This document shows positions 1-64,000 of a stretch of 64,000 nt of DNA, piece after piece. Made by a program: the position numbers and the translations under genes. Under the pieces are notes generated by a model. The model was not told the DNA's origin. It did not search any database and saw only the letters and a program-made list of their open reading frames with translations. The stretch's first letter is position 1; the number at the start of each line of letters is the position of its first letter. Source of the DNA: a virus; the IMG/VR virus record IMGVR_UViG_3300025620_000006, positions 1 to 64,000 of that record. One strand, written 5' to 3'.

Positions 1-3000
1 ATTTAAAAAAGCGTGATTGCTGTTTATAAACTTAACTCTATAACCACCTGCTTCTTGCGGTGAAGATTGAGGCACTTGTTCTAATTGAAAATCACCAGAG
101 ACATCAGTACCAGCGAGATTCGTAACAGTCATAACCGCTGTTGTATTTGTAAGATTTACACCTGTATTATTACGAGGGTAAAATATATCTGTTATCCAAG
201 GTGAATCAGCATTGCCTGTAATACCAGTTAATATTAAATTATCAGCCCCATCAAAATTTTGATTTTCCACAAATTTAAAACCTATTGGCGAAAAACCACC
301 TGGTGCATCTGATCCAGCTTCTACATCTTGATTGATGTCTGAAATATAATTCCAACCAGTTGTGCTTTCCCAAAAAATATCTAACAATGAATCTACCGGG
401 GCAGTTTCATATATGCTCAACCAAGGTACCATATCAGCTGCTATAACACCTAGTTTTTGGTTTGTAGAAAACCTAGCTATTATAGGATTTGTTTCTAATT
501 GATATAAGTTTCTAGCTGCGCTACCGTTAAAATTATCTACTGAGTATTGATAAAAACCTAAGTCATCTGCAGTACCTATTGTAGAGGCAATATCAGGTTT
601 TTGCGTAGGGTAATACTGCTCGTTGTCACCATACTCTATTACTATGTTATCAGCGTCTGCTTTAATAGCACCACCTGGGCTAAATGTAACTATTGTTTCA
701 TCTTCAACAGCATCGTATTCTACTTTTGTTATTAAAGTAGCATTAGAGAAAAACTGAGGATCTTGGTAAGCGGGAGGATTGCTCGTTGGTGTACAGTTTG
801 GATATGCAACTTCACACTTACCCATTAACAACGCCATGCCTGGTTCTAAAGCTTTTTCTTGACCCGTGCAAGAACCTGTTGGACAAAACACTGTTGTGTT
901 TGTAGGATCGTTAACTCCATCGAATCTAATTTCATTTACCTGATCAGCGCCAGCACCACCAGGTGTGCCACCAGAATGACTCCAGTTTGTTATATTAAAT
1001 TTACCCTCGTAGTTGTTTACTCTACCAAATAGCTCTACACTACTTCTATATTGTTTTTGATCAGGCCCTACTTCAGATAAATCCCTAGGTATTTTATTTA
1101 TATTATCATTTATTAAAACAGCATGAGCAGTATCATCTAGCTCACCACCTGGAAATAAAATCTCATTTATACCATTAGCGTTTTGAGCGTAAGAAGTATT
1201 AGCCGTGGTGTCTACTACATATTGAATCTCACTTCCTTGAGTCATTTGCTCAGGATATCCATCTAAAAACCCAGGTAGATATGCATTATAATAATCTTGC
1301 TCTCTTTGTTTAACTACAATTTTGTAACTATACCAACCTAATGGATTTATAGAGTATGCAAACTTAGTATCAGTATCTGTGTTCTCTATTAAATATAAAT
1401 AATAGCTATTTGGCTTGTCAAGCGTTGTAATGCTAGTTACTCCGGCTGCGCTACTAATGCTTAGTACTTGAGTGTAGTCTACGTATTCACCTCTTAAATA
1501 CATGTCTGTTGTAGGTAAAGAACCTATAGTTGGTGTAGAGAAGCTTAGTGTCCATCTATTAGTACCTGCGTTATAGGTTAAAGAATCATTAGTACTATTG
1601 TCTACAACCCAAGATGTTTGAGGTTCTCCGTATATACCTGGAGCACCTGTAGCTAAGTTACGATCTGAAGATCCTATTGTAAAATCACCTATTGTTTGAT
1701 TTAACAAAAGCAAAGCTGCATCACCAAACCAAGACTTTATGTCTAACGAATCATTAGCATCATAGTACGGGTGGAAAACAGTTGATCCGCCAAATATAGT
1801 ACTACCTTGAGCCGATGAAAGTGTATCATATGTAGATAAAATAACCGAGGATTGTCTTCCAAATTTATCTGACAAAACAAAACCTATTTGATAAGTTCTA
1901 TTTTGTTTTATTGTGTGATTAGGATATTCTGCCCAAGAAGTATACAAGTCATTTTTTTCTTGCACTGTGCAGTTGTAGTCAAGCGTATCGTAAGGTGTGT
2001 GCTTGTCTTTAAAGTTGCCATATATAACTCTATTACCAGCAACAGATTGTGCTAATGCTCTAACTGGTACTTTATCATAAACCCTAGTTGTTTGTCCTTC
2101 AGTTAACGTCTTATATGGTTTTTCAGATTGATATTCATAAACATAAATATCTTCGTCCATTTCAGAAGCCATAGTCGTACCTGATATGGTTTTTAAAACC
2201 TTAACAACTAAACCATTTGATTCTTTATATAGTATGTCTATGTTTTTTATCTTATATTCTGTAAGTACATTTTTAGAGGTACTACCTCCTAAGTTTACAT
2301 TTGTACCAACTCCAGGTAAAGATATTCTTAATTTAACATTATCCACGTTGTTCTCGAACCACTTAACAATAGTACTTTCGTAAGCTTGTGTTTCGTTTCC
2401 ATTTAGAAAAAATCCAGATTGTTGAGGTATAAATGCTATTTGGGTAAAAGGAGACATTAAAGAATATTCGCCATCATCAAATTGAAACCTATACGCAAAT
2501 CTAACGTATTTATCTTCTAAATATCTAGGATCACCAGGCCAACTAGTATTACCACTTTCGTTTGTCATTGTAGTTTCAATAAACCTAAGCCTTTGCCCGA
2601 CAACAACAACGGTATTAGGATCTGCATTAATAGTTACAGTGTTTGTAACTGTATCTATAGCTGTTACTCTTATGTATTCACTACCAAGTATGCTTTCTGC
2701 TCCTACATTTTGAGCAGCATTAGAAACTACAAACATATCAACAGATATACCAGTAACTGTTTCTAGTATAAAATTCTTAGTATCTGTAACTGTTACAACA
2801 GTAGTGTCTACTTCCTTATAAAGCTCAGGCGGGTTTGCTGGCATATATTTAGCAACAGATATTTGATTTTCTTCAGTGTAGTAATTAGGATTACCTATAG
2901 CTGTTGTTACGTTTATTTTTCTAGGTTGATTTCTATTATCAGTCCAGAATAATAAATCTTCTACTAAATTTATTCCTGTAACTTGCCAGCATCTGTTTTT

Positions 3001-3393
3001 AGCAAAATTCAAAAACTTACCTTCAACCAAAGTACTGTAAGTATTGTTGTTAAGATCAAGTACAGTTATTTTCATTTCTACAGTAGTAGATGCTGAGGGA
3101 TAGTTTATAGTTTGGCAAGTAGCGTCTGTATCAGTGTAGTCTGTTAATATTTGAAATATTCTATTACCAACTTCATCTTCAAACTTACCTATACATTTTA
3201 AATTAGCATTACTAGAGGCTGTAGCCGCTATTAAAGAATTACCTAATATATTCTCAAGCGAACCAACATCATTGTCTTCTGATCTACCTACAGATATATT
3301 CAGAGCATCTCTATATTCACCGTTAGGCAATATTCTATCATCAAGATCTTTATTCATCTTGGATTTTAGAAAAGTATTTTTAGCTTCTGCCAT
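1..3393 (-). CDS. Very large tail structural protein, N-terminal part (runs off window start)
   Basis: Starts with ATG at 3393 and stays open for 1131 codons to position 1, so the C-terminus lies outside. The start (MAEAKNTFLKSKMNKDLDDR) resembles large tail proteins I recall from marine podoviruses, with an early stretch ILPNGEYRDALN. It is rich in Thr, Val, Asn and beta-prone segments and has no visible enzymatic motif. It follows the neck/tail genes by 3 bases, the usual place for a tail tube or nozzle protein. The partial gene at the right end of the window (62881-64000) has the character of its missing C-terminus. The family function is inferred from position and size only. Confidence 0.75.
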   Translation of the reverse strand, partial: MAEAKNTFLKSKMNKDLDDRILPNGEYRDALNISVGRSEDNDVGSLENILGNSLIAATASSNANLKCIGKFEDEVGNRIFQILTDYTDTDATCQTINYPSASTTVEMKITVLDLNNNTYSTLVEGKFLNFAKNRCWQVTGINLVEDLLFWTDNRNQPRKINVTTAIGNPNYYTEENQISVAKYMPANPPELYKEVDTTVVTVTDTKNFILETVTGISVDMFVVSNAAQNVGAESILGSEYIRVTAIDTVTNTVTINADPNTVVVVGQRLRFIETTMTNESGNTSWPGDPRYLEDKYVRFAYRFQFDDGEYSLMSPFTQIAFIPQQSGFFLNGNETQAYESTIVKWFENNVDNVKLRISLPGVGTNVNLGGSTSKNVLTEYKIKNIDILYKESNGLVVKVLKTISGTTMASEMDEDIYVYEYQSEKPYKTLTEGQTTRVYDKVPVRALAQSVAGNRVIYGNFKDKHTPYDTLDYNCTVQEKNDLYTSWAEYPNHTIKQNRTYQIGFVLSDKFGRQSSVILSTYDTLSSAQGSTIFGGSTVFHPYYDANDSLDIKSWFGDAALLLLNQTIGDFTIGSSDRNLATGAPGIYGEPQTSWVVDNSTNDSLTYNAGTNRWTLSFSTPTIGSLPTTDMYLRGEYVDYTQVLSISSAAGVTSITTLDKPNSYYLYLIENTDTDTKFAYSINPLGWYSYKIVVKQREQDYYNAYLPGFLDGYPEQMTQGSEIQYVVDTTANTSYAQNANGINEILFPGGELDDTAHAVLINDNINKIPRDLSEVGPDQKQYRSSVELFGRVNNYEGKFNITNWSHSGGTPGGAGADQVNEIRFDGVNDPTNTTVFCPTGSCTGQEKALEPGMALLMGKCEVAYPNCTPTSNPPAYQDPQFFSNATLITKVEYDAVEDETIVTFSPGGAIKADADNIVIEYGDNEQYYPTQKPDIASTIGTADDLGFYQYSVDNFNGSAARNLYQLETNPIIARFSTNQKLGVIAADMVPWLSIYETAPVDSLLDIFWESTTGWNYISDINQDVEAGSDAPGGFSPIGFKFVENQNFDGADNLILTGITGNADSPWITDIFYPRNNTGVNLTNTTAVMTVTNLAGTDVSGDFQLEQVPQSSPQEAGGYRVKFINSNHAFLN

Positions 3394-3396
3394 GTA

Positions 3397-4653
3397 TTAT
3401 GATTTTATCCATTTAGATTTACCTCTCATTACTTGTACTATTTCTTCAAGCTTTATATTAGATAATCTTATTTTTGCATTACGCAATTTTGAACTTTTAT
3501 CTCTTCTTAATCTTTGAACTACATACTCTTGTTGATTTGCTCTAGTAGATATTATAGAGTAAAGTATATAAGCATACATTGCTTCTTCAGCAAGTTTAGG
3601 TAGTTTAGTGTCTAGATCAGTGGCTAAACCATCTGATATGTATTCTAAAACAATTAATTTGTCTTTTAAGTTTGCTGAAAAAGATACTTTACCTTCTCTT
3701 TCGTTCATATTAAACCAACCGTTGTACTGTGAGTACTGAGGATCCATTCCGTACATTTGACCTCTTGTAGCACCAAAGAAAGAACCTGGGTAATCCCAGT
3801 TATAAGCCCATAAATCGTTAGTAAAATCTTGCATTGTCCAACTCCCGTTTATTAACTTATCATTAGCACTATGCCATCTTTCTTGAACTATAGAAGTTCC
3901 CTCTAAATCATTGCCAAAATTATCTTGTGTAGGTATTCCTTGACTATCTTGCAACTGAGTATTGAAAGGACTTATTGTTAGATTATTAGCTGGATATATA
4001 GGTCTTTTTACTCCTTGCCCATCGATCCAAGACATACCCACGTAATTAACGTAGTCTTGAGGAAGAACAAGAGTCAAACCTTCTGGTATTGTTAACTCAG
4101 AAGATTTAATACTTTTTAAAGTATCATAACTAAATTCTTGCATACCTCTTTTTGCGTGAAAGATAACATCTGTTCTTTTAGCGTCTGGTAGTAATTTACC
4201 AGTACCAACATATCCTACTAAAAAGTTATTTACTATATCAACTAGTTTTACGTATTTGTAACTACCATAATTGTCTTCTACAGTTTGACCATACGCTTTC
4301 TCTGCAGGTGTAGAACCATATTTCCCGCCATCTAGTATTTTTAATTGAGCTACTATGTATAATCCATTAGCAGGTATTGCAGTAGCTGGAAAAACAATTG
4401 AATTACCTGAAATAGAAAACTCTGTAATATATTCAGACCAAGAGCCTGGTATTCCACTAGTACTCGTGTATACTTTAAAATTATTTAACGCGTAGTTCTC
4501 AGTGTTAGGATTCCAATTGCCTAAATATAATTCAGTATCAAAAGTAGTGGTAAAAGTTCTATTAGCTCCATCACCTCTGAAACCTTGAGCACCTTGGTAG
4601 TATTGTTGACCAGTTTCATTTATTAATCCGTCATTAGGAGGTTGTATAGCCAT
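3397..4653 (-). CDS. Putative neck/tail structural protein (418 aa)
   Basis: 418 residues, starting MAIQPPNDGLINETGQQYY. It lies between a 309-aa structural protein and the very large tail protein with gaps of only 3 bases, so it belongs to the morphogenesis operon. The middle of the protein has a helical stretch around residues 135-190 (VDIVNNFLVGYVGTGKLL, then HAKRGMQEFSYDTLKSIK) followed by beta-rich sequence, with a basic C-terminus. No enzymatic motif is seen. Its place after the capsid gene suggests a head-to-tail ring or tail adaptor protein. That role is inferred from gene order, not from a recognised domain. Confidence 0.6.
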   Translation of the reverse strand: MAIQPPNDGLINETGQQYYQGAQGFRGDGANRTFTTTFDTELYLGNWNPNTENYALNNFKVYTSTSGIPGSWSEYITEFSISGNSIVFPATAIPANGLYIVAQLKILDGGKYGSTPAEKAYGQTVEDNYGSYKYVKLVDIVNNFLVGYVGTGKLLPDAKRTDVIFHAKRGMQEFSYDTLKSIKSSELTIPEGLTLVLPQDYVNYVGMSWIDGQGVKRPIYPANNLTISPFNTQLQDSQGIPTQDNFGNDLEGTSIVQERWHSANDKLINGSWTMQDFTNDLWAYNWDYPGSFFGATRGQMYGMDPQYSQYNGWFNMNEREGKVSFSANLKDKLIVLEYISDGLATDLDTKLPKLAEEAMYAYILYSIISTRANQQEYVVQRLRRDKSSKLRNAKIRLSNIKLEEIVQVMRGKSKWIKS

Positions 4654-4656
4654 TTT

Positions 4657-5586
4657 TTATATTTTTTCGTTTTGATTATCCATAGCAACTTGCTGAGCAG
4701 CGCTTTGTATTAATTGAGGATCTTTAACTATAACCCCAGCATACATTAATATTCTTAACACTATTTCAGTTTGTTCTGTTGGATGTAGTTCAAAGTTTAC
4801 AGAGCTACTAGCGTTATAAATGTATTGATAAGCTGGAGCTGTTGCTGTAAAGTTCCACATTGGATTTAGTGGTTTTCTTAAGTAAGTACAAGATAAATCA
4901 CTCTGTATAGTTGATGGTGATACAAATATTTGTCTATCTTTGTATCTGTAAACAGGGAAAGAAGTAGATGGTTTTGTTATAGGTGATAAATTCAATTCTA
5001 ATAGTTCATTAGGTTGAACGTATTGAACAGGTGTTTCATCTTTATGTATAACAGTTCCTAGTTTGTAGAAATCAAACTCGTTAACTGTCAAAATTAAAGC
5101 TCTACCAGCTGTGGGTACATTAGTCAAACTAAGCGTAAGACCAGATATAGTCCAATCAGTAAATTCAGCTAAAGGTTGTTGAACACCGTTTGCGTCTTCT
5201 AACGTAACGCTTGGTTGTCCAGCGTCTAATTCATCTGCTGTAATAGTAGTTACTACATACTGCTGAGCTGTTGTTGTGTTAAATGTTTGAGATGTGGTAG
5301 TACCTGATACTGTTGGTACGCCAAAATAAGGGCCTACGTAAGGACACGTGCCTGATTCTTGAAAGAGCGCAATTTTTTCTTGCGTGTTTTTTATACGATC
5401 CGAGTATTCAGAATCGTTATCTGGCACACGTAATTGTTGATTTAAATCTTCAAAATAAGACTCGAATATTTCAAGCTGCACTTGTGCGCCTATTCTATTA
5501 AATTCATCAGGAGTTAAATATCCCCTCTGTTCTTTATTGAGAATAAGTAAAACTGTTTGATAAACTTGATTTACGTTTATTGCCAT
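4657..5586 (-). CDS. Putative head-tail connector/neck protein (309 aa)
   Basis: 309 residues. The N-terminus (VYQTVLLILNKEQRGYLTP, residues about 8-26) matches a pattern I recall as common at the start of structural proteins in marine phage genomes. A helical N-terminal third is followed by a beta-rich central part. Start ATG at 5586 is preceded on the minus strand by a run of A residues and no Shine-Dalgarno box. It sits 3 bases from the next morphogenesis gene and 62 bases after the 254-aa gene, with a hairpin in that gap. Probably a neck or ring component; the exact role is not determinable here. Confidence 0.6.
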   Translation of the reverse strand: MAINVNQVYQTVLLILNKEQRGYLTPDEFNRIGAQVQLEIFESYFEDLNQQLRVPDNDSEYSDRIKNTQEKIALFQESGTCPYVGPYFGVPTVSGTTTSQTFNTTTAQQYVVTTITADELDAGQPSVTLEDANGVQQPLAEFTDWTISGLTLSLTNVPTAGRALILTVNEFDFYKLGTVIHKDETPVQYVQPNELLELNLSPITKPSTSFPVYRYKDRQIFVSPSTIQSDLSCTYLRKPLNPMWNFTATAPAYQYIYNASSSVNFELHPTEQTEIVLRILMYAGVIVKDPQLIQSAAQQVAMDNQNEKI

Positions 5587-5609
5587 TATATGTTTTTTTT
5601 TAATAATTA

Positions 5610-5630
5610 GGTGACCACAAAGTGATCACC
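5610..5630 (-). terminator. Intergenic hairpin between two neck genes
   Basis: GGTGACCAC-AAA-GTGATCACC forms a 9-bp stem with one C/A mismatch and a 3-base loop, directly downstream of the 254-aa gene. No clear U-run follows on the minus strand, so it may be an RNA-stability or processing hairpin rather than a true terminator. Confidence 0.45.
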
Positions 5631-5648
5631 CATTATTATAATCACCTG

Positions 5649-6413
5649 TTAAATCATTTTTTTCTCTATTGATTTAAATACTTCTACACCTTCGTCTGTT
5701 TTTAAATAAGCAGCAAAAGCTGAATAAGGATTTTCATCAAACGGAACGTTCATTAGTTTTCTACCGTTAGACGCCCAGGATATTTGCCTTTGATCTTGAG
5801 ACAATAAAATTATTCCAAGTTCAGCTGATCTAACCGCAAAGTTTCTTAACATTACGTTTTCATCATTAGCTAAATCTAAGAATAACTTAGGATTGTTTTT
5901 AGCAAATATTAATAAATCTCTTTTAAGTTCTTTAGAACTCATCTTGTTAACCCTAGAGCCAATCTCTACTCTCATGATTGCTTCGGCTTGATCTATTTCT
6001 ATATCTCTGGCAGCGTTTAATGCGTCTATTTCTATATTTAAATCAGCTAATTGATCTTGAGCGATAGCTTGAGGTTTGTGTTCTAGGTATTTTTTACCTA
6101 ATAAAGGGTGATATATAGACAGCATTTTTTGTAAAGCTTGTTGTTCCTTTGGAACTTGCAGTACGCCATCAGTAAAAGTTATATGCCCCATTGTTGCTTC
6201 ACCTTTTTGTTCATCTACAAATACTGAAGCTTGATTTGTAGCATATCTCAATTCTCTTTGAGCTCCTGTTTCCTCATCAAACCATAGTAATGCATGCTTT
6301 TTTGTATGCTTGCTAGGTATTGTTAATGTTAGTGGTGAAGAGTTATCTTTTAAAAAATATCTTCTATCTTTTATTTCCCAACCAGTTTGTTGGATTTTTT
6401 CATTTTTTGCCAT
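5649..6413 (-). CDS. Head/neck-associated protein of unknown function (254 aa)
   Basis: 254 residues, directly downstream of the major capsid gene. The N-terminal half is beta-rich (residues about 12-100). The centre (about 120-165) is strongly helical and charged, including NIEIDALNAARDIEIDQAEA, and probably coiled-coil. The C-terminal part contains a short helical region ending KSIEKKMI. No catalytic motif is visible. Position between capsid and neck genes suggests a head-completion or neck protein. A hairpin with a T-rich tail precedes it, so its expression is probably set below that of the capsid gene. Confidence 0.55.
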   Translation of the reverse strand: MAKNEKIQQTGWEIKDRRYFLKDNSSPLTLTIPSKHTKKHALLWFDEETGAQRELRYATNQASVFVDEQKGEATMGHITFTDGVLQVPKEQQALQKMLSIYHPLLGKKYLEHKPQAIAQDQLADLNIEIDALNAARDIEIDQAEAIMRVEIGSRVNKMSSKELKRDLLIFAKNNPKLFLDLANDENVMLRNFAVRSAELGIILLSQDQRQISWASNGRKLMNVPFDENPYSAFAAYLKTDEGVEVFKSIEKKMI

Positions 6414-6446
6414 GATATAATATAATAAAATTAATAAAAGTAATAA

Positions 6447-6473
6447 TTACCCCCGTTGATATAACGAGGGTAA
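6447..6473 (-). terminator. Hairpin with T-rich tail after the major capsid gene
   Basis: TTACCCCCGTT-GATAT-AACGAGGGTAA: an 11-bp stem with one mismatch and a 5-base loop, 17 bases past the capsid stop codon. On the minus strand it is followed by a T-rich stretch. This is the form of an intrinsic attenuator that would make capsid mRNA more abundant than downstream neck mRNA. Confidence 0.6.
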
Positions 6474-6489
6474 GAATTACATTAATGTA

Positions 6490-7956
6490 CTAGATACCTT
6501 TGAATAATACAAAGTTGTTTCTAGCTTGTGTTACTAAGCATCTTTCAGATAAGAAGTTAACTTCCATTGCATCTAATGTAGAAGTAAATGCACCACCAAC
6601 TGAACCAGTTAGCCATGATTTCATTCGTCTATCGTCAGCTTGAGAAGCTCTATATCTTACGTGTAAGAAAGGACGTCTAATGTTTGTACCTAAGATTTGG
6701 TCATAAACAGTAGAAGTACCTGCAGGAACTAATACTCCTTCAATTGAAGCAGGACCAGTCATTGCACCACGCGTTGAAGCGTCGTTTAAGTATTTCCAAT
6801 CTGTCTTATAGAAATCATAAGAACCTCTACGGAATCCTGAGAATCCTAAGTTCAATGCCATTTCTTCAGAGTTTTCGAAAAGACCAAAAGCAGTACCACC
6901 TGCATAACCTCCAGAGATAGAAGCTAACATATCGTCAAAATCAAGAGCAGTGTTTCTGTTCAAGAATAACATGTTTTCTTCGATAGCTCCTTGAGTATCT
7001 AGGTTTTTAAGTATTGCGTCGAAAGCGTCGATACCAGCAGCAGCAGTAAATCCTACTTCTACGTTACCTCCGTTTTGGATAGCAGCAAATAAACCTTCAG
7101 TACCAATGATACCTACACCAGCAGCTCCAGCAATAGGAGATACAGCAGCGTTTTTAAGTTCACCTTCAACCATAGACATTTCTAAGTAATCTTCGAAACG
7201 TAGTCTAGTTTCAGACTCAGCTTTTAAATACCATAAGTAACCACCTGTTCCATCTTCAGTAGCAACTTCTACCCAACCGATCTGAGCAGTGTCAGAACCA
7301 TTGATAGAATATTGGCTTCTAATGATAATAGGATTGTTGCTAAAAGTAGTAAACGCAGGGTTTACAGTAATCATAGGGTTAGCACCTCCAATTGCGTTTG
7401 CACCAGAAATAGCTTGAGATGAACTCTGTCCTTTTTGGTAATCAGAACCATATACAAATACTTTAACTAAACCAGTTAGACCGGATAGATCAGCAGCAGT
7501 ATAAGGTTGTACAGATATAAGACCAGTAGCGCTATTAGAAGCATCTACAAAACATTTTAATTCACCACCAAAGTCGTCCATAACTACAACCGTAGAGGCT
7601 GGAGAAACAACGTTTGATACTTGTGTGTTTGCACCACCGTTAGTAATATCAATACCTAGATTTGCACCACCACCAGCGTTAGCAGCGATTGCACAATCAG
7701 CATAAGATATGTGTAAACGATTTTGTTCAGACCAAATTACTTGATCAGAAGTCATAGGCATTTCAGCGCCTACCATTCTTAAAAATCCGGATAACGTTCT
7801 GTTACCGTATCTTTCTACTTCAGCTTCGTAAAGCTCTGGTAAATATTGCTGAGCAAAATTTCCACCAGCAGCACCATCGAATGTAAGATAGTTCTGTTGA
7901 AGTAATTGTTGAGTTTGAGAAGGTACTATACTTCCAAACTGTGGGGATAAAGCCAT
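6490..7956 (-). CDS. Major capsid protein
   Basis: 488 residues, beginning MALSPQFGSIVPSQTQQ. It follows the portal and the scaffold-like gene, the standard head-module order, and is the best capsid candidate by size and position. A conserved-looking stretch at about residues 62-80 contains GAEMPMTSDQVIWSEQ, and the length and this segment recall HK97-fold capsid proteins of crAss-like and related Bacteroidota phages; that relationship is from memory and needs profile comparison. Ala/Gly-rich loops fill residues 90-200. The leader is A/T-only without a Shine-Dalgarno box. A hairpin follows the stop codon. Confidence 0.85.
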   Translation of the reverse strand: MALSPQFGSIVPSQTQQLLQQNYLTFDGAAGGNFAQQYLPELYEAEVERYGNRTLSGFLRMVGAEMPMTSDQVIWSEQNRLHISYADCAIAANAGGGANLGIDITNGGANTQVSNVVSPASTVVVMDDFGGELKCFVDASNSATGLISVQPYTAADLSGLTGLVKVFVYGSDYQKGQSSSQAISGANAIGGANPMITVNPAFTTFSNNPIIIRSQYSINGSDTAQIGWVEVATEDGTGGYLWYLKAESETRLRFEDYLEMSMVEGELKNAAVSPIAGAAGVGIIGTEGLFAAIQNGGNVEVGFTAAAGIDAFDAILKNLDTQGAIEENMLFLNRNTALDFDDMLASISGGYAGGTAFGLFENSEEMALNLGFSGFRRGSYDFYKTDWKYLNDASTRGAMTGPASIEGVLVPAGTSTVYDQILGTNIRRPFLHVRYRASQADDRRMKSWLTGSVGGAFTSTLDAMEVNFLSERCLVTQARNNFVLFKGI

Positions 7957-7971
7957 AATTTTTAATTTTAA

Positions 7972-9183
7972 TTAGTTAAACTTTTTTGTTTTTATTTTTA
8001 ATTTTGATGAATCTAAACCACTAATCGACTTTACTTTTAATCCATTTATGAAAACATTTCCATCGGCAACTTGCCTAGGTCCATCCTGTGCTGGATTCTT
8101 AGAATTTGTAATAACACCTTTGATGCCATCAGCTTTTCCTTGTTCGTAAAAATGATGAGCTAGTTTATCAGCATTCATCGCAGCGTACATAGCTTTGTGA
8201 TACCCATTTGGATCTGTCATATTTCCGTCTTTGTCTAAATACTTACCTACGAAATTCTGAACGTCCACTTGAGTTTCACCTACCTTAGCCGGATCTTTAA
8301 CACCATATCTAAATTTCTTATCCCCCACATTGAAATCAAAACCTTTGAATTCTTTATTGAATAATTTTTTAGTACGATCTCTAAAATCACCGTGTTGTGC
8401 TTGAGCTTTTTCTTGCTGCTGTTTATATCGGTCATAAAAGCTTAACGCCTCTTGCTGTTCTTGAGTTACACCCGGTCTCAACTTGATCTCGTCGTAATAT
8501 TTACTCTTAGAACTTTCTAAGTATTGTTTTGCTTTTGCAACTTCTTCTTTATAAGCGAGTTTCTTTTTACGTATAGCTCGCTCTTCATCTACATCCTCAT
8601 CATACTTAAAATTATCTTCCATTAAGAAAGCTATTTCTTCTAAATCTAAGTGTGGTTTGGATTTAAGATAATATTCTTTTAAAACCTCTGAGCCATTAAG
8701 CTTAGAGTAATCTTTGTTTAATGCCACGTAGTCTTCTACGCTTCCACCTGTTTCTTCCATAAAAGAAACTAGTTTTTCTACATTTTCCGGTAAAGGCTTT
8801 CCTAAGATCTGTTGATCTCTTACAGCTTCTTGTATTTGAAGATGATGCTCTTTAACTTCTTCATCGGTTATTTCTTGGAGTGGAGTGACTTCTTCAATAG
8901 CCTCGCTGGGCTCTTGTACTTGTTTGTCCACTTCAACCAAATCTCCGGTTTGTTTTTCTTCAGGAACATTTCCTGTTTCTCCGATACGAATGGCATTGTC
9001 TTCTTTTGGTATTTCAACCTTTACAACATCTGGTGTAATATCACCTGTTGCTTCTGGTTTTGTTAAATCTACTTTTACAGGATCATTACCGCTAAGGTGT
9101 CCTAAGTTTTTTGGTGTTTTTTTCTTTTTAATTTTAAAATCACCTTCTTGTTTGACCTCTTCGGTCTTTGTGTTTTCTGACAT
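7972..9183 (-). CDS. Putative capsid scaffolding protein
   Basis: 403 residues, highly charged, Lys/Glu-rich and predicted mostly disordered or coiled-coil, especially residues 1-130 and 170-290. It lies between portal and major capsid protein, where scaffolding proteins are normally encoded. No protease motif is seen, so head maturation by this protein is not supported. Basic ends (SENTKTEEVKQEGDFKIKKK at the start, KLKIKTKKFN at the end) fit a scaffold that binds capsid subunits. The call rests on position and composition. Confidence 0.7.
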   Translation of the reverse strand: MSENTKTEEVKQEGDFKIKKKKTPKNLGHLSGNDPVKVDLTKPEATGDITPDVVKVEIPKEDNAIRIGETGNVPEEKQTGDLVEVDKQVQEPSEAIEEVTPLQEITDEEVKEHHLQIQEAVRDQQILGKPLPENVEKLVSFMEETGGSVEDYVALNKDYSKLNGSEVLKEYYLKSKPHLDLEEIAFLMEDNFKYDEDVDEERAIRKKKLAYKEEVAKAKQYLESSKSKYYDEIKLRPGVTQEQQEALSFYDRYKQQQEKAQAQHGDFRDRTKKLFNKEFKGFDFNVGDKKFRYGVKDPAKVGETQVDVQNFVGKYLDKDGNMTDPNGYHKAMYAAMNADKLAHHFYEQGKADGIKGVITNSKNPAQDGPRQVADGNVFINGLKVKSISGLDSSKLKIKTKKFN

Positions 9184-9211
9184 AATATAATATAATTAAA
9201 TAATTAAATAA

Positions 9212-11623
9212 TTAAACTTTAGGCATTAACTCTTCTATGTTAAATCCTAGGTTGTTTTCTCCTGTATTTTCAAAATCAACAGGATTAGAGTCATTTTGTC
9301 TCTGTTGTATCAATTTACTCTGTTGAGTACCTTGCATTTTTAATCTTTTATCTTTACGATCTTCAATATCTTTTTCCTTAGAACCTTCAGCCCCTGTTTT
9401 TATTTGAGCTAGTTGAAATTGATAACCGTACTCTTGCTGCATTAACTTAGCTTTTATCTGCATTTCAGTTTCCATTCTACTTATCTCAAATTGAGACTTA
9501 GCTTGTTCTATGCTAACCTTTTGTTGGGTCAACGCTGCTTGTTTTTGAGTTTCTGCTAATGCAGTTTGCTCTGCTGTTTTAGCCGCAGCTTCACCTTGAG
9601 CAGCTATCATTCTTTCTTGATTTGCTCTTTCTCTAGCTAATTTCTTTTTACGTTTTTGTTTTAGTAATTGATTTGCTAGCTTTAAATTTTTTATTTGACG
9701 AATATCAATTGCGTCTTCTAAATCAATACCTCCAGACTGTAAAGCTACTTGTATGTTTTGTTCTAACTGTGCTTTTTCTTCATCGTCAGGTTCTAACTCT
9801 AGGAATATACCGAAATCATGTAGGTTTAAATTAGATACTTCTCTTAATGTTTCTACATTATAAATAGATATACCTTCTACTAAAGCGTTAGCTGTTAAAG
9901 GATAACTCAAAGCATCTGCTAGTTTTAACGATATATTTTCACATATTTTTAAAGCAATATATAAACTACCTTGATTTATATGTTTTGTAGCTATGTTGGA
10001 TTGATTAGCCGCCATTTTTGCAAGACCTACTAGAGCGTCTTTATCTGGCAAACTACCATCTCTAGCTTCGTTAAGGCCCGTTACATCACGTATCATTTGT
10101 AAGTAATATTGGTACGTTTGTATTAGCGCTGCTAGTTTTTGACCACCTGCAGATGACTGTAATTCTTGAATAGGTACTTTACCTCTATTAGGATCACCAT
10201 CTTGTGTGAGTGATCTACCAACAATAGAACCAGTTTGAAAATACATATTTAATGCTTCTGCTGGATTGTAGTTTGTACCATTACCTAGATCAACCTCTGC
10301 TAAACCGTCCATGTCTAAGAATACACCGTCTGGCACCATCCTAGCTAATACTTGTTGCATTTTTAAATGCGTTAACTGTATCATGTCTGCAAAACCTGTG
10401 CATCTACTTACAATAGATTCTATTCTACCTTTGTACATTCTTGGTGCAACTATAGAATAATTCATTTCTACTTTAGTAGTATCAGCAGCTGGTCTTGTCA
10501 TGTTTTCTGCTAGCTCCCACTTAAGCATTGTATTTGTTCCTAATACTTTAGCTCCAGTGTATAACACCTCTATACTTCTACCGACTCTTTCAAATCCATC
10601 ATTTGGTGGAGGATTAAATTCATCTGTTTTTTCTATTATTTTTTCTAACCCGTTTTCAGTTCTTTTTAATTTAAAAACTTGATTCATGTAAGTTTTATAT
10701 TCAAAATACATTACTTGAACCGTGTTATTGTCATAGTTACCCCACCCAGTTATATATTGTCTATTACCAGGCATTTCTTGAATTCTTTGTAATTCTTCTT
10801 CTGGAATATTAGGAAACTGTTTTTTAAGCTCTGGTATAGTTATTGATTTAACTTCACCAACATAATATATGTCTTGAAAATTAGGATCTTCTGTGTAAGA
10901 GTATACTAAATAAGAAGGATCAACGTAGTCTAAAGTTATACCATTGGCAACATTAAAATTAGTTTTTGCACAAGCTATACCACATACAACTAAATCTTCA
11001 TTTAATCTTCTCTTAGTAAGTTCCCATTTATTTTTAGCTAAAGTTTGTGTTATAGCTTCTTCCTCAGCTATTTCAATAGCTTGCTTATAACTTAACTGTA
11101 AGTGTAATTCTAATTCTTCTTTTGTTTCTGGTAAGTCTGTTGGAGGAATACTTGTTCTTTGTAGTTGAACTCCTAGTAAATTTTCAGCAGCTTGCATTTG
11201 TTCTTTAGCAAACATATCTTCTGCAACAGCAGTCGCATACATGGTTCTTTTTTTGACAGAAGCAGGATCTTGCGAATAAGCTTTTATATCGTATTCTTTA
11301 CTAGATATACCGTTTACAACAATATCAACAAATTTAGATAATATAGGAACCGGCTTCCAGTCTAGATTTAAGTAGCTTAAGTCACCGTTTATTGATAGTT
11401 CGTCTTTGTATTTTTGAACAGGTTGTTCACCTCTAGCGTATAATCTTAAATGATGAAAATTATTAAAACTAGTAAGATATCTATTACCATTAGTTCGGCC
11501 TTGATTAAACCACTCTGTCTCAATAGCTTGCGCCACTTGTGAACCATATTCTAACGAAGCTTTTTCATAATCCGGTACTACCTGACTAGGAAAGGCGCTA
11601 TTTGAGTTAGTGTACATTTTCAT
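9212..11623 (-). CDS. Portal protein
   Basis: 803 residues, large for a portal and of a size I associate with crAss-like and related Bacteroidota podoviruses. It directly follows the large terminase gene with no gap. The N-terminal half contains the wing/stem-type region; the C-terminal part (about 620-740) is a long Gln/Lys/Glu-rich helix with repeated Ala and Gln (QKAALTQQKVSIEQAKSQFE), as expected of a portal barrel or crown. It would form the dodecameric DNA gate at the capsid vertex and dock the terminase. Called from size, architecture and neighbours. Confidence 0.8.
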   Translation of the reverse strand: MKMYTNSNSAFPSQVVPDYEKASLEYGSQVAQAIETEWFNQGRTNGNRYLTSFNNFHHLRLYARGEQPVQKYKDELSINGDLSYLNLDWKPVPILSKFVDIVVNGISSKEYDIKAYSQDPASVKKRTMYATAVAEDMFAKEQMQAAENLLGVQLQRTSIPPTDLPETKEELELHLQLSYKQAIEIAEEEAITQTLAKNKWELTKRRLNEDLVVCGIACAKTNFNVANGITLDYVDPSYLVYSYTEDPNFQDIYYVGEVKSITIPELKKQFPNIPEEELQRIQEMPGNRQYITGWGNYDNNTVQVMYFEYKTYMNQVFKLKRTENGLEKIIEKTDEFNPPPNDGFERVGRSIEVLYTGAKVLGTNTMLKWELAENMTRPAADTTKVEMNYSIVAPRMYKGRIESIVSRCTGFADMIQLTHLKMQQVLARMVPDGVFLDMDGLAEVDLGNGTNYNPAEALNMYFQTGSIVGRSLTQDGDPNRGKVPIQELQSSAGGQKLAALIQTYQYYLQMIRDVTGLNEARDGSLPDKDALVGLAKMAANQSNIATKHINQGSLYIALKICENISLKLADALSYPLTANALVEGISIYNVETLREVSNLNLHDFGIFLELEPDDEEKAQLEQNIQVALQSGGIDLEDAIDIRQIKNLKLANQLLKQKRKKKLARERANQERMIAAQGEAAAKTAEQTALAETQKQAALTQQKVSIEQAKSQFEISRMETEMQIKAKLMQQEYGYQFQLAQIKTGAEGSKEKDIEDRKDKRLKMQGTQQSKLIQQRQNDSNPVDFENTGENNLGFNIEELMPKV

Positions 11624-13834
11624 TTATTCAATTATTTTTGACATTGTTCCTTTATTATTATATCTTTTAAAACCAAGATCATAAGTTTTCCTTGTAATTG
11701 TAGGTATTGGTCTATATTTATTTTTATTGCAGGCCATTATTGCTAGGCCAGAACTTATAGATGCATCATGTTTTGTTCTGTTATTTATATTAAATTTAGA
11801 CCAATCGTTTAATGTTCTTTGAAAGTAAATATCTCCATATGTTCCATTTTGTTTTAAACCTACAAAATCTTCTATATATGATTCTATAGCAGCCGCGTGA
11901 GCTTGTTTAATATCTTCTGATGAATTAGGTATTCCACCTATCTCTCTTTCTGTAATAGATAGTTTTAATTTATCCGGTCTATTCATTGCAAAACCTCTAT
12001 AACCTCTTCTTTTAAAATGATACAGTAATCTAGGTTTATTATTTTCCGCTAATATAGGCATTCCATAAAAAATACAAGCCATTAAAACATCTTCAAAAAA
12101 CATTTCAGCGGTTTGAGGTCTTGCTATATATTCTAAAAAGAAATGATTTGCAGGAGCGTTCTCCATGCTAAACTTAGTTAGACCATGTAAAGATCCATTA
12201 GAACCTCTGCCATCCACTGTTCCTGATATGTCATAAGAGTCACATCCAAAAGCACCCATGTGTTCATTAGCTGGGTATTTTATACCTCTTTTAATTATAA
12301 TCTTATTTTGTTGACTAACGTCTGGCACCCATGATAAATAAAATTTACCATTATTTTTAGGTGCAAAAAGAACTCGTGTATCTTTTATTCCGTTTTCCCA
12401 GTAAAAATCTCCTCTTGTTACTAGCTTTGTTTTACCAACATCACCATTGTAATCTATTTGCTCATAAATCTTAGTTAAATTAAATAACGAAGATTTAGCT
12501 TCGTCTCTGAAAGCATGTTCTTCAGTTCTTGGAAATTGTCTATAGAATTCATTTAAAGCGTCTTGATCTTGCTTTAAACCATCTACTTCATTTTGCCAAT
12601 ATTCTATTACTCCTTGTTTTATTTTTACTCCGTGAGGGTCTTCAATCGGTTTCTTTGGTGTGTCGAATACAGGTACGCCATAAGAATCAATGTATCCTTC
12701 GTAGTTCCATTCCATAGGTATGAACAAAGAATAGAGTCCGCTGCGAGTCTGTCCATTGGCGTTTCTTTCTGTAACATCTGAGTCATAGTATAATTTCTTG
12801 AAGTTATCACCTCCTTTGTCTAAAGCATTAGATGTTGAACCCATCATACACTTTCCAATAATTCTACTACCTAATCTAAGGGTGGTTTTCGTAACGCGCC
12901 AGTTGTTGAGGATGTTGTTCGGCCTTTCCCATTTACCGGATTCATCGTGGACGAGGAGTTTGAGTTTCTCCCCATCGTAGGCATTGTCACCCGTGTTCTT
13001 CCAATCGATAGTGGTATCGAGTCCCTCAAGATCGGCCGCGGTCTCGTTGGCGATGAGTTTCCTCCTGGTGAATTTGGACGCTGGTACTCTATAGGCAAGT
13101 TCGGTCTTGGGACGGTCCATTCCGTCCTGTATCGGTTTAAAAAAGAACGGATAATTGACCGATATTGGGACGACCTTATCAGTGAACATTGTCTTTGCGT
13201 CGGCCCCAGATTTGGACAATATTCCGTACCGTGAATCGGAATTAATAGTTGCAAGATTAACCACCTCTCCTGATGCCATAAAAGAAAATCCCGATCTACG
13301 GTTTTTAAGATAGCACATTCCATAACACCTGATGTCGGCTTTACAAGCTTCCCAGAATATAAAGAATAATCTGTTTGCTTCCCTAAAGTCTGGTTTCCCA
13401 ACATCAATTTTGGACCACTGCAAGTACATATAGTGAGTACCAGTAAGGTAAGTAGCCACACTCTTATTATAGAACCAAAAACCTTGCTCTCTTCTAGTAA
13501 ATTCTTTATCAATGTAGTCATACCATTTTTCTTTAAAATCAACTGGGTACTCTTCCCAATCAAAAATTGTTTTGATTTTTTTGAAAGCAACTGGTAATGT
13601 TTCTCTATTCCATTTGTTGTTTTTAAATTTAACAACATCCTTAGGAACTTCAGGTAATCCTATATATAAATTTTGTATTTTATATATTTCACCTATTCTT
13701 CCTGTTTTAGATATAATAACTATATCATGTTCTTCATTGTAACCATACTCCCACTTATTATACCTATTCATTCTTTTTAGAACTTTAGGTTTCACGTGGT
13801 CTTCAACAACAGTAAAAAGATCTTGCGTATACAT
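11624..13834 (-). CDS. terL: Terminase large subunit
   Basis: 736 residues. ATPase half: a Walker A-like segment near residue 178 (KNRRSGFSFMAS) and a Walker B near residue 296 (LKLLVHDESGK, hydrophobic run followed by DE). Nuclease half: acidic residues such as GAFGCDSYDISG near residue 530 fit an RNase H-like packaging nuclease. The enzyme cuts concatemeric DNA and pumps it into the prohead. The start overlaps the stop of the upstream 91-aa gene by one base. The stretch 12885-13260, covering Walker B, is clearly GC-richer than its surroundings; the reading frame is intact across it. Confidence 0.9.
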   Translation of the reverse strand: MYTQDLFTVVEDHVKPKVLKRMNRYNKWEYGYNEEHDIVIISKTGRIGEIYKIQNLYIGLPEVPKDVVKFKNNKWNRETLPVAFKKIKTIFDWEEYPVDFKEKWYDYIDKEFTRREQGFWFYNKSVATYLTGTHYMYLQWSKIDVGKPDFREANRLFFIFWEACKADIRCYGMCYLKNRRSGFSFMASGEVVNLATINSDSRYGILSKSGADAKTMFTDKVVPISVNYPFFFKPIQDGMDRPKTELAYRVPASKFTRRKLIANETAADLEGLDTTIDWKNTGDNAYDGEKLKLLVHDESGKWERPNNILNNWRVTKTTLRLGSRIIGKCMMGSTSNALDKGGDNFKKLYYDSDVTERNANGQTRSGLYSLFIPMEWNYEGYIDSYGVPVFDTPKKPIEDPHGVKIKQGVIEYWQNEVDGLKQDQDALNEFYRQFPRTEEHAFRDEAKSSLFNLTKIYEQIDYNGDVGKTKLVTRGDFYWENGIKDTRVLFAPKNNGKFYLSWVPDVSQQNKIIIKRGIKYPANEHMGAFGCDSYDISGTVDGRGSNGSLHGLTKFSMENAPANHFFLEYIARPQTAEMFFEDVLMACIFYGMPILAENNKPRLLYHFKRRGYRGFAMNRPDKLKLSITEREIGGIPNSSEDIKQAHAAAIESYIEDFVGLKQNGTYGDIYFQRTLNDWSKFNINNRTKHDASISSGLAIMACNKNKYRPIPTITRKTYDLGFKRYNNKGTMSKIIE
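12885..13260. other. GC-rich patch inside terL
   Basis: By hand count, 60-base blocks from 12901 to 13080 are about 48, 48 and 58 per cent G+C, against roughly a third in the surrounding gene. Codons switch to C/G-ending forms (for example CTC, GTC, ACC) on the coding strand while the protein continues without interruption. Long antisense and alternative-frame openings appear here only because of the composition. Confidence 0.75.
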
Positions 13835-14109
13835 TACTTAGATCTTCCTTCTGCAAAACCTTTAAAAGCTTTTTCTTCTTTAACTTCTTTTGGTTTTTCG
13901 TTTATAATATTTTCTTCTTCTTGTATTCTTTGTAATATTTCAAAGGCATCAAATATAGCTAATTTTTTAGTAGCTGCGGCATTCTTAAGTCTATCTGCTG
14001 AGATGTCAGGGCCAAAATCTATAATGGGCTCTTTAGCGACCTTTATTAGTTCTTCAACCGCTATTTGCCCAGCTTGGATTATACTCTTCTTGGTTTTCTT
14101 TATTTCCAT
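13834..14109 (-). CDS. Small helical protein upstream of terL (possible terminase small subunit)
   Basis: 91 residues, helical and charged, with a C-terminal basic tail. It is translationally coupled to terL (one-base overlap) and overlaps the upstream gene by 56 bases. Small terminase subunits often lie here, but no HTH motif is recognisable, so that identity is only a suggestion. Confidence 0.55.
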   Translation of the reverse strand: MEIKKTKKSIIQAGQIAVEELIKVAKEPIIDFGPDISADRLKNAAATKKLAIFDAFEILQRIQEEENIINEKPKEVKEEKAFKGFAEGRSK

Positions 14110-14659
14110 ATTTAATTACAATATCATTAGATTTCATACAATATAAACGCTCGTTTTCTACATTAAAATCATATTCCCCATAAGGAGTATAACCAACACA
14201 GTCTCCCTCGTTTATTCCTAGCGCTTCTAAGGAACTATTACCTATTTTAAGTATACCAACAAGGTGCTGTTCTTTATTTGTTGTTAATTTGTCTTTAGAT
14301 TTTAAAGGTTTAACAAAACATCTATTGTTTACAGCTTTCCATTCATTGTTATTTTTACACAAGTATATTTGATCAAGAGCGCAGAAAAACAAATTATCTT
14401 TAAAATAAGATCTTGATTTTTTCTTTACACCTTGCATGCTATAAAAAGTTCTAAAAACATTATGGTGTATTAATACTAAATCGCCTTTTTTTATAATAGT
14501 TTCATAAGCAGCTGGAGTTTCAATAACCTCTGCTACATTATTTACAAATTTAAAACTTTCAATTTTAGTATTTAATATAAGCTCTTTGTTACCTATTGTT
14601 TTTTTATTTTCGTAAGTATCTCCCAAAGGTTTTACTATGAAATCATACAAGCTTTTCAT
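14054..14659 (-). CDS. Tandem GroES-like co-chaperonin domain protein
   Basis: 201 residues. Two successive regions look like GroES beta-barrels. Domain 1 (about 1-105): DFIVKPL near the start, a variable loop, then VAEVIETP and KKGDLVLIHHNVFR. Domain 2 (about 110-190): RCFVKPL, a loop, LVGILKIGNS, INEGDCVGYTPYGEY and a closing RLYCMKSNDIVIKYG. This is the GroES order: VKPL strand, mobile loop, GD-V turn, terminal DI strand. A tandem arrangement differs from single-domain GroES and from T4 gp31. It probably works with the phage or host GroEL in folding capsid proteins. Assignment is by motif reading. Confidence 0.6.
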   Translation of the reverse strand: MKSLYDFIVKPLGDTYENKKTIGNKELILNTKIESFKFVNNVAEVIETPAAYETIIKKGDLVLIHHNVFRTFYSMQGVKKKSRSYFKDNLFFCALDQIYLCKNNNEWKAVNNRCFVKPLKSKDKLTTNKEQHLVGILKIGNSSLEALGINEGDCVGYTPYGEYDFNVENERLYCMKSNDIVIKYGNKENQEEYNPSWANSG

Positions 14660-14886
14660 TAATACTCTAGATCGTACTCAATGGATATAGCCATGTTAGA
14701 ATTAAACTTCTTCCACGGCAATACCTCATTGTTTTTCTTTATGTGAATATTATAAGAATTATCTTTCTGGTCTTGAGTTATATAGGCAATTTCATGACCA
14801 CCATAGACACTTTGTCCAACAGAGTAGTGCATAGCATCGCTTTTATAATCAGCACCTATACTGATTTTTCTTATTACATTAGTCAT
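14659..14886 (-). CDS. Small protein of unknown function (75 aa)
   Basis: 75 residues with beta-prone sequence (GADYKSDAMHYSVGQSVYGG). It overlaps both neighbours by one base (stop/start overlap), so it is translationally coupled in the late operon. No motif recognised. Confidence 0.6.
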   Translation of the reverse strand: MTNVIRKISIGADYKSDAMHYSVGQSVYGGHEIAYITQDQKDNSYNIHIKKNNEVLPWKKFNSNMAISIEYDLEY

Positions 14887-15158
14887 TAGTCCTCAGCCTT
14901 AACAACAGCTGTTTCACCGTCATCTTTTTCTATTTCAGTGTATTCGCCTGTTTGTATGTTTATATTAATAGAACCGTATTTCTCCTCAAGAGCTTGTTTA
15001 TTCTCTTCTATTTTAGGAAGTAATAAATCTAACTGAGATAAAAGCGTGTGCTTTCTCACGTCGGATAACCCTAGTTGCTCTATTATTTTTTGATAATTAG
15101 CTTGTTGTTCTTGAACAACTTTTAACTCTTCTTCTGTAATTTTAAAGCTTTCTGCCAT
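14886..15158 (-). CDS. Small coiled-coil protein (90 aa)
   Basis: 90 residues, mostly one long charged helix (EEELKVVQEQQANYQKIIEQ) with a short acidic tail. It is coupled to the 75-aa gene downstream. Function unknown; possibly a chaperone or assembly factor by its place in the head operon. Confidence 0.6.
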   Translation of the reverse strand: MAESFKITEEELKVVQEQQANYQKIIEQLGLSDVRKHTLLSQLDLLLPKIEENKQALEEKYGSININIQTGEYTEIEKDDGETAVVKAED

Positions 15159-15163
15159 TTTAT

Positions 15164-15505
15164 TTAATTTAATTTAGTGAATTGTTGAAGCATACCATTC
15201 GCTTCTTTTGTTAATATATTATCTTCTAATCTGTACTCAGTAATAAATTTGACATTGTTAACGTTGTCTTCGTATTCTGTTTGGACTAAACCGTTTTTTT
15301 CATACAAAAAACTTTCTTTAATATTGAATTGGTCACCTAATCTAAAGTTCCAAAATTTTAAAGATTTAATAATCTTGTCGTGATATACAACTAAAACAGT
15401 TTCTTCGTTGTTGATATCTTGCCACACTCCAGCAAATTCTTTTCTATCTTGTGAATACATTAGAATAGAACAGAATAAACATAATGATAATATTAGTTTT
15501 TTCAT
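15164..15505 (-). CDS. Secreted/periplasmic protein with signal peptide (113 aa)
   Basis: 113 residues. The N-terminus MKKLILSLCLFCSILMYSQ is a classical signal peptide: KK, hydrophobic core, then Ser-Gln, a cleavage context typical of flavobacterial exported proteins. The mature part is a small beta-rich domain with a WQDINNEETVLVVYHD stretch. A protein exported during late infection could act on the envelope, in lysis or in superinfection exclusion. No family is recognised. It strengthens the host assignment. Confidence 0.65.
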   Translation of the reverse strand: MKKLILSLCLFCSILMYSQDRKEFAGVWQDINNEETVLVVYHDKIIKSLKFWNFRLGDQFNIKESFLYEKNGLVQTEYEDNVNNVKFITEYRLEDNILTKEANGMLQQFTKLN

Positions 15506-15541
15506 TTTATTAGATTTTATTTAATTTAATTAATACTCTTA

Positions 15542-15943
15542 CTATTTATTATTACTTATAGATTTGAATTTTTCCACGCCTCGTGATCCAAAATAAGCTA
15601 TATAAACAGTTGTAAGTAACTGCTTTAATAATCCAATCCACTCTTGTTCTACAGTAAAAGATATTTCATGATGACTATCAACCCATATAAAAGCTATAGC
15701 CATAATAGATAAAAATATTAAAGCCATAGGTCGTGTGTTTTTAGAAAGCCATGAATCTGATTTCATATCGCTTTCCCAACGCCTCGTTATTTGACTCTCT
15801 GCTTCTGCATTAGCTTTATCCATTATTTCTTGGATTTGCTTTTTAATTAGCAGCTTTTCCTCTTTTGTGGTTGTAAGCTTATCAATGACGTCACCAACTT
15901 CTTTGATGACGCCACCTGTAAGCCATTGAATTATTTTTTTCAA
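15542..15943 (-). CDS. Holin of the 3-TM (GTA-type) superfamily
   Basis: 133 residues. An amphipathic charged N-terminal helix (about 20-55) leads to RRWESDMKSDSWLSKNTRP, a hallmark before the membrane part of 3-TM holins. Two hydrophobic segments follow (ALIFLSIMAIAFIWV and a second around LLKQLLTTVYIAYFG). Holins form the inner-membrane lesion that times lysis. The amidase lies about 34 kb away in window coordinates but in the same late unit if the genome is circular. Confidence 0.75.
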   Translation of the reverse strand: MKKIIQWLTGGVIKEVGDVIDKLTTTKEEKLLIKKQIQEIMDKANAEAESQITRRWESDMKSDSWLSKNTRPMALIFLSIMAIAFIWVDSHHEISFTVEQEWIGLLKQLLTTVYIAYFGSRGVEKFKSISNNK

Positions 15944-15949
15944 AATTTA

Positions 15950-16900
15950 TTATTCTTTCTTTTGCCCTTCTCTGTACATGGAAATCGCTTCATCTCTTCC
16001 AAAAAGACCGCTGTTAATTCTTGTTAGTGCAGCTGCTCGACCACCCGCTTTGCCAGCATAACTCTGTCCTTGTGGAGTATTTTGTCTAAATCTAGGCAAT
16101 CTATCTAACGCTTTATTAGCAGCAGTAATAGAATCATTAGTAGCTGTAATATTTGCCTCTTCTCTATCAAAATTAAATCGCTGGTTTCTATTTTCTGCCT
16201 GAATATTACCCTGCAGCACCGTTTCAGCCATTGATTTTGGCGATGTAATGATTTCCTCATTATTTGTACTACTACCAGAATTAGTTGTATTAGATGAACT
16301 ACTAGACGATGTTGCGTTTGCAGTATTAGCTGCGGCTGCGGCTGCGTCTTTCTTTTTCAACTCTGCGACTCTAGCATTAGCGGCTGCTGTTTGTTCTGGT
16401 GTTGGTTTAAAATCAGACCCTAAATCTACTAAACCTGCTTGGTAATTTTTCAGATTATCTGTTGATTGCGTAGAGCTAGAACTTCCACCTCCAGTAGTGT
16501 TTGAACTAGAAGAAGAACTTCCACCACCACTAGTTGTTCTAGACTTTATCGTTTTTGTAGGATGAGTATGACCTTCTGGTCCACCATGTCCTGTATCTGC
16601 CGCTCCGTGTTTCATGTATTTAGAAGCTCCAAAGCTCATTATGTTAGCTACTTTAGCAGCTCCTTTTGCATAACCATTCATTCTTGCAGCTCCAAAAGAT
16701 TGAGAGTAACCCATTTTTGCAGCACCGTGACCACCTTTTGAGTCGTGACCGTGAGAACCTTTAGACGTGTCATAATCATGAGCACCTTTATATTTAGCAG
16801 CGCCTTCTTTTGCTTGGTTTTTTTCTAACTGCTTTCCTGCAGCTGATGAATCTTTAGCTGTTACGCTACCGCCATCTTGATTTGTTTTCATTTTATCCAT
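15950..16900 (-). CDS. Low-complexity protein with GAAK repeats (316 aa)
   Basis: 316 residues, mostly low complexity: Gly/His/Ser-rich N-terminal half, poly-Ser and poly-Thr tracts around 125-150 and 205-215. It has several copies of a GAAK/GAAR/GASK motif (GAAKYKG, GAAKMGY, GAARMNG, GAAKVAN, GASKYMK). The same short motif recurs in at least five other small late proteins of this phage. Probably a virion-associated or internal protein; no domain recognised. It overlaps the upstream gene by 8 bases. Confidence 0.55.
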   Translation of the reverse strand: MDKMKTNQDGGSVTAKDSSAAGKQLEKNQAKEGAAKYKGAHDYDTSKGSHGHDSKGGHGAAKMGYSQSFGAARMNGYAKGAAKVANIMSFGASKYMKHGAADTGHGGPEGHTHPTKTIKSRTTSGGGSSSSSSNTTGGGSSSSTQSTDNLKNYQAGLVDLGSDFKPTPEQTAAANARVAELKKKDAAAAAANTANATSSSSSSNTTNSGSSTNNEEIITSPKSMAETVLQGNIQAENRNQRFNFDREEANITATNDSITAANKALDRLPRFRQNTPQGQSYAGKAGGRAAALTRINSGLFGRDEAISMYREGQKKE

Positions 16901-17279
16901 TACGTTTATTTATTTGTTTTTGCATTAATTTTTTCTCTGCTAATTGAGCATCTTTTTCCCAAGGACCTTTACCGGCTTGCATTACTGAGTAATCATATTC
17001 TTTTCCTTTAAACATTACTTTACCAGCTCCTTCAGAATCTACCTCATAATCTAATCCACTACCTGGATTTTTTATTTCACTTTTATATTGATCAACGTGA
17101 ACTTGTTCATGAGCTAATGTTTTCTGCATTTCTACTGGATCATCTAGTAAATTTTCATTTAAAATAATAACTCCATTTTTAGGTGTTCGCGCATAAACAG
17201 GATCATCACCCATATCTCTTTCAAATACAGAAGTGTTAATTTTATTTAAATCGAACGGAGGGTTTATTTTAAATGCCAT
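16893..17279 (-). CDS. Small zinc-metallopeptidase-like protein (HExxH)
   Basis: 128 residues from ATG 17279 (MAFKINPPFDLNKINTS). A longer start at 17330 would overlap a separate conserved-looking gene, so the later start is preferred. The centre holds LAHEQVHVDQYKS, a HExxH zinc-binding motif with a following acidic/charged helix, then a possible third ligand (EVDSEGAGK). This is the look of small gluzincin-type metallopeptidase domains. It could be a virion protease or peptidoglycan/peptide-cleaving factor. Activity is inferred from the motif alone. Confidence 0.6.
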   Translation of the reverse strand: MAFKINPPFDLNKINTSVFERDMGDDPVYARTPKNGVIILNENLLDDPVEMQKTLAHEQVHVDQYKSEIKNPGSGLDYEVDSEGAGKVMFKGKEYDYSVMQAGKGPWEKDAQLAEKKLMQKQINKRNG

Positions 17280-17430
17280 TGTTATAAGGAAATTTTTTAT
17301 TAAACCATGATTGTCTTTTATCACAACCACAAGGTATGTTAAGACCGTCTGATATTTTATCTACAACGGTCTTAATACCTGTTTTGTTTGTGAATTTAGC
17401 AATGCTATCGCCTAATCCCTTGGATTCCAT
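17269..17430 (-). CDS. Small Cys-motif protein (53 aa)
   Basis: 53 residues from ATG 17430 to TAA 17269-17271. Contains IPCGCDKRQSWFNKKFPY near the C-terminus; a Cys-x-Cys-x-x-Arg-Gln then Phe-Pro-Tyr ending is one I recall from small proteins in other Bacteroidota and marine phages. It starts one base after the stop of the upstream gene and its end overlaps the next gene start by 11 bases, consistent with a real coupled gene. Function unknown. Confidence 0.6.
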   Translation of the reverse strand: MESKGLGDSIAKFTNKTGIKTVVDKISDGLNIPCGCDKRQSWFNKKFPYNNGI

Positions 17431-17862
17431 TTATGCTATTACTTCAGTTGCAATTGCAAAGTCAGAAAAATACATTTGAACCGGGGTTGCTGCTTCATCA
17501 AGTCCTAATTGAACTGTTGATTGTACACCTCCTGGATTAGCAGTTAATGCAGCATATACAGCTTTTTGTGGTGACTTAGATCCGTTTATAATTGCTGGAA
17601 CACCTGCAGCACCATCCTTAGTTGTTGTTACAGTAATGTTTATTACTCTTTGGCTTAGAGTTGTAACTGGTACAGTTGCAGAACCATCATTAGCGATAGC
17701 GTATCCTGCTTGGCTACTTACAGCGCCTTTTAATACAAGTGATAACACTCCTGTTCCTACAACGTATGATACGCTTTGGATTTGATCTACGTTGACTAAT
17801 TCAGTTCCTTGTGTTGCAAGTGCTGACGAGTCAACAATGTTGAATTTTAAAAATTTTGACAT
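17431..17862 (-). CDS. Beta-rich putative virion protein (143 aa)
   Basis: 143 residues, rich in Val, Thr, Ala and Gly with alternating beta-prone segments (VLSLVLKGAVSSQAGYAI; VINITVTTTKDG), no Cys. The composition fits a capsid-decoration or virion surface protein. It starts after a 66-base gap and is followed immediately by the 53-aa gene. No homologue recognised. Confidence 0.55.
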   Translation of the reverse strand: MSKFLKFNIVDSSALATQGTELVNVDQIQSVSYVVGTGVLSLVLKGAVSSQAGYAIANDGSATVPVTTLSQRVINITVTTTKDGAAGVPAIINGSKSPQKAVYAALTANPGGVQSTVQLGLDEAATPVQMYFSDFAIATEVIA

Positions 17863-17928
17863 TTGTTTTTGTTTTGTGGCTGTTAAGCCTGGTTTGGTTG
17901 TTTTTTTTGATTTATCAGTTTACTCTGT

Positions 17929-18279
17929 TTATTTATTCTTCGGTAAGGATTTTATTTTACCATTATGTGTTCTAGCATATCTATGTGTAGATGTTTCTTT
18001 GCTAGGTATTAATTCACCTGAGTATGTAGCATCTCCATATTTCCAACTAACTGTCTTAGCAGCTCCATGATGTTCAGCGCCAGTAGAATTATGACCATCG
18101 TAATTGTAACTACCATGAGCATCGTCAAACAAAGCTTCAGCATGTCCTTTGTGGCCTTCAGCCATTTCTTTTCTACCTCTTGCTACATCTTCTTCTTCCC
18201 ATGAATTAACCATGTGATGTTTTGAGTGTTTAGCGTTTCCGCTGTAATGACCGTAATGTCCTTTATAATTGTATCCCAT
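17929..18279 (-). CDS. His/Gly-rich small protein with GAAK motif (116 aa)
   Basis: 116 residues with 14 or more His (GYNYKGHYGHYSGNAKHSKH), many Gly, Tyr and Asp, and one HHGAAKTV motif near residue 75. The C-terminus is basic. Probably disordered. Neighbouring small genes lie 2-3 bases apart, so they form one operon. Function unknown; the motif links it to other late small proteins here. Confidence 0.5.
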   Translation of the reverse strand: MGYNYKGHYGHYSGNAKHSKHHMVNSWEEEDVARGRKEMAEGHKGHAEALFDDAHGSYNYDGHNSTGAEHHGAAKTVSWKYGDATYSGELIPSKETSTHRYARTHNGKIKSLPKNK

Positions 18280-18281
18280 AA

Positions 18282-18485
18282 TTATGAATTTGCGTGATAT
18301 GCGGAAAGCATTTTCTTAGCTTCTTCAGCTGAAGAAAAACCTGATTTCCAAACACCACCTTTTTTGTTATTTAAAATAACGTATTTATCGCCACGCTTTA
18401 CAACGCACCCGCTTCCACCTTCTGACTCTGCGCAACCTTTACCGGCCTTAGCAGCACCTAATCTGTTCATTAGAATATTTGCCAT
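18282..18485 (-). CDS. Small protein, possible fold with two Cys (67 aa)
   Basis: 67 residues: MANILMNRLGAAKAGKGCAE, then GGSGCVVKRGDKYVILNNKK, a compact beta-hairpin-like part, then a helix (SAEEAKKMLSAYHAN). The N-terminus carries the recurring GAAK motif. The pattern looks like a tiny domain with an N-terminal motif tag. Function unknown. Confidence 0.55.
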   Translation of the reverse strand: MANILMNRLGAAKAGKGCAESEGGSGCVVKRGDKYVILNNKKGGVWKSGFSSAEEAKKMLSAYHANS

Positions 18486-18487
18486 AA

Positions 18488-18970
18488 CTATATGTTTTGT
18501 AAAGCTACTATATCAGTTAAAACAGTTGATCCAGTTGATAACACTTTAACCACCAGTAGATCTATTACTTTTCCAGCAGCCACATTATTTAAAGTAACTT
18601 GATTACCAGAAACATCTTCAACAACAACATTACCTGTTGTTCCAAAATACAAAGAATAACCGTCGCTAATATTAGCAGCGTTACTTTTATATATTTCATA
18701 TGTAGCAGCTTGAGTGGGACTGCCACTTAACGTTATTGTATTTGCATCGTCCACACTTACCACGGTAAATATTTCGCCATTAGTGTATACTACGTCTCCT
18801 CCAGATATAACATATCCCAGAGGGTTAGTTACTGCTGGTAAAAAATCACTACCAGCATCAATTAATTGATTTGTAGCCCCTGTGTTTGTACCACTAGCTA
18901 TAACCCCAGGTTGAGGTATATTAATAGTGTCGCTGAGGATAACACTTACCGATGAATTGTATGTACTCAT
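18488..18970 (-). CDS. Beta-structured putative virion protein (160 aa)
   Basis: 160 residues, Thr/Val/Asn/Gly-rich and beta-prone throughout (NEIFTVVSVDDANTITLSG-like spacing of strands and turns), no Cys. Resembles tail or head surface proteins by composition. Separated from the next gene by 2 bases. No specific family identified. Confidence 0.55.
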   Translation of the reverse strand: MSTYNSSVSVILSDTINIPQPGVIASGTNTGATNQLIDAGSDFLPAVTNPLGYVISGGDVVYTNGEIFTVVSVDDANTITLSGSPTQAATYEIYKSNAANISDGYSLYFGTTGNVVVEDVSGNQVTLNNVAAGKVIDLLVVKVLSTGSTVLTDIVALQNI

Positions 18971-18982
18971 TTTTTTTGTTTT

Positions 18983-19210
18983 TTATAATTCTCCAACTCT
19001 GCCTTGTGCGCAAAGAACTGGATTGATTCCTTTATATTTAACAGGAGCTTTAAGTATTTGCATACCTGTTATTCCATTACTAGCTCCTTGACCATGAACT
19101 CTGCCTTCTTGATTTAAAGGCCCGTCCCATATATGAGATTCACCTACTACACCAACTTTTGTTCCTGGTTTTAATTTTTCCATTGCTGGATCGTATTTTT
19201 TGTGGTCCAT
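18983..19210 (-). CDS. Small protein of unknown function (75 aa)
   Basis: 75 residues, with GTKVGVVGESHIWDGPLNQE in the middle and a closing PVLCAQGRVGEL. Located in the string of small late genes (2-12 base gaps). No motif recognised. Confidence 0.5.
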   Translation of the reverse strand: MDHKKYDPAMEKLKPGTKVGVVGESHIWDGPLNQEGRVHGQGASNGITGMQILKAPVKYKGINPVLCAQGRVGEL

Positions 19211-19212
19211 AA

Positions 19213-20013
19213 TTATTTTTTTCTTGATTTATCGTGATTATATCCTTTTTTCTTTAAAGCTAAGTGTTCTTTTTCTGTTTCAGCTGTTTCAACTTTTCCG
19301 TCTTTGCTATACATTTTGTGTACCTCAAAGCTATTATTTTTTATTTTTTTTGCTGCTCCGGCGAACAATCCTCCGTAAGATTGACCAAACATATTTCCAG
19401 CGTTTGTTATAGCGCTGTTTTTAAAACCTATAGCATTTGTCATAGGTTGCAACTCTTGTCCTAAAGGGTTTCTTAATTTAGATTCAGAAGTTTCTTGCTC
19501 ACTAGGATTATCTGTATAAGATTGCTGTGCGTCTGATACTAGTTGGTTTTGAGTTGCGTTAACACCATTCCTAACGTTACCGTATTGAGACGTCATATTA
19601 CCAATACCTAATCTTCTTCCATAACCTCCACCATACTGAGACACTTGATCTTTACTGTATTCCTCTGGAGACATACCTGCTTCTTCTGATTTAAATCTTA
19701 ATCTAGCCGCGTCTCTCGCTTCTTTAGCAGAATTGAAGGTGTCTCTTAAACCAGCCGACTGAGAGTTTGCTCTTCCACCTGGCCCTTGATTATCCATCAT
19801 TGCAGAATAAGCATCACTATAAGCTGAATTAGCATCAGATAAGTAACTTGGGTCAGTTGATTCTGGTTCTGCAGCTCCAGCAGCCTGTTGATTGTTAGAT
19901 CCTAAAGCTTGACCGGCAGCTGCAATTATTCCTCCAGACCTACTTCCTGTAAGTTGAGTAAATCTAGGTGATAAACTTCCTGATGCTGCTGCTGCTGCTG
20001 TTATTGTACTCAT
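19213..20013 (-). CDS. Low-complexity putative virion protein (266 aa)
   Basis: 266 residues, Ala/Gly/Ser/Gln-rich, starting MSTITAAAAASGSLSPRF. Helical middle (residues about 55-110, DANSAYSDAYSAMMDNQGPG). The C-terminal part carries GLFAGAAKKIKN and a basic end. Ala-rich, small-residue-rich proteins of this kind are typical of ejected internal virion proteins, but no family is recognised. Confidence 0.5.
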   Translation of the reverse strand: MSTITAAAAASGSLSPRFTQLTGSRSGGIIAAAGQALGSNNQQAAGAAEPESTDPSYLSDANSAYSDAYSAMMDNQGPGGRANSQSAGLRDTFNSAKEARDAARLRFKSEEAGMSPEEYSKDQVSQYGGGYGRRLGIGNMTSQYGNVRNGVNATQNQLVSDAQQSYTDNPSEQETSESKLRNPLGQELQPMTNAIGFKNSAITNAGNMFGQSYGGLFAGAAKKIKNNSFEVHKMYSKDGKVETAETEKEHLALKKKGYNHDKSRKK

Positions 20014-20460
20014 TTATCTGTTTTTATCTTTATTAACATTATATATAGATTTAGTTAAAACTTTATCTATATATGAATTTCCTTTTATAATCTTGTTTCG
20101 CCTTTTACTAATAGGTATATCATCTTCACCTAGCATTATGCGATATATTCTTTTAATAAGTTGTTTGCCTTTAAAAGAAACTTTGTATATGTTGTACTTT
20201 TGAGTTGTTCTATTTCTCTGTCTCCAAACAGAAATCCATTCGCCTTTTATTAATCTACTCCATCTTCTATTATCCCAACTGTAAGAGTAAGAACCTGCTT
20301 CAAAATCTTTTTTTGTAAACAAGTCTATACAATCTAAATATATCAATAGTTCTAAATCTGCTTCATTTAGATCGTTGTTTTTGGAAGCCCATTTACGTAT
20401 TATTCGATAATGTTTTAGCAGATTAAGATTTTTTAAATCTCCTGCTTCTAGCTTTTTCAC
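20014..20460 (-). CDS. Putative winged-helix DNA-binding protein (148 aa)
   Basis: 148 residues. Helical N-terminal half (HYRIIRKWASKNNDLNEADL; LELLIYLDCIDLFTKKDF), then a basic wing-like region with WSRLIKGEWISVWRQRNRTT and VSFKGKQLIKRIYRIML, as in MarR-type winged helices. It lies directly after groES (4-base overlap). A role in late regulation or packaging is possible. Called from predicted pattern only. Confidence 0.5.
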   Translation of the reverse strand: MKKLEAGDLKNLNLLKHYRIIRKWASKNNDLNEADLELLIYLDCIDLFTKKDFEAGSYSYSWDNRRWSRLIKGEWISVWRQRNRTTQKYNIYKVSFKGKQLIKRIYRIMLGEDDIPISKRRNKIIKGNSYIDKVLTKSIYNVNKDKNR

Positions 20461-20717
20461 AAAACAACGACCACGTCTGTTGACTTAATAACGTGATATA
20501 TTTTTTTATTATTCTGTATCTTATGACCAGCATGCTTATCATAAAATATAATATCTTCTTTTTTAACCCCTTCAACATCATTACCTAGGCTTATAATTTT
20601 AGCCTTTAAGTATCTAATGTCATCTCGGTGTATTTCTGCTAAAAGTAATCCACCATCAGTTTCCTGAATTTGATCTTCTAGCTTTTCTATAATTAAATTT
20701 CTACCTAGTGCTTTCAT
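20457..20717 (-). CDS. groES: Co-chaperonin GroES
   Basis: 86 residues, shorter than the usual 95-100. Order fits GroES: strand ALGRNLIIEKL, mobile loop with a GGLLL tripeptide core (TDGGLLLAE; the bacterial loop has GG-I-V/L), strand KAKIISLGNDV, then KKEDIIFYDKHAG and terminal STDVVVVL. The gene overlaps the end of groEL by 17 bases, so the order is groEL then groES, the reverse of the usual bacterial groES-groEL order. The product caps the phage GroEL. It is the second GroES-type protein in this phage. Confidence 0.85.
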   Translation of the reverse strand: MKALGRNLIIEKLEDQIQETDGGLLLAEIHRDDIRYLKAKIISLGNDVEGVKKEDIIFYDKHAGHKIQNNKKIYHVIKSTDVVVVL

Positions 20718-22251
20718 CTATTCTCATATTATTAATTACACAATCAGTAGAAAGAATAGTTGTTGCCACAGAAGCCGCGTTAATCAAAGCGCTTTTAGTT
20801 ACGAGCAAAGGATCAATAATCCCTGACTCAACCATATTTACCATTTTTCCTGTAACCACGTTTAATCCAGTACCATCATTTTTACTAAAATCCGGTTCTT
20901 TAATATTAGCGTTTTTAAGTATAGTTTTAAAAGGTGACTTTATAGCTTCTAATAATACTTGTTGACCTTTTGTTTTAGGTTTTATTATTGACGAAGCATT
21001 TAATAAAGCAATACCACCTCCTGGTACTATACCTTGTTTTATAGCGGCTTTTGTAGCACATATAGCGTCTTCAACCCTATCTGTTTTTTCTTTTAATTCT
21101 ACATCAGAAAAAGCACCTACTTTTACTATAGCCACTTTAGCACTTAATGTAGCTAATCTTCTTTCTAAATTAACAACAACGTGTGCAGGGTTTTTCTTTT
21201 TTAAATCTTTTTTAATTTTTTCTATAAAATCTTTAGCTTCATCAGGTATTTCTTCTACTTGAATTACTGTTTGATTTTCTTGAGAAATTGACTTTACACA
21301 TTCACCTAAGTAATCTATTTGTATTGCATTTAAATCATCACCTAAATCTTCATTGATTATAGTTGAGTTTGTAAGTAATGCTAAATCATTTAGTATTTCT
21401 TTTTTACGTAAGCCATATGCTGGAGGGTCTACAACGTTTACTTTAATATTACCCTTCATTTTATTCATTACTAAAGCAGAAAGAACAGTGGGGTCAACTT
21501 CGCCTATTACAAGTAGTGGCTTGTTGTTTTTTATTACATGTTCTAGCACAGGTTGTATTTGTCTAATAGATTCTACTTTTGATTCCATTATTAAAACTAA
21601 TGGTTTGTCTAACTCCGCCGTACCTTTTTCTTTGTTAGTTATAAAGTTTTGATGGCAGTAACCTTTGTAGTATTCTATGCCATCTACTATCTCTGTTTCT
21701 GTTATTCCGTTTTCAGAAACACCCAGTGTCACAATCCCTGTTTCACCTACTTCTCTAAAAGCATCGCCTATTAACTTACCTAGAACTTTATCGTTGTTGG
21801 TTGATATAGTTGCTATATCATCTATCATGTCACCTTTAACGGGTATACTTATTGATTCTAAATATTCAACAACTTTATCAACAGCTTTGTTTATACCTTC
21901 TTTTAGTTCTCTAGTGTTTACGTCCTTACTACGAGCTTCACTTAGTATAGCGTGAGCTAATACAGTAGCTGTAGTTGTTCCATCGCCAGCTTCATTAACT
22001 GTTTTTCTTGCTGCGCCTTTTAACAAAGTTGCACCCATATTTTCAATTGGATCGTGCAATGTTATACAGTTTGCGACAGTAACACCATCCTTTGTTATGA
22101 CAGGATTACCCTGGTCATCTTCCATTATAACACATTTACCGCTAGCTCCAAGTGTGGAGCTAACAGCATTTGTGAGTTGTTCAATTCCTTTAAATATTTT
22201 ATCTTTAGCTTTGTCTCCAAAACTAAGATTTTTTACTATAGCGTCTGCCAT
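20701..22251 (-). CDS. groEL: Chaperonin GroEL
   Basis: 516 residues against about 545 for bacterial GroEL. ATP-site motif GDGTTTATVLA near residue 90, apical domain in the middle, and the second catalytic region VELKEKTDRVEDAICATKAA with PGGGIAL after it (the Asp needed for ATP hydrolysis is in RVEDA). The Gly-Gly-Met tail of host GroEL is missing; the protein ends TILSTDCVINNMRIDESTR. It assists folding, probably of the capsid or the giant ejection protein. Placed between the tail-fibre genes and groES in the late unit. Confidence 0.95.
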   Translation of the reverse strand: MADAIVKNLSFGDKAKDKIFKGIEQLTNAVSSTLGASGKCVIMEDDQGNPVITKDGVTVANCITLHDPIENMGATLLKGAARKTVNEAGDGTTTATVLAHAILSEARSKDVNTRELKEGINKAVDKVVEYLESISIPVKGDMIDDIATISTNNDKVLGKLIGDAFREVGETGIVTLGVSENGITETEIVDGIEYYKGYCHQNFITNKEKGTAELDKPLVLIMESKVESIRQIQPVLEHVIKNNKPLLVIGEVDPTVLSALVMNKMKGNIKVNVVDPPAYGLRKKEILNDLALLTNSTIINEDLGDDLNAIQIDYLGECVKSISQENQTVIQVEEIPDEAKDFIEKIKKDLKKKNPAHVVVNLERRLATLSAKVAIVKVGAFSDVELKEKTDRVEDAICATKAAIKQGIVPGGGIALLNASSIIKPKTKGQQVLLEAIKSPFKTILKNANIKEPDFSKNDGTGLNVVTGKMVNMVESGIIDPLLVTKSALINAASVATTILSTDCVINNMRIDESTR

Positions 22252-22279
22252 GATTTAATTAGATTTAATTTGATTTATT

Positions 22280-22594
22280 TTATTTAAAAGTTTTAACGAC
22301 TTGTGGTCCGCGAATATGAGCTAATTTTTTCTCATAATGGTTAATAGAAGCATCTATTGCTGATTCAGCACCTTCCATTGTTTCGCGTCTCGTTACATCG
22401 ATCCATGAATCTTCTTTTTTTGGATCAAGGTATTCAGTTTGGTAAAATCCATTTGGTAGCTGTACAATTCTCCAGTTTTTCTTTTGAACTATATGTTCCC
22501 AAATTTTCTTGGTTTCTTCCGTAATTTGTGGTTGACTAGTCCACGTGTTAGTCTGGTAAAATAGTGTCATTGGTTTTGGTTTTAAATTTGACAT
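22280..22594 (-). CDS. Conserved-looking small protein (104 aa)
   Basis: 104 residues: TLFYQTNTWTSQPQITEETK, then KKNWRIVQLPNGFYQTEYLD, and an acidic/helical RRETMEGAESAIDASINHYE. The compact mix (beta sheet followed by helix) resembles small unannotated proteins of marine phages. Precedes groEL by 28 bases on the transcript. Function unknown. Confidence 0.6.
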   Translation of the reverse strand: MSNLKPKPMTLFYQTNTWTSQPQITEETKKIWEHIVQKKNWRIVQLPNGFYQTEYLDPKKEDSWIDVTRRETMEGAESAIDASINHYEKKLAHIRGPQVVKTFK

Positions 22595-22660
22595 TGGTTA
22601 TTGCTCTAACCGAGCAGGTATGTTTATATTATCACTTGTTTGTTATTGTTTTTACTTTAA

Positions 22661-24349
22661 CTATGTTATTGTAATTGTTTGTGTGTTATTAATAATATCA
22701 TTACCGATGTTTATTTTTTTAACTTTTAATCTTAGATAGTAGTCTCCCGAGCCGCTTTGTGAAGTAACCGAGCTAGCTGTTAGTATTACAGACGCCCTTG
22801 CATATGCAGTACCAGTACCCTCTTGTAGTCCTGCGCCTGATACACTTAAAGCACCTGCTGAAACTCCTTGCATAAGCGTTCTTCTTTTTCTTAAATTGGC
22901 GTCTCGACTAATGGTAGCTTGTGGAACCACCCAAGCAGTACTCGTTCTTACGGTACCGACTCCTGGCGTGTATTTATAATCAAGTCTCAAATCAGAATTA
23001 AAGACTGGCGCTGGATTATTAGAACTCGCGTTGTCTTGAAATACATAGAAATCCTCCACTATGTAAGTGTAGAGTCCGGTATCTTGTGCTATTAACACTC
23101 TAGGACTTGTGTCTATAGTAGCCATATTTGCAAATGAAATTTTAAAAGTATAATACCTTGCATCTTCAACCACTTTACCACCACTACCAAAACCTGTTGA
23201 GTATTGAGGAGTTCTTGTGGTAGATGTAGACGACCCCCATTCAACACCGGATCCATAGTAACCCATTTTTACATAACCTACAGGATTATCTCCTGTTGTA
23301 CTAACAAATAAATATTGCTCATTTGTTGAGCCTACATTTAAAGATCCTCTTATTCTTGCATTTTTTCCTACATCTAATGATGCTTCCGGTTCTGTAATAG
23401 AGCCAGGATAAGCACTAGTACAAATTCCCAATCTTGCACTATTAGAACTAAGATTTAAAGTTCCCCCATCAGCATCACCACCGCTACCTGTAATGGTCAT
23501 TCTTGAGGCTACGGTTATTCTTTTAGCGTTTCCTGTACCTATATTCGCCTGACTTATTTGAGAATTTCCCAACGTAGTTCCATTAGGGGTGAACATTGGT
23601 ATAAAGTTAGTTGTTCCTGAACCTCCTATTCCGCTTGTGTGAGCATCTACATAAGATTTAGAAGCAGCGTCAGTTCCAGCGCTTGGCGTAGTTGGTACAG
23701 TAACTTGTCCACCGAAACTTGATTGGCCCGTGCCGTTTACAGTTAGTGTACCAGCTAGAGTAATACTATCGTCTAGATGAAACCTAGTATAGACGCTAGC
23801 ATTCTCTGTATTTATATTTGTTCCACCTGTAAAATCAATTGTATTTCCGCTTTGTATAATTCTATTGCTACCGGCGTCTGCTGCAGCTGTCCATGTGTAG
23901 TCTTCAGCTGCTGGTAATGTTACTGTTTTAGTATTTACAACAGTTACGTGACCTGTGGTGTTTGTGTTTATAGTATCTATAACTGTGAAGCTAGCGCCAT
24001 AAGCAGGTGAAACGCTACTACTGTTATTTGATCTACTTGTATTGTCGTGGTCTAAAATTACATCTGCTGCGGTTCCAATATTAGTTAAGTAAGTTCCAGC
24101 TGTTACGCTAGTCACCGTACCTTGTGGATTACTAAATGATGTAGTTAAAGTACCACCATCTTGTTGTGTAAGAGTTAGCGTTATAGTAGAACTACCAGAA
24201 TCACTAAATGCAGTAATCATATTATCGTATGATGTATTCCACTCAGTAGATGTACCACCTGGCGCCGTTATAATACCACCGGAAGTTATAATTCCAGTGG
24301 TATTTAGCGTTCCATTTATTGATTGGTTACAATATAGTTCTATTGCCAT
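22661..24349 (-). CDS. Tail fibre-like protein (562 aa)
   Basis: 562 residues, Thr/Ser/Gly/Asn-rich and beta-helix-like, starting MAIELYCNQSINGTLNTTG. Contains TDAASKSYVDAHTSGIGGSG (residues about 226-245), a segment typical of trimeric tail-fibre stalks, then GTTNFIPMFTPNGTTLGNSQ. The C-terminal part (about 330-540) is probably the receptor-binding or knob region. A similar TDAASKAYVDG segment occurs in the neighbouring 751-aa protein, so the two are related. Likely host-range determinant. Confidence 0.75.
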   Translation of the reverse strand: MAIELYCNQSINGTLNTTGIITSGGIITAPGGTSTEWNTSYDNMITAFSDSGSSTITLTLTQQDGGTLTTSFSNPQGTVTSVTAGTYLTNIGTAADVILDHDNTSRSNNSSSVSPAYGASFTVIDTINTNTTGHVTVVNTKTVTLPAAEDYTWTAAADAGSNRIIQSGNTIDFTGGTNINTENASVYTRFHLDDSITLAGTLTVNGTGQSSFGGQVTVPTTPSAGTDAASKSYVDAHTSGIGGSGTTNFIPMFTPNGTTLGNSQISQANIGTGNAKRITVASRMTITGSGGDADGGTLNLSSNSARLGICTSAYPGSITEPEASLDVGKNARIRGSLNVGSTNEQYLFVSTTGDNPVGYVKMGYYGSGVEWGSSTSTTRTPQYSTGFGSGGKVVEDARYYTFKISFANMATIDTSPRVLIAQDTGLYTYIVEDFYVFQDNASSNNPAPVFNSDLRLDYKYTPGVGTVRTSTAWVVPQATISRDANLRKRRTLMQGVSAGALSVSGAGLQEGTGTAYARASVILTASSVTSQSGSGDYYLRLKVKKINIGNDIINNTQTITIT

Positions 24350-24377
24350 TTGATTTTATTTTATTTTATTTTTATTG

Positions 24378-26633
24378 TTATGATCCTGAATCAGCTAGAG
24401 AAACTAACACTCTTATGTTACCCGCTGGGAAACTACCTCCAGAAATAGCAACTGCGTTAACTGATGTTCTATCAACACAAGCATATATTGTTTCGTAATT
24501 ACTAGCATCATAAAGTTGAACTATTACATCGTAAGATCCTAAACCGTGTGTTATTGAACCAAAGCTAGATATTGTTGCCGCATAAGTACTTGCTTTTCTA
24601 ATAGCAGGTGCTAATGATTGAATTGTAGCATATTTGTTTACATCTCCTGTTACGTCATATATAGGTAATCTATCAGTACTAGCAACTCCTGTTCCAATGT
24701 CAGTAAGTCCTTTAATATCAAGACCAACTACAGGAACTGGTCCTGTTGAAGATGCTACTTTAATACCAAGTTCATCATTAGCTGTAGAAGCATTTACTCC
24801 AGTTACATCACCTTGTGGTATTGTTGGAAAAGTAACTCTATCACCAAGTCCATTCACGTACTCCGAAGCAGTACCTTGCCATATACCGGTCATTGTGCCA
24901 CTTCCTGTGATCGTGTTTGAGGCTACATTTAATGCTGTACCGTCGGTTTTAAAGTTTACACTTGTTACGCCAGACACTGGTAGAGTTCCTAAAGTTAAAT
25001 CACCAAGAACAACTTGAGAAGATGTACCGGCTCCTGATATGTTAAAGTCAGGATCAGTAGCAGTTCCAGTTTCCGTAATAGTAAGTGCGGTACCTGTTTC
25101 TGTTATATCAATGCTAGTTATAGTACCACCTGAATTTGTAGGTGTTACCCAAGTACCGTCTCCACGTAAAAACGTACTGTTTGAACCACCGGTTGGAACG
25201 TGACCTACGTTAGAACCACCATCATAAGCAAATGATTGTAATGACACAGATCCAACACTAGCTGTTTGTGAAGTTATTGCCGAACCAACAGAAGCGGTTA
25301 ACGCATTGCTAGAGCTAAATTGAGTAACACCTTCATCAGACTGAACAATAACCCAGTCATTTATATCAGATGTTCCTACAGCCGCATCTTGTTTACATAT
25401 TACAGAATCTCCATCATCTAGTTGTACTGATCCATAAAAACTACCAGAGGTTGTTACCACATAGTAATCACCTACTGATATTGCCACTCTTGAGCTACCT
25501 GTTGTAAGGTTACCGCCACCATCTATTGCACCGGATCCAGCATTAAAGCCGTCTTTGAAAGTTAAGCCTCCAGTTACAAGTCCATCTACATAAGCTTTAG
25601 AAGCAGCATCTGTTCCAGCACTAACTGTATCAATACCTTGTATACGTCCTGTTCCGCCTAATGTAATATCTCCACCTGAAACCGTTAAGTCTCCAGCAAT
25701 TACTACATCTGTTGGTAAACCAACTGTAACACTACCGTTGTTTCCTGTAGATTCAGTAATCGCTATTTCACCACCAGTACCATTTATTGTTACAGAAGAT
25801 TTAATACCAGAACCAGTACCACCAGCTGTTAAATTAAGAACAGCAGAATTAGCGCCTCCAGCGGCAACTGGCAATGTATATGTTTCATTTGTATTAGATG
25901 GTGCTGTATATGTTACTCTTTTATTTGTAGAATCAAAAGCAACACTCGCGCCACCTGAAGCAGCAAACTGTAAATCTACCGTATCAGTAACTGTGAACTG
26001 CTCGGTTCCACCAGAATTTGCAATACCTAAAGAAGTTGTATTAGCTACGGTGTTTGTAATTGTAACCGCGCCTGTAGAACCATTTACAGAAATACCAGTA
26101 CCTGCGGCAATACTTGTTACACCTGTGTTTGTTATAGTAAGTGTGTTTGGGGATGCGGCCGCGCCTGCTAAGCCAATACCAGTACTTGAGATAAAATTAA
26201 GTATTTCACCATCGATCATATCAATACCTGTTCCACCGTTTACTTTATACTGCCATTTAGTATAAGCTCCAGCGGGTGTTGCCCATGTTCCGTCACCTCT
26301 ATAAAATTCAGTGTTAGATCCAGTTCCTCCAGCCAATGTACTAGTTAAAGTAACAGCACCAGTAGATACATCAACTGAATTTGTTATATACGTAGATGTT
26401 CCTCCAGCTAGTGAAGATACACCTGAACCAGTTCCATCCATTTCAACCCACGCGCTTCCATTATAAAAATACATAATGTTAGTGCTGGTGTTGTAATACA
26501 TTTGACCTTCTACCTCACTACCTGTCGCTGGTGCAGAGGTTTCATTGTCTATGACCGGAAGCAAAAGCTCGTTACGGTTCATTTCAATATCAGAGCCATT
26601 CATTGCAATGGCGCAGTAGTAATTAATAGGCAT
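24378..26633 (-). CDS. Tail fibre-like protein (751 aa)
   Basis: 751 residues, Thr/Gly/Ser-rich repeats such as TGTGISVNGSTGAVTI-type strands and GTDAASKAYVDG near residue 340. Starts MPINYYCAIAMNGSDIEMNR, a beginning shared in style with the 562-aa fibre. The last 70 residues (TYAATISSFGSITHGLGSYD) form a compact domain that could be the tip or a chaperone-like end. It lies in a four-gene fibre cluster at the start of the late unit. Proposed as a receptor-binding fibre or baseplate-linked fibre. Confidence 0.75.
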   Translation of the reverse strand: MPINYYCAIAMNGSDIEMNRNELLLPVIDNETSAPATGSEVEGQMYYNTSTNIMYFYNGSAWVEMDGTGSGVSSLAGGTSTYITNSVDVSTGAVTLTSTLAGGTGSNTEFYRGDGTWATPAGAYTKWQYKVNGGTGIDMIDGEILNFISSTGIGLAGAAASPNTLTITNTGVTSIAAGTGISVNGSTGAVTITNTVANTTSLGIANSGGTEQFTVTDTVDLQFAASGGASVAFDSTNKRVTYTAPSNTNETYTLPVAAGGANSAVLNLTAGGTGSGIKSSVTINGTGGEIAITESTGNNGSVTVGLPTDVVIAGDLTVSGGDITLGGTGRIQGIDTVSAGTDAASKAYVDGLVTGGLTFKDGFNAGSGAIDGGGNLTTGSSRVAISVGDYYVVTTSGSFYGSVQLDDGDSVICKQDAAVGTSDINDWVIVQSDEGVTQFSSSNALTASVGSAITSQTASVGSVSLQSFAYDGGSNVGHVPTGGSNSTFLRGDGTWVTPTNSGGTITSIDITETGTALTITETGTATDPDFNISGAGTSSQVVLGDLTLGTLPVSGVTSVNFKTDGTALNVASNTITGSGTMTGIWQGTASEYVNGLGDRVTFPTIPQGDVTGVNASTANDELGIKVASSTGPVPVVGLDIKGLTDIGTGVASTDRLPIYDVTGDVNKYATIQSLAPAIRKASTYAATISSFGSITHGLGSYDVIVQLYDASNYETIYACVDRTSVNAVAISGGSFPAGNIRVLVSLADSGS

Positions 26634-26653
26634 AGTTTATTTTTTTAAATTTG

Positions 26654-27364
26654 TTAGTTTAGTATTGACGATCCTGCTACTGTTTTATCAAAATCGACTG
26701 TTATTGTTGTTGCGTTTGTGTATGTTACACATCCTTTTATTTCGTTTGGCGGATTTGAATTGTCAGTTAAAGTGACTGAAGGTTCTGCCTTACCTGTTGT
26801 ATTGTTTATAATCCATTGTGTTGATGAGGTAAAATTTTGTTTTAAGTTTACATCACCACTACTAGTTATGTCAAAATGTATTAATGTATATTGAGTTCCT
26901 TGTGGAGCAACAACTCCATTACCACCGATGTAGGTTAAATCAGCTATATAATAAAAAGGATCTGCAGGATCTACAGTGTAAGTGTCTAATGTATAATTAC
27001 CAAACTGACTTATCTGATCACCTTGACCTAGCAATATGGGTTTACCTGTTATATACTCTAAAAACTTAACTACATTTTGACCGTTTAGTTCTGTTATAGA
27101 TATTCTTACTTGTGTCAAAGTATCAAGTCCCGTTCCGGATCCACCACCACCGGTTTTAGATATAGTACCATTTCCACCATTTTGCGTATCAGACCATTTA
27201 AATGACATTTGACCGCCTATGTTTACCTTAGCATTAAGGTTTAGGTATTTAGCTACTGCTGATGCAGTGAATTGCTTTGTCTGTCTGTTTAATGCGTCAG
27301 TTCCTATCCACGCGTCATTATCTGTGACAGTTGTATCAAATGGATACGAACTTATTCTAGCCAT
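26654..27364 (-). CDS. Fibre-cluster virion protein (236 aa)
   Basis: 236 residues. N-terminus MARISSYPFDTTVTDNDAWI followed by GTDALNRQTKQFTASAVAKY, a start that resembles the attachment end of phage fibre and baseplate proteins in related genomes as I recall them. The rest is beta-rich, with a GGNGTISKTGGGGSGTGLDT Gly linker. Probably an adaptor joining fibres to the tail. Confidence 0.65.
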   Translation of the reverse strand: MARISSYPFDTTVTDNDAWIGTDALNRQTKQFTASAVAKYLNLNAKVNIGGQMSFKWSDTQNGGNGTISKTGGGGSGTGLDTLTQVRISITELNGQNVVKFLEYITGKPILLGQGDQISQFGNYTLDTYTVDPADPFYYIADLTYIGGNGVVAPQGTQYTLIHFDITSSGDVNLKQNFTSSTQWIINNTTGKAEPSVTLTDNSNPPNEIKGCVTYTNATTITVDFDKTVAGSSILN

Positions 27365-27370
27365 GAGTTA

Positions 27371-27934
27371 TTATGTTTGAGGAAATAATCTATATGTTAA
27401 ATTTATTGTTAGTGTTCCGTTAGGTGTACCAGCAATTACAGGGTCTGCAGCTGTACCAAGTTTTAAATCTCCACCTCTTCTATAATTACCATTTTCAGCC
27501 GCTATAGTATAAGGCCCTTGTACAGCTCCGCTACCATTAGGTAGTTGCAATTGTGGTATAATTATCTTATTATTCGTCGCTGCGTCATTCCATGATATAA
27601 AAGCACCTGCTGCATCCCAAGTATAACTGCTACCAAGAACGCCTCCACCTTGTAATATCGATGCACTTATTAATTGTAAGTACTCTCCATCTCCACTGCC
27701 ACCAGCTAAAGTAAGTAAAGTAATATCAGTTGTACCTAGTGTTCTTAACTGAGCATCTGTTACTGTAAAAGTAGTAGTTACTACGTTAGGTGCGTTACCT
27801 AAACTTGCTATGCTATCTACTGAAAAATTTCTAGTAGTTGGCATCTCGTCAGAATTAGCCGGTGGTATCGATGTACCAATTATATAATCTCCCTTTTTAG
27901 GCGTGCCTTTTGGATAGCTTTGCAGTATAGACAT
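27371..27934 (-). CDS. First late gene: fibre-cluster virion protein (187 aa)
   Basis: 187 residues, starting MSILQSYPKGTPKKGDYIIG, with the same kind of N-terminus as the 236-aa neighbour (Ser-x-Tyr-Pro near the start, short disordered linker, then Asp-rich attachment region). Beta-rich C-terminal half. It is the first gene on the leftward unit; the candidate promoter at 28068-28099 lies about 130 bases upstream. Likely a structural adaptor of the fibre set. Confidence 0.65.
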   Translation of the reverse strand: MSILQSYPKGTPKKGDYIIGTSIPPANSDEMPTTRNFSVDSIASLGNAPNVVTTTFTVTDAQLRTLGTTDITLLTLAGGSGDGEYLQLISASILQGGGVLGSSYTWDAAGAFISWNDAATNNKIIIPQLQLPNGSGAVQGPYTIAAENGNYRRGGDLKLGTAADPVIAGTPNGTLTINLTYRLFPQT

Positions 27935-28067
27935 TTAGTTAGTTTTTATTTATTTTCTTTAGTCTATATCATTACAGGTTTTGAAGTGTTTTTACATAAA
28001 GTGTGACAATAGGGTGTTACTTATCTATATTATAAGGCTTATGTCACTGTTTTTTAAAAAGTTGTTA

Positions 28068-28099
28068 CAAATATAGGGGTATGGTGTTGCTACTTTAAA
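28068..28099 (-). promoter_or_regulatory. Candidate late promoter, Bacteroidota TAnnTTTG type
   Basis: On the minus strand, TTTA at 28099-28096, then 20 bases, then TATATTTG at 28075-28068. Bacteroidota sigma-ABfr promoters have TTTG/TTG near -33 and TAnnTTTG near -7 with about 19-21 bases between. The -7 element matches fully; the -33 element is one base off. It would start the late mRNA about 125 bases before the first late gene. Confidence 0.5.
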
Positions 28100-28193
28100 T
28101 TCTAAAAACTTTTCAAAAAGAAAAATGACTTTTAAATTTGGGGGTCCGCGTCCGTTTTAGAATTTTCAACGTCATATATACGACTTTTCAGGG

Positions 28194-28205
28194 CCCCGAG
28201 CGGGG
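28194..28205. other. GC-rich hairpin followed by T-run
   Basis: CCCCGAGCGGGG, a 5-bp near-perfect hairpin in otherwise AT-rich DNA, followed on the plus strand by GGTTTAGACTTTT. It may be a terminator for rightward read-through or a structural element of an origin. GACTTTT recurs three times between 28127 and 28218. Confidence 0.35.
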
Positions 28206-28280
28206 GGTTTAGACTTTTCTACCTAGATTTCATACCTATTATCCTGTCTCGCTCTTCTTTTCCTTGTGAGATTTAGTTGT

Positions 28281-28388
28281 ATGACACATTGACATGACAC
28301 ATATGACTGATTGTCATGACATTACGTCATATATATAATATACTATTGTTAGTGACATAGTGACATAGTGGTATGACATCTTGTCACA
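28281..28388. repeat. Cluster of TGACA/TGTCA boxes
   Basis: About nine copies of TGACA or its complement TGTCA in some 110 bases: TGACACAT, TGACATGACACAT, the palindrome TGTCATGACA at 28312-28321, the tandem TAGTGACATAGTGACATAG, GTATGACATC and TTGTCACATT. The density is far above expectation and fits operator or iteron sites. Confidence 0.55.
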
Positions 28389-28417
28389 TTCTACTACTAA
28401 ACTATTTTACATACTTA

Positions 28418-28439
28418 ATACGAAGTTATAATGATAATA
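28418..28439 (+). promoter_or_regulatory. Early-promoter motif copy 1
   Basis: ATACGA (28418-28423), 9 bases, GATAATA (28433-28439), with TTTTACATACTTA upstream. The first gene starts 20 bases after. Same spacing as six other copies in the plus-strand region. Confidence 0.65.
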
Positions 28440-28458
28440 TAAATGTAACAAACTAACT

Positions 28459-28602
28459 ATGAAACGAATAACTTACATACAATCAATAGAATTATTTCTA
28501 CTAAAAAATCCAGAAGTAATTATACAAAATGTTTTACCTCAATGTATACTTGATGAACTATATTACTTTCAAAGATTTCAATATAAGTTATTACAAACAT
28601 AA
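28459..28602 (+). CDS. Small early protein (47 aa)
   Basis: 47 residues starting MKRITYIQSIELFLLKNPEV, ending just inside the second copy of the promoter motif. ATG is 20 bases behind the first motif. Largely hydrophobic/helical. Function unknown. First gene of the rightward unit, so perhaps the earliest expressed. Confidence 0.55.
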   Translation: MKRITYIQSIELFLLKNPEVIIQNVLPQCILDELYYFQRFQYKLLQT

Positions 28603-28623
28603 TACGAATACATAATGATAATA
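28602..28623 (+). promoter_or_regulatory. Early-promoter motif copy 2
   Basis: ATACGA (28602-28607), 9 bases, GATAATA (28617-28623), preceded by TTACAAACAT. It overlaps the stop codon of the 47-aa gene and precedes the 76-aa gene. Confidence 0.65.
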
Positions 28624-28670
28624 ATAATGTAACTAATAAATACTAATAATAATAATAAATACTTTTAACT

Positions 28671-28901
28671 ATGCAAAATTCAATTCAATCAAAAAGATTC
28701 GTAATCAGAAAATCTTTAATCGGCAAAAATACTACTATCAATGTAGAATTTAAATCAGGCAAATCATTCACTTACAATCACGATAAAGTGTATGAAATTA
28801 TGAAAGACAAATTATCTTCTATAAATTGCTTTGAAAAATATGGCTCGTACACTTCTTCAACTAGTGTTCCAGTTGTACTAAGAGATAAAGAGGTAGTATA
28901 A
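28671..28901 (+). CDS. Small early protein (76 aa)
   Basis: 76 residues, starting MQNSIQSKRFVIRKSLIGKN, basic N-terminal beta-like part (NTTINVEFKSGKSFTYNHDK) and polar C-terminus. Probably a small host-takeover or DNA-binding protein by position behind an early promoter. No family recognised. Confidence 0.6.
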   Translation: MQNSIQSKRFVIRKSLIGKNTTINVEFKSGKSFTYNHDKVYEIMKDKLSSINCFEKYGSYTSSTSVPVVLRDKEVV

Positions 28902-28919
28902 CCACTACTTCTTTACAAA

Positions 28920-29067
28920 ACGGTGACTATCCGAACCGAGTAGGCAACAGACTAAACTGGATATTATACAGGCGCGTTAAGCTGTGTACATCACCTGTCT
29001 AAATAATGTTGAAAACAGCAATGTCACTATGGTATATAAGTGTGTTCGATTCACACTGTGACAACTA
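28920..29067 (+). ncRNA. Structured RNA ending in a T-arm/acceptor minihelix
   Basis: Helices visible: GGTGA (28922-28926) with TCACC (28991-28995); TGTTG-AAAA-CAGCA hairpin around 29008-29021; and at the 3' side a T-arm GTGTG-TTCGATT-CACAC (29040-29056) capped by TGTCAC (29022-29027) with GTGACA (29058-29063). This last part is an acceptor stem plus T-arm with only 11 bases in place of the D and anticodon arms. A64-equivalent is followed by CTA. No protein reads through the region convincingly. It may be a tRNA-like RNA or a processing signal. Confidence 0.5.
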
Positions 29068-29084
29068 ATAACTAAATTATAACT

Positions 29085-29294
29085 ATGTCAAATTTCAAAT
29101 TCAGAGGATTTATTCCTGCAGTAACTAAATATGTAAAATCAAAACCACTAGTAGAAGTAGTGGCGGAAGTAATAGCTTTCGGTTTACTAATGCCATTAGC
29201 GTTTGGCGGAATTACTTTCTTCATCTTTATGATGATAACAGGCCAAGTTGATTATTCAGCGATGGATTCTATTAACTGTCAAATCTGCTACTAA
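29085..29294 (+). CDS. Small membrane protein (69 aa)
   Basis: 69 residues with one strongly hydrophobic segment, residues about 26-52 (AEVIAFGLLMPLAFGG then ITFFIFMMI), flanked by a basic N-terminus. Predicted single-pass inner-membrane protein. Behind the structured RNA; its stop overlaps the next start by one base. Possibly a superinfection-exclusion or host-membrane factor; inference only. Confidence 0.6.
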   Translation: MSNFKFRGFIPAVTKYVKSKPLVEVVAEVIAFGLLMPLAFGGITFFIFMMITGQVDYSAMDSINCQICY

Positions 29295-29437
29295 TGAAAA
29301 GTTACTACAGCAAACTACAGCAGAGATTTATAGCTCGTGAAGAATACTTTGACGAGCTACTCTTTGGAACTCTCAATGATGAGAACTACGACAAGCCAAT
29401 ACAAACTAAATACGACTCTAAATCGATAATACAATAA
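29294..29437 (+). CDS. Small early protein (47 aa)
   Basis: 47 residues, starting MKSYYSKLQQRFIAREEYFD, helical and acidic with Tyr. Starts on the last base of the previous stop codon (TAATG), so coupled. Its 3' end carries the next promoter motif copy. Function unknown. Confidence 0.5.
   Translation: MKSYYSKLQQRFIAREEYFDELLFGTLNDENYDKPIQTKYDSKSIIQ
29410..29431 (+). promoter_or_regulatory. Early-promoter motif copy 3 (inside a gene end)
   Basis: ATACGA (29410-29415), 9 bases, GATAATA (29425-29431), with AATACAAACTA upstream. It lies within the last codons of the 47-aa gene and 33 bases before the next start. Confidence 0.6.
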
Positions 29438-29464
29438 AATACTAACTAATTAAATAATAATATT

Positions 29465-29575
29465 ATGTCTTCAAAATACTTAAATATATCCTTCAGAATA
29501 TATGGCAAGCACTTCAACTTGTTAACTAAAGAACAAAAATCTAAAGTTATTGAAATATACTACGACTTTTACTAA
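29465..29575 (+). CDS. Tiny early protein (36 aa)
   Basis: 36 residues, starting MSSKYLNISFRIYGKHFNLL. ATG 33 bases after a promoter motif, A-rich leader. Very short, so supported mainly by its place in an unbroken chain of small genes. Confidence 0.4.
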   Translation: MSSKYLNISFRIYGKHFNLLTKEQKSKVIEIYYDFY

Positions 29576-29587
29576 ACTAATATAACT

Positions 29588-29722
29588 ATGCAATATATAT
29601 TAACTTGCCCTAACGGTAAACAGATAGATATGTCAAGCTACATACTACTGCAACTCGAAAGAAAAATAGAAAGACAAGAAGTCTTAGAACGTATTAACTA
29701 CTATAAATCAACTAATAAATAA
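29588..29722 (+). CDS. Small early protein (44 aa)
   Basis: 44 residues: MQYILTCPNGKQIDMSSYIL then a charged helix (LERKIERQEVLERINYY). ATG preceded by ATATAACT, like several neighbours (AACTATG context). Function unknown. Confidence 0.5.
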   Translation: MQYILTCPNGKQIDMSSYILLQLERKIERQEVLERINYYKSTNK

Positions 29723-29726
29723 TACT

Positions 29727-29969
29727 ATGCAATTTCAAGATACTAAATTCAAAGAGCTAGACGCTCAAGGTCTAATTACTGATAAACTAAATCAAATCAA
29801 AGAGTTTGAAACTAAATACAAAGCTTGTACTTCAAGTATAGCTATGTACAAATGGTGTACTGACTACGAATATCGTAAGCGAGAGTGGCAATTCAGACAA
29901 GGAATAGCTAATTATGCGCTACATAATGGTCATAAAGCTTTTCAAGGTACAGATAAGTCTATACTGTAA
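29727..29969 (+). CDS. Small early protein (80 aa)
   Basis: 80 residues, helical and charged, with several aromatic residues (SIAMYKWCTDYEYRKREWQF). Starts 4 bases after the previous stop in the ACTATG context. No family recognised. Confidence 0.6.
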   Translation: MQFQDTKFKELDAQGLITDKLNQIKEFETKYKACTSSIAMYKWCTDYEYRKREWQFRQGIANYALHNGHKAFQGTDKSIL

Positions 29970-29979
29970 TACATACAAA

Positions 29980-30001
29980 ATACGATTAACTATTGATAAT
30001 A
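29980..30001 (+). promoter_or_regulatory. Early-promoter motif copy 4
   Basis: ATACGA (29980-29985), 9 bases, GATAATA (29995-30001), with AATACATACAAA upstream and the next ATG 15 bases after GATAAT. Confidence 0.65.
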
Positions 30002-30015
30002 TAATAAATTAAACT

Positions 30016-30219
30016 ATGCAAAATATAATCAAACAAGTAGACAAAACTACTATCAAATTAAACAACATAACTTACAAAGGTTATCCAGTCGGCGAATTAC
30101 CAAACAGATTTGCCTTCATCTACAATAGCGACAAAGACCAAGAAGGTATTAACTCGTGGTTTAATTACAAAGGCTTAACTTATATTGAATATAAACCTAC
30201 AATCTGGTCTTATGTCTAA
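30016..30219 (+). CDS. Small early protein (67 aa)
   Basis: 67 residues, starting MQNIIKQVDKTTIKLNNITY, beta-rich with aromatic C-terminus (FNYKGLTYIEYKPTIWSYV). First gene after promoter copy 4. The end overlaps the next gene by 8 bases. Function unknown. Confidence 0.6.
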   Translation: MQNIIKQVDKTTIKLNNITYKGYPVGELPNRFAFIYNSDKDQEGINSWFNYKGLTYIEYKPTIWSYV

Positions 30220-30466
30220 TCCAACTACAATGAAAGAACTGTGTCTCTATGCAAAACAGGCGCAACAAAATCGTGCAAGCGAGCATAGGCGCAAGCACGC
30301 ACATGACGGCAGGTGTGGTGGGCTCACAGATGCAGAGTACAATCGCGTACAAATTAATGGCAAGAAATCCTATTCTGCCAAAGCACGAAAGTTCACTCAC
30401 AACCGTATGTGGAAACATCAATCAAGATATTCAGTAAAACAATTAATAGAAATAGTAAAAACATGA
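30212..30466 (+). CDS. Basic early protein (84 aa), locally GC-rich
   Basis: 84 residues from ATG 30212. Very basic, His/Arg/Lys-rich middle (RASEHRRKHAHDGRCGGL), ending KHQSRYSVKQLIEIVKT. Bases 30250-30365 are richer in G+C than the neighbours, which could mark recent transfer or simply Arg/Ala content. Likely nucleic-acid binding. Start chosen because it overlaps the preceding stop by 8 bases; an upstream start would overlap more. Confidence 0.55.
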   Translation: MSNPTTMKELCLYAKQAQQNRASEHRRKHAHDGRCGGLTDAEYNRVQINGKKSYSAKARKFTHNRMWKHQSRYSVKQLIEIVKT

Positions 30467-30732
30467 GTGATACAATTAAAAAATGGCACGAAATGCAAGA
30501 AAATAAAGAAATAAATCCAGTAGATATTGGATTAATAGCTAAATATATATTCTTACTAGATTTTACAGATGGTAAAGTATATAGATATGACATTAGCGTG
30601 TTATGTACAAAAGAAAATAAATGGAATCCTGATACAGAATCATGTGAGTCGTTTTTATATGGCGCAGGTCACAAGTTAAATGACTGTGAGTGGATGGTAA
30701 CTAATAATAAAGGAATAGAATTTGGAAACTAA
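30463..30732 (+). CDS. Small early protein (89 aa)
   Basis: 89 residues from ATG 30463, which overlaps the previous stop (ATGA). Sequence begins MSDTIKKWHEMQENKEINPV, then an alpha/beta part with GLIAKYIFLLDFTDGKVYRY. No family recognised. Confidence 0.55.
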   Translation: MSDTIKKWHEMQENKEINPVDIGLIAKYIFLLDFTDGKVYRYDISVLCTKENKWNPDTESCESFLYGAGHKLNDCEWMVTNNKGIEFGN

Positions 30733-30850
30733 AACAACTAATCCATGGGATTTAGCGTGGTCTAAATGGTGGGTACAACAGAACTACAAGAAATGCGAAG
30801 TCGATGAAATGACACTAAGCGAAATATATGAACTATTAGAACAAGATTAA
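30722..30850 (+). CDS. Tiny early protein with TTG start (42 aa)
   Basis: 42 residues, Trp-rich (NPWDLAWSKWWVQQNYKK), from TTG 30722, overlapping the previous gene by 11 bases and followed directly by the next ATG. The rare start and short length make it less certain, but the frame fits the coupled gene chain exactly. Confidence 0.4.
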   Translation: METKTTNPWDLAWSKWWVQQNYKKCEVDEMTLSEIYELLEQD

Positions 30851-30985
30851 ATGAGAACACTTAAACTAACAGAAAACGACTGCACTTTTGTACACTATGT
30901 ACTACGTATGTACGCTCAGCAAACACCTGGGTTAGATCAAGAAGACAAAGATGAAATACGTGAAGTCGCAGCTAAATTTAAATAA
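30851..30985 (+). CDS. Tiny early protein (44 aa)
   Basis: 44 residues, starting MRTLKLTENDCTFVHYVLRM, acidic helical C-terminus. Abuts the preceding stop. Function unknown. Confidence 0.45.
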   Translation: MRTLKLTENDCTFVHYVLRMYAQQTPGLDQEDKDEIREVAAKFK

Positions 30986-30986
30986 T

Positions 30987-31175
30987 ATGAAAGAATATAT
31001 AAATAACGAACTAAGTAAACTAGATCGTGGAATAGTAGCTACGCCTACCGAAGAATACCTTGACAGTTTTGCAGAAGCAAACAACGGAAGTAATGACTTT
31101 TTACTAATGCAATTAGCTAAAAACTATGGCTATCAACTAGCTTTACTTAACATTAAAAACAAAATAAATGAGTAA
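30987..31175 (+). CDS. Small early protein (62 aa)
   Basis: 62 residues from ATG 30987, starting MKEYINNELSKLDRGIVATP, helical. Preferred over an upstream in-frame ATG at 30951, which would lie inside the previous gene. Overlaps the next gene by 8 bases. Confidence 0.5.
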   Translation: MKEYINNELSKLDRGIVATPTEEYLDSFAEANNGSNDFLLMQLAKNYGYQLALLNIKNKINE

Positions 31176-31344
31176 AATGTCAGAACTAGATTTGATTGCA
31201 CAAGGTGTAGCAGATCATATGAAAGAAATTATTGAAGACAGTGTTGATTGGCAATTAGCTGACCAACCACTTGACGGTGATGAATATATGGAAATGAAAG
31301 AATATGTTATTAACTTAGCTTTAAATAAATTGTTAGGTAATTAA
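31168..31344 (+). CDS. Small acidic early protein (58 aa)
   Basis: 58 residues, starting MSKMSELDLIAQGVADHMKE, strongly acidic with a helical end. Acidic early phage proteins often bind host enzymes; no specific target is evident. Confidence 0.5.
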   Translation: MSKMSELDLIAQGVADHMKEIIEDSVDWQLADQPLDGDEYMEMKEYVINLALNKLLGN

Positions 31345-31355
31345 TTACAAAACAA

Positions 31356-31377
31356 ATACGAATATTAATTGATAATA
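31356..31377 (+). promoter_or_regulatory. Early-promoter motif copy 5
   Basis: ATACGA (31356-31361), 9 bases, GATAATA (31371-31377), with ATTACAAAACAA upstream. The 62-aa zinc-ribbon gene starts 15 bases after it. Confidence 0.65.
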
Positions 31378-31392
31378 TAATAAACTAAAAAT

Positions 31393-31581
31393 ATGTATTG
31401 TAGATGCGGAACAAATATACCACGGTTGCGATTAGATATGGGCTACAAAACCTGTGTTAATTGCTCAACAACCCAAACGTACAGCTATGTACCAATTATT
31501 GAGCATAAAACCGGTAATACAATACAAATCGTCAGTCAAGAAGTAAGTGCATCTGTGCACAGAGCTTGGCGTAGAAAGTAA
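31393..31581 (+). CDS. Small zinc-ribbon protein (62 aa)
   Basis: 62 residues. MYCRCGTNIPRLRLDMGYKT holds Cys-x-Cys and is followed by CVNC, giving a four-Cys zinc-ribbon pattern. Probably a small nucleic-acid- or protein-binding knuckle. Directly behind promoter copy 5 and immediately before the structured RNA region. Confidence 0.6.
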   Translation: MYCRCGTNIPRLRLDMGYKTCVNCSTTQTYSYVPIIEHKTGNTIQIVSQEVSASVHRAWRRK

Positions 31582-31723
31582 GTACAAAGAGTTTTACGGT
31601 ATATAGCTCTATCTAAATATGAAAACCGACTCCAGCGAATAAATAACAGACCGCGGCGTAAGCAAAGGTAGAAAATGTCTGGAATGGCGAAAGATACGAT
31701 TAGTGATCACACAATAGCCGGTA

Positions 31724-31809
31724 AACTAGGTATGGATGTAACAGGTGTTATTAAGTTAAACAGAGTTCATTACTACGACGGTATGAAGGTTCGATTCCTT
31801 CACTAGTTA
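31724..31809 (+). ncRNA. Degenerate tRNA-like element with intact T-arm
   Basis: T-arm GAAGG-TTCGATT-CCTTC at 31785-31801. Acceptor AACTAGG (31724-31730) with ACTAGTT (31802-31808), six of seven pairs, then A and CTA. The 54 bases between do not form a standard D-arm; a weak anticodon-like hairpin TGTTA-TTAAGTT-AAACA has one mismatch (anticodon would be AAG). Either a degraded class II tRNA, a tRNA-like regulator or a processing site. Confidence 0.45.
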
Positions 31810-31817
31810 CTAAAAAT

Positions 31818-32011
31818 CTTATAAATGTGAAGGGCTCAGTATGGCTGTAGGAACTCAGCGAAGAGATACGTGGTTAAGCTGACGAAGATCCTTTAATTTT
31901 ATAAGTCGTAGTATCACGGGTTGCAGAGTAATTAACTGCATGCACGGTGGAAGTCCGATCGTTGAAGTGGTGAGGGATCGTTATGAACTCATGGAAACGG
32001 AGATAACTACG
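31818..32011 (+). ncRNA. Two-domain folded RNA upstream of the tmRNA-like element
   Basis: Domain A: CTTATAAA (31818-31825) with TTTATAAG (31898-31905), AAGG (31830-31833) with CCTT (31890-31893), and inside it TCAGC (31855-31859) with GCTGA (31878-31882). Domain B: CGTAGTATC (31907-31915) with GATAACTACG (32002-32011, one bulged A), enclosing TGCAG/CTGCA (31922-31940) and CGATC/GATCG (31956-31980). Nested helices of this kind exceed chance in AT-rich DNA. The domain ends 4 bases before the tRNA-like element. Confidence 0.5.
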
Positions 32012-32015
32012 TAAT

Positions 32016-32093
32016 GGGGGTGACTTGGTATTGACGTGATAGAAAGCCTATATGGAACTATTACGGAAGACAGTTCGAATCTGTCCACCTCCA
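32016..32093 (+). ncRNA. tmRNA-like alanine-type tRNA-like domain without mRNA domain
   Basis: Acceptor GGGGGTG (32016-32022) with CACCTCC (32086-32092), all seven positions paired, including G3-U70. Discriminator A at 32093. T-arm GACAG-TTCGAAT-CTGTC (32069-32085). The 5' side reads GACTTGGTATTGACG, close to the stemless D-loop of bacterial tmRNA (consensus GA..TGG.TTCGACG). Positions 32035-32042 (CGTGATAG) pair with 32058-32065 (CTATTACG) as an 8-bp P2-like helix closed by a 15-base loop, where tmRNA would instead open into its tag-encoding and pseudoknot part. No tag frame is seen. G3-U70 with A73 is the alanyl-tRNA synthetase identity set. Confidence 0.6.
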
Positions 32094-32112
32094 CTAAACT
32101 TAATTAATTTAG

Positions 32113-32256
32113 ATGAGCAGGACTAGAAAAAAACCATACACTAAATCAAAAAAGTTTGATAAAACCTGTAGAAACAACGGAAGTTGCCCTTATTGTAGAG
32201 ACAACCGTTTGTACAAAAATAAAAAACGAGATACACAAACAAAATACGATAACTAA
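32113..32256 (+). CDS. Small Cys-motif basic protein (47 aa)
   Basis: 47 residues: MSRTRKKPYTKSKKFDKTCR, then GSCPYCRDN. Three Cys (one upstream plus CPYC) and a very basic background suggest a zinc knuckle and nucleic-acid binding. Ends within promoter copy 6. Confidence 0.55.
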   Translation: MSRTRKKPYTKSKKFDKTCRNNGSCPYCRDNRLYKNKKRDTQTKYDN

Positions 32257-32265
32257 TGGATAATA
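32244..32265 (+). promoter_or_regulatory. Early-promoter motif copy 6
   Basis: ATACGA (32244-32249), 9 bases, GATAATA (32259-32265), with ATACACAAACAA upstream; ATG of the 146-aa gene is 28 bases after it. Confidence 0.65.
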
Positions 32266-32293
32266 TCAATGTAACAAATAAACAATTATAACT

Positions 32294-32734
32294 ATGACAA
32301 ACCAGTACACATGGCGACAAGAACGTCAAATGCTAGAAGATGCTTACGCACGTAGGCTACTTATCGAGCACAACATCAAGGAAGTAACTACTCAAAGGCA
32401 AGCTAAAAACGGCACAAGAGAGTTTGAATTTCCAGTACCTTGCTACTCTAAACAAAGACTAGAGTGGTTTAAGTACAAAAAATACAACTTAAAAGATCTA
32501 CCAAGATTAAGACTAGCTACGTTTGAATCAGGTATGGTTAGAAAACAAAATGGCGGCGATAGAGCTTACCAAATCAATCCACAGTATAAGCAAAATCAAA
32601 GATATGTGTGGCTTAACAGTGACAATGAAGTTACTGTTAAAGAATTTGTAGGCAACGCTAGAGCATTAATACACAATCCACTAACTAGAATGGTGTATAT
32701 GTTAAATTATTATCTTAAAAACTATAAACAATGA
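32294..32734 (+). CDS. Basic early protein (146 aa)
   Basis: 146 residues, Arg/Lys/Tyr-rich and probably nucleic-acid binding. Starts MTNQYTWRQERQMLEDAYAR, helical, then a central part with FPVPCYSKQRLEWFKYKKY and a C-terminal region (NPLTRMVYMLNYYLKNYKQ). First gene behind promoter copy 6; its end overlaps the next start by 4 bases. No family recognised. Confidence 0.6.
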   Translation: MTNQYTWRQERQMLEDAYARRLLIEHNIKEVTTQRQAKNGTREFEFPVPCYSKQRLEWFKYKKYNLKDLPRLRLATFESGMVRKQNGGDRAYQINPQYKQNQRYVWLNSDNEVTVKEFVGNARALIHNPLTRMVYMLNYYLKNYKQ

Positions 32735-32985
32735 GCAAAAGACTAACAATTTATGAAAGGCTAAAGCCTGAAATCAAAGAGGCATTACATTCCTCTGAAA
32801 ACAACAAGTATTCTGCTTGTGTTGACAGCATAGTAGAAGCATTATCAAGCACTACATTTTATAGTGACTTAAAAATTAGCGACATTAGCTCGTTATATAC
32901 ATTTACAAACCTCGAACTAATTAGAATTACAGCGTGGGATTTTAAATACGGTGATAACATTTTAATATCTAAAGACTATGAATAA
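32731..32985 (+). CDS. Small early protein (84 aa)
   Basis: 84 residues, starting MSKRLTIYERLKPEIKEALH, mostly helical, polar. ATGA overlap with the preceding stop, and 8-base overlap with the next gene. Unknown. Confidence 0.6.
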   Translation: MSKRLTIYERLKPEIKEALHSSENNKYSACVDSIVEALSSTTFYSDLKISDISSLYTFTNLELIRITAWDFKYGDNILISKDYE

Positions 32986-33430
32986 GATACTAACAGAAGA
33001 ACTAATTGACAAAAGATTAGAAGCACACGGTGTAAAATTTGATATTGAACACGATGAAGCTTTAAAAGTAATACAAGATCATTACGATTTCGAGCTAACA
33101 GACAACTGGAATCGTACGCCTGACTATAGTATATACACTGAAACTACAGCTGACGGCTATGAAGTGTGGGTTGCAACATCAGGTGATGGTAGAAACGTAT
33201 GTATAAATGAAGATGTACATTACTACGAAAACGACTTAAGTGACAGACTGGTTGAGGCTATGACTGACTACAACGAGTTAATATATGTAGATGACCTTGA
33301 AGCTTATTATGTAGAAGATGCGGTTAGAGAGGTATATGACTCTTATGTAAATGATATGAAAGAAGAAGTAGAAAACGAATTAATAGAAGAAGGTTATGAG
33401 TACGAAAAAGCAGACGAAACAACAAGTTAA
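32978..33430 (+). CDS. Acidic early protein (150 aa)
   Basis: 150 residues, very acidic (many Asp/Glu, especially residues 80-145) with Tyr. An N-terminal segment HGVKFDIEHDEALKVIQDHY precedes. Could be a DNA mimic or an inhibitor of a host enzyme such as restriction or transcription proteins; this rests on charge only. Confidence 0.6.
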   Translation: MNKILTEELIDKRLEAHGVKFDIEHDEALKVIQDHYDFELTDNWNRTPDYSIYTETTADGYEVWVATSGDGRNVCINEDVHYYENDLSDRLVEAMTDYNELIYVDDLEAYYVEDAVREVYDSYVNDMKEEVENELIEEGYEYEKADETTS

Positions 33431-33674
33431 ACAACAAATACCAAAATGGTTCAATGGAGAAATATACACAAAAGGAGAAACAGTGACAAATCCTTTTTCA
33501 AAAGAAGATTTTTATCTAAACGGTTTAGAATTATCCATTTATGATTTTATAATGGGTACACAAGCTGTTTTCGAAATGGGAGTTGAAAACCAAAGGCTAA
33601 TAAGTGACTTTCAAAAAGCGTTACGCTGGTTTCAAAAAAATAACATAAACGCCTATATGGTCTTATTAGACTAA
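33396..33674 (+). CDS. Small conserved-looking phage protein (92 aa)
   Basis: 92 residues. IYTKGETVTNPFSKEDFYLN followed by GLELSIYDFIMGTQ is a pattern I recall from small proteins of many marine phages, though the function is unknown. Basic, disordered N-terminus (residues 1-16). Overlaps the previous gene by 35 bases; a later start at an internal codon is possible. Confidence 0.6.
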   Translation: MSTKKQTKQQVKQQIPKWFNGEIYTKGETVTNPFSKEDFYLNGLELSIYDFIMGTQAVFEMGVENQRLISDFQKALRWFQKNNINAYMVLLD

Positions 33675-33682
33675 ACTTATAC

Positions 33683-33776
33683 AGAGAGAGGTGGCAGATA
33701 TGCAGAGATATACTTGTCCAACAAAACAACGGCGGGTTTACGTAAACGAAGCAGCTTCGTGGGCACATCTCTCTCT
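33683..33776 (+). ncRNA. Structured element immediately before the tRNA
   Basis: AGAGAGAG (33683-33690) pairs with CTCTCTCT (33769-33776), extended by GTG (33691-33693) with CAC (33764-33766). Inside are a palindrome GTTTACGTAAAC (33736-33747) and, partly overlapping it, a 6-bp triloop hairpin ACGAAG-CAG-CTTCGT (33746-33760). The element ends 6 bases before the tRNA. It might be a small RNA or a processing signal. Confidence 0.45.
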
Positions 33777-33782
33777 TAATAT

Positions 33783-33855
33783 TGCGCGGTAGAGCAGTTG
33801 GTAGCTCGCTAGCCTCATAAGCTAGAGGTCGGTGGTTCGAATCCACCCTGCGCAC
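33783..33855 (+). tRNA. tRNA with CAU anticodon (Met, or Ile if lysidine-modified)
   Basis: Complete cloverleaf: acceptor TGCGCGG/CTGCGCA (T1-A72, one G-T pair), D-arm GAGC-AGTTGGTA-GCTC, anticodon arm CTAGC-CTCATAA-GCTAG with anticodon CAT at 33816-33818, variable AGGTC, T-arm GGTGG-TTCGAAT-CCACC. The anticodon stem lacks the three G-C pairs of initiator tRNA, so it is an elongator Met or an AUA-decoding Ile tRNA. CCA is not encoded; CTAAA follows the discriminator position, as in the tRNA-like elements upstream. Confidence 0.9.
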
Positions 33856-33872
33856 CTAAAATTAAATAAATT

Positions 33873-34349
33873 ATGAGTACAAGAAATGTAACAATGGTAG
33901 TTCCAAGGTCGGCTGCGGAAGATAATGACCTAGGTTTTGCTTGTAATCCCGACGTGGTCGGTGACAAAAGCCACGTAAATATGTATTTACATCATGATGG
34001 ATATCCTGAGTATAGAGCTATAGAGCTAGCTAACTGGGTTAAACACATGCAAGAAGATGAGGGTTTTACTAAATTTGGTGATGGATCAAGAATCGCATCT
34101 CATTTGGTTAAAGACTTTCATTATAATTCGCAGTATTTATACCCTTCTCACGAGAATATAGATCATAACTACACTTATACAATATGGACAGGTAAACCAG
34201 ACGTGTGGATAACATGCTGGAATCAGTACAATAACTCCTGTGTATTTGTAAGCAAAGTAAGTGATATATTAAAAAGTGGTTGGTTTCAGCCTGAAAGGTT
34301 TGATTACACAGATTGGAAACTTTACAAACAAAATACGAATCAAAAATGA
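33873..34349 (+). CDS. Conserved-looking phage protein (158 aa)
   Basis: 158 residues. The segment HVNMYLHHDGYPEYRAIELA near residues 34-53 recalls a motif found in small proteins of many phages (dGYPE). Aromatic- and His-rich throughout. The end overlaps promoter copy 7. Function not known; a nucleotide- or polypeptide-binding role cannot be judged from sequence. Confidence 0.6.
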   Translation: MSTRNVTMVVPRSAAEDNDLGFACNPDVVGDKSHVNMYLHHDGYPEYRAIELANWVKHMQEDEGFTKFGDGSRIASHLVKDFHYNSQYLYPSHENIDHNYTYTIWTGKPDVWITCWNQYNNSCVFVSKVSDILKSGWFQPERFDYTDWKLYKQNTNQK

Positions 34350-34354
34350 TAATA
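34333..34354 (+). promoter_or_regulatory. Early-promoter motif copy 7, leaderless arrangement
   Basis: ATACGA (34333-34338), 9 bases, GATAATA (34348-34354), with TTTACAAACAAA upstream. The next ATG (34360) lies only 5 bases after the motif, so if GATAAT acts like a -10 box the mRNA would begin at or next to the start codon. Confidence 0.6.
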
Positions 34355-34359
34355 AACAT

Positions 34360-34596
34360 ATGACAGACAAAGACATTGAAAAAATTGCACAACGCGTGGC
34401 GCAAGTTCTATATGAACGAGCTCACGCGGATTTGTCATTTATACCACCCGATGAAGACGAAGAACAAACATTACTAGCTGAATTAGCAAAGCTTATGACG
34501 CTATTGTCTTCGTATTTAGAACAAGAAGAGTATCAAAAATGTGCAGTTATTCAAAATAAAATAAAAAGAATAGAAAATAAATTAAATAAATTATGA
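34360..34596 (+). CDS. Small coiled-coil protein with UVR-like motif (78 aa)
   Basis: 78 residues from ATG 34360. The C-terminal part (SYLEQEEYQKCAVIQNKIKR) looks like the UVR coiled-coil motif of UvrB/UvrC (E-Y-E-K-A followed by a basic helix). The N-terminus MTDKDIEKIAQRVAQVLYER is helical. Perhaps a protein-interaction partner of the ligase encoded 4 bases downstream (ATGA overlap). Confidence 0.55.
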   Translation: MTDKDIEKIAQRVAQVLYERAHADLSFIPPDEDEEQTLLAELAKLMTLLSSYLEQEEYQKCAVIQNKIKRIENKLNKL

Positions 34597-35435
34597 TAAA
34601 ACCAATGCTCGCATACAAAGTAGGCAAAAAACCTGTCGACTGGTCCGAGAAAGTGTTCATGCAACCAAAGCTTGACGGCGTACGCTGTATTATACAACTC
34701 GACAAAACAGGAAAAGTAATTGCTTATTCACGCACAGGTAAACCTTGGCTTAATATTAGACATATATTAAAAGATCTTAAACCTTGGTTTGCAGAACATC
34801 CAGACGTTATACTAGACGGTGAATTATACAATCACGAACTACGTAACGACTTCGAAAAAATTATATCATTAGTTAGAACTCAAAAACCAACAGCTTATAT
34901 GCGTTCTAAATCTAAAAAATTAGTACAGTTTCATTGCTACGATTATGCTAATGGCAACGATCCTTATTCACAAAGAATGAGAAACTTAAGCGTTAGTGAT
35001 ATGTATTCTTACTGTGTAAAATACGTTCCAACGTGGCAAGTAACATCTAACGGTCATGCTAATCTAAAACACAAAAGTTTTCTAGAAAAAGATTACGAAG
35101 GCTCTATCTTACGTCTTGATGGTTCTTATCAGCGTAAACGTTCTTACAACTTACAGAAGTTTAAAGACTTTCATGATGCAGAAGCTACTATCGTAGGTTA
35201 TGTGCCAGGTAAAGGTAAACGAACAGGTACTCTTGGTAAATTTGTAATGCAAGATGATAAAGGCGTAGAATTTGGTTGCCCTCCAGGTAAAGGTTATAAC
35301 TATAAAGATCTTGCTAATATACTTGATAATATAGGCGACTATATTGGCCAGCGTGCTACTTTTACTTATTTCGAAAGAACTAAAGCAGGTTCTTACAGAC
35401 ATCCACTTTTCAAAACACTTAGAAATTATGAATAG
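34593..35435 (+). CDS. ATP-dependent DNA ligase
   Basis: 280 residues, small (T7-like size or shorter). Adenylation motif I PKLDGVRC (Lys about residue 27), motif III LDGELYNHE, motif IV YEGSILRLDG, motif V region QKFKDFHDAEATIVGYVPGK, with a short OB-type end (GQRATFTYFERTK). It seals nicks during replication and recombination. Overlaps the small UVR-like gene by 4 and the next gene by 8 bases. Confidence 0.9.
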   Translation: MIKPMLAYKVGKKPVDWSEKVFMQPKLDGVRCIIQLDKTGKVIAYSRTGKPWLNIRHILKDLKPWFAEHPDVILDGELYNHELRNDFEKIISLVRTQKPTAYMRSKSKKLVQFHCYDYANGNDPYSQRMRNLSVSDMYSYCVKYVPTWQVTSNGHANLKHKSFLEKDYEGSILRLDGSYQRKRSYNLQKFKDFHDAEATIVGYVPGKGKRTGTLGKFVMQDDKGVEFGCPPGKGYNYKDLANILDNIGDYIGQRATFTYFERTKAGSYRHPLFKTLRNYE

Positions 35436-35706
35436 AGATAGAATGAAAGAATATACAAATAGATACGGCGATAAATTTACCTTTGAGTTAAATGAAAGAG
35501 GTAATATAGATTGGAAGGGCAATTTTAAATACGTAAGATGCGGCTTTGGAGATAACCCTGAGGATATTATTATGGTTGATCCATCAGGAGGTCCTTATAT
35601 TGATATAGGTACTGATATGAAACTATTTGGTCATAAAGGTAAAGTAAATGGGTTTATCAATACAGATGTAGGTTATGAGTTAATATTAGAAAAATCAGGA
35701 TTATGA
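35428..35706 (+). CDS. Small beta-rich protein (92 aa)
   Basis: 92 residues from ATG 35428, which overlaps the ligase stop. Beta-rich (DKFTFELNERGNIDWKGNFK), Gly-rich turn GGPYIDIGTDMKLFGHKGK. No family recognised; coupled to ligase and to the next gene. Confidence 0.6.
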   Translation: MNRDRMKEYTNRYGDKFTFELNERGNIDWKGNFKYVRCGFGDNPEDIIMVDPSGGPYIDIGTDMKLFGHKGKVNGFINTDVGYELILEKSGL

Positions 35707-35810
35707 GAAAACTTATATATCAACTTTATAATGACAATATGATAAGCGAGGAAGTAGTACACTTATTATTAGACAAATATTATAATAAACCTAGTAAAAG
35801 ACGATACTAA
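35703..35810 (+). CDS. Tiny protein (35 aa)
   Basis: 35 residues, starting MRKLIYQLYNDNMISEEVVH and ending KPSKRRY. ATG overlaps the previous stop by 4 bases and its TAA shares a base with the next ATG. The exact fit between two genes supports it in spite of its size. Confidence 0.5.
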   Translation: MRKLIYQLYNDNMISEEVVHLLLDKYYNKPSKRRY

Positions 35811-36316
35811 TGAATATATTTTATTTAGATAGAGATCCAGTTAAAGCTGCACAGATACAATATAACAAGCATGTGGTTAAAATGGTCTTAGAATCAGCCC
35901 AGATGCTTTGTACTGCGCATCATCATTATGCTGAACTAAATTACCCAATGGTTGAAGTACCTTATAAAAAAGCACACTACAATCATCCGTCTACAATATG
36001 GTGTAGACAAAACGCAAAGCAATACATGTGGTTATATGATCACATGATAGCGCTTGGCGAAGAATATACTAAGAGATATAATAAAACACATTTAACAATA
36101 ACTAAATGCAAAGAACCTTTAAGACAATTACCTCTAGGAATACCGGACAGTACTTTTACAGAACCACCACAATGTATGCCAGAAGAATACAAAGTAGAGG
36201 GTGACAGTTTGTCAGCCTATTGGAATTATTACGAACAAGAAAAACAATTAATAAAAGGAAAAAATGAGCAAAAGATTATACGACCAATTAATATTAAGCA
36301 ATTACAATGGAATTAA
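35810..36316 (+). CDS. Conserved phage protein with HVVKM motif (168 aa)
   Basis: 168 residues, starting MNIFYLDRDPVKAAQIQYNK then HVVKMVLESAQMLCTAHH. This start is one I recall from many marine phages (D-x-D-P-x-x-A-x-x-x-x-x-K-H-V-V-K-M), usually annotated hypothetical or, weakly, as pyrimidine-dimer glycosylase-like. Several His and Trp are clustered in an AHYNHPSTIWCRQN stretch. Probably an enzyme or nucleic-acid-binding factor, function unproven. Confidence 0.65.
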   Translation: MNIFYLDRDPVKAAQIQYNKHVVKMVLESAQMLCTAHHHYAELNYPMVEVPYKKAHYNHPSTIWCRQNAKQYMWLYDHMIALGEEYTKRYNKTHLTITKCKEPLRQLPLGIPDSTFTEPPQCMPEEYKVEGDSLSAYWNYYEQEKQLIKGKNEQKIIRPINIKQLQWN

Positions 36317-36501
36317 CGATAAAATTAAATCTTTCAGAAAGCCGAAGAAAAAAGGCGCACAAAAAACAGCTAGAACTCGCAATAGCAGGTATGCATAACG
36401 ATATAGTTTTGCACACATTAAATGGTAATTATCATTTAGCTGAATTAAAAGCAAAGCTTTTTTTAAAATACAATCGAAGATTGAAATACTTAGGGTTGTG
36501 A
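36307..36501 (+). CDS. Small basic helical protein (64 aa)
   Basis: 64 residues, Lys/Arg/Leu-rich helix (SRRKKAHKKQLELAIAGMHN). Overlaps the previous gene by 10 bases. Possibly DNA-binding. The ending contains an inverted repeat (GGGTTG...CAACAGCCC across the stop). Confidence 0.55.
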   Translation: MELTIKLNLSESRRKKAHKKQLELAIAGMHNDIVLHTLNGNYHLAELKAKLFLKYNRRLKYLGL

Positions 36502-36536
36502 CAACAGCCCTTATAAGTTAAATAAGTAACAAGCAA

Positions 36537-37151
36537 ATGTCACAAGAAAGAAATATAAAATGGTTAAATGATAGACGTGTTGTTTATAGGCAGTTTCCTA
36601 TAAATGATAAACCTACTATTGAAACTGACAAGTACATGTTCTTTGAAAATGGCACGCACGAGCACTATAGCTTATTTAATACTAAAGCTAAAATAACTAC
36701 ATATAAATCTTTAAAATGGCATTTCTTAGTGCTATATTATTTAAATCAAGAGAATGGTTTACTACCATCACATGTATATGAATTTATAGCAAATAAAGAC
36801 AATGGATTTGTAACGTTTTTTATTAGTAAAAAAGTATTAAATGACATGATAGACGATGTGTTTAATATAGGTGGTGAACCTCCTATTAATAAAATTCGTA
36901 AAGTAATATTTAAAGACTATAGCATGCTAACTATAAGTGAAAAGCTTAGTATAGTAGGTAAATTAATAGGTAGATCATCACGAATTGATGCTGAAGCGAT
37001 TTACCAATCTATGCTTGATCTTAACGATTTTGGAAAGCATATTTGTATTGGTAGAATAGCTGGACTATTAAACGTGTCTAAAAGAACAATATACCGTCAT
37101 ATAAATGACGAGTTAAAACAAGAAATAAAAATACTAAATGAAGAAATATAA
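36537..37151 (+). CDS. HTH DNA-binding regulator candidate (204 aa)
   Basis: 204 residues. The C-terminal end (residues about 172-195) has a clear helix-turn-helix: ICIGRIAGLLNVSKRTIYRH, with the A-x-x-L-N-V-S-x-x-T-I-Y spacing. The N-terminal 170 residues are helical with no recognised domain and could be a ligand- or protein-binding part. It directly precedes the sigma-factor gene (14-base overlap), suggesting a two-component transcription switch. Its likely job is control of middle or late genes. Confidence 0.7.
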   Translation: MSQERNIKWLNDRRVVYRQFPINDKPTIETDKYMFFENGTHEHYSLFNTKAKITTYKSLKWHFLVLYYLNQENGLLPSHVYEFIANKDNGFVTFFISKKVLNDMIDDVFNIGGEPPINKIRKVIFKDYSMLTISEKLSIVGKLIGRSSRIDAEAIYQSMLDLNDFGKHICIGRIAGLLNVSKRTIYRHINDELKQEIKILNEEI

Positions 37152-37893
37152 CGTACAAAACTATATAAGGTATAAAGAAGATTTAAAATCTTCTATGCCT
37201 CCAGATAAGTTTTATGATTACTACTCACGAGATGAACTAATAGTAAAGTTTATGCCATTAGTAGAAAATTTAGCACGTAAGTTTTCAACTACTCAGCAAG
37301 CATCAGGCGTATTAACCATAATGGATTTAATACAATGTGGCGGTGAAGGTTTGACAAGAGGTGTAGATAAACTAGACTGGCTTATGTTAGAAGATTCAGA
37401 AGACATAGAAAAAACATTAAAATCATTTTTCAGCAAGCGCATAAAGGGAGCAATAAGAAGAAGAATTGATATGGCTAGAGGTGATATACGTATACCAGAG
37501 CATAAACTGAATGAAATACGTAAAAATCCAAAAGATAAAGTAGCGGTGGCTATGTTTTTTAATAGTACGTTTTTATCTATAGATAACCAACCTGTCAATG
37601 AACATGGTGAAAATATGATGTATCAACTACCAGATAAGTCTGAACCTTATAATATACAATTATTAAATTTATACTTAAAAAGCTTAATGCAAAAACATTT
37701 AACACCAATTGAGTATGAGGTTTTAAGGCTTTCGTATGGATTAGACTGTGATAAGCATTCTGGTAACTACATAGCGGATAAACTTAATATTAAAGGCGCA
37801 AGTGCTTACGTGCGTGTTTCTGAATTAAAAAGACAAGCAGTACAAAAATTAATAGACAATGTTGATCACTCGCAAGTGCTTGACTATCTTTAA
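37138..37893 (+). CDS. Sigma-70 family RNA polymerase sigma factor
   Basis: 251 residues. Region 2: LVENLARKFSTTQQASG, MDLIQCGGEGLTRGVDK and RIKGAIRRRIDMARGDIRIP (core-binding and -10 recognition part), then a linker, then region 4: LTPIEYEVLRLSYGLDCDKH followed by an HTH in YIADKLNIKGASAYVRVSEL. Domains 2 and 4 are both present, domain 3 is short or missing. It would redirect the host RNA polymerase, probably to late phage promoters, though the early motif cannot be excluded as target. Located after an HTH protein. Confidence 0.85.
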   Translation: MKKYNVQNYIRYKEDLKSSMPPDKFYDYYSRDELIVKFMPLVENLARKFSTTQQASGVLTIMDLIQCGGEGLTRGVDKLDWLMLEDSEDIEKTLKSFFSKRIKGAIRRRIDMARGDIRIPEHKLNEIRKNPKDKVAVAMFFNSTFLSIDNQPVNEHGENMMYQLPDKSEPYNIQLLNLYLKSLMQKHLTPIEYEVLRLSYGLDCDKHSGNYIADKLNIKGASAYVRVSELKRQAVQKLIDNVDHSQVLDYL

Positions 37894-37957
37894 GTTACGT
37901 ATGTAAATACCAAACAAAACATGTAATTATAATAATAAGCAATTTAAAAACGAACGA

Positions 37958-38506
37958 ATGAATATAAACGAAAAATTAGCTACAATCCAAACAAAGTTTA
38001 AATCGAAAAAAAGTAGATTTAACTCCTTCGGCAAATACAACTTCAGATCAGCCGAAGACATCCTAGAAGCAACAAAACCCTTTTTATTAGAATTAGGAGT
38101 ATCAGTCACAATCAACGAAAAGCTTGATGAAGTAGTAGGTTTACCTATCATGACATCAACAGCTACTATAACAGATGGTAAAGATTTTATGGAAGCTACA
38201 GCTATAGTTGGTGTAGACTTAAATCAAAAAGGTATGAATACACCTCAGCAATTTGGCTCAGCATCTTCGTATGCTAAAAAATATGCGTTAGGTAATTTAT
38301 TCTTAATTGATGATACCGCAGATAGTGATGCAACAAATGATCACGGCAAAAAGAAATTTACGCCACAAAAACCAACTTTAACCTCTAAAAAAGATCCAGC
38401 TTACGAAAAAGCGGTTCAATATGTAGCAGCAGGTGGTAAAGTATCAGCTATAAAAGCTAAATATGCTCTATCTCAAGAAATAGAAGGAGCATTAACAACA
38501 CTATAA
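37958..38506 (+). CDS. ERF-family single-strand annealing protein
   Basis: 182 residues. N-terminal ERF-type core: MNINEKLATIQTKFKSKKSR, then FNSFGKYNFRSAEDILEATK and the conserved QFGSASSYAKKYALGNLFLI. The C-terminal tail (from about 128) is linker plus a short helical domain. ERF proteins anneal complementary single strands and promote recombination. It pairs with the exonuclease encoded 2 bases downstream, as in a two-component Red-like system. A degenerate copy of the early-promoter spacing is at 37919-37940. Confidence 0.85.
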   Translation: MNINEKLATIQTKFKSKKSRFNSFGKYNFRSAEDILEATKPFLLELGVSVTINEKLDEVVGLPIMTSTATITDGKDFMEATAIVGVDLNQKGMNTPQQFGSASSYAKKYALGNLFLIDDTADSDATNDHGKKKFTPQKPTLTSKKDPAYEKAVQYVAAGGKVSAIKAKYALSQEIEGALTTL

Positions 38507-38507
38507 T

Positions 38508-39239
38508 ATGAATAAAGAAAAAGTAATTGAAAAGCTACGTGATGATGAGCATTACTACGGTGCCTTTGGTAAAAAGTATCTTAGTAACTCAGACATCAGT
38601 ACTTTGCTTACAAATCCTTTAGCACTAGGTAAAGCCTCTGAGGCTAGACCAGCGTTTTTAGTTGGTGGTTATTTCCACACAGCTATTCTAGAACCTGACA
38701 AACTTAAAAAGTTTAAGATTATAGAAGCAACAACTAGAAATACAAAAGTGTATAAAGAGATGTCAGGAGGTGAGCTATGTCTACTGCAACACGAGGTTGA
38801 TAATATAGAAAAACTAACAGATAAGATGTTAACTAATAAAATATGTTATGATCTTATACGTGAAGGACAATGCGAATATGAAGTGCCTGGCATTACAGAG
38901 CTTGAAGGTCACAAGTGGAAAGGTAAAGCAGATATTATAAATCATTCAGAAAAGCTAGTTGTTGACTTAAAAACGACAGCAGATCTTAATAAATTTAAAT
39001 ATTCAGCTTCTAAGTACAATTACGACTCGCAGGCGTATATTTATAGTAAACTATTTGGTTATGAAATGGTATTTATTGCCATTGACAAAAATACAGGCCA
39101 AATAGGTATTTTTGACTGCTCACCAGAATTTTATGAACGTGGTAAGGACAAGGTTGAAAGAGCAGTGCAGGCTTATGAATTATTTTATAAGTCTGAAGGC
39201 TTTGATCCTACACAATATTTTATTAATAAAACCTTATAA
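38508..39239 (+). CDS. PD-(D/E)XK exonuclease (RecE/lambda-exo-like)
   Basis: 243 residues. Features: YFHTAILEPDKLKK near residue 60, then KGKADIINHSEKLVVDLKTT (Asp and D-x-K catalytic triad around residues 145-165) and DSQAYIYSKLFG, typical of lambda-exo/RecE-type 5'-3' exonucleases (Cas4/RecB-like fold). It would resect double-strand ends for the ERF annealase. Coupled to ERF. Confidence 0.85.
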   Translation: MNKEKVIEKLRDDEHYYGAFGKKYLSNSDISTLLTNPLALGKASEARPAFLVGGYFHTAILEPDKLKKFKIIEATTRNTKVYKEMSGGELCLLQHEVDNIEKLTDKMLTNKICYDLIREGQCEYEVPGITELEGHKWKGKADIINHSEKLVVDLKTTADLNKFKYSASKYNYDSQAYIYSKLFGYEMVFIAIDKNTGQIGIFDCSPEFYERGKDKVERAVQAYELFYKSEGFDPTQYFINKTL

Positions 39240-39240
39240 T

Positions 39241-39420
39241 ATGGCAAGAACCAGAAAAAACCAAACAAAAGTATGCAGTGTAACAGGATTAGAAACTGAT
39301 GTAAATAATTTTTACAGGAACCAAACACACGTAAAAGCTGTAGACAATATAAGAAGAACTACTAACGCGACAAAAGATCAGTTAGCTAGAATGTTTAATC
39401 AAATAAATCAATACGCATAA
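39241..39420 (+). CDS. Small basic protein (59 aa)
   Basis: 59 residues from ATG 39241: MARTRKNQTKVCSVTGLETD, with a basic start and an N-terminal Cys. Placed between exonuclease and SSB genes and coupled to both (2 bases and 1-base overlap), so probably a recombination or replication accessory. An upstream in-frame ATG lies inside the exonuclease gene. Confidence 0.6.
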   Translation: MARTRKNQTKVCSVTGLETDVNNFYRNQTHVKAVDNIRRTTNATKDQLARMFNQINQYA

Positions 39421-39731
39421 TGGCAAGTATAATTAAAACTAGTATTAACCTTAACAATATACCTAAAGATAAAATAATTGAAGGTAAAAAAGGTAAATAC
39501 TTACCGATAACAATAACTATTAATGATGAATTAGATCAATTTGGAAACAATGGCCCTGTGGTTGTAGCACAATCAAAAGAAGAAAGAGAGGCTAAAGTTG
39601 CCAAAGTATACTTAGGTAATGTGCAAGTTGTTTGGACTAATGGTGATAATGTATCTCCAGCTCCAAGACAAGATCAACCTGCTCAAGCCGCGCCTGTTGC
39701 GGCTGGTGTTGAAGACGATCTGCCTTTCTAA
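39420..39731 (+). CDS. Putative single-stranded DNA-binding protein
   Basis: 103 residues. Beta-rich OB-like core (KGKYLPITITINDELDQFGN), a Gln/Pro/Ala-rich disordered linker, and an acidic end VEDDLPF that matches the C-terminal tip of SSB proteins (DDIPF-type) used to bind partner proteins. Flanked by recombination and primase-helicase genes. Short for SSB (usually 150 or more residues). Function inferred from end motif and context. Confidence 0.65.
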   Translation: MASIIKTSINLNNIPKDKIIEGKKGKYLPITITINDELDQFGNNGPVVVAQSKEEREAKVAKVYLGNVQVVWTNGDNVSPAPRQDQPAQAAPVAAGVEDDLPF

Positions 39732-39847
39732 TGCACTATAAAAATAATGGCGAGCTGGCGTGTCAAATGTGTCACGCTGGCATGTCTCAAGAAGAATACG
39801 ATTTTTGCGACATATGCCCTGAATGTAGAGACGAAGAACAATGGTAG
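39731..39847 (+). CDS. Tiny Cys-rich zinc-finger protein (38 aa)
   Basis: 38 residues with five Cys: CQMCHAG, then CDICPEC. The CxxC pattern repeated with a His suggests one bound zinc. ATG is contiguous with the preceding stop (shared base). Perhaps a regulator or accessory of the replication genes around it. Confidence 0.55.
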   Translation: MHYKNNGELACQMCHAGMSQEEYDFCDICPECRDEEQW

Positions 39848-39912
39848 ATGAAAACGATTACATTAGCATAACTACAGACGGTAATGGTAATGTAACACTA
39901 ATTGAAGATTAA
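39841..39912 (+). CDS. Possible 23-aa peptide
   Basis: MVDENDYISITTDGNGNVTL then IED and stop. Overlaps the preceding gene by 7 bases and ends 10 bases before the primase-helicase gene. Kept as a possible coupled peptide; its length gives little support. Confidence 0.25.
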   Translation: MVDENDYISITTDGNGNVTLIED

Positions 39913-39922
39913 ATTAAATTAA

Positions 39923-41647
39923 ATGCAGACAACAGAGATCAATGGATTTTTGATTGATGAATTCAATCAACATAAGCTTGAAGAGGGAAAAAAGCAGGGC
40001 GTATGCCCTCTTTGTTCTCGCGATAGAAAACCCAAGAATCAAAAGGCAAAATGCGCGTCTTATGATTGGGAACGTGGTCTCGGTACTTGTCACAACTGTA
40101 ATACATCATTTCAGTTACATACTTATCAACGTAAAGGAGCTAGTGAAAAAGAATATGTAAGACCTGTTGGTCCGCCTAGTGATACTGAATATCCTGAGTT
40201 TTTAAGTGATAAAGTAATTGATTGGTTTAAAACAAGAGGTATAGGAACTCAGACCCTTTATGATTTAGAAATCAGCGAGGGTGCTGAGTATATGCCGCAA
40301 ACCGGTAAGTCCGAGAATACAATAAAGTTTAATTATTTCATGGGTGATCAACTAATCAACGTTAAGTATCGCGATGGAAGAAAAAACTTTAAACTATATA
40401 AGGGTGCTGAAAAAGTATTCTACAATATAAACAGCATAGTAGGTTATGAGTATTGTATTATAACTGAAGGCGAAATGGACGTGTTGGCTTTTCATGAAGC
40501 AGGTGTACCAAATGTTATATCTGTACCTAATGGCGCAACACTAAACAATAACAATTTAGATTATCTTGATAACTGTATTGATTACTTTGAAGACAAGGAA
40601 AAAATCATACTAGCAGTTGATTCAGATGAAGCAGGGCAAGCATTACAATCAGAATTAGTCCGTAGACTTGGAGCTGAAGTTTGTTATCTAGCAACGTTTG
40701 ATGACTGTAAAGATGCTAATGAATACTTACAAAAACATGGCAAGGAAAAACTGGTACAGCGTATTACCTCCGCGAGACCCGTACCACTCGAAAATGTTAC
40801 AACATTCAAAGATATTGAAGATGAGGTTACTGACTTTGTCCGTAATGGCTTTAAGAAAGGATATCAAGTTGGTTTATCCAATTTTGATGACATATTTTCT
40901 ACTTATACCGGTCAATTTATTACTGTCACTGGTATACCTAGTAGCGGTAAATCAGACTTCGTTGATCAAATGGTTGTCGGATATAATCGTAACTACGGTT
41001 GGAAAACGGCTTTTGCGTCGCCAGAGAATGCGCCGACGTATCTACATGCTCACAAGTTAATGCGTAAAACCTGGGAAGGCATGCCAACATCTGCTGATAT
41101 ACATGGAGACAAATGGAATCAAATAGCAGATCATTGCAATACTAATTATTTCCACATTGATATGGAAAGATACACGTTGGAATCTGTGTTGCGAAAAGGA
41201 GCTGAACTTGTTAAACGCAAAGGTATTAAATGTTTAGTTATAGATCCTTTTAATAAAGTAAGAGACATTGATTGTAAAACAGAAGATGTTAATCGTTATA
41301 CAATGGAATACTTAACTAAAATAGAAGTATTTGCCAAAAAGTTTGATGTATTAGTATTTATAGTAGCACATCCAACTAAAATGTATAAAGATAAAGACGG
41401 TAAGATGGAAGAACCAACAATGTACAATATTAAAGGTGGTGGTGAATGGTACGATGCTAGTTATCACGGTATATTAGTTCACAGAGATTACGAAGCAAAA
41501 ACGGTTAAAGCTAAAGTACTAAAAGTTAAGTTTCAAAACCTTGGTGAAAACGGTGCTGAAGCACATTTTAAATGGGAACATAAATCAGGTTGTTTTATAC
41601 CTCACGAACCAATAGGTATTAACAACGAGCCAATGCCATGGGAATAG
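39923..41647 (+). CDS. Bifunctional DNA primase-helicase
   Basis: 574 residues, T7 gp4/TWINKLE-type architecture. N-terminal zinc finger: CPLCSRD with CHNC (four Cys, residues about 24-58). TOPRIM: CIITEGEMDVLAFHEAGVPN (Glu near residue 180) and LAVDSDEAGQALQSELVRRL. RecA-like helicase half: Walker A VTGIPSSGKSDFVDQM (near 339) and Walker B KCLVIDPFNKV (near 437), then a His/Gln motif FIVAHPTKM. It primes lagging strands and unwinds the fork. The only replication-fork enzyme recognised here; no polymerase was found. Confidence 0.9.
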   Translation: MQTTEINGFLIDEFNQHKLEEGKKQGVCPLCSRDRKPKNQKAKCASYDWERGLGTCHNCNTSFQLHTYQRKGASEKEYVRPVGPPSDTEYPEFLSDKVIDWFKTRGIGTQTLYDLEISEGAEYMPQTGKSENTIKFNYFMGDQLINVKYRDGRKNFKLYKGAEKVFYNINSIVGYEYCIITEGEMDVLAFHEAGVPNVISVPNGATLNNNNLDYLDNCIDYFEDKEKIILAVDSDEAGQALQSELVRRLGAEVCYLATFDDCKDANEYLQKHGKEKLVQRITSARPVPLENVTTFKDIEDEVTDFVRNGFKKGYQVGLSNFDDIFSTYTGQFITVTGIPSSGKSDFVDQMVVGYNRNYGWKTAFASPENAPTYLHAHKLMRKTWEGMPTSADIHGDKWNQIADHCNTNYFHIDMERYTLESVLRKGAELVKRKGIKCLVIDPFNKVRDIDCKTEDVNRYTMEYLTKIEVFAKKFDVLVFIVAHPTKMYKDKDGKMEEPTMYNIKGGGEWYDASYHGILVHRDYEAKTVKAKVLKVKFQNLGENGAEAHFKWEHKSGCFIPHEPIGINNEPMPWE

Positions 41648-41902
41648 ATGCCAGCGAAAAAACAAAAGAACACGATGGGTCAATATACGCAGTCCTCGGA
41701 GGACATGAAGGCGTATATTTGGTGTATAAGGAACAAGATATTTATATCCCCATTCGCGACTGGGAACGGGAGCTGGTATATAGAGATCAACAATGGTGGC
41801 AAGGTAAATAGATCACCAGAATCATATGGTCCAACAACCATATGGATTAAATTATATGAATTTTATAAATACTACTATAATAAATATGCTAAACAGTTAT
41901 AA
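41648..41902 (+). CDS. Small protein (84 aa)
   Basis: 84 residues, starting directly after the primase-helicase stop. Sequence MPAKKQKNTMGQYTQSSEDM then AYIWCIRNKIFISPFATGNG, beta-rich with aromatic C-terminus. Related short proteins are common next to replication genes in marine phages as I recall. Overlaps the next gene by 17 bases. Function unknown. Confidence 0.6.
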   Translation: MPAKKQKNTMGQYTQSSEDMKAYIWCIRNKIFISPFATGNGSWYIEINNGGKVNRSPESYGPTTIWIKLYEFYKYYYNKYAKQL

Positions 41903-42527
41903 AAACGCAAATGAAGCTTATAAAGACTTGTTACATTATGCCATACAAGATGGTATTGATTTTGACAACACAAAAGCTTTATTTAATTGTGGGTTTTACA
42001 TACAAAACCCTTTAGATAATCATATAACCGATAAACAACGTAAATGGAGTTTAGAATATGCTGAAGCCGAGTGGCAATGGTATTTGTCTGGTGATCCTAA
42101 TATAATTAAGTTAGGTCAATTGTACGGTAAAATACCTCCTATATGGGAACGCATGGCAGATAGTAACGGAAATGTTAATAGCAATTACGGTTATCAATGG
42201 CAGCGTAATAATCAAATAGATTATGTTGTTGCCAAGCTTAGAGAAAATCCAGATACTAGACACGCAGCGATTAGTATATACGACGCTAAAGAATTTGATA
42301 AATATAAGAAAGACACTCCTTGTACTTATGCGATTCAGTTTACAATCATAAACAAAAAGCTTTGTATGTCAGTCTATATGCGTTCTAATGACATCTGGTA
42401 CGGTTTCTGTAATGATCAGTATCAATTTTCATCATTACAAAAAATGATTGCAGACAGACTGTCTATTGACGTCGGTTGGTATTACCATCACGCACATAAT
42501 ATGCACTTATATAACGATAAACTTTAA
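41886..42527 (+). CDS. Thymidylate synthase-family protein (possibly dNMP hydroxymethylase)
   Basis: 213 residues from ATG 41886 (MLNSYKNANEAYKDLLHYAI). Shorter than ThyA (264). Contains DTPCTYAIQF (catalytic Cys), SVYMRSNDIWYG, FCNDQYQFSSLQ and the His-rich HHAHNMHLY end, i.e. ThyA-fold signature positions. The Asn/Asp pattern near CNDQYQF differs from classic FNIASY, so it could be a deoxynucleotide hydroxymethylase instead. Belongs to the nucleotide-metabolism set. The upstream in-frame ATG at 41826 would give an unlikely N-terminal extension. Confidence 0.75.
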   Translation: MLNSYKNANEAYKDLLHYAIQDGIDFDNTKALFNCGFYIQNPLDNHITDKQRKWSLEYAEAEWQWYLSGDPNIIKLGQLYGKIPPIWERMADSNGNVNSNYGYQWQRNNQIDYVVAKLRENPDTRHAAISIYDAKEFDKYKKDTPCTYAIQFTIINKKLCMSVYMRSNDIWYGFCNDQYQFSSLQKMIADRLSIDVGWYYHHAHNMHLYNDKL

Positions 42528-42533
42528 AAAAAT

Positions 42534-43310
42534 ATGTATTATTTATACCACATACCAGGTAAAAAGATTGGTGTTACACGTGATCTTAATAACAGGGTAA
42601 CCCTTGTACAAGGATACAAGGAGAATGAGTATGAAGTTCTTGAGCAGTCAGACGATATAGATTATATATCAGACCGCGAAATAGAGCTTCAACAGTCTTA
42701 TGGCTATAAGAAAGATAGAAAACTATATAAACAATTATTTAATAAAATGAAGATAAACGCAACAGAACAAACCTCAACATTCCCTGTTCCTGTCAATAAA
42801 TTAAAAGGCAGATTACAGGACAACATTGGTTTAACGTGGAAAACAGAGTTCGGCCAGTTTGAAATAACAAAAGAGAACATCAAGTGGATCATGCAAAACG
42901 TAAAAACATCTATGTTTAATGCAGATAGATGTTATATTTATAATAAAGCTTTTTACGAAGCTTATTTTAATACTAAACATAATCCTAATAAATGTATATC
43001 TAATGATCTAGACTGTGAAAGATTCGATCTTATTAGAAACTGGGCATTAGTCAGAGGTATATATGATGGAGGTAACTCACATACACAATACGTAAAACTA
43101 ATGGAAGAAGCTGGTGAATTAGCTAAAGCTTTATTACAAAATGATAAAGAGGAAATACAAGATGCTGTAGGTGATATGGTTGTTGTATTAACTAATTTAG
43201 CTGAATTGGAAGGTATGTCTATTGAAGACTGCATTGATTCTGCTTACACTGAGATATCAGCAAGAACTGGTAAAATGATTAACGGAACATTTGTAAAAGA
43301 TGCAGATTAA
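42534..43310 (+). CDS. mazG: Fusion: GIY-YIG-like N-terminus plus MazG pyrophosphohydrolase
   Basis: 258 residues. Residues 1-60: MYYLYHIPGKKIGVTRDLNN, a compact GIY-YIG-like start (YYLYHIP then KIGVTRDL) without a clear catalytic Arg/Glu pair downstream. Residues about 75-150: unique linker. Residues 165-250: MazG: YVKLMEEAGELAKALLQ, then EIQDAVGDMVVVLTNLAEL (the E-E-x-x-E ... E-x-x-D nucleotide-binding pattern). MazG hydrolyses (d)NTPs. A GIY-YIG-like extension in front of MazG is unusual and could be a substrate- or DNA-binding module. Confidence 0.75.
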   Translation: MYYLYHIPGKKIGVTRDLNNRVTLVQGYKENEYEVLEQSDDIDYISDREIELQQSYGYKKDRKLYKQLFNKMKINATEQTSTFPVPVNKLKGRLQDNIGLTWKTEFGQFEITKENIKWIMQNVKTSMFNADRCYIYNKAFYEAYFNTKHNPNKCISNDLDCERFDLIRNWALVRGIYDGGNSHTQYVKLMEEAGELAKALLQNDKEEIQDAVGDMVVVLTNLAELEGMSIEDCIDSAYTEISARTGKMINGTFVKDAD

Positions 43311-43596
43311 AACTAAAGATAAGATAGTACAAAACGTACTAAGGAAGATGGACGAACGTAGCTTAATAGGTCAAAAGAAATATGGCGCTACAATGATGCA
43401 AGAAATTGAAGGTCAGAAAAAAGATCTAGGTAGATTTATTGTTGATGTACAAGAAGAATTAATGGATGCAATATTATATCTTGAATCAGCTAGACATTGC
43501 CTACGCGATGAAATTGAAGAGGCTTTATTGCATCATCATAAAGTAGACAATGAAGGTATTAATAATATAGATATTTATGATGAAACGATCTTTTAA
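43300..43596 (+). CDS. dATP/dGTP diphosphohydrolase-like NTP-PPase (98 aa)
   Basis: 98 residues. Start KDKIVQNVLRKMDERSLIGQ and KKYGATMMQEIEG followed by RFIVDVQEELMDAILYLESA (E-E-x-x-D pattern) resemble small all-alpha NTP pyrophosphohydrolases of phages. Would cleave dNTPs such as dATP or dGTP. Overlaps the MazG gene by 11 and the next gene by 20 bases, so it is part of the same operon. Family is by motif only. Confidence 0.65.
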   Translation: MQIKTKDKIVQNVLRKMDERSLIGQKKYGATMMQEIEGQKKDLGRFIVDVQEELMDAILYLESARHCLRDEIEEALLHHHKVDNEGINNIDIYDETIF

Positions 43597-44029
43597 ACGT
43601 AAAAAAGGTCCTGTACAGTCTAGAAAAATATTATATGATGGCATAACTTTTGCATCAGGTTTAGAACGTTATATGTATATGGCTTTAAAAAAAGCTAAAA
43701 TCAAAGCTCTGTATGAAGGAGAAACATTTGAACTTCAAGAAGCATTTGATTTTCCATTTGAATCGTTTGAGCGTTGTGGAAATGGTAAAGGGGATTATAA
43801 AAATAGAGGAAATAAAAAAATCCTTAATATTAAATATACTCCTGATTTTGTAGGTAAAGGTTTTATAATAGAAACTAAAGGCCGCGCGAATGAATCATTT
43901 CCACTTAGATGGAAAATGTTTAAAAAGCTAATGTCAGAAAGTAAAATAGGTCCTTTTACATTATACAAACCACAAAATCAAAAAGAATGCGACGAAACAA
44001 TAAGGTTAATCCTAACCTCGCGAAAGTAA
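43577..44029 (+). CDS. PD-(D/E)XK nuclease, T7 endonuclease I / DUF1064-like
   Basis: 150 residues. Basic N-terminus MMKRSFKRKKGPVQSRKILY, then FASGLERYMYMALKKAKIKA, and the nuclease core LNIKYTPDFVGKGFIIETKG (P-D ... E-x-K: catalytic Asp, Glu and Lys). Related enzymes resolve Holliday junctions or branched DNA before packaging. Start could be either of two adjacent ATG codons. Fits with ERF and exonuclease as a recombination set. Confidence 0.8.
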   Translation: MMKRSFKRKKGPVQSRKILYDGITFASGLERYMYMALKKAKIKALYEGETFELQEAFDFPFESFERCGNGKGDYKNRGNKKILNIKYTPDFVGKGFIIETKGRANESFPLRWKMFKKLMSESKIGPFTLYKPQNQKECDETIRLILTSRK

Positions 44030-44160
44030 TTGCAAGACAGAAATACGCTGAACGTAAAATAGATACGTGGTGGAAATGGAGTTTTGAAAACAGGAATAAA
44101 GTTATCTACAAAGAGCTTGTAGAGATGCAAAATAAACATGGAATAAAGTGCTATGGATAA
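43987..44160 (+). CDS. Small basic protein (57 aa)
   Basis: 57 residues: MRRNNKVNPNLAKVIARQKY, then TWWKWSFENRNKVIYKELVE. Overlaps the nuclease gene by 43 bases and the next by 8. Basic, aromatic, probably helical. Unknown. Confidence 0.5.
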   Translation: MRRNNKVNPNLAKVIARQKYAERKIDTWWKWSFENRNKVIYKELVEMQNKHGIKCYG

Positions 44161-44299
44161 AGAAATAAAAAATTGGAGTTTATCATTTGGGTTTTACCCA
44201 GGTATATTATTTGGAATAAGATCTTATAATGAAGAGAAACAAGATACACACGTTATGTATATACCGTTTATTGATATAGCTTTAGAAATATATAAGTAA
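44153..44299 (+). CDS. Small protein upstream of nrdB (48 aa)
   Basis: 48 residues, MDKEIKNWSLSFGFYPGILF then GIRSYNEEKQDTHVMYIPFI. Its stop shares a base with the nrdB start. Possibly related to an RNR accessory protein by position only. Confidence 0.5.
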   Translation: MDKEIKNWSLSFGFYPGILFGIRSYNEEKQDTHVMYIPFIDIALEIYK

Positions 44300-45267
44300 T
44301 GGGATTATTTGATGAGCGCATAGCGTACAAACCGTTTGATTATCCTGAGTATTATACTGAAGGTTGGTTGAAACAAGCACAGGCTTTTTGGTTACATACA
44401 GAAATCTCAATGCAAAGTGATATAAAAGATTGGAATGAAAGACTTAACGAAAAAGAAAAAAACCTTGTTGGGAACATACTTCTTGGATTCGCGCAGACCG
44501 AATGCGCTGTTTCAGACTATTGGACCCAGAAGGTCGTATCGTGGTTTCCTAAACACGAAATAAGGCAAATGGCTATGATGTTTGGGTCACAGGAAACTGT
44601 GCACGCGGTAGCATATAGTTATTTAAATGAAACTTTAAAACTAGAAGACTATGAAGCGTTTCTTCACGAGCCAGCAACGGCTGAAAGATTTGATAATCTG
44701 GTTGCTTACAACGGTAGTGATACTACTGGTATTGCGAAAAGCTTGGCTGTATTTTCAGCCTTCGCTGAAGGAGTTAGTTTGTATAGTGCTTTTGCAGTGC
44801 TTTATAGTTTTCAGCTTCGAAATTTACTTAAGGGTATCGGGCAGCAAATGAAATGGTCTGTCCGTGATGAAAGCCTGCATAGTAAGATGGGTTGTCAACT
44901 ATTTAAGCACATGTGTCAAGAAGACGATAAGCTATTAGAAGCCTGTAGGTCAGATGTAATTACAGCTGCAGAAGCTATGGTAGCTTTAGAAGAAAAGTAT
45001 ATAGATAAAATGTTTGAGATGGGTGATATTGAAGGCATTAAAGCTTATGACTTAAAACAATTTATAAGAAAAAGAACAAATGAAAAACTTATTGAACTGG
45101 GCTATATCGATCTTGGATCGTATTTCTCATATGACAAGAAAGCAGCAACTAATCTTGATTGGTTCTATCATCTTACCGGCGGGGTCACTCATACTGATTT
45201 TTTCGCGATCAGGCCGACAGACTATTCAAAAGCTGGCGAAGGTGAAGACTTCGAGGACATCTGGTAG
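44299..45267 (+). CDS. nrdB: Ribonucleotide reductase class I small subunit
   Basis: 322 residues. Carboxylate/His ligands in order: FAQTECAVSDYW (Glu), GSQETVHAVAYSYL (Glu, His, and a Tyr seven residues after the Glu in the radical-Tyr position), AEGVSL (Glu), VRDESLHSKM (Glu and His). A short acidic C-terminus EGEDFEDIW fits the NrdA-binding tail. It makes the radical for reduction of ribonucleotides. The first ligand is Glu rather than the Asp of E. coli R2, as in several phage or Fe/Mn-type subunits. Paired with nrdA 1.1 kb downstream. Confidence 0.9.
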   Translation: MGLFDERIAYKPFDYPEYYTEGWLKQAQAFWLHTEISMQSDIKDWNERLNEKEKNLVGNILLGFAQTECAVSDYWTQKVVSWFPKHEIRQMAMMFGSQETVHAVAYSYLNETLKLEDYEAFLHEPATAERFDNLVAYNGSDTTGIAKSLAVFSAFAEGVSLYSAFAVLYSFQLRNLLKGIGQQMKWSVRDESLHSKMGCQLFKHMCQEDDKLLEACRSDVITAAEAMVALEEKYIDKMFEMGDIEGIKAYDLKQFIRKRTNEKLIELGYIDLGSYFSYDKKAATNLDWFYHLTGGVTHTDFFAIRPTDYSKAGEGEDFEDIW

Positions 45268-45296
45268 TTGGATAAATATAACACAAGAAGATATAG

Positions 45297-46016
45297 ATGA
45301 TTTATATAGAAGATAATTTTTTAGAAAAAGAACTTTTAGACACGTTGTTGTTAGACAAAAGAGATTATCAGGAGGTAAAAACTCCTGGTAAATCTTTTTG
45401 GGTAAAAGAACCTCATAGTCTTTTAGTTGATTATATGGTAAATAAAATATCATATATAGAAAATAGACAAGTTGAAAATATACTATGCTTTTTTAGACAA
45501 GCTAAAGAAGGACAGGATAACGATTGGCGTATACACAATGATACAATAATAGAAGGTCAGCAGCCTGAAAAAGCTATAGTTTTATATTTGTCTGAAAATA
45601 AAAATAAAGAATTAAATGGTACAGCGTTTTGGTCTCATAAAGATCTTGGAGATACATACCCAGGAGGTTCAACAGATGACTTTAATAAGCTTTTAACATC
45701 TGATGCAAATGATACATCAAAATGGGATTTAAAGTCTGTTATAGGTCATAAACAAAATAGACTAATATCTTATCCTTGTAATTATTTTCATAGCAAATAT
45801 CCTAATGAATTTAAAGAAAGCAGAGAGGTGTTAGTTATGTTTTATAAATTAAAAAAATTAACAGGACCTAGACAAGTGGCTTTCCATGATTTTAAAAAAG
45901 CAAAAAACCAATTTGTATTAAAAAATAAAATAGCAAGATCAAATGAAGGAATCAAAACTAATAGAAATGAAAAACAAGATGGATGCGGTTGTAAGGGTGA
46001 CACAGCATCTTCTTAA
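45297..46016 (+). CDS. 2-oxoglutarate/Fe(II) oxygenase-like protein (239 aa)
   Basis: 239 residues. Iron motif: NDWRIHNDTIIE (H-x-D) near residue 77, a distal His in ISYPCNYFHSKYP near residue 162, then Arg in ESREVLVMFYKL for 2-oxoglutarate binding. Double-stranded beta-helix spacing fits prolyl-hydroxylase-like enzymes. Substrate unknown: possibly a protein, a nucleobase, or a tail sugar. It lies between nrdB and nrdA, so its expression accompanies the RNR. Confidence 0.7.
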   Translation: MIYIEDNFLEKELLDTLLLDKRDYQEVKTPGKSFWVKEPHSLLVDYMVNKISYIENRQVENILCFFRQAKEGQDNDWRIHNDTIIEGQQPEKAIVLYLSENKNKELNGTAFWSHKDLGDTYPGGSTDDFNKLLTSDANDTSKWDLKSVIGHKQNRLISYPCNYFHSKYPNEFKESREVLVMFYKLKKLTGPRQVAFHDFKKAKNQFVLKNKIARSNEGIKTNRNEKQDGCGCKGDTASS

Positions 46017-46158
46017 CGAAATAACACAAGTAAAAGACCTAGCAATAGGAACATTAGAAACAATTAAAAAAATGCCTGGATATGAAAAAGCAATCGAAGA
46101 ACTTAAAAAGGATGTGGTTGAAAAACCTAGTGAAACAGAGGAAGTTAAGTCCGACTGA
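45943..46158 (+). CDS. Small helical protein (71 aa)
   Basis: 71 residues, one long helix (VTQHLLNEITQVKDLAIGTL) with acidic tail. It overlaps the oxygenase end by 74 bases in another frame and is followed by a membrane protein. Unknown function. Confidence 0.5.
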   Translation: MKESKLIEMKNKMDAVVRVTQHLLNEITQVKDLAIGTLETIKKMPGYEKAIEELKKDVVEKPSETEEVKSD

Positions 46159-46360
46159 AAGATTAGCTAACAGATTAGGATACATGGGGACTGCATTTAT
46201 GATGACTAGTCCTCATTTACTTCCTGATGAAAGAGGTATGATCACATATATTATAGCAGGTGTTATTTCAATACCTCAAGTATTTGTGGCTAAACAATGG
46301 AACCTAGTGTTTGTAAATTTAAACGTAGCAATTGCCTACATAATATTATATTTTTCATAA
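46112..46360 (+). CDS. Small membrane protein (82 aa)
   Basis: 82 residues from an internal ATG (an upstream in-frame start at 46082 is possible). Two hydrophobic segments: MITYIIAGVISIPQVFVA and LVFVNLNVAIAYIILYF. Just before nrdA with stop/start overlap. Typical small phage membrane protein of unknown function. Confidence 0.55.
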   Translation: MWLKNLVKQRKLSPTERLANRLGYMGTAFMMTSPHLLPDERGMITYIIAGVISIPQVFVAKQWNLVFVNLNVAIAYIILYFS

Positions 46361-48078
46361 TGTGGAACAATGAATGGATTAAAGGAGAAGACTACCCAGT
46401 ATGGGGAAATACAGAAGTCTATAAAAAAACAATATCTGGTGGATACTTGCTACAAGATGAAACGCCACGTGATGCTTACATGCGTGTTGCTAAAACTGTG
46501 GCTAGAAGATTATACAAGCCGGAAATGGCCCAGACTTTTTTTGATTATATTTGGAACGGCTGGCTTTGTTTGGCTTCGCCGGTCCTTAGCAATACTGGGA
46601 CAGATCGTGGTCTGCCTATTAGTTGCTTCGGTATTGATGTTGCTGACTCGATACAAGACATAGGGCAAAAAAACCTAGAGATGATGCTACTCGCTAAGCA
46701 CGGCGGTGGAGTTGGTATCGGTATAAATCAAATTAGACCCGCCGGCGCTAGAATAACAGGAAATGGAACATCAGACGGAGTTGTACCTTTCTGCAAAATA
46801 TATGACTCAACAATCCTCGCAACTAATCAAGGATCAGTTAGACGAGGAGCTGCGTCAGTTAATATTAACATTGAACACGACGATTTCGAAGAGTGGCTTG
46901 AGATCAGAGAACCTAAAGGAGATGTTAACAGACAATCGCTTAATCTACATCAATGCGCAGTTGTTGGTGACAAGTTTATGCGTAAGCTTGAACAAGGAGA
47001 TGCTACAGCTAGAAATAGATGGAGTAAACTACTTAGAAAGCGAAAATCAACTGGAGAGCCGTATATTATGTTTAAAGGGAATGTTAACAAAAAGAATCCT
47101 AAAGCTTATAAAGAAAATGGATTAAAAGTACATATGACAAACATATGTTCAGAAATTACATTACACACAGATGAGAACCACAGTTTTGTATGTTGTTTAT
47201 CATCTTTAAATTTAGCAAAATATGAAGAGTGGAAAGGCACAAACCTTATTTACGACAGTATATGGTTCCTTGACGGGGTCATGGAAGAGTTTATACAAAG
47301 AGCTAAAGGCTTACGAGGCTTTGAAAACGCGGTTAGGTCAGCTACGAAAGGAAGAGCGCTTGGCTTGGGAGTTTTGGGTTGGCACACATACTTACAAGAA
47401 AAAGGTATCTCGTTCGAAGGTCTACTTGCTCAGTTTGAGACTAGGAAAATCTTTAGTCAAATTAAAATTGAAAGCGAAAGGGCTAGCATGGCACTTGCAG
47501 AAACTTATGGAGAACCTTTGTGGTGTGCTGGAACTGGTTTACGTAATACTCATTTACGTGCTGTTGCTCCTACTGTTAGCAATAGTAAGCTTAGTGGAAA
47601 TGTTTCGCCTGGTATTGAGCCGTGGGCTGCAAATGTTTTTACAGAGCAAAGTGCGAAAGGGACTTTCATTAGGAAAAACCCGACGTTAGTTAAACTACTT
47701 AGAAAACTTAAAATAAATAACAATGAAACGTGGGACAAGATTATGGCTGATGGTGGTAGTGTACAGAACATTGCTGAGCTTGATAGTGTTGTTATGGCCC
47801 ACGAAACACCCGCAAAAGAGGTATTTAAAACTTTTAAAGAAATCAATCAACTAGAATTAGTTAATCAAGCTGGACTGAGACAGCAATACGTAGATCAGTC
47901 TGTTAGTTTAAACTTAGCTTTCCCTAGTATAGCAACGCCAAAGTGGATCAACAAAGTTCATTTTGAAGCTTGGAAAAAAGGTATTAAAACTTTATATTAT
48001 ACAAGGACAGAATCTGTCTTGCGTGGTGATATAGCACAACAAGCTATGAATGAAGATTGTATTGCCTGTGATGGATAG
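46360..48078 (+). CDS. nrdA: Ribonucleotide reductase class I large subunit
   Basis: 572 residues from ATG 46360 (MWNNEWIKGEDYPVWGNTEV). Shorter than E. coli NrdA (761) and without the N-terminal ATP-cone. Active-site features: PISCFGID (first redox Cys), TNICSEITL (radical Cys and catalytic Glu), FVCCLSSLNL (second redox Cys), KTLYYTRTESV (electron-transfer Tyr pair) and a C-terminal CIACDG swap pair. It reduces ribonucleotides with NrdB. The missing cone suggests the phage enzyme escapes dATP feedback. Last gene of the early/middle unit, followed by hairpins. Confidence 0.9.
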   Translation: MWNNEWIKGEDYPVWGNTEVYKKTISGGYLLQDETPRDAYMRVAKTVARRLYKPEMAQTFFDYIWNGWLCLASPVLSNTGTDRGLPISCFGIDVADSIQDIGQKNLEMMLLAKHGGGVGIGINQIRPAGARITGNGTSDGVVPFCKIYDSTILATNQGSVRRGAASVNINIEHDDFEEWLEIREPKGDVNRQSLNLHQCAVVGDKFMRKLEQGDATARNRWSKLLRKRKSTGEPYIMFKGNVNKKNPKAYKENGLKVHMTNICSEITLHTDENHSFVCCLSSLNLAKYEEWKGTNLIYDSIWFLDGVMEEFIQRAKGLRGFENAVRSATKGRALGLGVLGWHTYLQEKGISFEGLLAQFETRKIFSQIKIESERASMALAETYGEPLWCAGTGLRNTHLRAVAPTVSNSKLSGNVSPGIEPWAANVFTEQSAKGTFIRKNPTLVKLLRKLKINNNETWDKIMADGGSVQNIAELDSVVMAHETPAKEVFKTFKEINQLELVNQAGLRQQYVDQSVSLNLAFPSIATPKWINKVHFEAWKKGIKTLYYTRTESVLRGDIAQQAMNEDCIACDG

Positions 48079-48100
48079 TTATAATAGGAATAATTCGATG

Positions 48101-48123
48101 AAAGTACTTAAAATAGGTACTTT
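48101..48123. repeat. Inverted repeat AAAGTAC/GTACTTT
   Basis: AAAGTAC-N9-GTACTTT, 7-bp arms, in the convergent gap 23 bases past the nrdA stop. Could aid termination or RNA stability. Confidence 0.4.
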
Positions 48124-48179
48124 GCTCAAAACTTTACTAAAGGCTAAAAGTTATAACTATTTAATATATATAAATCAAA

Positions 48180-48206
48180 AAAGGGCTCTCGTAATGAGGG
48201 CCCTTT
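48180..48206. terminator. Bidirectional terminator between convergent units
   Basis: AAAGGGCTCTC-GTAAT-GAGGGCCCTTT: an 11-bp stem with one G-U pair and a 5-base loop, A-run at the 5' side and T-run at the 3' side, so it can terminate both plus-strand (nrdA) and minus-strand (late) transcripts. It lies between nrdA (ending 48078) and the last leftward gene (ending 48255). The 176-base gap holds nothing else coding. Confidence 0.75.
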
Positions 48207-48254
48207 CTGGTTACAGGAACTTTTGGGTATGGTACGCCCAGTTATCTTTGTTCC

Positions 48255-48605
48255 TTATTCGTTATATGTTTTTCTATACTCTTCTCTTTTAGGTTTTATT
48301 TCTTTTTGATAGCTTTCGATTTTTCTTCTGGCCTTACCTTTCATTTTACCACTTTTTCTATAGTTGTCTTCATTTTTCATAACATCTTCTATGTTATTTA
48401 TTCCAACTTGTATATCTGCTTTATCATTAAGTTTTTGCCTATCTTCTACAGATATCTCTGTAGAAAATGGAATTTCACCAGCGAAAGGAGTTGGTGACAT
48501 TCCTGGCATAGCGCTAACAGCCCTTTGAATAGCTTGTCCAAAGTTACTATAATTATTAGCAGCGCCTCTTTTAGCTGCTCCTCTTAAACGGTCTATACTT
48601 TTCAT
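48255..48605 (-). CDS. Small charged protein with GAAK/GAAN motifs (116 aa)
   Basis: 116 residues. Starts MKSIDRLRGAAKRGAANNYS, two copies of the recurring GAA-K/N motif, then a central Pro/Ile part and a basic, helical C-terminus (IESYQKEIKPKREEYRKTYN). Last gene of the late unit. The ATG overlaps the stop of the 46-aa gene. Unknown function. Confidence 0.55.
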   Translation of the reverse strand: MKSIDRLRGAAKRGAANNYSNFGQAIQRAVSAMPGMSPTPFAGEIPFSTEISVEDRQKLNDKADIQVGINNIEDVMKNEDNYRKSGKMKGKARRKIESYQKEIKPKREEYRKTYNE

Positions 48606-48742
48606 TTTTTACAAACACATTTTGCCACTGGACAATCTTTAACATCTACGATTAATTTAGATACTAACCAATTCCATTTGCACATTAGCTTTAACCAACA
48701 AGCCTGCATCCATAGTCCTAATTTTACTAATAATTTTCCCAT
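48602..48742 (-). CDS. Small Cys-rich hydrophobic protein (46 aa)
   Basis: 46 residues: MGKLLVKLGLWMQACWLKLM, then CKWNWLVSKLIV and an ending CPVAKCVCKK. Five Cys and hydrophobic helix. Overlaps the following gene start by 4 bases (ATGA). May be a small envelope or lysis accessory protein; uncertain. Confidence 0.45.
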   Translation of the reverse strand: MGKLLVKLGLWMQACWLKLMCKWNWLVSKLIVDVKDCPVAKCVCKK

Positions 48743-48745
48743 AAT

Positions 48746-48907
48746 TTATTTATTTTTTTTGTTATTAATTTCTATCCATTTTGATATAGTATAACCTATA
48801 GTAACTAATAAAAGAACTATTTTTAATCCCATTTCTATTTTTGTAAATGTTGTTACACCTAAAGTTGATCCGTTAATTAAGTAGAGTTTAAATTGTTGTA
48901 TATCCAT
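48746..48907 (-). CDS. Small single-span membrane protein (53 aa)
   Basis: 53 residues with one hydrophobic segment (MGLKIVLLLVTIGYTI, residues about 26-42) and a short N-terminal part; typical of small holin-like or pinholin-like proteins. Located among amidase and other lysis-stage genes. ATG overlaps the stop of the 184-aa gene. Confidence 0.5.
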   Translation of the reverse strand: MDIQQFKLYLINGSTLGVTTFTKIEMGLKIVLLLVTIGYTISKWIEINNKKNK

Positions 48908-49461
48908 TAGTTATTACTTAGTACGTTTTTATTTGTTTTTAAGGTGTTGTAAGCGGTCTTAGCTATTTTTTTAGCTAGTTTTGGATTTTTAATTACCTCT
49001 TTTACGCCAGGTATTTTGTTTAATTTTTTAGTAGCTAACGAAACAAAATCACCACTAACAGCATCAGAAACTGTTTGAGCTGTTAAAGCAAACGGCGTCA
49101 TAGAAGAAACATTATTAAAGACGCTTGATCTATTTAAAGCTTCTTGAGTTTGTTCGTCTGTAGATTCATTAGCTCTTCTTAAATTACTTAAATTAGCATA
49201 TGGACCACTAGTTATATTATCGTTATCTAAACCTACAGATTCTCTAATACTTGTTCTAGCATCGTTTACTAAAGCTCTAGCACCATCAAACGGACTACTA
49301 ACAAAGGTTTTAAATTGTTGCCAGGTGCTATCTTCAGGTGTAGGAGCAGATATAGTAGCTTGACTACCTCTAGGCGCATCTTCTCTTCTCAGTTTATCTA
49401 AAGGTGTAGGATTAGCTGCACCCATGTGAAAGCCTTTTATTCCTCTAATTTTATCTCTCAT
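48907..49461 (-). CDS. Protein with GAAN motif (184 aa)
   Basis: 184 residues. Starts MRDKIRGIKGFHMGAANPTP, then polar sequence, then a helical C-terminus with Lys and Leu (LNKIPGVKEVIKNPKLAKKI). No enzymatic motif. Overlaps the 95-aa gene by 4 bases. Possibly virion-associated; the motif links it to other small late proteins. Confidence 0.55.
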   Translation of the reverse strand: MRDKIRGIKGFHMGAANPTPLDKLRREDAPRGSQATISAPTPEDSTWQQFKTFVSSPFDGARALVNDARTSIRESVGLDNDNITSGPYANLSNLRRANESTDEQTQEALNRSSVFNNVSSMTPFALTAQTVSDAVSGDFVSLATKKLNKIPGVKEVIKNPKLAKKIAKTAYNTLKTNKNVLSNN

Positions 49462-49745
49462 TTTTCTTTATGTTTATTACAGAAATTTCTAGCAGCCGCA
49501 ACGCTACCAAACCCCCATTTTTTTAAAGCCATTGCTTTTTTAGTTGGTTCGCCTTTAGCGTCTTTCATAGCACCCGCCATACCAGCAAATCTACACGCAA
49601 AAGAAACTCTGCGCTTGCCAGTTCCAGATGTTTGTCTTGATCCTAGCTTTTTACCAGTTTCAGCAGTGTAATCTTTACGCATTTTTCTGTTTTGCTTTTC
49701 GTAAGCTTTTTCTTTTATAGCAGGTCCTTTTACTTTATAAGCCAT
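49458..49745 (-). CDS. Conserved-looking basic protein (95 aa)
   Basis: 95 residues, very basic. KRRVSFACRFAGMAGAMKDA, then KGEPTKKAMALKKWGFGSVA is a sequence pattern I recall from small proteins in marine phages (cyanophage- and pelagiphage-like), usually uncharacterised. Two Cys. May bind DNA or be a virion protein. Confidence 0.6.
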   Translation of the reverse strand: MAYKVKGPAIKEKAYEKQNRKMRKDYTAETGKKLGSRQTSGTGKRRVSFACRFAGMAGAMKDAKGEPTKKAMALKKWGFGSVAAARNFCNKHKEK

Positions 49746-49754
49746 TTTTATTTT

Positions 49755-50180
49755 TTATATATTACAATATTCTTTTTTAGCATCAAAGCATGGGCAGCTT
49801 TTAGCCGCAAACTCGTTGTGTCCATGTATCGTAGCTTTTGGATGCATCTTCTTTAATGTTTTTAACAACAGTAGTAAACTTTTTTTTTGTTCTGGTGTTC
49901 TAGTATCTTTAGCAATCCATTTGCCATTAGAGCCTCGTTTTGATTCGACACCTCCAATGTAACAAATTCCTATAGAACCTTCATTTTCACCTTTAACGTG
50001 AGCTCCTTGTTTATATATACTACGACCATACTCTATAATACCATCTAATAAAACTACGTAGTGATAACCTATACCATTCCAGCCTCTTTTTAAATGCCAC
50101 TTGTTTATCTCTGCAGCATCTAAATCTCTACCTTCTTGAGTGGCTGAGCAATGTACTATTATTTTATTTATTGTTCTCAT
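49755..50180 (-). CDS. N-acetylmuramoyl-L-alanine amidase (endolysin)
   Basis: 141 residues, T7-lysozyme-sized. Zinc-ligand pattern: KIIVHCSAT (His), GAHVKGENEGSIGICY (His in the substrate site), IHGHNEFAAKSCPCFD (His, then Cys/His-type ligand). GIGYHYVVLLDG is the usual Amidase_2 core. It cleaves the amide bond between MurNAc and the peptide stem, freeing progeny. Overlaps the giant gene by 4 bases. The sequence starts MRTINKIIVHCS, so no signal peptide; holin candidates are needed for release. Confidence 0.9.
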   Translation of the reverse strand: MRTINKIIVHCSATQEGRDLDAAEINKWHLKRGWNGIGYHYVVLLDGIIEYGRSIYKQGAHVKGENEGSIGICYIGGVESKRGSNGKWIAKDTRTPEQKKSLLLLLKTLKKMHPKATIHGHNEFAAKSCPCFDAKKEYCNI

Positions 50181-53100
50181 TCGTTATAAAGTTTATCTAG
50201 TTTTTCCATAGCTTTTTCTATAGCACTATCTACTTTTTCCTGAAACTCTTTGTCTTTTTGAAGATCATATTCTAACTTTTGAGAATCACTCATGTTATTA
50301 TATCTTTCTTCTTCTAGTTTTTTAAGTCTTGCTTTTTCTTCAGCTTTTCTTTTTCTAGTTTCTTTAGCTTTTATTTTACCTTCTTCTTTTCTACGAACTT
50401 TAGCATCTGCTTTTATTAAATCAAACTCTTCTATTTTAGAATTAACATCCCAAGTTCTAAAACCTAGAGCTAAAGCTACTCTTTGGTATATAGTATTTCT
50501 ATTGTCAAAAGCTTCTGTGATAGCATTTATTTCAGCAACCATTCTATCCATTGGTATATTAGCAGCTCCAGAAACTACACTACCAACAACTTGATAGGAT
50601 GGGCTTAGTTGAAATCTACCATCAATTGTAACGCTAAATCCTTGTTCAGCTATAACGTCTTTTTCAAACTTCTTTGTTTGTATAGCAGAATATATTTTTC
50701 TTAATTTAGACCCTAACGCTGGAGATAAATTTGCAAGCTCTAACACAGTGTATGTATGATCAGCTGTAAATCCTTTCTTTTCTTCAAAGTTATATCTTCT
50801 TATAGCATTTTTAATTGTAGATATAACAGCTCCACCTACGCCAGAACCTCTTAATATAGTATCTATCATGCCGTTTACTATTCTATCTTCTTTCTTACTT
50901 AATACCTCGCCATATTTTTTTAATTGTTCTTCTTCAGTTAACTCATCATCTGGTTCATCAAAACCAGGTATCATAGCAAACAAAGCATTTTGTAATGTTG
51001 AGAATATTAAATTCTGAATTATACCATAGTAAGCTATTTTCGATATGTTAGTTTTAGCATCACCTCTACCGTTTACTAAATCAAGTCCAGCTTTTTTCAT
51101 TAACCTCGTGTACTGCATAGGTGTGTTTTGGAAGTTAAGTAAAAACCTACCTAACATACCAGCTTGCTGTTGCGATATCATAGAAGGATCTGCCGACTGT
51201 TGAGACTCTTCAGATGTTCTAGAAAAATCTTCAAACGCTTTAGTCTCTGCTTCTGTTTGACTTAGCCCTTGTTTTTTATACGTATTAATTCTGTTTCTAT
51301 AAAACGTCGCACCACCAGTTGCTATAGCTACACTATCTGCTACTTGAGTAAATACAAAACCGTTTCTTAGTAATATACTTATAAAGGTACTCATTTTGTT
51401 TTTAGAACCTTTAACTGCAGCTGCAATTTCAGCTTCATTAATATCACCTTTTAAACCAGCTCTACGTTGTTTTAATTTATCAGAATTAAATAACATCACT
51501 ACATCAGACCAGTATTGATTTTGGTTTGCAAAAGCTTTACCAGCCATAAAAGGATTATTATCAGACCAGTTTATGAAGTTAACACTAGATATTAACTGAA
51601 GCAAAGCCGATCTTCTGTTAAAAAACATTATAGCTCCTATAGATCTATTTAACCAATTCATCCAAGCGTTTGTTTGCCTGTCACTACCTTTTGGTCTATT
51701 AGTTCCGTTTTTCATTCTCCATATAATATTCTCTAAAGACTCTCTAACTCTAGAACCATATACGGCTTCTATTTTAGTTAAGTTTTGTTCGCTAAATATT
51801 ATATCTACATTCTCATTGAACTCAGATAGATACTCTGCTCTATTTACTTTTGTTGTTATAGTATTTAAATCACCAAGTATTGTTTGGCCTTGCCAATAAG
51901 TAGGAGGTTCAACATAAGTATCTTTTTTGGTAATTAAAAGAACTCCATCGGCGAACGATTGTAAGTTAGGATCTTCTCTTACTATTTTAGTTAGTATGTT
52001 TCTATCTCTATTAGATATACCTGGTATTTCAAAATCAGCTTGATCCCACAAGTAAACTCTAACAGCTTCATCATAAGTAAATTGTTCACCTGATATTTTA
52101 CTTCTTAATACTTTTTTAATTTCAGGGAAGTTAGCCATTAAGTTTCTATAATCATTAGACACTCTTTGCTTAGCAGTCTCTATAGCCGCAACAGCAGAAG
52201 TGTAAGGTCTTATTAAGGCTTTGTCGAAAAAGTCTTGATCTATTTCACCTTGCTTACCTTTACCAGCAAACATGTAAGATGTCAAACCTTTAAAGTCTTC
52301 TGCTGATGGTGGTAAAAACAAATTAAATCTTTTCTTATTTTTACCTAACCTTTGAGCTACAACTTGAGAATATCTAGCCTCTGCTTTAACGCCTTTGTTT
52401 CGTTCAATCATTTTATTAAACTCAAAGTCTAAATCTTTTTGAAACTTAACTCTAGCTATTTGAACTCTAGACTTAACGTCTAATACATCTAAAGCATCTT
52501 TAACTGCTTTAACATTTTTAGTAGCGTCATCAGTAAAGTAAAAATCATTATAACCTTCCGCGAATTTATTTATAACCCAATCAGCTTTAGCTTGAGCTTT
52601 ACCGTCAGCTAAACCTGTAATGTTTTGTAAAGGTATATTTAAACCTACCGAAGCTAAAAATTCTTGTATAGGTCCAGCAGCATCTTGAGGTCTAGCTGTT
52701 AATACAAATAAATCTTCTGAACCTCTTGTATCTGCTATTTTTTTAGCAACTTCAAACAAAGGTCCTTTTTTACCTTCAACTACTTTACTAAACTCTGCAA
52801 AATCAAAATTAGCTCCTTCGCTTTCTAACCTAGCAGCATCTGTAGCAAATTCAGTAGCATTTATTCTAGTGCTGCTACCGTCTGGCATGTTAACTATAAC
52901 CATACTTTTAGACTGAGCTAGTGTGTCATCAAAATCAAATATTCTAATCTTTTTTATTTTCTTAGAATCCTTAAGACTTAACCTAGCTTTTTCCATTGCT
53001 ATATCAGCGTTGTTATTTTTGTCAACAACTTGCTGAGCATTTAAAGCAACACCAGTTGTTCCGTTAGTTGAGTTATAAAAGTCTTCAAACTCTTGACCAA

Positions 53101-56100
53101 CAACATCACCACTTTCATAAGACTGTAAACCAAAAGGCATTTTACCTTTTGTAAATATGTTGTAATATCTTTTCCACCACTCTTGTTTTCCTGGTTGATA
53201 ACCTATAAGCATTGACTGTGTAAATCCTGTATTACCCAGAACATCATCCATTTCTTTAACTGGGATTATAGTAACCCTGTAGTCGTCTTTAAGCAAGTCT
53301 AAATCAATTTCTTTGTTACCATTGAATATAGATTCATATGCAAAAAACAAGATAGCTCTAGCAGGTATAGCGTGCTCGTATCTATAAGCAGGCTCATACC
53401 TTTGTTCACCATTAGATTTTTTTACAAGTTTACCATTTCTTATCATTGGTATTTTAAGAGTATCATATGGCATTTTAGTAGACCTACCCCATACAGGAGC
53501 GGCTAATCTAAGAGCGCTATTGTTACTACCATTCATAACACCCATTAATAAAGCCACTGTATTGTTGTTTAAACCAGATTTTTTTAAAGACTTCATAAAC
53601 TCTATAAAGAAATTCCAAGCTAAGTCAGCGTCTACTTTATTTTTATCTTGAAGTGCTTGACTGTTTTCGAACTTACCGTTTAAATATTGCATCTGAACAT
53701 CAGCGCCGGTATTTATATCTATTTTTCTATCAGGTCTTCCATCATTAAACTTTATAACTTTTTTATCAATGCTAACAACAGCTGGATCTATTCTTTGTAT
53801 TAGCCTAGTAATATCAGTAATGTTTCCAAACACACCAGCTCTAGGCGTTTTATTAGGTCTTTGACCACCTATTAATTCGTTGTTTTTTGTAGCTATAAAA
53901 TCTCCAAATATAGTAGTTCCATTACTAAAAGAAGCTGGGGTAAAAGCAACCATTAAGTCTAAAGCTTTAGGCTTTCCATATTTTTTAACTAACGCAGGGT
54001 ATAATGTTTTTTCTACAAACTCTCTAGCTTCCACCATTGTACTAGAGTCTCTCAATGAATTTGCTACAGATTGATCTGCTTTAGTATAAGCTATAACATT
54101 TTCTACATTGTCAACATTTGTTATTACAGTTTCTAAATAATCAAACCACTCTTGTTCTGTTTCTAACACACCTGTTTTTCTTTGTGGCACAAGTAAATTA
54201 CCAAACTGATTTGCTACACCTATGTGCTGTTCATTTGTAAACCTATCACCATAAACAGCTTTGTGAGCGTTTTTTAGTTTTGTTTTAATTTGTGTAGATG
54301 TTAACTCTTGTAGATTAAGTCTTTTTACTTCATCATAAAATCTAGTTCTATTATTAAGCCAGTCTGTTCTTTCACCGTCAGTAAATAAAGCTAGTTGATC
54401 CTTAACACTTGGTCTTGAAACATCATACATTAATTGCTCTACATAGTTATCTAATATATCAGCTCCAAAAAACTCTTGACGTTCTATAAAGTCTCTTCTT
54501 ATTTCACTATCAGGATTCTGTATCTGCTCATTAAACATGTCTAATCCTATCTCTTGAGCTATTTGCTTAGCTAAAGCTTCTGTAGGCATTTGAGGTATTT
54601 TTAATTTACCATTATCAAGTTTAATATATTTAGATTTAAATTTAGCTAAAGGTATAGCGTTTTTAATATCTTTTACTCTTCGTATTTTTTGATTACCAGC
54701 GGTGCTACCAGCCATAGGTCCTAGCTCAGTGGATCTATAGAAATCTATTTGACCATCTTTACTGCCTTTTGTTCTGCCTTTCCACTTATCATATTTAACC
54801 CAGCCTAAACCGTTGACGTATTTCTCTACAGCTAAAGGAAAAGCTTTTGCTAGATATGTAGTTGTAAGACCGTTTGGCCCTAGCAGTGTAGCGTAGTTTT
54901 CATTTAAAAATTGCTCGTATAGATTTATGGTTTTATTTCTAGCACCCATTGCATCTATAACAACTTTAAAAGATCCTTGCATTCCTTTTCCTAACTCATT
55001 TACAAAATCAGTTTTTTGTTTTGTAGTAGTGTCGGCGTTATATTTAGGTAGTCTATATCTAATTTCTTTACCTAGTTTTTCTTCTAGTTTGTTTTCTACT
55101 TCTGTTTGATTTGAAAACTTTATTTTTTCTTTTAAAGTAGGTTTTACTTCTTTAGCCTCTACCTCAGCTCTTCTGTTTAAAGTTTCCGTGCTGTCTGTTG
55201 ACTGCACGTTTTCAGCTGCATTATCTTCACCTATTCTAACATTAGCTTTTCCTTTTGGAACACCTAGCTGCGTAGCAAACGCATTAGCTCTTTGCATACC
55301 GGTGTTAGCCATGTAGCTATTAAAAGTTCCTAAATCTGGATTCCATTTTAATGCTATCTCACGAAGCTTACTTTTTGCGTGATCTAAGTAGGTTCTTCTA
55401 CTATAATGAACCTCTCTTATATTGAGTGGTACTCCACTACCAAATCTAGTCCAAGCTCTATTAGCAACTTTATTAACCATAGTCTCTACGTCTTTAGGTA
55501 GAATAGGTTTAAAGTTTTCTTTACCTTCAAATCTAATGTTTATTCTATCAGATATTTGCTTAGAATCATCAACACCTTTTTTAGGTTTAATACCTTCTTT
55601 ACCTATCTTTGCTCTAACTTGAGAAGTAAATTCACCTCTTCTAAAAGCCGCGTTATTTCCTATTAAATAACTTAAAGCTTTCTCAGGTGTATTCACCTTT
55701 AATCCAAAGCCGGCTCTATTAGCTAATTTGCTTAGTATGTTTTGAGTACCATACGTATCTTCTAAGTTTAATTCTTTTTCTAAAGCATAACTAAGTGATT
55801 GCATTTCTGCAGCATACTCTGTTTTAAATGTATCACCTCTTTTGTTGAAAGGTAGTAATTCACCTTTATCATTCCTAGCATCATTTGAATACTCTTCATT
55901 ACTTAACAAAGCGTTTTCAACCTTCATGTTTAAAGATCTTAATATAGGGTTTTCACTAGTTGATGTAGCTTTGTATAAGTTATCTGTATATTTATTAAAC
56001 TCTTCTTTAGTGTCAAAGTAAGATTCATCTATAGCGTGACTAATCTCATGGTAAACAACCACACCAGCTCTGATGTCTCCGTTTTCCATAGCTTGCTCTG

Positions 56101-59100
56101 CAGCCTGTCTATTTATTGTAATATATTCGTTATCTACAATAAAACCATTTCCACCTTGCTTTAGCTTATCTGTAAAAAGACTTATGTCTTTAGGGTTTAT
56201 TTTGCCGTTTTCAGCTAGAGTATATAAGTAACTTATTTGATCTTCTATGTTAGGTATTTCAACAATTTTTAAAGCTCCTATATTTTCATTAGACATTAAT
56301 TGATCTGCCTTAAAATCTATATCACTAGAAACAGTTACCACTCTAGTGTCTTGATCAAATAAAGCTCTACCACTTTGAGCATAGAAAGCATCTTGTAAAG
56401 CGTTTATTTTTTCTTTATATTCTTTTTTTCTTTTATCGCCTTCATACTTAGAAGCCGCATTGTCTTTTAACTCCTCCCATTCTTTCTGTATTTCAGTATC
56501 TTCTTTAGCCTTATTAACATAAGACTCAGTTTCCATTCTATGTATTTCTTCTACAACCTGTGCTAACTCTTGTCTTTTATCTAGCTTACCGTTCCAGTTA
56601 GGAGTGTTTTCGTCTAAGTTTAGTCTAGCTTTTCTACCTGCATCACCTAGTAACGTTTCTACATTATCATAGTTTTTATTACCTTCTTTTATAGAGTTTA
56701 TATTTGTATCTAAACTGTTTAGGTTTTGATCAAATCTATCTGCTTCAGTAGTAGTTAGTTTTTCTTTTTTGTAGTTATCAATTTGATTTTGAGCTTGGTT
56801 AGAATCCATATCAGGAGTAACACCAGCTTCACTAAGTAAGTTATTTTTTAGTACATTTAAACCTACTAAGTCAACCACGTTTTCAGAACCTAAAGCAATT
56901 ACATCTACACCCAACGCTGTTTGCTCAGCGCCTATATCTATAAGCTTTTGTTTTATAGCTGCAGTAAATGTTTTTCTTTGATTTTGACTAACACCTGGAC
57001 CATTCATTAGGTTAACCATTTCTTGTATCTCAGATGTAGCTTTGTTTATTTTTTCTCTAAACTTTTTAGTTGCTGACATTTGAGTTATAGCTGATGTAGC
57101 TATTCCAGATGTGTTTGCGAACCCAGCTGTTATAAGAGTAGCTAAAGTGGTATCATCAAACTGAGACCAGTCAGCATCTCTTTGTAGTATTAAGGATTCA
57201 GATATACCTTGTGTTCCACCGTATATAAGATTTTCTTCTACAAGCTCGCCACCAATTCTTTTACCACCTTCTATTGCAAAACTACCCCAAGCATTTAAAC
57301 TTGGTTTGTTAAATAGATTATATATATTAATTTGACCTTGTCCTTTAACATCTTTTAAAAACTTAAAAGTGTTATTAGCAGAACCTATATATCTAGTAAC
57401 ACCACCTTCTATTATACCCGTAGCAACTGAAGCAGCACCTATTTGAAATGGTGTCATTTCACCCATTGCTATAGTTTTTTCCGCATCAAGTAATCCTTGA
57501 GAATAATCAAATTGATCTATTCTACCGGCCTCCCATAAGTTATTAAGAGTTTCAACTTGTTTGTTTGCCATGTCTAAAAGATCAGCTTGAACGCTAAGAT
57601 TTCTATACATGTCTGTACCAGAAGTTATACCAAATGTAGATGCTATAGATGTTTTAACTAAACCATCGCCAAGCTTTAAAGCGTTACCCGCAGATCCAGT
57701 ACCTATAGCTAGTATAATGTTAGGCGCTTGTTGAAATAAAGTTCTTAAAGAATATAAACCAAATTCACCTTCACCAAACGCGTCGTCATATGCTGCTGAT
57801 GATTTATAATACTCTTCTTTTCTTTGTAAAGCTTTTTGCTCGTTAATAGCCCATTCAGAATTAAACAATGTAGGTAAAGCTAGAGCTATATTATAACTAG
57901 CGTCTGTAAAGTCTTTAGCAACTAAACTACCTATTTCATATTCTTTAAAAACACTACCAAATTCACTTAGTATGTTTCTCTTTATATCCTTACCTTCTTC
58001 GTCTTTGCCAACAACAACATCAGTGTCTTCTCTAAATTGAGCAGCTTCAGCAACATGATTAACATAGTTTCCTACTGTTTTTTTGTAATCAGATTCTAAT
58101 CTTCCTAAAGTATTCTGTAAAGTTATTAAGCGCGCGTTAGCCTCGTCATATAACTGCTGTTGTTCTTCTGTTAATTCTTCTGTAGCTTCTAGATTAAAAA
58201 ACAAAGTATTATCTACAATACCATCCGTTTTAGTATAAGCTATTTTAGCTGGTATATCTTTTAAACTATTAGCTATTAACTGTATTTCACCTTCTATAAT
58301 AGAACTTGTTGTATCATTATAGTTTTGAATGATTTTTGTTTCGCTTTTAATTTCATCTTTTATAACGTCGTATCCAGCGTTCTGTACAAGTAAACCTATT
58401 CTAACTAGTTCTCTTTCTCTTCTGTCGTAATCATACATGACAGATTCAGCAGCTGTTTGTTTTGCTAAAGCAATTGCTCCTTCTCTTTGTGTTTTAACAG
58501 AATAGTCTATAGCGTTAGACCATAAGTTATTATTTAAAAGCTTTTCTTTTAAAGCAGCTTTATCAATTTCAACTCCTTCATAGGCGAACTGCATAGTATC
58601 TAAAAAACCTAAATTACGTACATAATCTAACTGCTGTTCAGGCGTAAGCATTACTAGTTCATCTTCTGTAAGCATACTTCCAGAGTCTACATACTCACCT
58701 CTTCCTTCGGGGTTAGCAGAAAACTTAAGCATATAGTCTATTGCTTTTTGTTCTGCTTCTGTAAAATACTCTTTGTTTTTTAATATATCCGCAAGCTTAG
58801 AAAACTGTCCAGATAAAACATCATAATCAAAAAGCTCTTCATCTGGTTTGCTGTTTACAGCATTAATACGTTTTGTCTCTTCAAGATCTAAAGTTTTTAA
58901 ATGGGTAGATAACAAAGGATACATGTTAGCCATTGACTTAGATAAATCTTCTTTAGTAAAGTTTTTAGCTATATAGTTTTCTATACTATCCGTACTACCA
59001 GTTCTTACTGGACTTTCTATTTCTTGATTAAATATGTCACTAGCTACTACTTGCCCGTTTTGTTTTAATTCATAACCTATTACTAAGCCCTCTTGCTCTA

Positions 59101-59890
59101 CAGGTTCAAACGTATAAGCAGTGTCTTTTAAGTTGTCATTAACATCTTCAACGTTCAAAGCTCCGCTATCAAAAGCATTCATTATATTAGAAAATGCGCC
59201 TTGTTCAAAAGCGTTTTTAGCTTTAATTGTTTTTTCGTATTCTTGTATTTTCTTATAATTCTCAAAGAATTCTTTTTCACCTTTCTCAGTAAGTGGATTT
59301 AAATCTAATGTAACTTTATTACCACCTAAATTAGCTGTAATTTTGTCATCTAAAAAATAAGATTTATCATCAAAAACAATACCTGAAAATTCATCTTTTA
59401 AAGCAAGTATAACTTCTTCGTTACCTTTTCTTATTATAGTCTCAGGTATTTCTAAGTTTATATCTCCTTGCTCTATTTTAGTTTGAGCATCTTTAACTAG
59501 TTTTTCTAATTTTTTTCTTTGTACTAAACCTGCTCTAGCATTATTAGGATCAAATACTTCATTATTAAAATAAGCTAGATTAGCCTTAGCTTGTTTTAAT
59601 TCTTTAAAAGGATCTTCATCAAATACATCTGTGGCTGAAGCCAAAGAAATATTTTCCAAATCTAATTCCGTATTCTCGGGCGCTGGATCTATATCCGTCA
59701 CTACACTTGCACCCGCATCTGGTACAGTGACTTGTTGAAAATCTATGTTTTCAGTTTCTATTTCTTCAACATCGCCTGCTTCAAATAGACCATTTTGGCT
59801 TATATATTGATCAACAAGTTCTACACCACCAGCTAGACCCACTAGCTCGTCATATGTGTATCGTTGTCCCGTTTCTGGGTTTACATACAT
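50177..59890 (-). CDS. Giant ejection/internal virion protein with HExxH and HAD domains (3237 aa)
   Basis: 3237 residues. N-terminal 600 residues: charged, coiled-coil. Residues about 680-1000: long amphipathic, glycine/alanine-containing stretches (NIILAIGTGSAGNALKLGDG) suited to membrane insertion. Near residue 1280: VVYHEISHAIDES, a HExxH zinc-peptidase motif. Near 2310-2470: a HAD-like domain (IRIFDFDDTLAQSK, later VLTARPQDAAG and FYFTDDATKN). C-terminal 900 residues: membrane-active segments, ending in a Lys/Glu-rich coiled coil. Position beside T7 gp14/gp15-like genes suggests a gp16-like channel or cargo protein. No RNA-polymerase catalytic motif was seen. Confidence 0.8.
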   Translation of the reverse strand: MYVNPETGQRYTYDELVGLAGGVELVDQYISQNGLFEAGDVEEIETENIDFQQVTVPDAGASVVTDIDPAPENTELDLENISLASATDVFDEDPFKELKQAKANLAYFNNEVFDPNNARAGLVQRKKLEKLVKDAQTKIEQGDINLEIPETIIRKGNEEVILALKDEFSGIVFDDKSYFLDDKITANLGGNKVTLDLNPLTEKGEKEFFENYKKIQEYEKTIKAKNAFEQGAFSNIMNAFDSGALNVEDVNDNLKDTAYTFEPVEQEGLVIGYELKQNGQVVASDIFNQEIESPVRTGSTDSIENYIAKNFTKEDLSKSMANMYPLLSTHLKTLDLEETKRINAVNSKPDEELFDYDVLSGQFSKLADILKNKEYFTEAEQKAIDYMLKFSANPEGRGEYVDSGSMLTEDELVMLTPEQQLDYVRNLGFLDTMQFAYEGVEIDKAALKEKLLNNNLWSNAIDYSVKTQREGAIALAKQTAAESVMYDYDRRERELVRIGLLVQNAGYDVIKDEIKSETKIIQNYNDTTSSIIEGEIQLIANSLKDIPAKIAYTKTDGIVDNTLFFNLEATEELTEEQQQLYDEANARLITLQNTLGRLESDYKKTVGNYVNHVAEAAQFREDTDVVVGKDEEGKDIKRNILSEFGSVFKEYEIGSLVAKDFTDASYNIALALPTLFNSEWAINEQKALQRKEEYYKSSAAYDDAFGEGEFGLYSLRTLFQQAPNIILAIGTGSAGNALKLGDGLVKTSIASTFGITSGTDMYRNLSVQADLLDMANKQVETLNNLWEAGRIDQFDYSQGLLDAEKTIAMGEMTPFQIGAASVATGIIEGGVTRYIGSANNTFKFLKDVKGQGQINIYNLFNKPSLNAWGSFAIEGGKRIGGELVEENLIYGGTQGISESLILQRDADWSQFDDTTLATLITAGFANTSGIATSAITQMSATKKFREKINKATSEIQEMVNLMNGPGVSQNQRKTFTAAIKQKLIDIGAEQTALGVDVIALGSENVVDLVGLNVLKNNLLSEAGVTPDMDSNQAQNQIDNYKKEKLTTTEADRFDQNLNSLDTNINSIKEGNKNYDNVETLLGDAGRKARLNLDENTPNWNGKLDKRQELAQVVEEIHRMETESYVNKAKEDTEIQKEWEELKDNAASKYEGDKRKKEYKEKINALQDAFYAQSGRALFDQDTRVVTVSSDIDFKADQLMSNENIGALKIVEIPNIEDQISYLYTLAENGKINPKDISLFTDKLKQGGNGFIVDNEYITINRQAAEQAMENGDIRAGVVVYHEISHAIDESYFDTKEEFNKYTDNLYKATSTSENPILRSLNMKVENALLSNEEYSNDARNDKGELLPFNKRGDTFKTEYAAEMQSLSYALEKELNLEDTYGTQNILSKLANRAGFGLKVNTPEKALSYLIGNNAAFRRGEFTSQVRAKIGKEGIKPKKGVDDSKQISDRINIRFEGKENFKPILPKDVETMVNKVANRAWTRFGSGVPLNIREVHYSRRTYLDHAKSKLREIALKWNPDLGTFNSYMANTGMQRANAFATQLGVPKGKANVRIGEDNAAENVQSTDSTETLNRRAEVEAKEVKPTLKEKIKFSNQTEVENKLEEKLGKEIRYRLPKYNADTTTKQKTDFVNELGKGMQGSFKVVIDAMGARNKTINLYEQFLNENYATLLGPNGLTTTYLAKAFPLAVEKYVNGLGWVKYDKWKGRTKGSKDGQIDFYRSTELGPMAGSTAGNQKIRRVKDIKNAIPLAKFKSKYIKLDNGKLKIPQMPTEALAKQIAQEIGLDMFNEQIQNPDSEIRRDFIERQEFFGADILDNYVEQLMYDVSRPSVKDQLALFTDGERTDWLNNRTRFYDEVKRLNLQELTSTQIKTKLKNAHKAVYGDRFTNEQHIGVANQFGNLLVPQRKTGVLETEQEWFDYLETVITNVDNVENVIAYTKADQSVANSLRDSSTMVEAREFVEKTLYPALVKKYGKPKALDLMVAFTPASFSNGTTIFGDFIATKNNELIGGQRPNKTPRAGVFGNITDITRLIQRIDPAVVSIDKKVIKFNDGRPDRKIDINTGADVQMQYLNGKFENSQALQDKNKVDADLAWNFFIEFMKSLKKSGLNNNTVALLMGVMNGSNNSALRLAAPVWGRSTKMPYDTLKIPMIRNGKLVKKSNGEQRYEPAYRYEHAIPARAILFFAYESIFNGNKEIDLDLLKDDYRVTIIPVKEMDDVLGNTGFTQSMLIGYQPGKQEWWKRYYNIFTKGKMPFGLQSYESGDVVGQEFEDFYNSTNGTTGVALNAQQVVDKNNNADIAMEKARLSLKDSKKIKKIRIFDFDDTLAQSKSMVIVNMPDGSSTRINATEFATDAARLESEGANFDFAEFSKVVEGKKGPLFEVAKKIADTRGSEDLFVLTARPQDAAGPIQEFLASVGLNIPLQNITGLADGKAQAKADWVINKFAEGYNDFYFTDDATKNVKAVKDALDVLDVKSRVQIARVKFQKDLDFEFNKMIERNKGVKAEARYSQVVAQRLGKNKKRFNLFLPPSAEDFKGLTSYMFAGKGKQGEIDQDFFDKALIRPYTSAVAAIETAKQRVSNDYRNLMANFPEIKKVLRSKISGEQFTYDEAVRVYLWDQADFEIPGISNRDRNILTKIVREDPNLQSFADGVLLITKKDTYVEPPTYWQGQTILGDLNTITTKVNRAEYLSEFNENVDIIFSEQNLTKIEAVYGSRVRESLENIIWRMKNGTNRPKGSDRQTNAWMNWLNRSIGAIMFFNRRSALLQLISSVNFINWSDNNPFMAGKAFANQNQYWSDVVMLFNSDKLKQRRAGLKGDINEAEIAAAVKGSKNKMSTFISILLRNGFVFTQVADSVAIATGGATFYRNRINTYKKQGLSQTEAETKAFEDFSRTSEESQQSADPSMISQQQAGMLGRFLLNFQNTPMQYTRLMKKAGLDLVNGRGDAKTNISKIAYYGIIQNLIFSTLQNALFAMIPGFDEPDDELTEEEQLKKYGEVLSKKEDRIVNGMIDTILRGSGVGGAVISTIKNAIRRYNFEEKKGFTADHTYTVLELANLSPALGSKLRKIYSAIQTKKFEKDVIAEQGFSVTIDGRFQLSPSYQVVGSVVSGAANIPMDRMVAEINAITEAFDNRNTIYQRVALALGFRTWDVNSKIEEFDLIKADAKVRRKEEGKIKAKETRKRKAEEKARLKKLEEERYNNMSDSQKLEYDLQKDKEFQEKVDSAIEKAMEKLDKLYNE

Positions 59891-59906
59891 ATTTATTTAT
59901 TTTTAA

Positions 59907-61703
59907 TTATAAGTCAAGGAAGTTGCTTAACATTGTTCTTTCGTCGTTAGCAAATGAATTTTTTCCTTGCACCTTTGTTCTAGTCCATCGTGGTCTTTTA
60001 GTACTAACTCTGTCTCCATCAGATGTGCTTGTGCTAACAGTAGGTGTTTCCCAAGTGTAAGGTATCCACATATTAGTTGTTTGATCCCAATCAATTTTTC
60101 TATCGCCAGCTTTAGGTGCAGAAGTTCTAGGGGCCATTGCTTTACTAAATATTTCACCTCTAAATGCTGTATTTACAAAAGAATTTCTTTGTTCTGAAAT
60201 ATCTTGCATTGTTATTTGCTGCTGAGCTGATAGTCCTCTAGGACCTTGAGGTGCATAAGACGTAGATGGATCTGATTCTTTAAAGTAACCATATTCACCA
60301 GCCTTGTAATTAGTAAGACCTCTTTCGTTTAGTTGCTTTATATCATCATCTGTTAATTCTCTTCTAACAAAGCCAAAACCAGGTGTTTCACCTACCTCGT
60401 CTTCAGCTTCTTCACGAGTATACTTTTTATTAGTATCTGGATTTGTACTTGCCATTAACTGGTCAATATTCATTGTGCTAGTTAATCCGGCATCTTCTCG
60501 TATTTTATTTATTTCAGCTAATCTTAACCACGATTTTTGCTGTTCTTCTGTTAGTTGTACAAACTCGTTAATATTAATATCACCCATTTCTAAGCGTTGT
60601 TCCATGTAAGCTTTTTTATCTCTTGGTGGTAAAGCGTATAAACCAGCTAATCTTCCCTCTAATTGTTTTTCTAAAGACTTGTCTATGCCTTTCATATCTA
60701 TAAATTCAGACGCAACTAAAGTTCTAACTTTACCAGCGCCTGTGCTCATAGTGTCTCCAGTAGGAGTCCAAGCTGTTTTAAAACTAGCTGTTATTTCACC
60801 TTTTGATTTATCTAGTATGTTAGCGTCTACTAAAGTTTGATTTCCATCAGTAGCTGTTTCAGTTGCTTTTAACAATTGACCGTCCCAGTTTTTCATGTTT
60901 TTCTTCCATGTAAAAGTAACACTGCCGTCTTCGTTTACTTTATATGCATTGTTGGCATCTTTGTTTTTAGCTTGTGTTAACCATCCGCCTTCGCCTAAAC
61001 CACCTTTTAATATTTTAGAACCTTTTGCAACTGTAGTTACAACTTCTACTACTCTATCACCATTACTTAATCTTCTGTAATCTTTACTATCGACAGTCAT
61101 TCCTTCAGCTGAAATGTTCGATAAACCAAAAGCTGCTAATTGAGTACCTAGTTGTTCTTGAAAATTACCACCTTCCCAATTTGATTCACGACCTGGACCT
61201 GGTCCATCTTTATATAATTCTACATCTTGTACGTCTGATAGTATTATACCAGCATCGTCTTGTAGATCTCTTAAGTTTTTATTTGCAGCAGAAACTTTAT
61301 CATTATATTCTTTCCTATCTTCTTTACTTAAACCCCCTCTAGTTTTTAAAATAGTTTGAGCTTCTATAGAACCCATTACATAATCGTCATCACCAGGTTT
61401 ACCAACACCTTCCATTAGTCCGACCTGTATTTTTTTAGCTTGATCTATTATAGAGTCTTCTAAACCAGCGTCTTCAACATCTTCATAGATTTTATCAGCG
61501 TTTTCGTAAGCTTTTAACGAAGCTTCATTCCAAGCTAAGTCAAATACCTCTTGTTTTTTCTTAGCTGTTTCAGCGTTTTTAATTTTAAAATCTACGTAAT
61601 TTTGATAGCCTGTAACTACAGATTGAGTAACTTGTTGTGCTGCCGCTGCCCAAGCTAAAGCTGATTTATCGTTTATTAATTTAGGATTGTCGTATGCACT
61701 CAT
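59907..61703 (-). CDS. Internal virion/ejection protein (598 aa)
   Basis: 598 residues, mostly helical with charged repeats; N-terminus SAYDNPKLINDKSALAWAAA then QQVTQSVVTGYQNYVDFKIK. A central Asn/Asp/Gly-rich part (about 180-300), then more helices and Pro-rich linkers. Lies between the giant protein (16 bases away) and the 242-aa protein, i.e. the place of T7 gp15. Probably forms part of the internal core that opens the DNA channel. Assignment is by synteny. Confidence 0.7.
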   Translation of the reverse strand: MSAYDNPKLINDKSALAWAAAAQQVTQSVVTGYQNYVDFKIKNAETAKKKQEVFDLAWNEASLKAYENADKIYEDVEDAGLEDSIIDQAKKIQVGLMEGVGKPGDDDYVMGSIEAQTILKTRGGLSKEDRKEYNDKVSAANKNLRDLQDDAGIILSDVQDVELYKDGPGPGRESNWEGGNFQEQLGTQLAAFGLSNISAEGMTVDSKDYRRLSNGDRVVEVVTTVAKGSKILKGGLGEGGWLTQAKNKDANNAYKVNEDGSVTFTWKKNMKNWDGQLLKATETATDGNQTLVDANILDKSKGEITASFKTAWTPTGDTMSTGAGKVRTLVASEFIDMKGIDKSLEKQLEGRLAGLYALPPRDKKAYMEQRLEMGDININEFVQLTEEQQKSWLRLAEINKIREDAGLTSTMNIDQLMASTNPDTNKKYTREEAEDEVGETPGFGFVRRELTDDDIKQLNERGLTNYKAGEYGYFKESDPSTSYAPQGPRGLSAQQQITMQDISEQRNSFVNTAFRGEIFSKAMAPRTSAPKAGDRKIDWDQTTNMWIPYTWETPTVSTSTSDGDRVSTKRPRWTRTKVQGKNSFANDERTMLSNFLDL

Positions 61704-61722
61704 AGTTATATATATTTTATTT

Positions 61723-62451
61723 TTAGCCTGTTGCAGCTTTAAATTGTAAAGCAGACGAAGCCATACTTGTTACACCTGATATAGCAGATCCCCATGCCCC
61801 GGCTTCTGCAGCGGCTGCGTTAGATTGTGCTTGCATAGCGTTTGCTAAGTTACCAGCTTCGTATCCTAGATCAGCATTAGACCTAGCTTCGTTCATTTGC
61901 ATTGTAAATGTTTTACCAGCGGCTTCGCCAGCTTGTAATCTTTGACCTTCTGATATTGCTATACCTTGTAGTCTTTGTTCTTCAGAAACCTTCATAGCTT
62001 GAAGTGATGCTTCACCTTGAGCTCTTAGTTGTTCGTTCTTAGCCTCTTGAGCTTCTATATCCGCAGCAACACCTTTCTTACTAGCTAAAGCAGCTTGAGC
62101 CAAAGCAGTTGCGCCACCAGCACCAGCACCTGTAGATTTTATTGTGTCTAGTGTATTTGCTAGAGCTATATCAGCTTGTTCCATTTTAATCTCTGCAGCC
62201 TGTGTCGCTACACCTAAACTAGCAAATGGATTGTTCATCATACCTGACAAGTTTTCAGCTAATCCAGATAGATTAACTTGATTTGCGTAAGGATTAACTA
62301 TATCAACTCTAGCAGCTTTAATTGCTGCTATTTCTGCTCTAGCTCTATTAGCATCATTACGAGCTCCTTGACCTGCTTTTTTTGCCTGGTTAGCTGACAC
62401 TGCTCCTCCAATAAGGGAAACTCCAGCTCCGATTGCTGCTACTGCTGCCAT
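61723..62451 (-). CDS. Internal virion protein, T7 gp14-like
   Basis: 242 residues, Ala/Gly/Gln-rich, N-terminal hydrophobic segment AAVAAIGAGVSLIGGAVSAN, then long amphipathic helices with many Ala (SASLQAMKVSEEQRLQG-like). This is the character of ejection protein gp14 of T7-like phages, which inserts into the outer membrane. Between acetyltransferase-like and gp15-like genes, as in T7. Function inferred from composition and order. Confidence 0.7.
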   Translation of the reverse strand: MAAVAAIGAGVSLIGGAVSANQAKKAGQGARNDANRARAEIAAIKAARVDIVNPYANQVNLSGLAENLSGMMNNPFASLGVATQAAEIKMEQADIALANTLDTIKSTGAGAGGATALAQAALASKKGVAADIEAQEAKNEQLRAQGEASLQAMKVSEEQRLQGIAISEGQRLQAGEAAGKTFTMQMNEARSNADLGYEAGNLANAMQAQSNAAAAEAGAWGSAISGVTSMASSALQFKAATG

Positions 62452-62452
62452 A

Positions 62453-62866
62453 TTATCTTATTTTTTTAATTATTTCGTGTGATGGATTTTCATCCACCGT
62501 GTACCCTAATTTCTTGTGTTTATCTATTAGACTTTTGCTTCTACCTATACTAAGTATTAATTTAAAACCTCCATCATAAGCCCATTGCTCTAATGAATCT
62601 ATTAATAATAATATAGCTTGCTCTCTGTCTTTTTTAATTCTATACTTTGGATTTGATATAATCCATTCCATCCAAGCTATTTTTGAATTTGTTCCGTATA
62701 AAAAACCTGCTACTATAGGTTCACCTTCTTTTTCTATTATAATTCCACCTGTACCATTTTCAGGTAACATTTCTTGTGATAAAGGTTCCCACTCCGGCCA
62801 AGACTTCCACCACTCTACGATAGTGCTATAGTCTTCTTCGGTTAGTCTTCTTGCTGTTAATTTCAT
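62453..62866 (-). CDS. GNAT-type acetyltransferase-like protein
   Basis: 137 residues. N-terminus ARRLTEEDYSTIVEWWKSWP; GTGGIIIEKEGEPIVAGFLY forms the central sheet, MEWIISNPKYRIKKDREQAI contains the pyrophosphate-binding-type loop region, ending KKLGYTVDENPSHEIIKKIR. GNAT proteins in T7-like genomes sit by the internal virion genes. Substrate unknown; could acetylate a host or virion protein. Confidence 0.7.
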   Translation of the reverse strand: MKLTARRLTEEDYSTIVEWWKSWPEWEPLSQEMLPENGTGGIIIEKEGEPIVAGFLYGTNSKIAWMEWIISNPKYRIKKDREQAILLLIDSLEQWAYDGGFKLILSIGRSKSLIDKHKKLGYTVDENPSHEIIKKIR

Positions 62867-62880
62867 TTAATTGTATTTGA

Positions 62881-64000
62881 TTAATAAGATGATCTATTGA
62901 ATTCGCTAGAAACTGCGAATAGTTCTCTTTGTGTTGATTGGTTAGTTGTTGGAACAGTAAACTTTACTTCTGAAGTAAAACCTTTAACACCTGTTACAGC
63001 TTGTCCAAATAAAACCTCACCTTGTTGCACAGCTGTTAGGTTTAATAAGTTAGCAAAATATTTATTTTCTTTTCTTTTAAAGTTGTTAGTGAATAGAGAT
63101 GTTTGCAAGTCAGCTAGTGTTGTTGATAGTTGATATTCTGATATTTGCAAAGCTACATCTTGATCAGTTGTTAGTGACTCCATTATCCAACCGCCACTAC
63201 CTTCGTAGTTAATAGTGTTAAAGTTTTTAACCACCGAAGGCGAGGGATTAAGCACTAAATTAACACTAGACGTGTGAGTTGTATTATAAAACTGAGCTCT
63301 GTTTACGCTTGTGGAATAATGCTGCCATATTTCACCTTCAAAGTAAGTATATAAATTATTTCTTAAACTTCCAATTGCATCTGGAAAATAATCAAATCTA
63401 CTTGTCCAACCTTTTACCGCTTCATCAAACGAAACAGTTTCAGGATCAAAACCAGGTTTAACCTTACCTTCAGCTCCACCTATAGAAACAATGTACTGTT
63501 TATTGTGCATATCGTAACCACCAACTATTGGTAAACTACCTGCGCCAGCTAAATTATCTCTAAAGAAATCAATCATACCATACATAGATATTTCAGTAAT
63601 ACCGTCTTGTGATAATCTTAATATTAGATTTTTAGTTCTATCTGCAAAGTATTTTCTATATCCAAACACACCAAAGCTTTCTGGATTTGTACTTATTCCG
63701 TATTCACCAGCGTAAGGTACTATACCGCCTATTACTACATTTGAAGCAGCTTGTAGTGGTTGACCTTCTTGAGTGTATATAGCGTCTTTATCTATAAGGG
63801 CTTTATTTACTTTTAATTCTTGAAATATAATTAAGTTGGTATCTTCAGCGTACAGCTTTTGTATAGAGCCATAAGATGGGTCTACACTTCTAGTAATATT
63901 TTCTGCTACCGAAAATTGATTAGTGTTGTTTACACCTGTTCTAGAGTTAAAAACTCCAGAGTATATCATAGAATTAAATCTATTGTTCTGAGAAGCGTTA
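62881..64000 (-). CDS. Large tail protein, C-terminal part (runs off window end)
   Basis: At least 373 codons; frame stays open to 63999 without a required start, so the ATG at 63969 is internal and the true start lies outside. Sequence FNSRTGVNNTNQFSVAENIT, then SIQKLYAEDTNLIIFQELKV and ALIDKDAIYT match the C-terminal kind of large tail proteins in marine podoviruses as I recall them. It fits as the missing end of the protein whose N-terminus is at 1-3393. If the molecule is circular, the two parts are one gene, with 3n+2 bases missing between the window ends. Confidence 0.7.
   Translation of the reverse strand, partial: NASQNNRFNSMIYSGVFNSRTGVNNTNQFSVAENITRSVDPSYGSIQKLYAEDTNLIIFQELKVNKALIDKDAIYTQEGQPLQAASNVVIGGIVPYAGEYGISTNPESFGVFGYRKYFADRTKNLILRLSQDGITEISMYGMIDFFRDNLAGAGSLPIVGGYDMHNKQYIVSIGGAEGKVKPGFDPETVSFDEAVKGWTSRFDYFPDAIGSLRNNLYTYFEGEIWQHYSTSVNRAQFYNTTHTSSVNLVLNPSPSVVKNFNTINYEGSGGWIMESLTTDQDVALQISEYQLSTTLADLQTSLFTNNFKRKENKYFANLLNLTAVQQGEVLFGQAVTGVKGFTSEVKFTVPTTNQSTQRELFAVSSEFNRSSY

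What the first reader, a model, noticed from the sequence alone, without database searches (positions are those of the whole stretch)
32016..32093. tmRNA-like tRNA domain with alanine identity but no tag-encoding part
Seen: GGGGGTG/CACCTCC acceptor with G3-U70, A73, T-arm GACAG-TTCGAAT-CTGTC, a tmRNA-style 5' sequence (GACTTGGTATTGACG) and an 8-bp P2-like stem. Known: tmRNA has a stemless D-loop, G3-U70 for alanyl-tRNA synthetase, and a P2 that opens into the mRNA-like domain. Here P2 is closed by a 15-base loop, so the element would be a compact RNA that can be alanylated but carries no tag frame in cis. It could be a decoy for SmpB or the trans-translation machinery, a two-piece tmRNA partner, or a relic.
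Basis: partly seen in the sequence, partly recalled or inferred. Interest (0 to 1): 0.85.

Follow-up and report, generated by a model that had tools for sequence, protein, structure and literature searches.

The report
Phage mini-tmRNA without tag
This phage carries a gene for a 78-base RNA that copies only the tRNA-like half of the bacterial ribosome-rescue RNA (tmRNA) and leaves out the part that encodes the protein tag; many other phages carry the same kind of RNA, which probably jams or diverts the host's rescue system, and cultured Streptomyces phages that have it make this testable.

Summary
Window 32016-32093 (+) is a tmRNA tRNA-like domain (TLD) closed into a 78-nt RNA: Rfam RF00023 matches end to end at 60.6 bits (cut-off 47) with the whole tag domain deleted. 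It is not unique. A pattern scan found compact TLDs in 53 viral contigs (38 distinct sequences), and 85,000 prokaryote genomes gave one chance hit. P2 covaries strongly; U70 and A73, which the pattern did not fix, are present in 38 of 38. Five cultured Streptomyces phages carry it unannotated.

The kind is not new. Mycobacteriophage DS6A has a TLD-only tmRNA, and a similar RNA was reported to inhibit tmRNA in E. coli whether or not it can be charged. A two-piece tmRNA and a relic are not supported.

What appears new is the locus. Relatives of this phage carry, at the same place, either this mini-tmRNA or related G3-U70 TLDs whose central hairpin is a hypervariable, modular, sometimes nested RNA (about 115 distinct). 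Forms swap repeatedly on the ligase tree, and similar modules lie upstream of the TLD in the window. This suggests an alanine-accepting scaffold with exchangeable RNA modules; its function is unknown.

The parts
32016..32093 (+). compact TLD-only tmRNA (mini-tmRNA), acceptor to A73
   Evidence: RF00023 60.6 bits, model positions 1-374 with the middle deleted; covariation in 38 relatives
32016..32022 (+). acceptor stem 5' strand GGGGGTG (G3 = 32018)
   Evidence: G3-U70 in 38/38
32023..32034 (+). stemless D-loop ACTTGGTATTGA
   Evidence: matches tmRNA consensus UGG.UU.GAC
32035..32042 (+). P2 5' strand CGTGATAG
   Evidence: 6 of 7 modelled P2 pairs show changes on both sides
32043..32057 (+). 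apical region AAAGCCTATATGGAA (internal loop plus small hairpin) where a full tmRNA opens into the tag domain
   Evidence: the AAAGCC...GG(A)A theme recurs in flavophage-like contigs and Streptomyces phages
32058..32065 (+). P2 3' strand CTATTACG
32069..32085 (+). T-arm GACAG-TTCGAAT-CTGTC
   Evidence: 100% paired, 4 of 5 pairs with changes on both sides
32086..32093 (+). acceptor 3' strand CACCTCC (U70 = 32090) and A73
   Evidence: 38/38 U70 and A73, neither fixed by the search pattern
31393..31581 (+). 62-aa zinc-ribbon-like protein gene that marks the upstream edge of the RNA locus
   Evidence: found in 65 of 80 ligase-clade loci; a G3-U70 TLD lies 4-601 nt downstream of it in 48 of those 65; Pfam only sub-threshold
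31582..32015 (+). non-coding stretch made of exchangeable structured-RNA modules
   Evidence: alignment with relatives is a mosaic
31635..31647 (+). module C sequence GCGAATAAATAAC
   Evidence: also inside class-B TLDs
31652..31668 (+). module A sequence CGCGGCGTAAGCAAAGG
   Evidence: also inside class-B TLDs of both scaffolds
31724..31809 (+). tentative second tRNA-like element ('class C': AACTAG...T-arm...CTAGTTA)
   Evidence: no Rfam hit; acceptor pairing approximate
31850..31870 (+). module T sequence GGAACTCAGCGAAGAGATACG
   Evidence: also in a class-B TLD and in other loci
31974..31991 (+). module N sequence GGGATCGTTATGAACTCA
   Evidence: also inside class-B TLDs, once nested in another module (L243)
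33783..33856 (+). ordinary tRNA-Met, the only conventional tRNA in the window
34593..35435 (+). ATP-dependent DNA ligase used as syntenic anchor
   Evidence: Pfam PF01068; relatives L029-L108

Best explanation
Window 32016-32093 encodes a TLD-only tmRNA of about 78 nt plus added CCA. Shown from sequence: the fold, the tmRNA-type D-loop and P2, the alanine identity signal G3-U70 with A73, and the absence of a tag frame. Inferred: host RNase P and CCA-adding enzyme finish its ends, AlaRS charges it, and EF-Tu and SmpB bind it much as they bind host tmRNA. Lacking a resume codon, it cannot complete trans-translation. During infection it would compete with host tmRNA for SmpB (and possibly for stalled ribosomes, where it could accept the nascent chain onto alanine but give no template), so host tagging and rescue are blunted. 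In this phage lineage it is one of several interchangeable TLD alleles at one locus.
For: RF00023 60.6 bits with the mRNA-like domain deleted. 38 distinct compact TLDs: 97.8% of cells paired, 174 double-change cells against 56 in shuffles, covariation 0.665 against at most 0.133 when slid. U70 and A73, not fixed by the pattern, are 38/38. Found in viral contigs, with only a chance hit in 85,000 prokaryote genomes. Occurs in at least 13 contig groups that share no detected protein, and in five cultured Streptomyces phages. Precedent: the TLD-only tmRNA of phage DS6A; a similar molecule strongly inhibits tmRNA, perhaps by titrating SmpB (PMC4131195; PMC11915505, both citing Mao et al. 2009). No SmpB gene in this phage, so it would use or sequester the host's.
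Against: The published inhibition did not need alanine charging, yet G3-U70 is kept almost without exception, so pure SmpB titration does not explain the conservation. The syntenic class-B TLDs have mostly lost the UUGAC part of the D-loop while keeping G3-U70, so the shared function may lie elsewhere than SmpB. Expression, charging and binding are untested; no promoter or terminator was recognised. Mao et al. 2009 itself was not available; its result is taken from two later papers.
Confidence: 0.5

Rival explanations
1. Alanine-accepting RNA scaffold: the TLD is a processed, charged, stable frame at a locus whose role is to carry exchangeable RNA modules (the class-B centres). The mini-tmRNA is the allele with a minimal centre, and its function is not SmpB titration but stability, AlaRS/EF-Tu engagement or display of an RNA ligand.
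For: 62 of the 75 ligase-clade phages that could be scored, the window included, have such a TLD upstream of the ligase (automatic labels: 14 class A, 27 B1, 21 B2); class switches at least 19 times on the ligase tree; about 115 distinct class-B elements with G3 retained; P2 helix of at least 4 bp in 72/77 against 10.3 expected; module sequences shared between scaffolds, nested, and free-standing.
Against: Class A keeps the full tmRNA D-loop and a conserved apical motif across unrelated phages, which a neutral scaffold would not need. No function is known for any module.
Confidence: 0.28
2. Tagless ribosome rescue: Ala-TLD with SmpB enters stalled ribosomes, takes the nascent chain, and the peptidyl-TLD is released and hydrolysed, as has been supposed for mitochondrial tmRNAs that lack a tag frame.
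For: Explains G3-U70 conservation; tag-less mitochondrial tmRNAs are retained together with SmpB (PMC11915505).
Against: The only reported experiment with such an RNA shows inhibition of tmRNA (PMC4131195). Nothing here tests ribosome binding.
Confidence: 0.12
3. Two-piece tmRNA: the TLD works with a separate tag-bearing RNA of phage or host.
For: Two-piece tmRNAs exist, and phage-borne permuted ones are detected here.
Against: Gene order is not permuted; no permuted model hits the window; P2 is capped by a conserved hairpin; no Ala-Ala-stop tag end in the flanking non-coding DNA, and three elsewhere in the window with no tmRNA context.
Confidence: 0.03
4. Relic or integration-site scar of a host tmRNA gene.
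For: Phages often integrate at ssrA and carry its 3' end (general knowledge; PMC10865867).
Against: Both halves of the TLD are present, the join has its own conserved apical hairpin, and covariation is strong over many contigs.
Confidence: 0.03
5. Processing or punctuation element: a tRNA-like fold cut by RNase P and RNase Z to separate transcripts, with charging incidental.
For: It lies among structured RNAs and tRNAs on one strand.
Against: Does not explain conserved G3-U70, A73 and tmRNA D-loop.
Confidence: 0.04

Closest known systems
TLD-only tmRNA of mycobacteriophage DS6A
   [quoted passage not shown] PMC11915505)
   Different: DS6A sequence was not in the collections, so no direct alignment; here the form is a widespread family with covariation, and in this lineage it alternates with hypervariable TLDs
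tag-less mitochondrial tmRNA (jakobids, oomycetes; Rfam RF02544)
   Same: tmRNA reduced to the TLD, alanine identity kept
   Different: organellar, usually permuted gene; RF02544 does not hit the window
~65-bp CDS-less plastid tmRNAs of Mallomonadaceae
   Same: tmRNA with the CDS missing, about TLD size (PMC11915505)
   Different: plastid-encoded, two sequences known
full or permuted phage tmRNAs (Stenotrophomonas phages, crAss-like cr10_1, Gordonia phage Sixama)
   Same: phage-encoded tmRNA
   Different: full-length or permuted matches including the tag-domain region
GOLLD/ROOL large phage RNAs
   Same: large structured RNAs of phages
   Different: no Rfam match in the window or in 12 relatives

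Membership tests
tmRNA (RF00023) | score above the curated cut-off | tested here: met
   60.6 bits against 47
tmRNA (RF00023) | TLD with G3-U70, A73, stemless D-loop, T-arm and P2 | tested here: met
tmRNA (RF00023) | mRNA-like domain with resume codon and tag frame | tested here: not met
   middle of the model deleted; no tag-like end nearby
tmRNA (RF00023) | pseudoknots PK1-PK4 | tested here: not met
   only 15 nt between the P2 strands
tmRNA (RF00023) | alanylation, EF-Tu and SmpB binding | not testable with these tools
   sequence signals only
TLD-only (CDS-less, standard order) tmRNA as in phage DS6A | contiguous standard-order TLD without a CDS | tested here: met
TLD-only (CDS-less, standard order) tmRNA as in phage DS6A | inhibits endogenous tmRNA | not testable with these tools
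   reported for a similar molecule in PMC4131195 and PMC11915505
TLD-only (CDS-less, standard order) tmRNA as in phage DS6A | sequence similarity to DS6A itself | not testable with these tools
   DS6A records absent under the two accessions tried
permuted two-piece tmRNA (RF04321, RF01849-RF01851) | 3' TLD half encoded upstream of the 5' half and tag | tested here: not met
   order is standard; no permuted model hit; RF04321/RF01850 detect others
mitochondrial tmRNA (RF02544) | model match | tested here: not met
   (overlapping weaker matches of the same clan are not listed by the tool)
ordinary tRNA | anticodon arm and D-arm | tested here: not met
   ARAGORN does not call it; no D-stem; the P2 loop is 15 nt

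The most novel reading that the evidence does not exclude
Phages of this lineage run a natural tRNA-scaffold system: a processed, alanine-accepting tmRNA-derived TLD displays hypervariable, recombining, sometimes nested RNA modules, with the compact mini-tmRNA as one allele. The modules would be RNA ligands or decoys for host factors and diversify like counter-defence genes.
Probability: 0.25. Interest if true: 0.88.

Novelty: new variant of a known kind. Interest (0 to 1): 0.72.

Why it matters
TLD-only phage tmRNA was named from a single phage (DS6A) in the papers read; here it is a widespread covarying family, present in cultured Streptomyces phages, so whether phages suppress host trans-translation becomes directly testable. 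The near-absolute retention of G3-U70 conflicts with the idea that charging is dispensable. The hypervariable TLD alleles at the same locus point to an unexplored kind of phage non-coding RNA that standard tRNA/tmRNA annotation largely overlooks.

Tried and rejected
Direct DNA similarity to annotated phages found only the tRNA-Met and short fragments. The single prokaryote-genome pattern hit (L109) has no T-stem complement and folds without a TLD: chance. Isolated relatives, checked over the 45-50 kb fetched of each record (Flavobacterium elemo phage, MW202828, Cellulophaga phi38:1), have no comparable TLD; RF00023 also fails on the whole elemo record. SmpB encoded by the phage: none. The 47-aa Cys-rich ORF just downstream as a protein partner: found only in L029, so not a conserved partner. 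The 43-aa ORF 31675-31806 as a gene: found in 4 loci, overlaps the class-C RNA; not pursued. A tag domain in trans in the window: none credible. Promoters and terminators: nothing above shuffles near the element. Stenotrophomonas, cr10_1 and Tunturi_4 BLAST hits looked like compact TLDs but are permuted tmRNAs.

Full report
Identity. The element at 32016-32093 is real and correctly described. RF00023 matches it from model position 1 to 374 at 60.6 bits (cut-off 47) with about 300 model positions deleted between the P2 strands. It folds alone into acceptor, P2 and T-arm with the D region open, z = -3.06. ARAGORN does not see it. The window belongs to a 65,174-base IMG/VR virus record. Its portal, GroEL and virion proteins match PHROGs families; its portal is nearest to a Manatee Spring podovirus (49%) and to Flavobacterium elemo phages (39%), with Cellulophaga phages further off, so a Bacteroidota host is likely but not shown.

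Not a one-off. A pattern for the compact form gave 27 viral contigs, and a looser one 53. These reduce to 38 distinct sequences. The same looser pattern over 84,980 prokaryote species gave one hit, which is chance. The pattern fixed G1-G4, parts of the D-loop and the T-loop. It did not fix the 3' acceptor strand, P2, the T-stem or the apical loop. In those unfixed parts, U70 and A73 are 38/38; P2 is 96% paired with changes on both sides at 6 of 7 pairs; the T-stem is 100% paired. Overall covariation is 0.665 against 0.179 in shuffles and at most 0.133 in slid controls. The contigs tested fall into 13 groups that share no detected homologous ORF, though some stretches are short. Because the pattern needed GGGG and spacing of 25-55, the count is a lower bound.

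Apical hairpin. The '15-base loop' holds a theme, roughly AAAGCC-N4/5-GG(A)A, whose small stem re-pairs among phages. It recurs in Streptomyces phages as GAAAGCCGCACGCGGA. So the place where the tag domain was lost has its own conserved structure, which argues against a recent deletion or a relic.

Cultured examples. Streptomyces phages LuckySocke, GiJojo, Alone3, pSt2308 and BRock carry the compact form inside their tRNA clusters, unannotated in four and under a hypothetical CDS in GiJojo. All five have G3-U70. RF00023 scores 57 bits in the two tested. Permuted or full tmRNAs in Stenotrophomonas phages, cr10_1, Tunturi_4 and Sixama are recognised as such, which serves as a positive control for the negative result in the window.

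The locus. Ligase relatives showed that the compact TLD sits in a conserved place: downstream of a 62-aa zinc-ribbon-like gene (65 of 80 loci) and 1.0-3.2 kb upstream of the ligase. In 48 of the 65 loci a G3-U70 TLD begins 4-601 nt after the zinc-ribbon gene. Many of these are not the compact form. They have acceptors GGGCGTG/CACGTCC or GGGAGTG/CACTTCC, a D-loop such as AAATGGTTAG or ATAAGGTAAG, a variable P2, linker AAC and a T-arm. RF00023 is their best family but below cut-off (35-38 bits, E about 1e-11). Two scans of IMG/VR for exact 3' ends gave 96 and 41 contigs, and 117 distinct candidates. In these, U70 was fixed by the pattern but G3 was not: 113 have G3. Of the other four, two (L251, L255) are inner chance matches of elements that begin GGGAGTG (compare L036 and L034 from the same contigs), one (L276) holds an ordinary tRNA, and one (L235) is a true A3-U70. 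A few of the shortest and longest of the 117 are also doubtful.

Hypervariable centres. Total length of most class-B elements runs from about 68 to 185 nt. With the D-loop and AAC linker as anchors, 72 of 77 form a P2 of at least 4 bp in fixed register; shuffled partners give 10.3 on average, 19 at most; there are 46 distinct P2 5' strands. Inside P2 the centres are built from recurring modules. Nineteen were named by eye, and most occur on more than one scaffold or outside any TLD. Some are nested: module N inside module I in L243, module A inside module K in L196. Insertions at the tip of one hairpin distinguish L034, L035 and L036. In the window, sequences of modules C, A, T and N lie upstream of the TLD, and the 31582-32015 stretch aligns to relatives as a mosaic. 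A tree of the ligase needs at least 19 changes between class A, B1, B2 and none; for example L031 (B1) lies within 0.02-0.03 changes per column of L030 and L033 (A). The forms are thus exchanged between close relatives. Loci without a G3-U70 TLD often carry only the tentative class-C element.

Mechanism. Shown: fold, conserved alanine identity, no tag, no phage SmpB. From established knowledge: AlaRS recognises the acceptor stem through G3-U70 and needs no anticodon. Inferred: charging, EF-Tu and SmpB binding, and inhibition of host trans-translation. [quoted passage not shown] the 2025 database paper repeats this, lists 79 bacteriophage sequences, and counts only 9 standard-order tmRNAs without a CDS over all sources (PMC11915505). 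Two facts sit badly with simple SmpB titration: G3-U70 is retained far beyond what an uncharged sponge needs, and class-B alleles at the same locus have mostly lost the UUGAC part of the D-loop. A tagless rescue or a charged scaffold is therefore kept as a serious rival.

Novelty. The compact TLD is a new member of a known kind. The size of the family, its presence in cultured Streptomyces phages and above all its alternation with hypervariable modular TLDs were not found in the papers searched, so the locus is rated a new variant of a known kind. The paper library is partial, and absence there does not prove novelty.

Noticed in passing
L034-L108 and L149-L284 (for example L092:3678-3838, L243, L196): A large family of G3-U70 tRNA-like RNAs with hypervariable, modular, nested centres, below the Rfam cut-off and not called by ARAGORN in the loci scanned.
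   Followed up: partly
window 31724-31809; L031:16-197, L047:4084-4202, L050:3449-3630: A second tRNA-like scaffold ('class C', AACTAG...CTAGTTA with T-arm and a conserved TAC-NGACGN-GTA hairpin) upstream of the TLD.
   Followed up: partly
L055:3703-3881; L077:2921-3494: Two class-B TLDs with different centres in one phage, in L055 only 3 nt apart; one of the L055 pair has A3-U70.
   Followed up: no
L285, L286, L293, L294, L295: Five cultured Streptomyces phages carry a compact TLD-only tmRNA without annotation as an RNA.
   Followed up: yes
L136-L145: An intermediate class of about 107-122 nt tmRNA-like TLDs with a longer branched centre, also without an evident tag.
   Followed up: no
L287 (Tunturiibacter phage Tunturi_4): A permuted tmRNA next to a phage gene for an RF-1 domain release factor.
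   Followed up: no
L148 minus strand, reverse-complement coordinates 29184-29323 (Cellulophaga phi38:1): A possible tRNA with a very long insert or variable region, not annotated.
   Followed up: no
window 32113-32256: A 47-aa basic Cys-rich ORF directly downstream of the TLD, shared only with the closest relative L029.
   Followed up: partly
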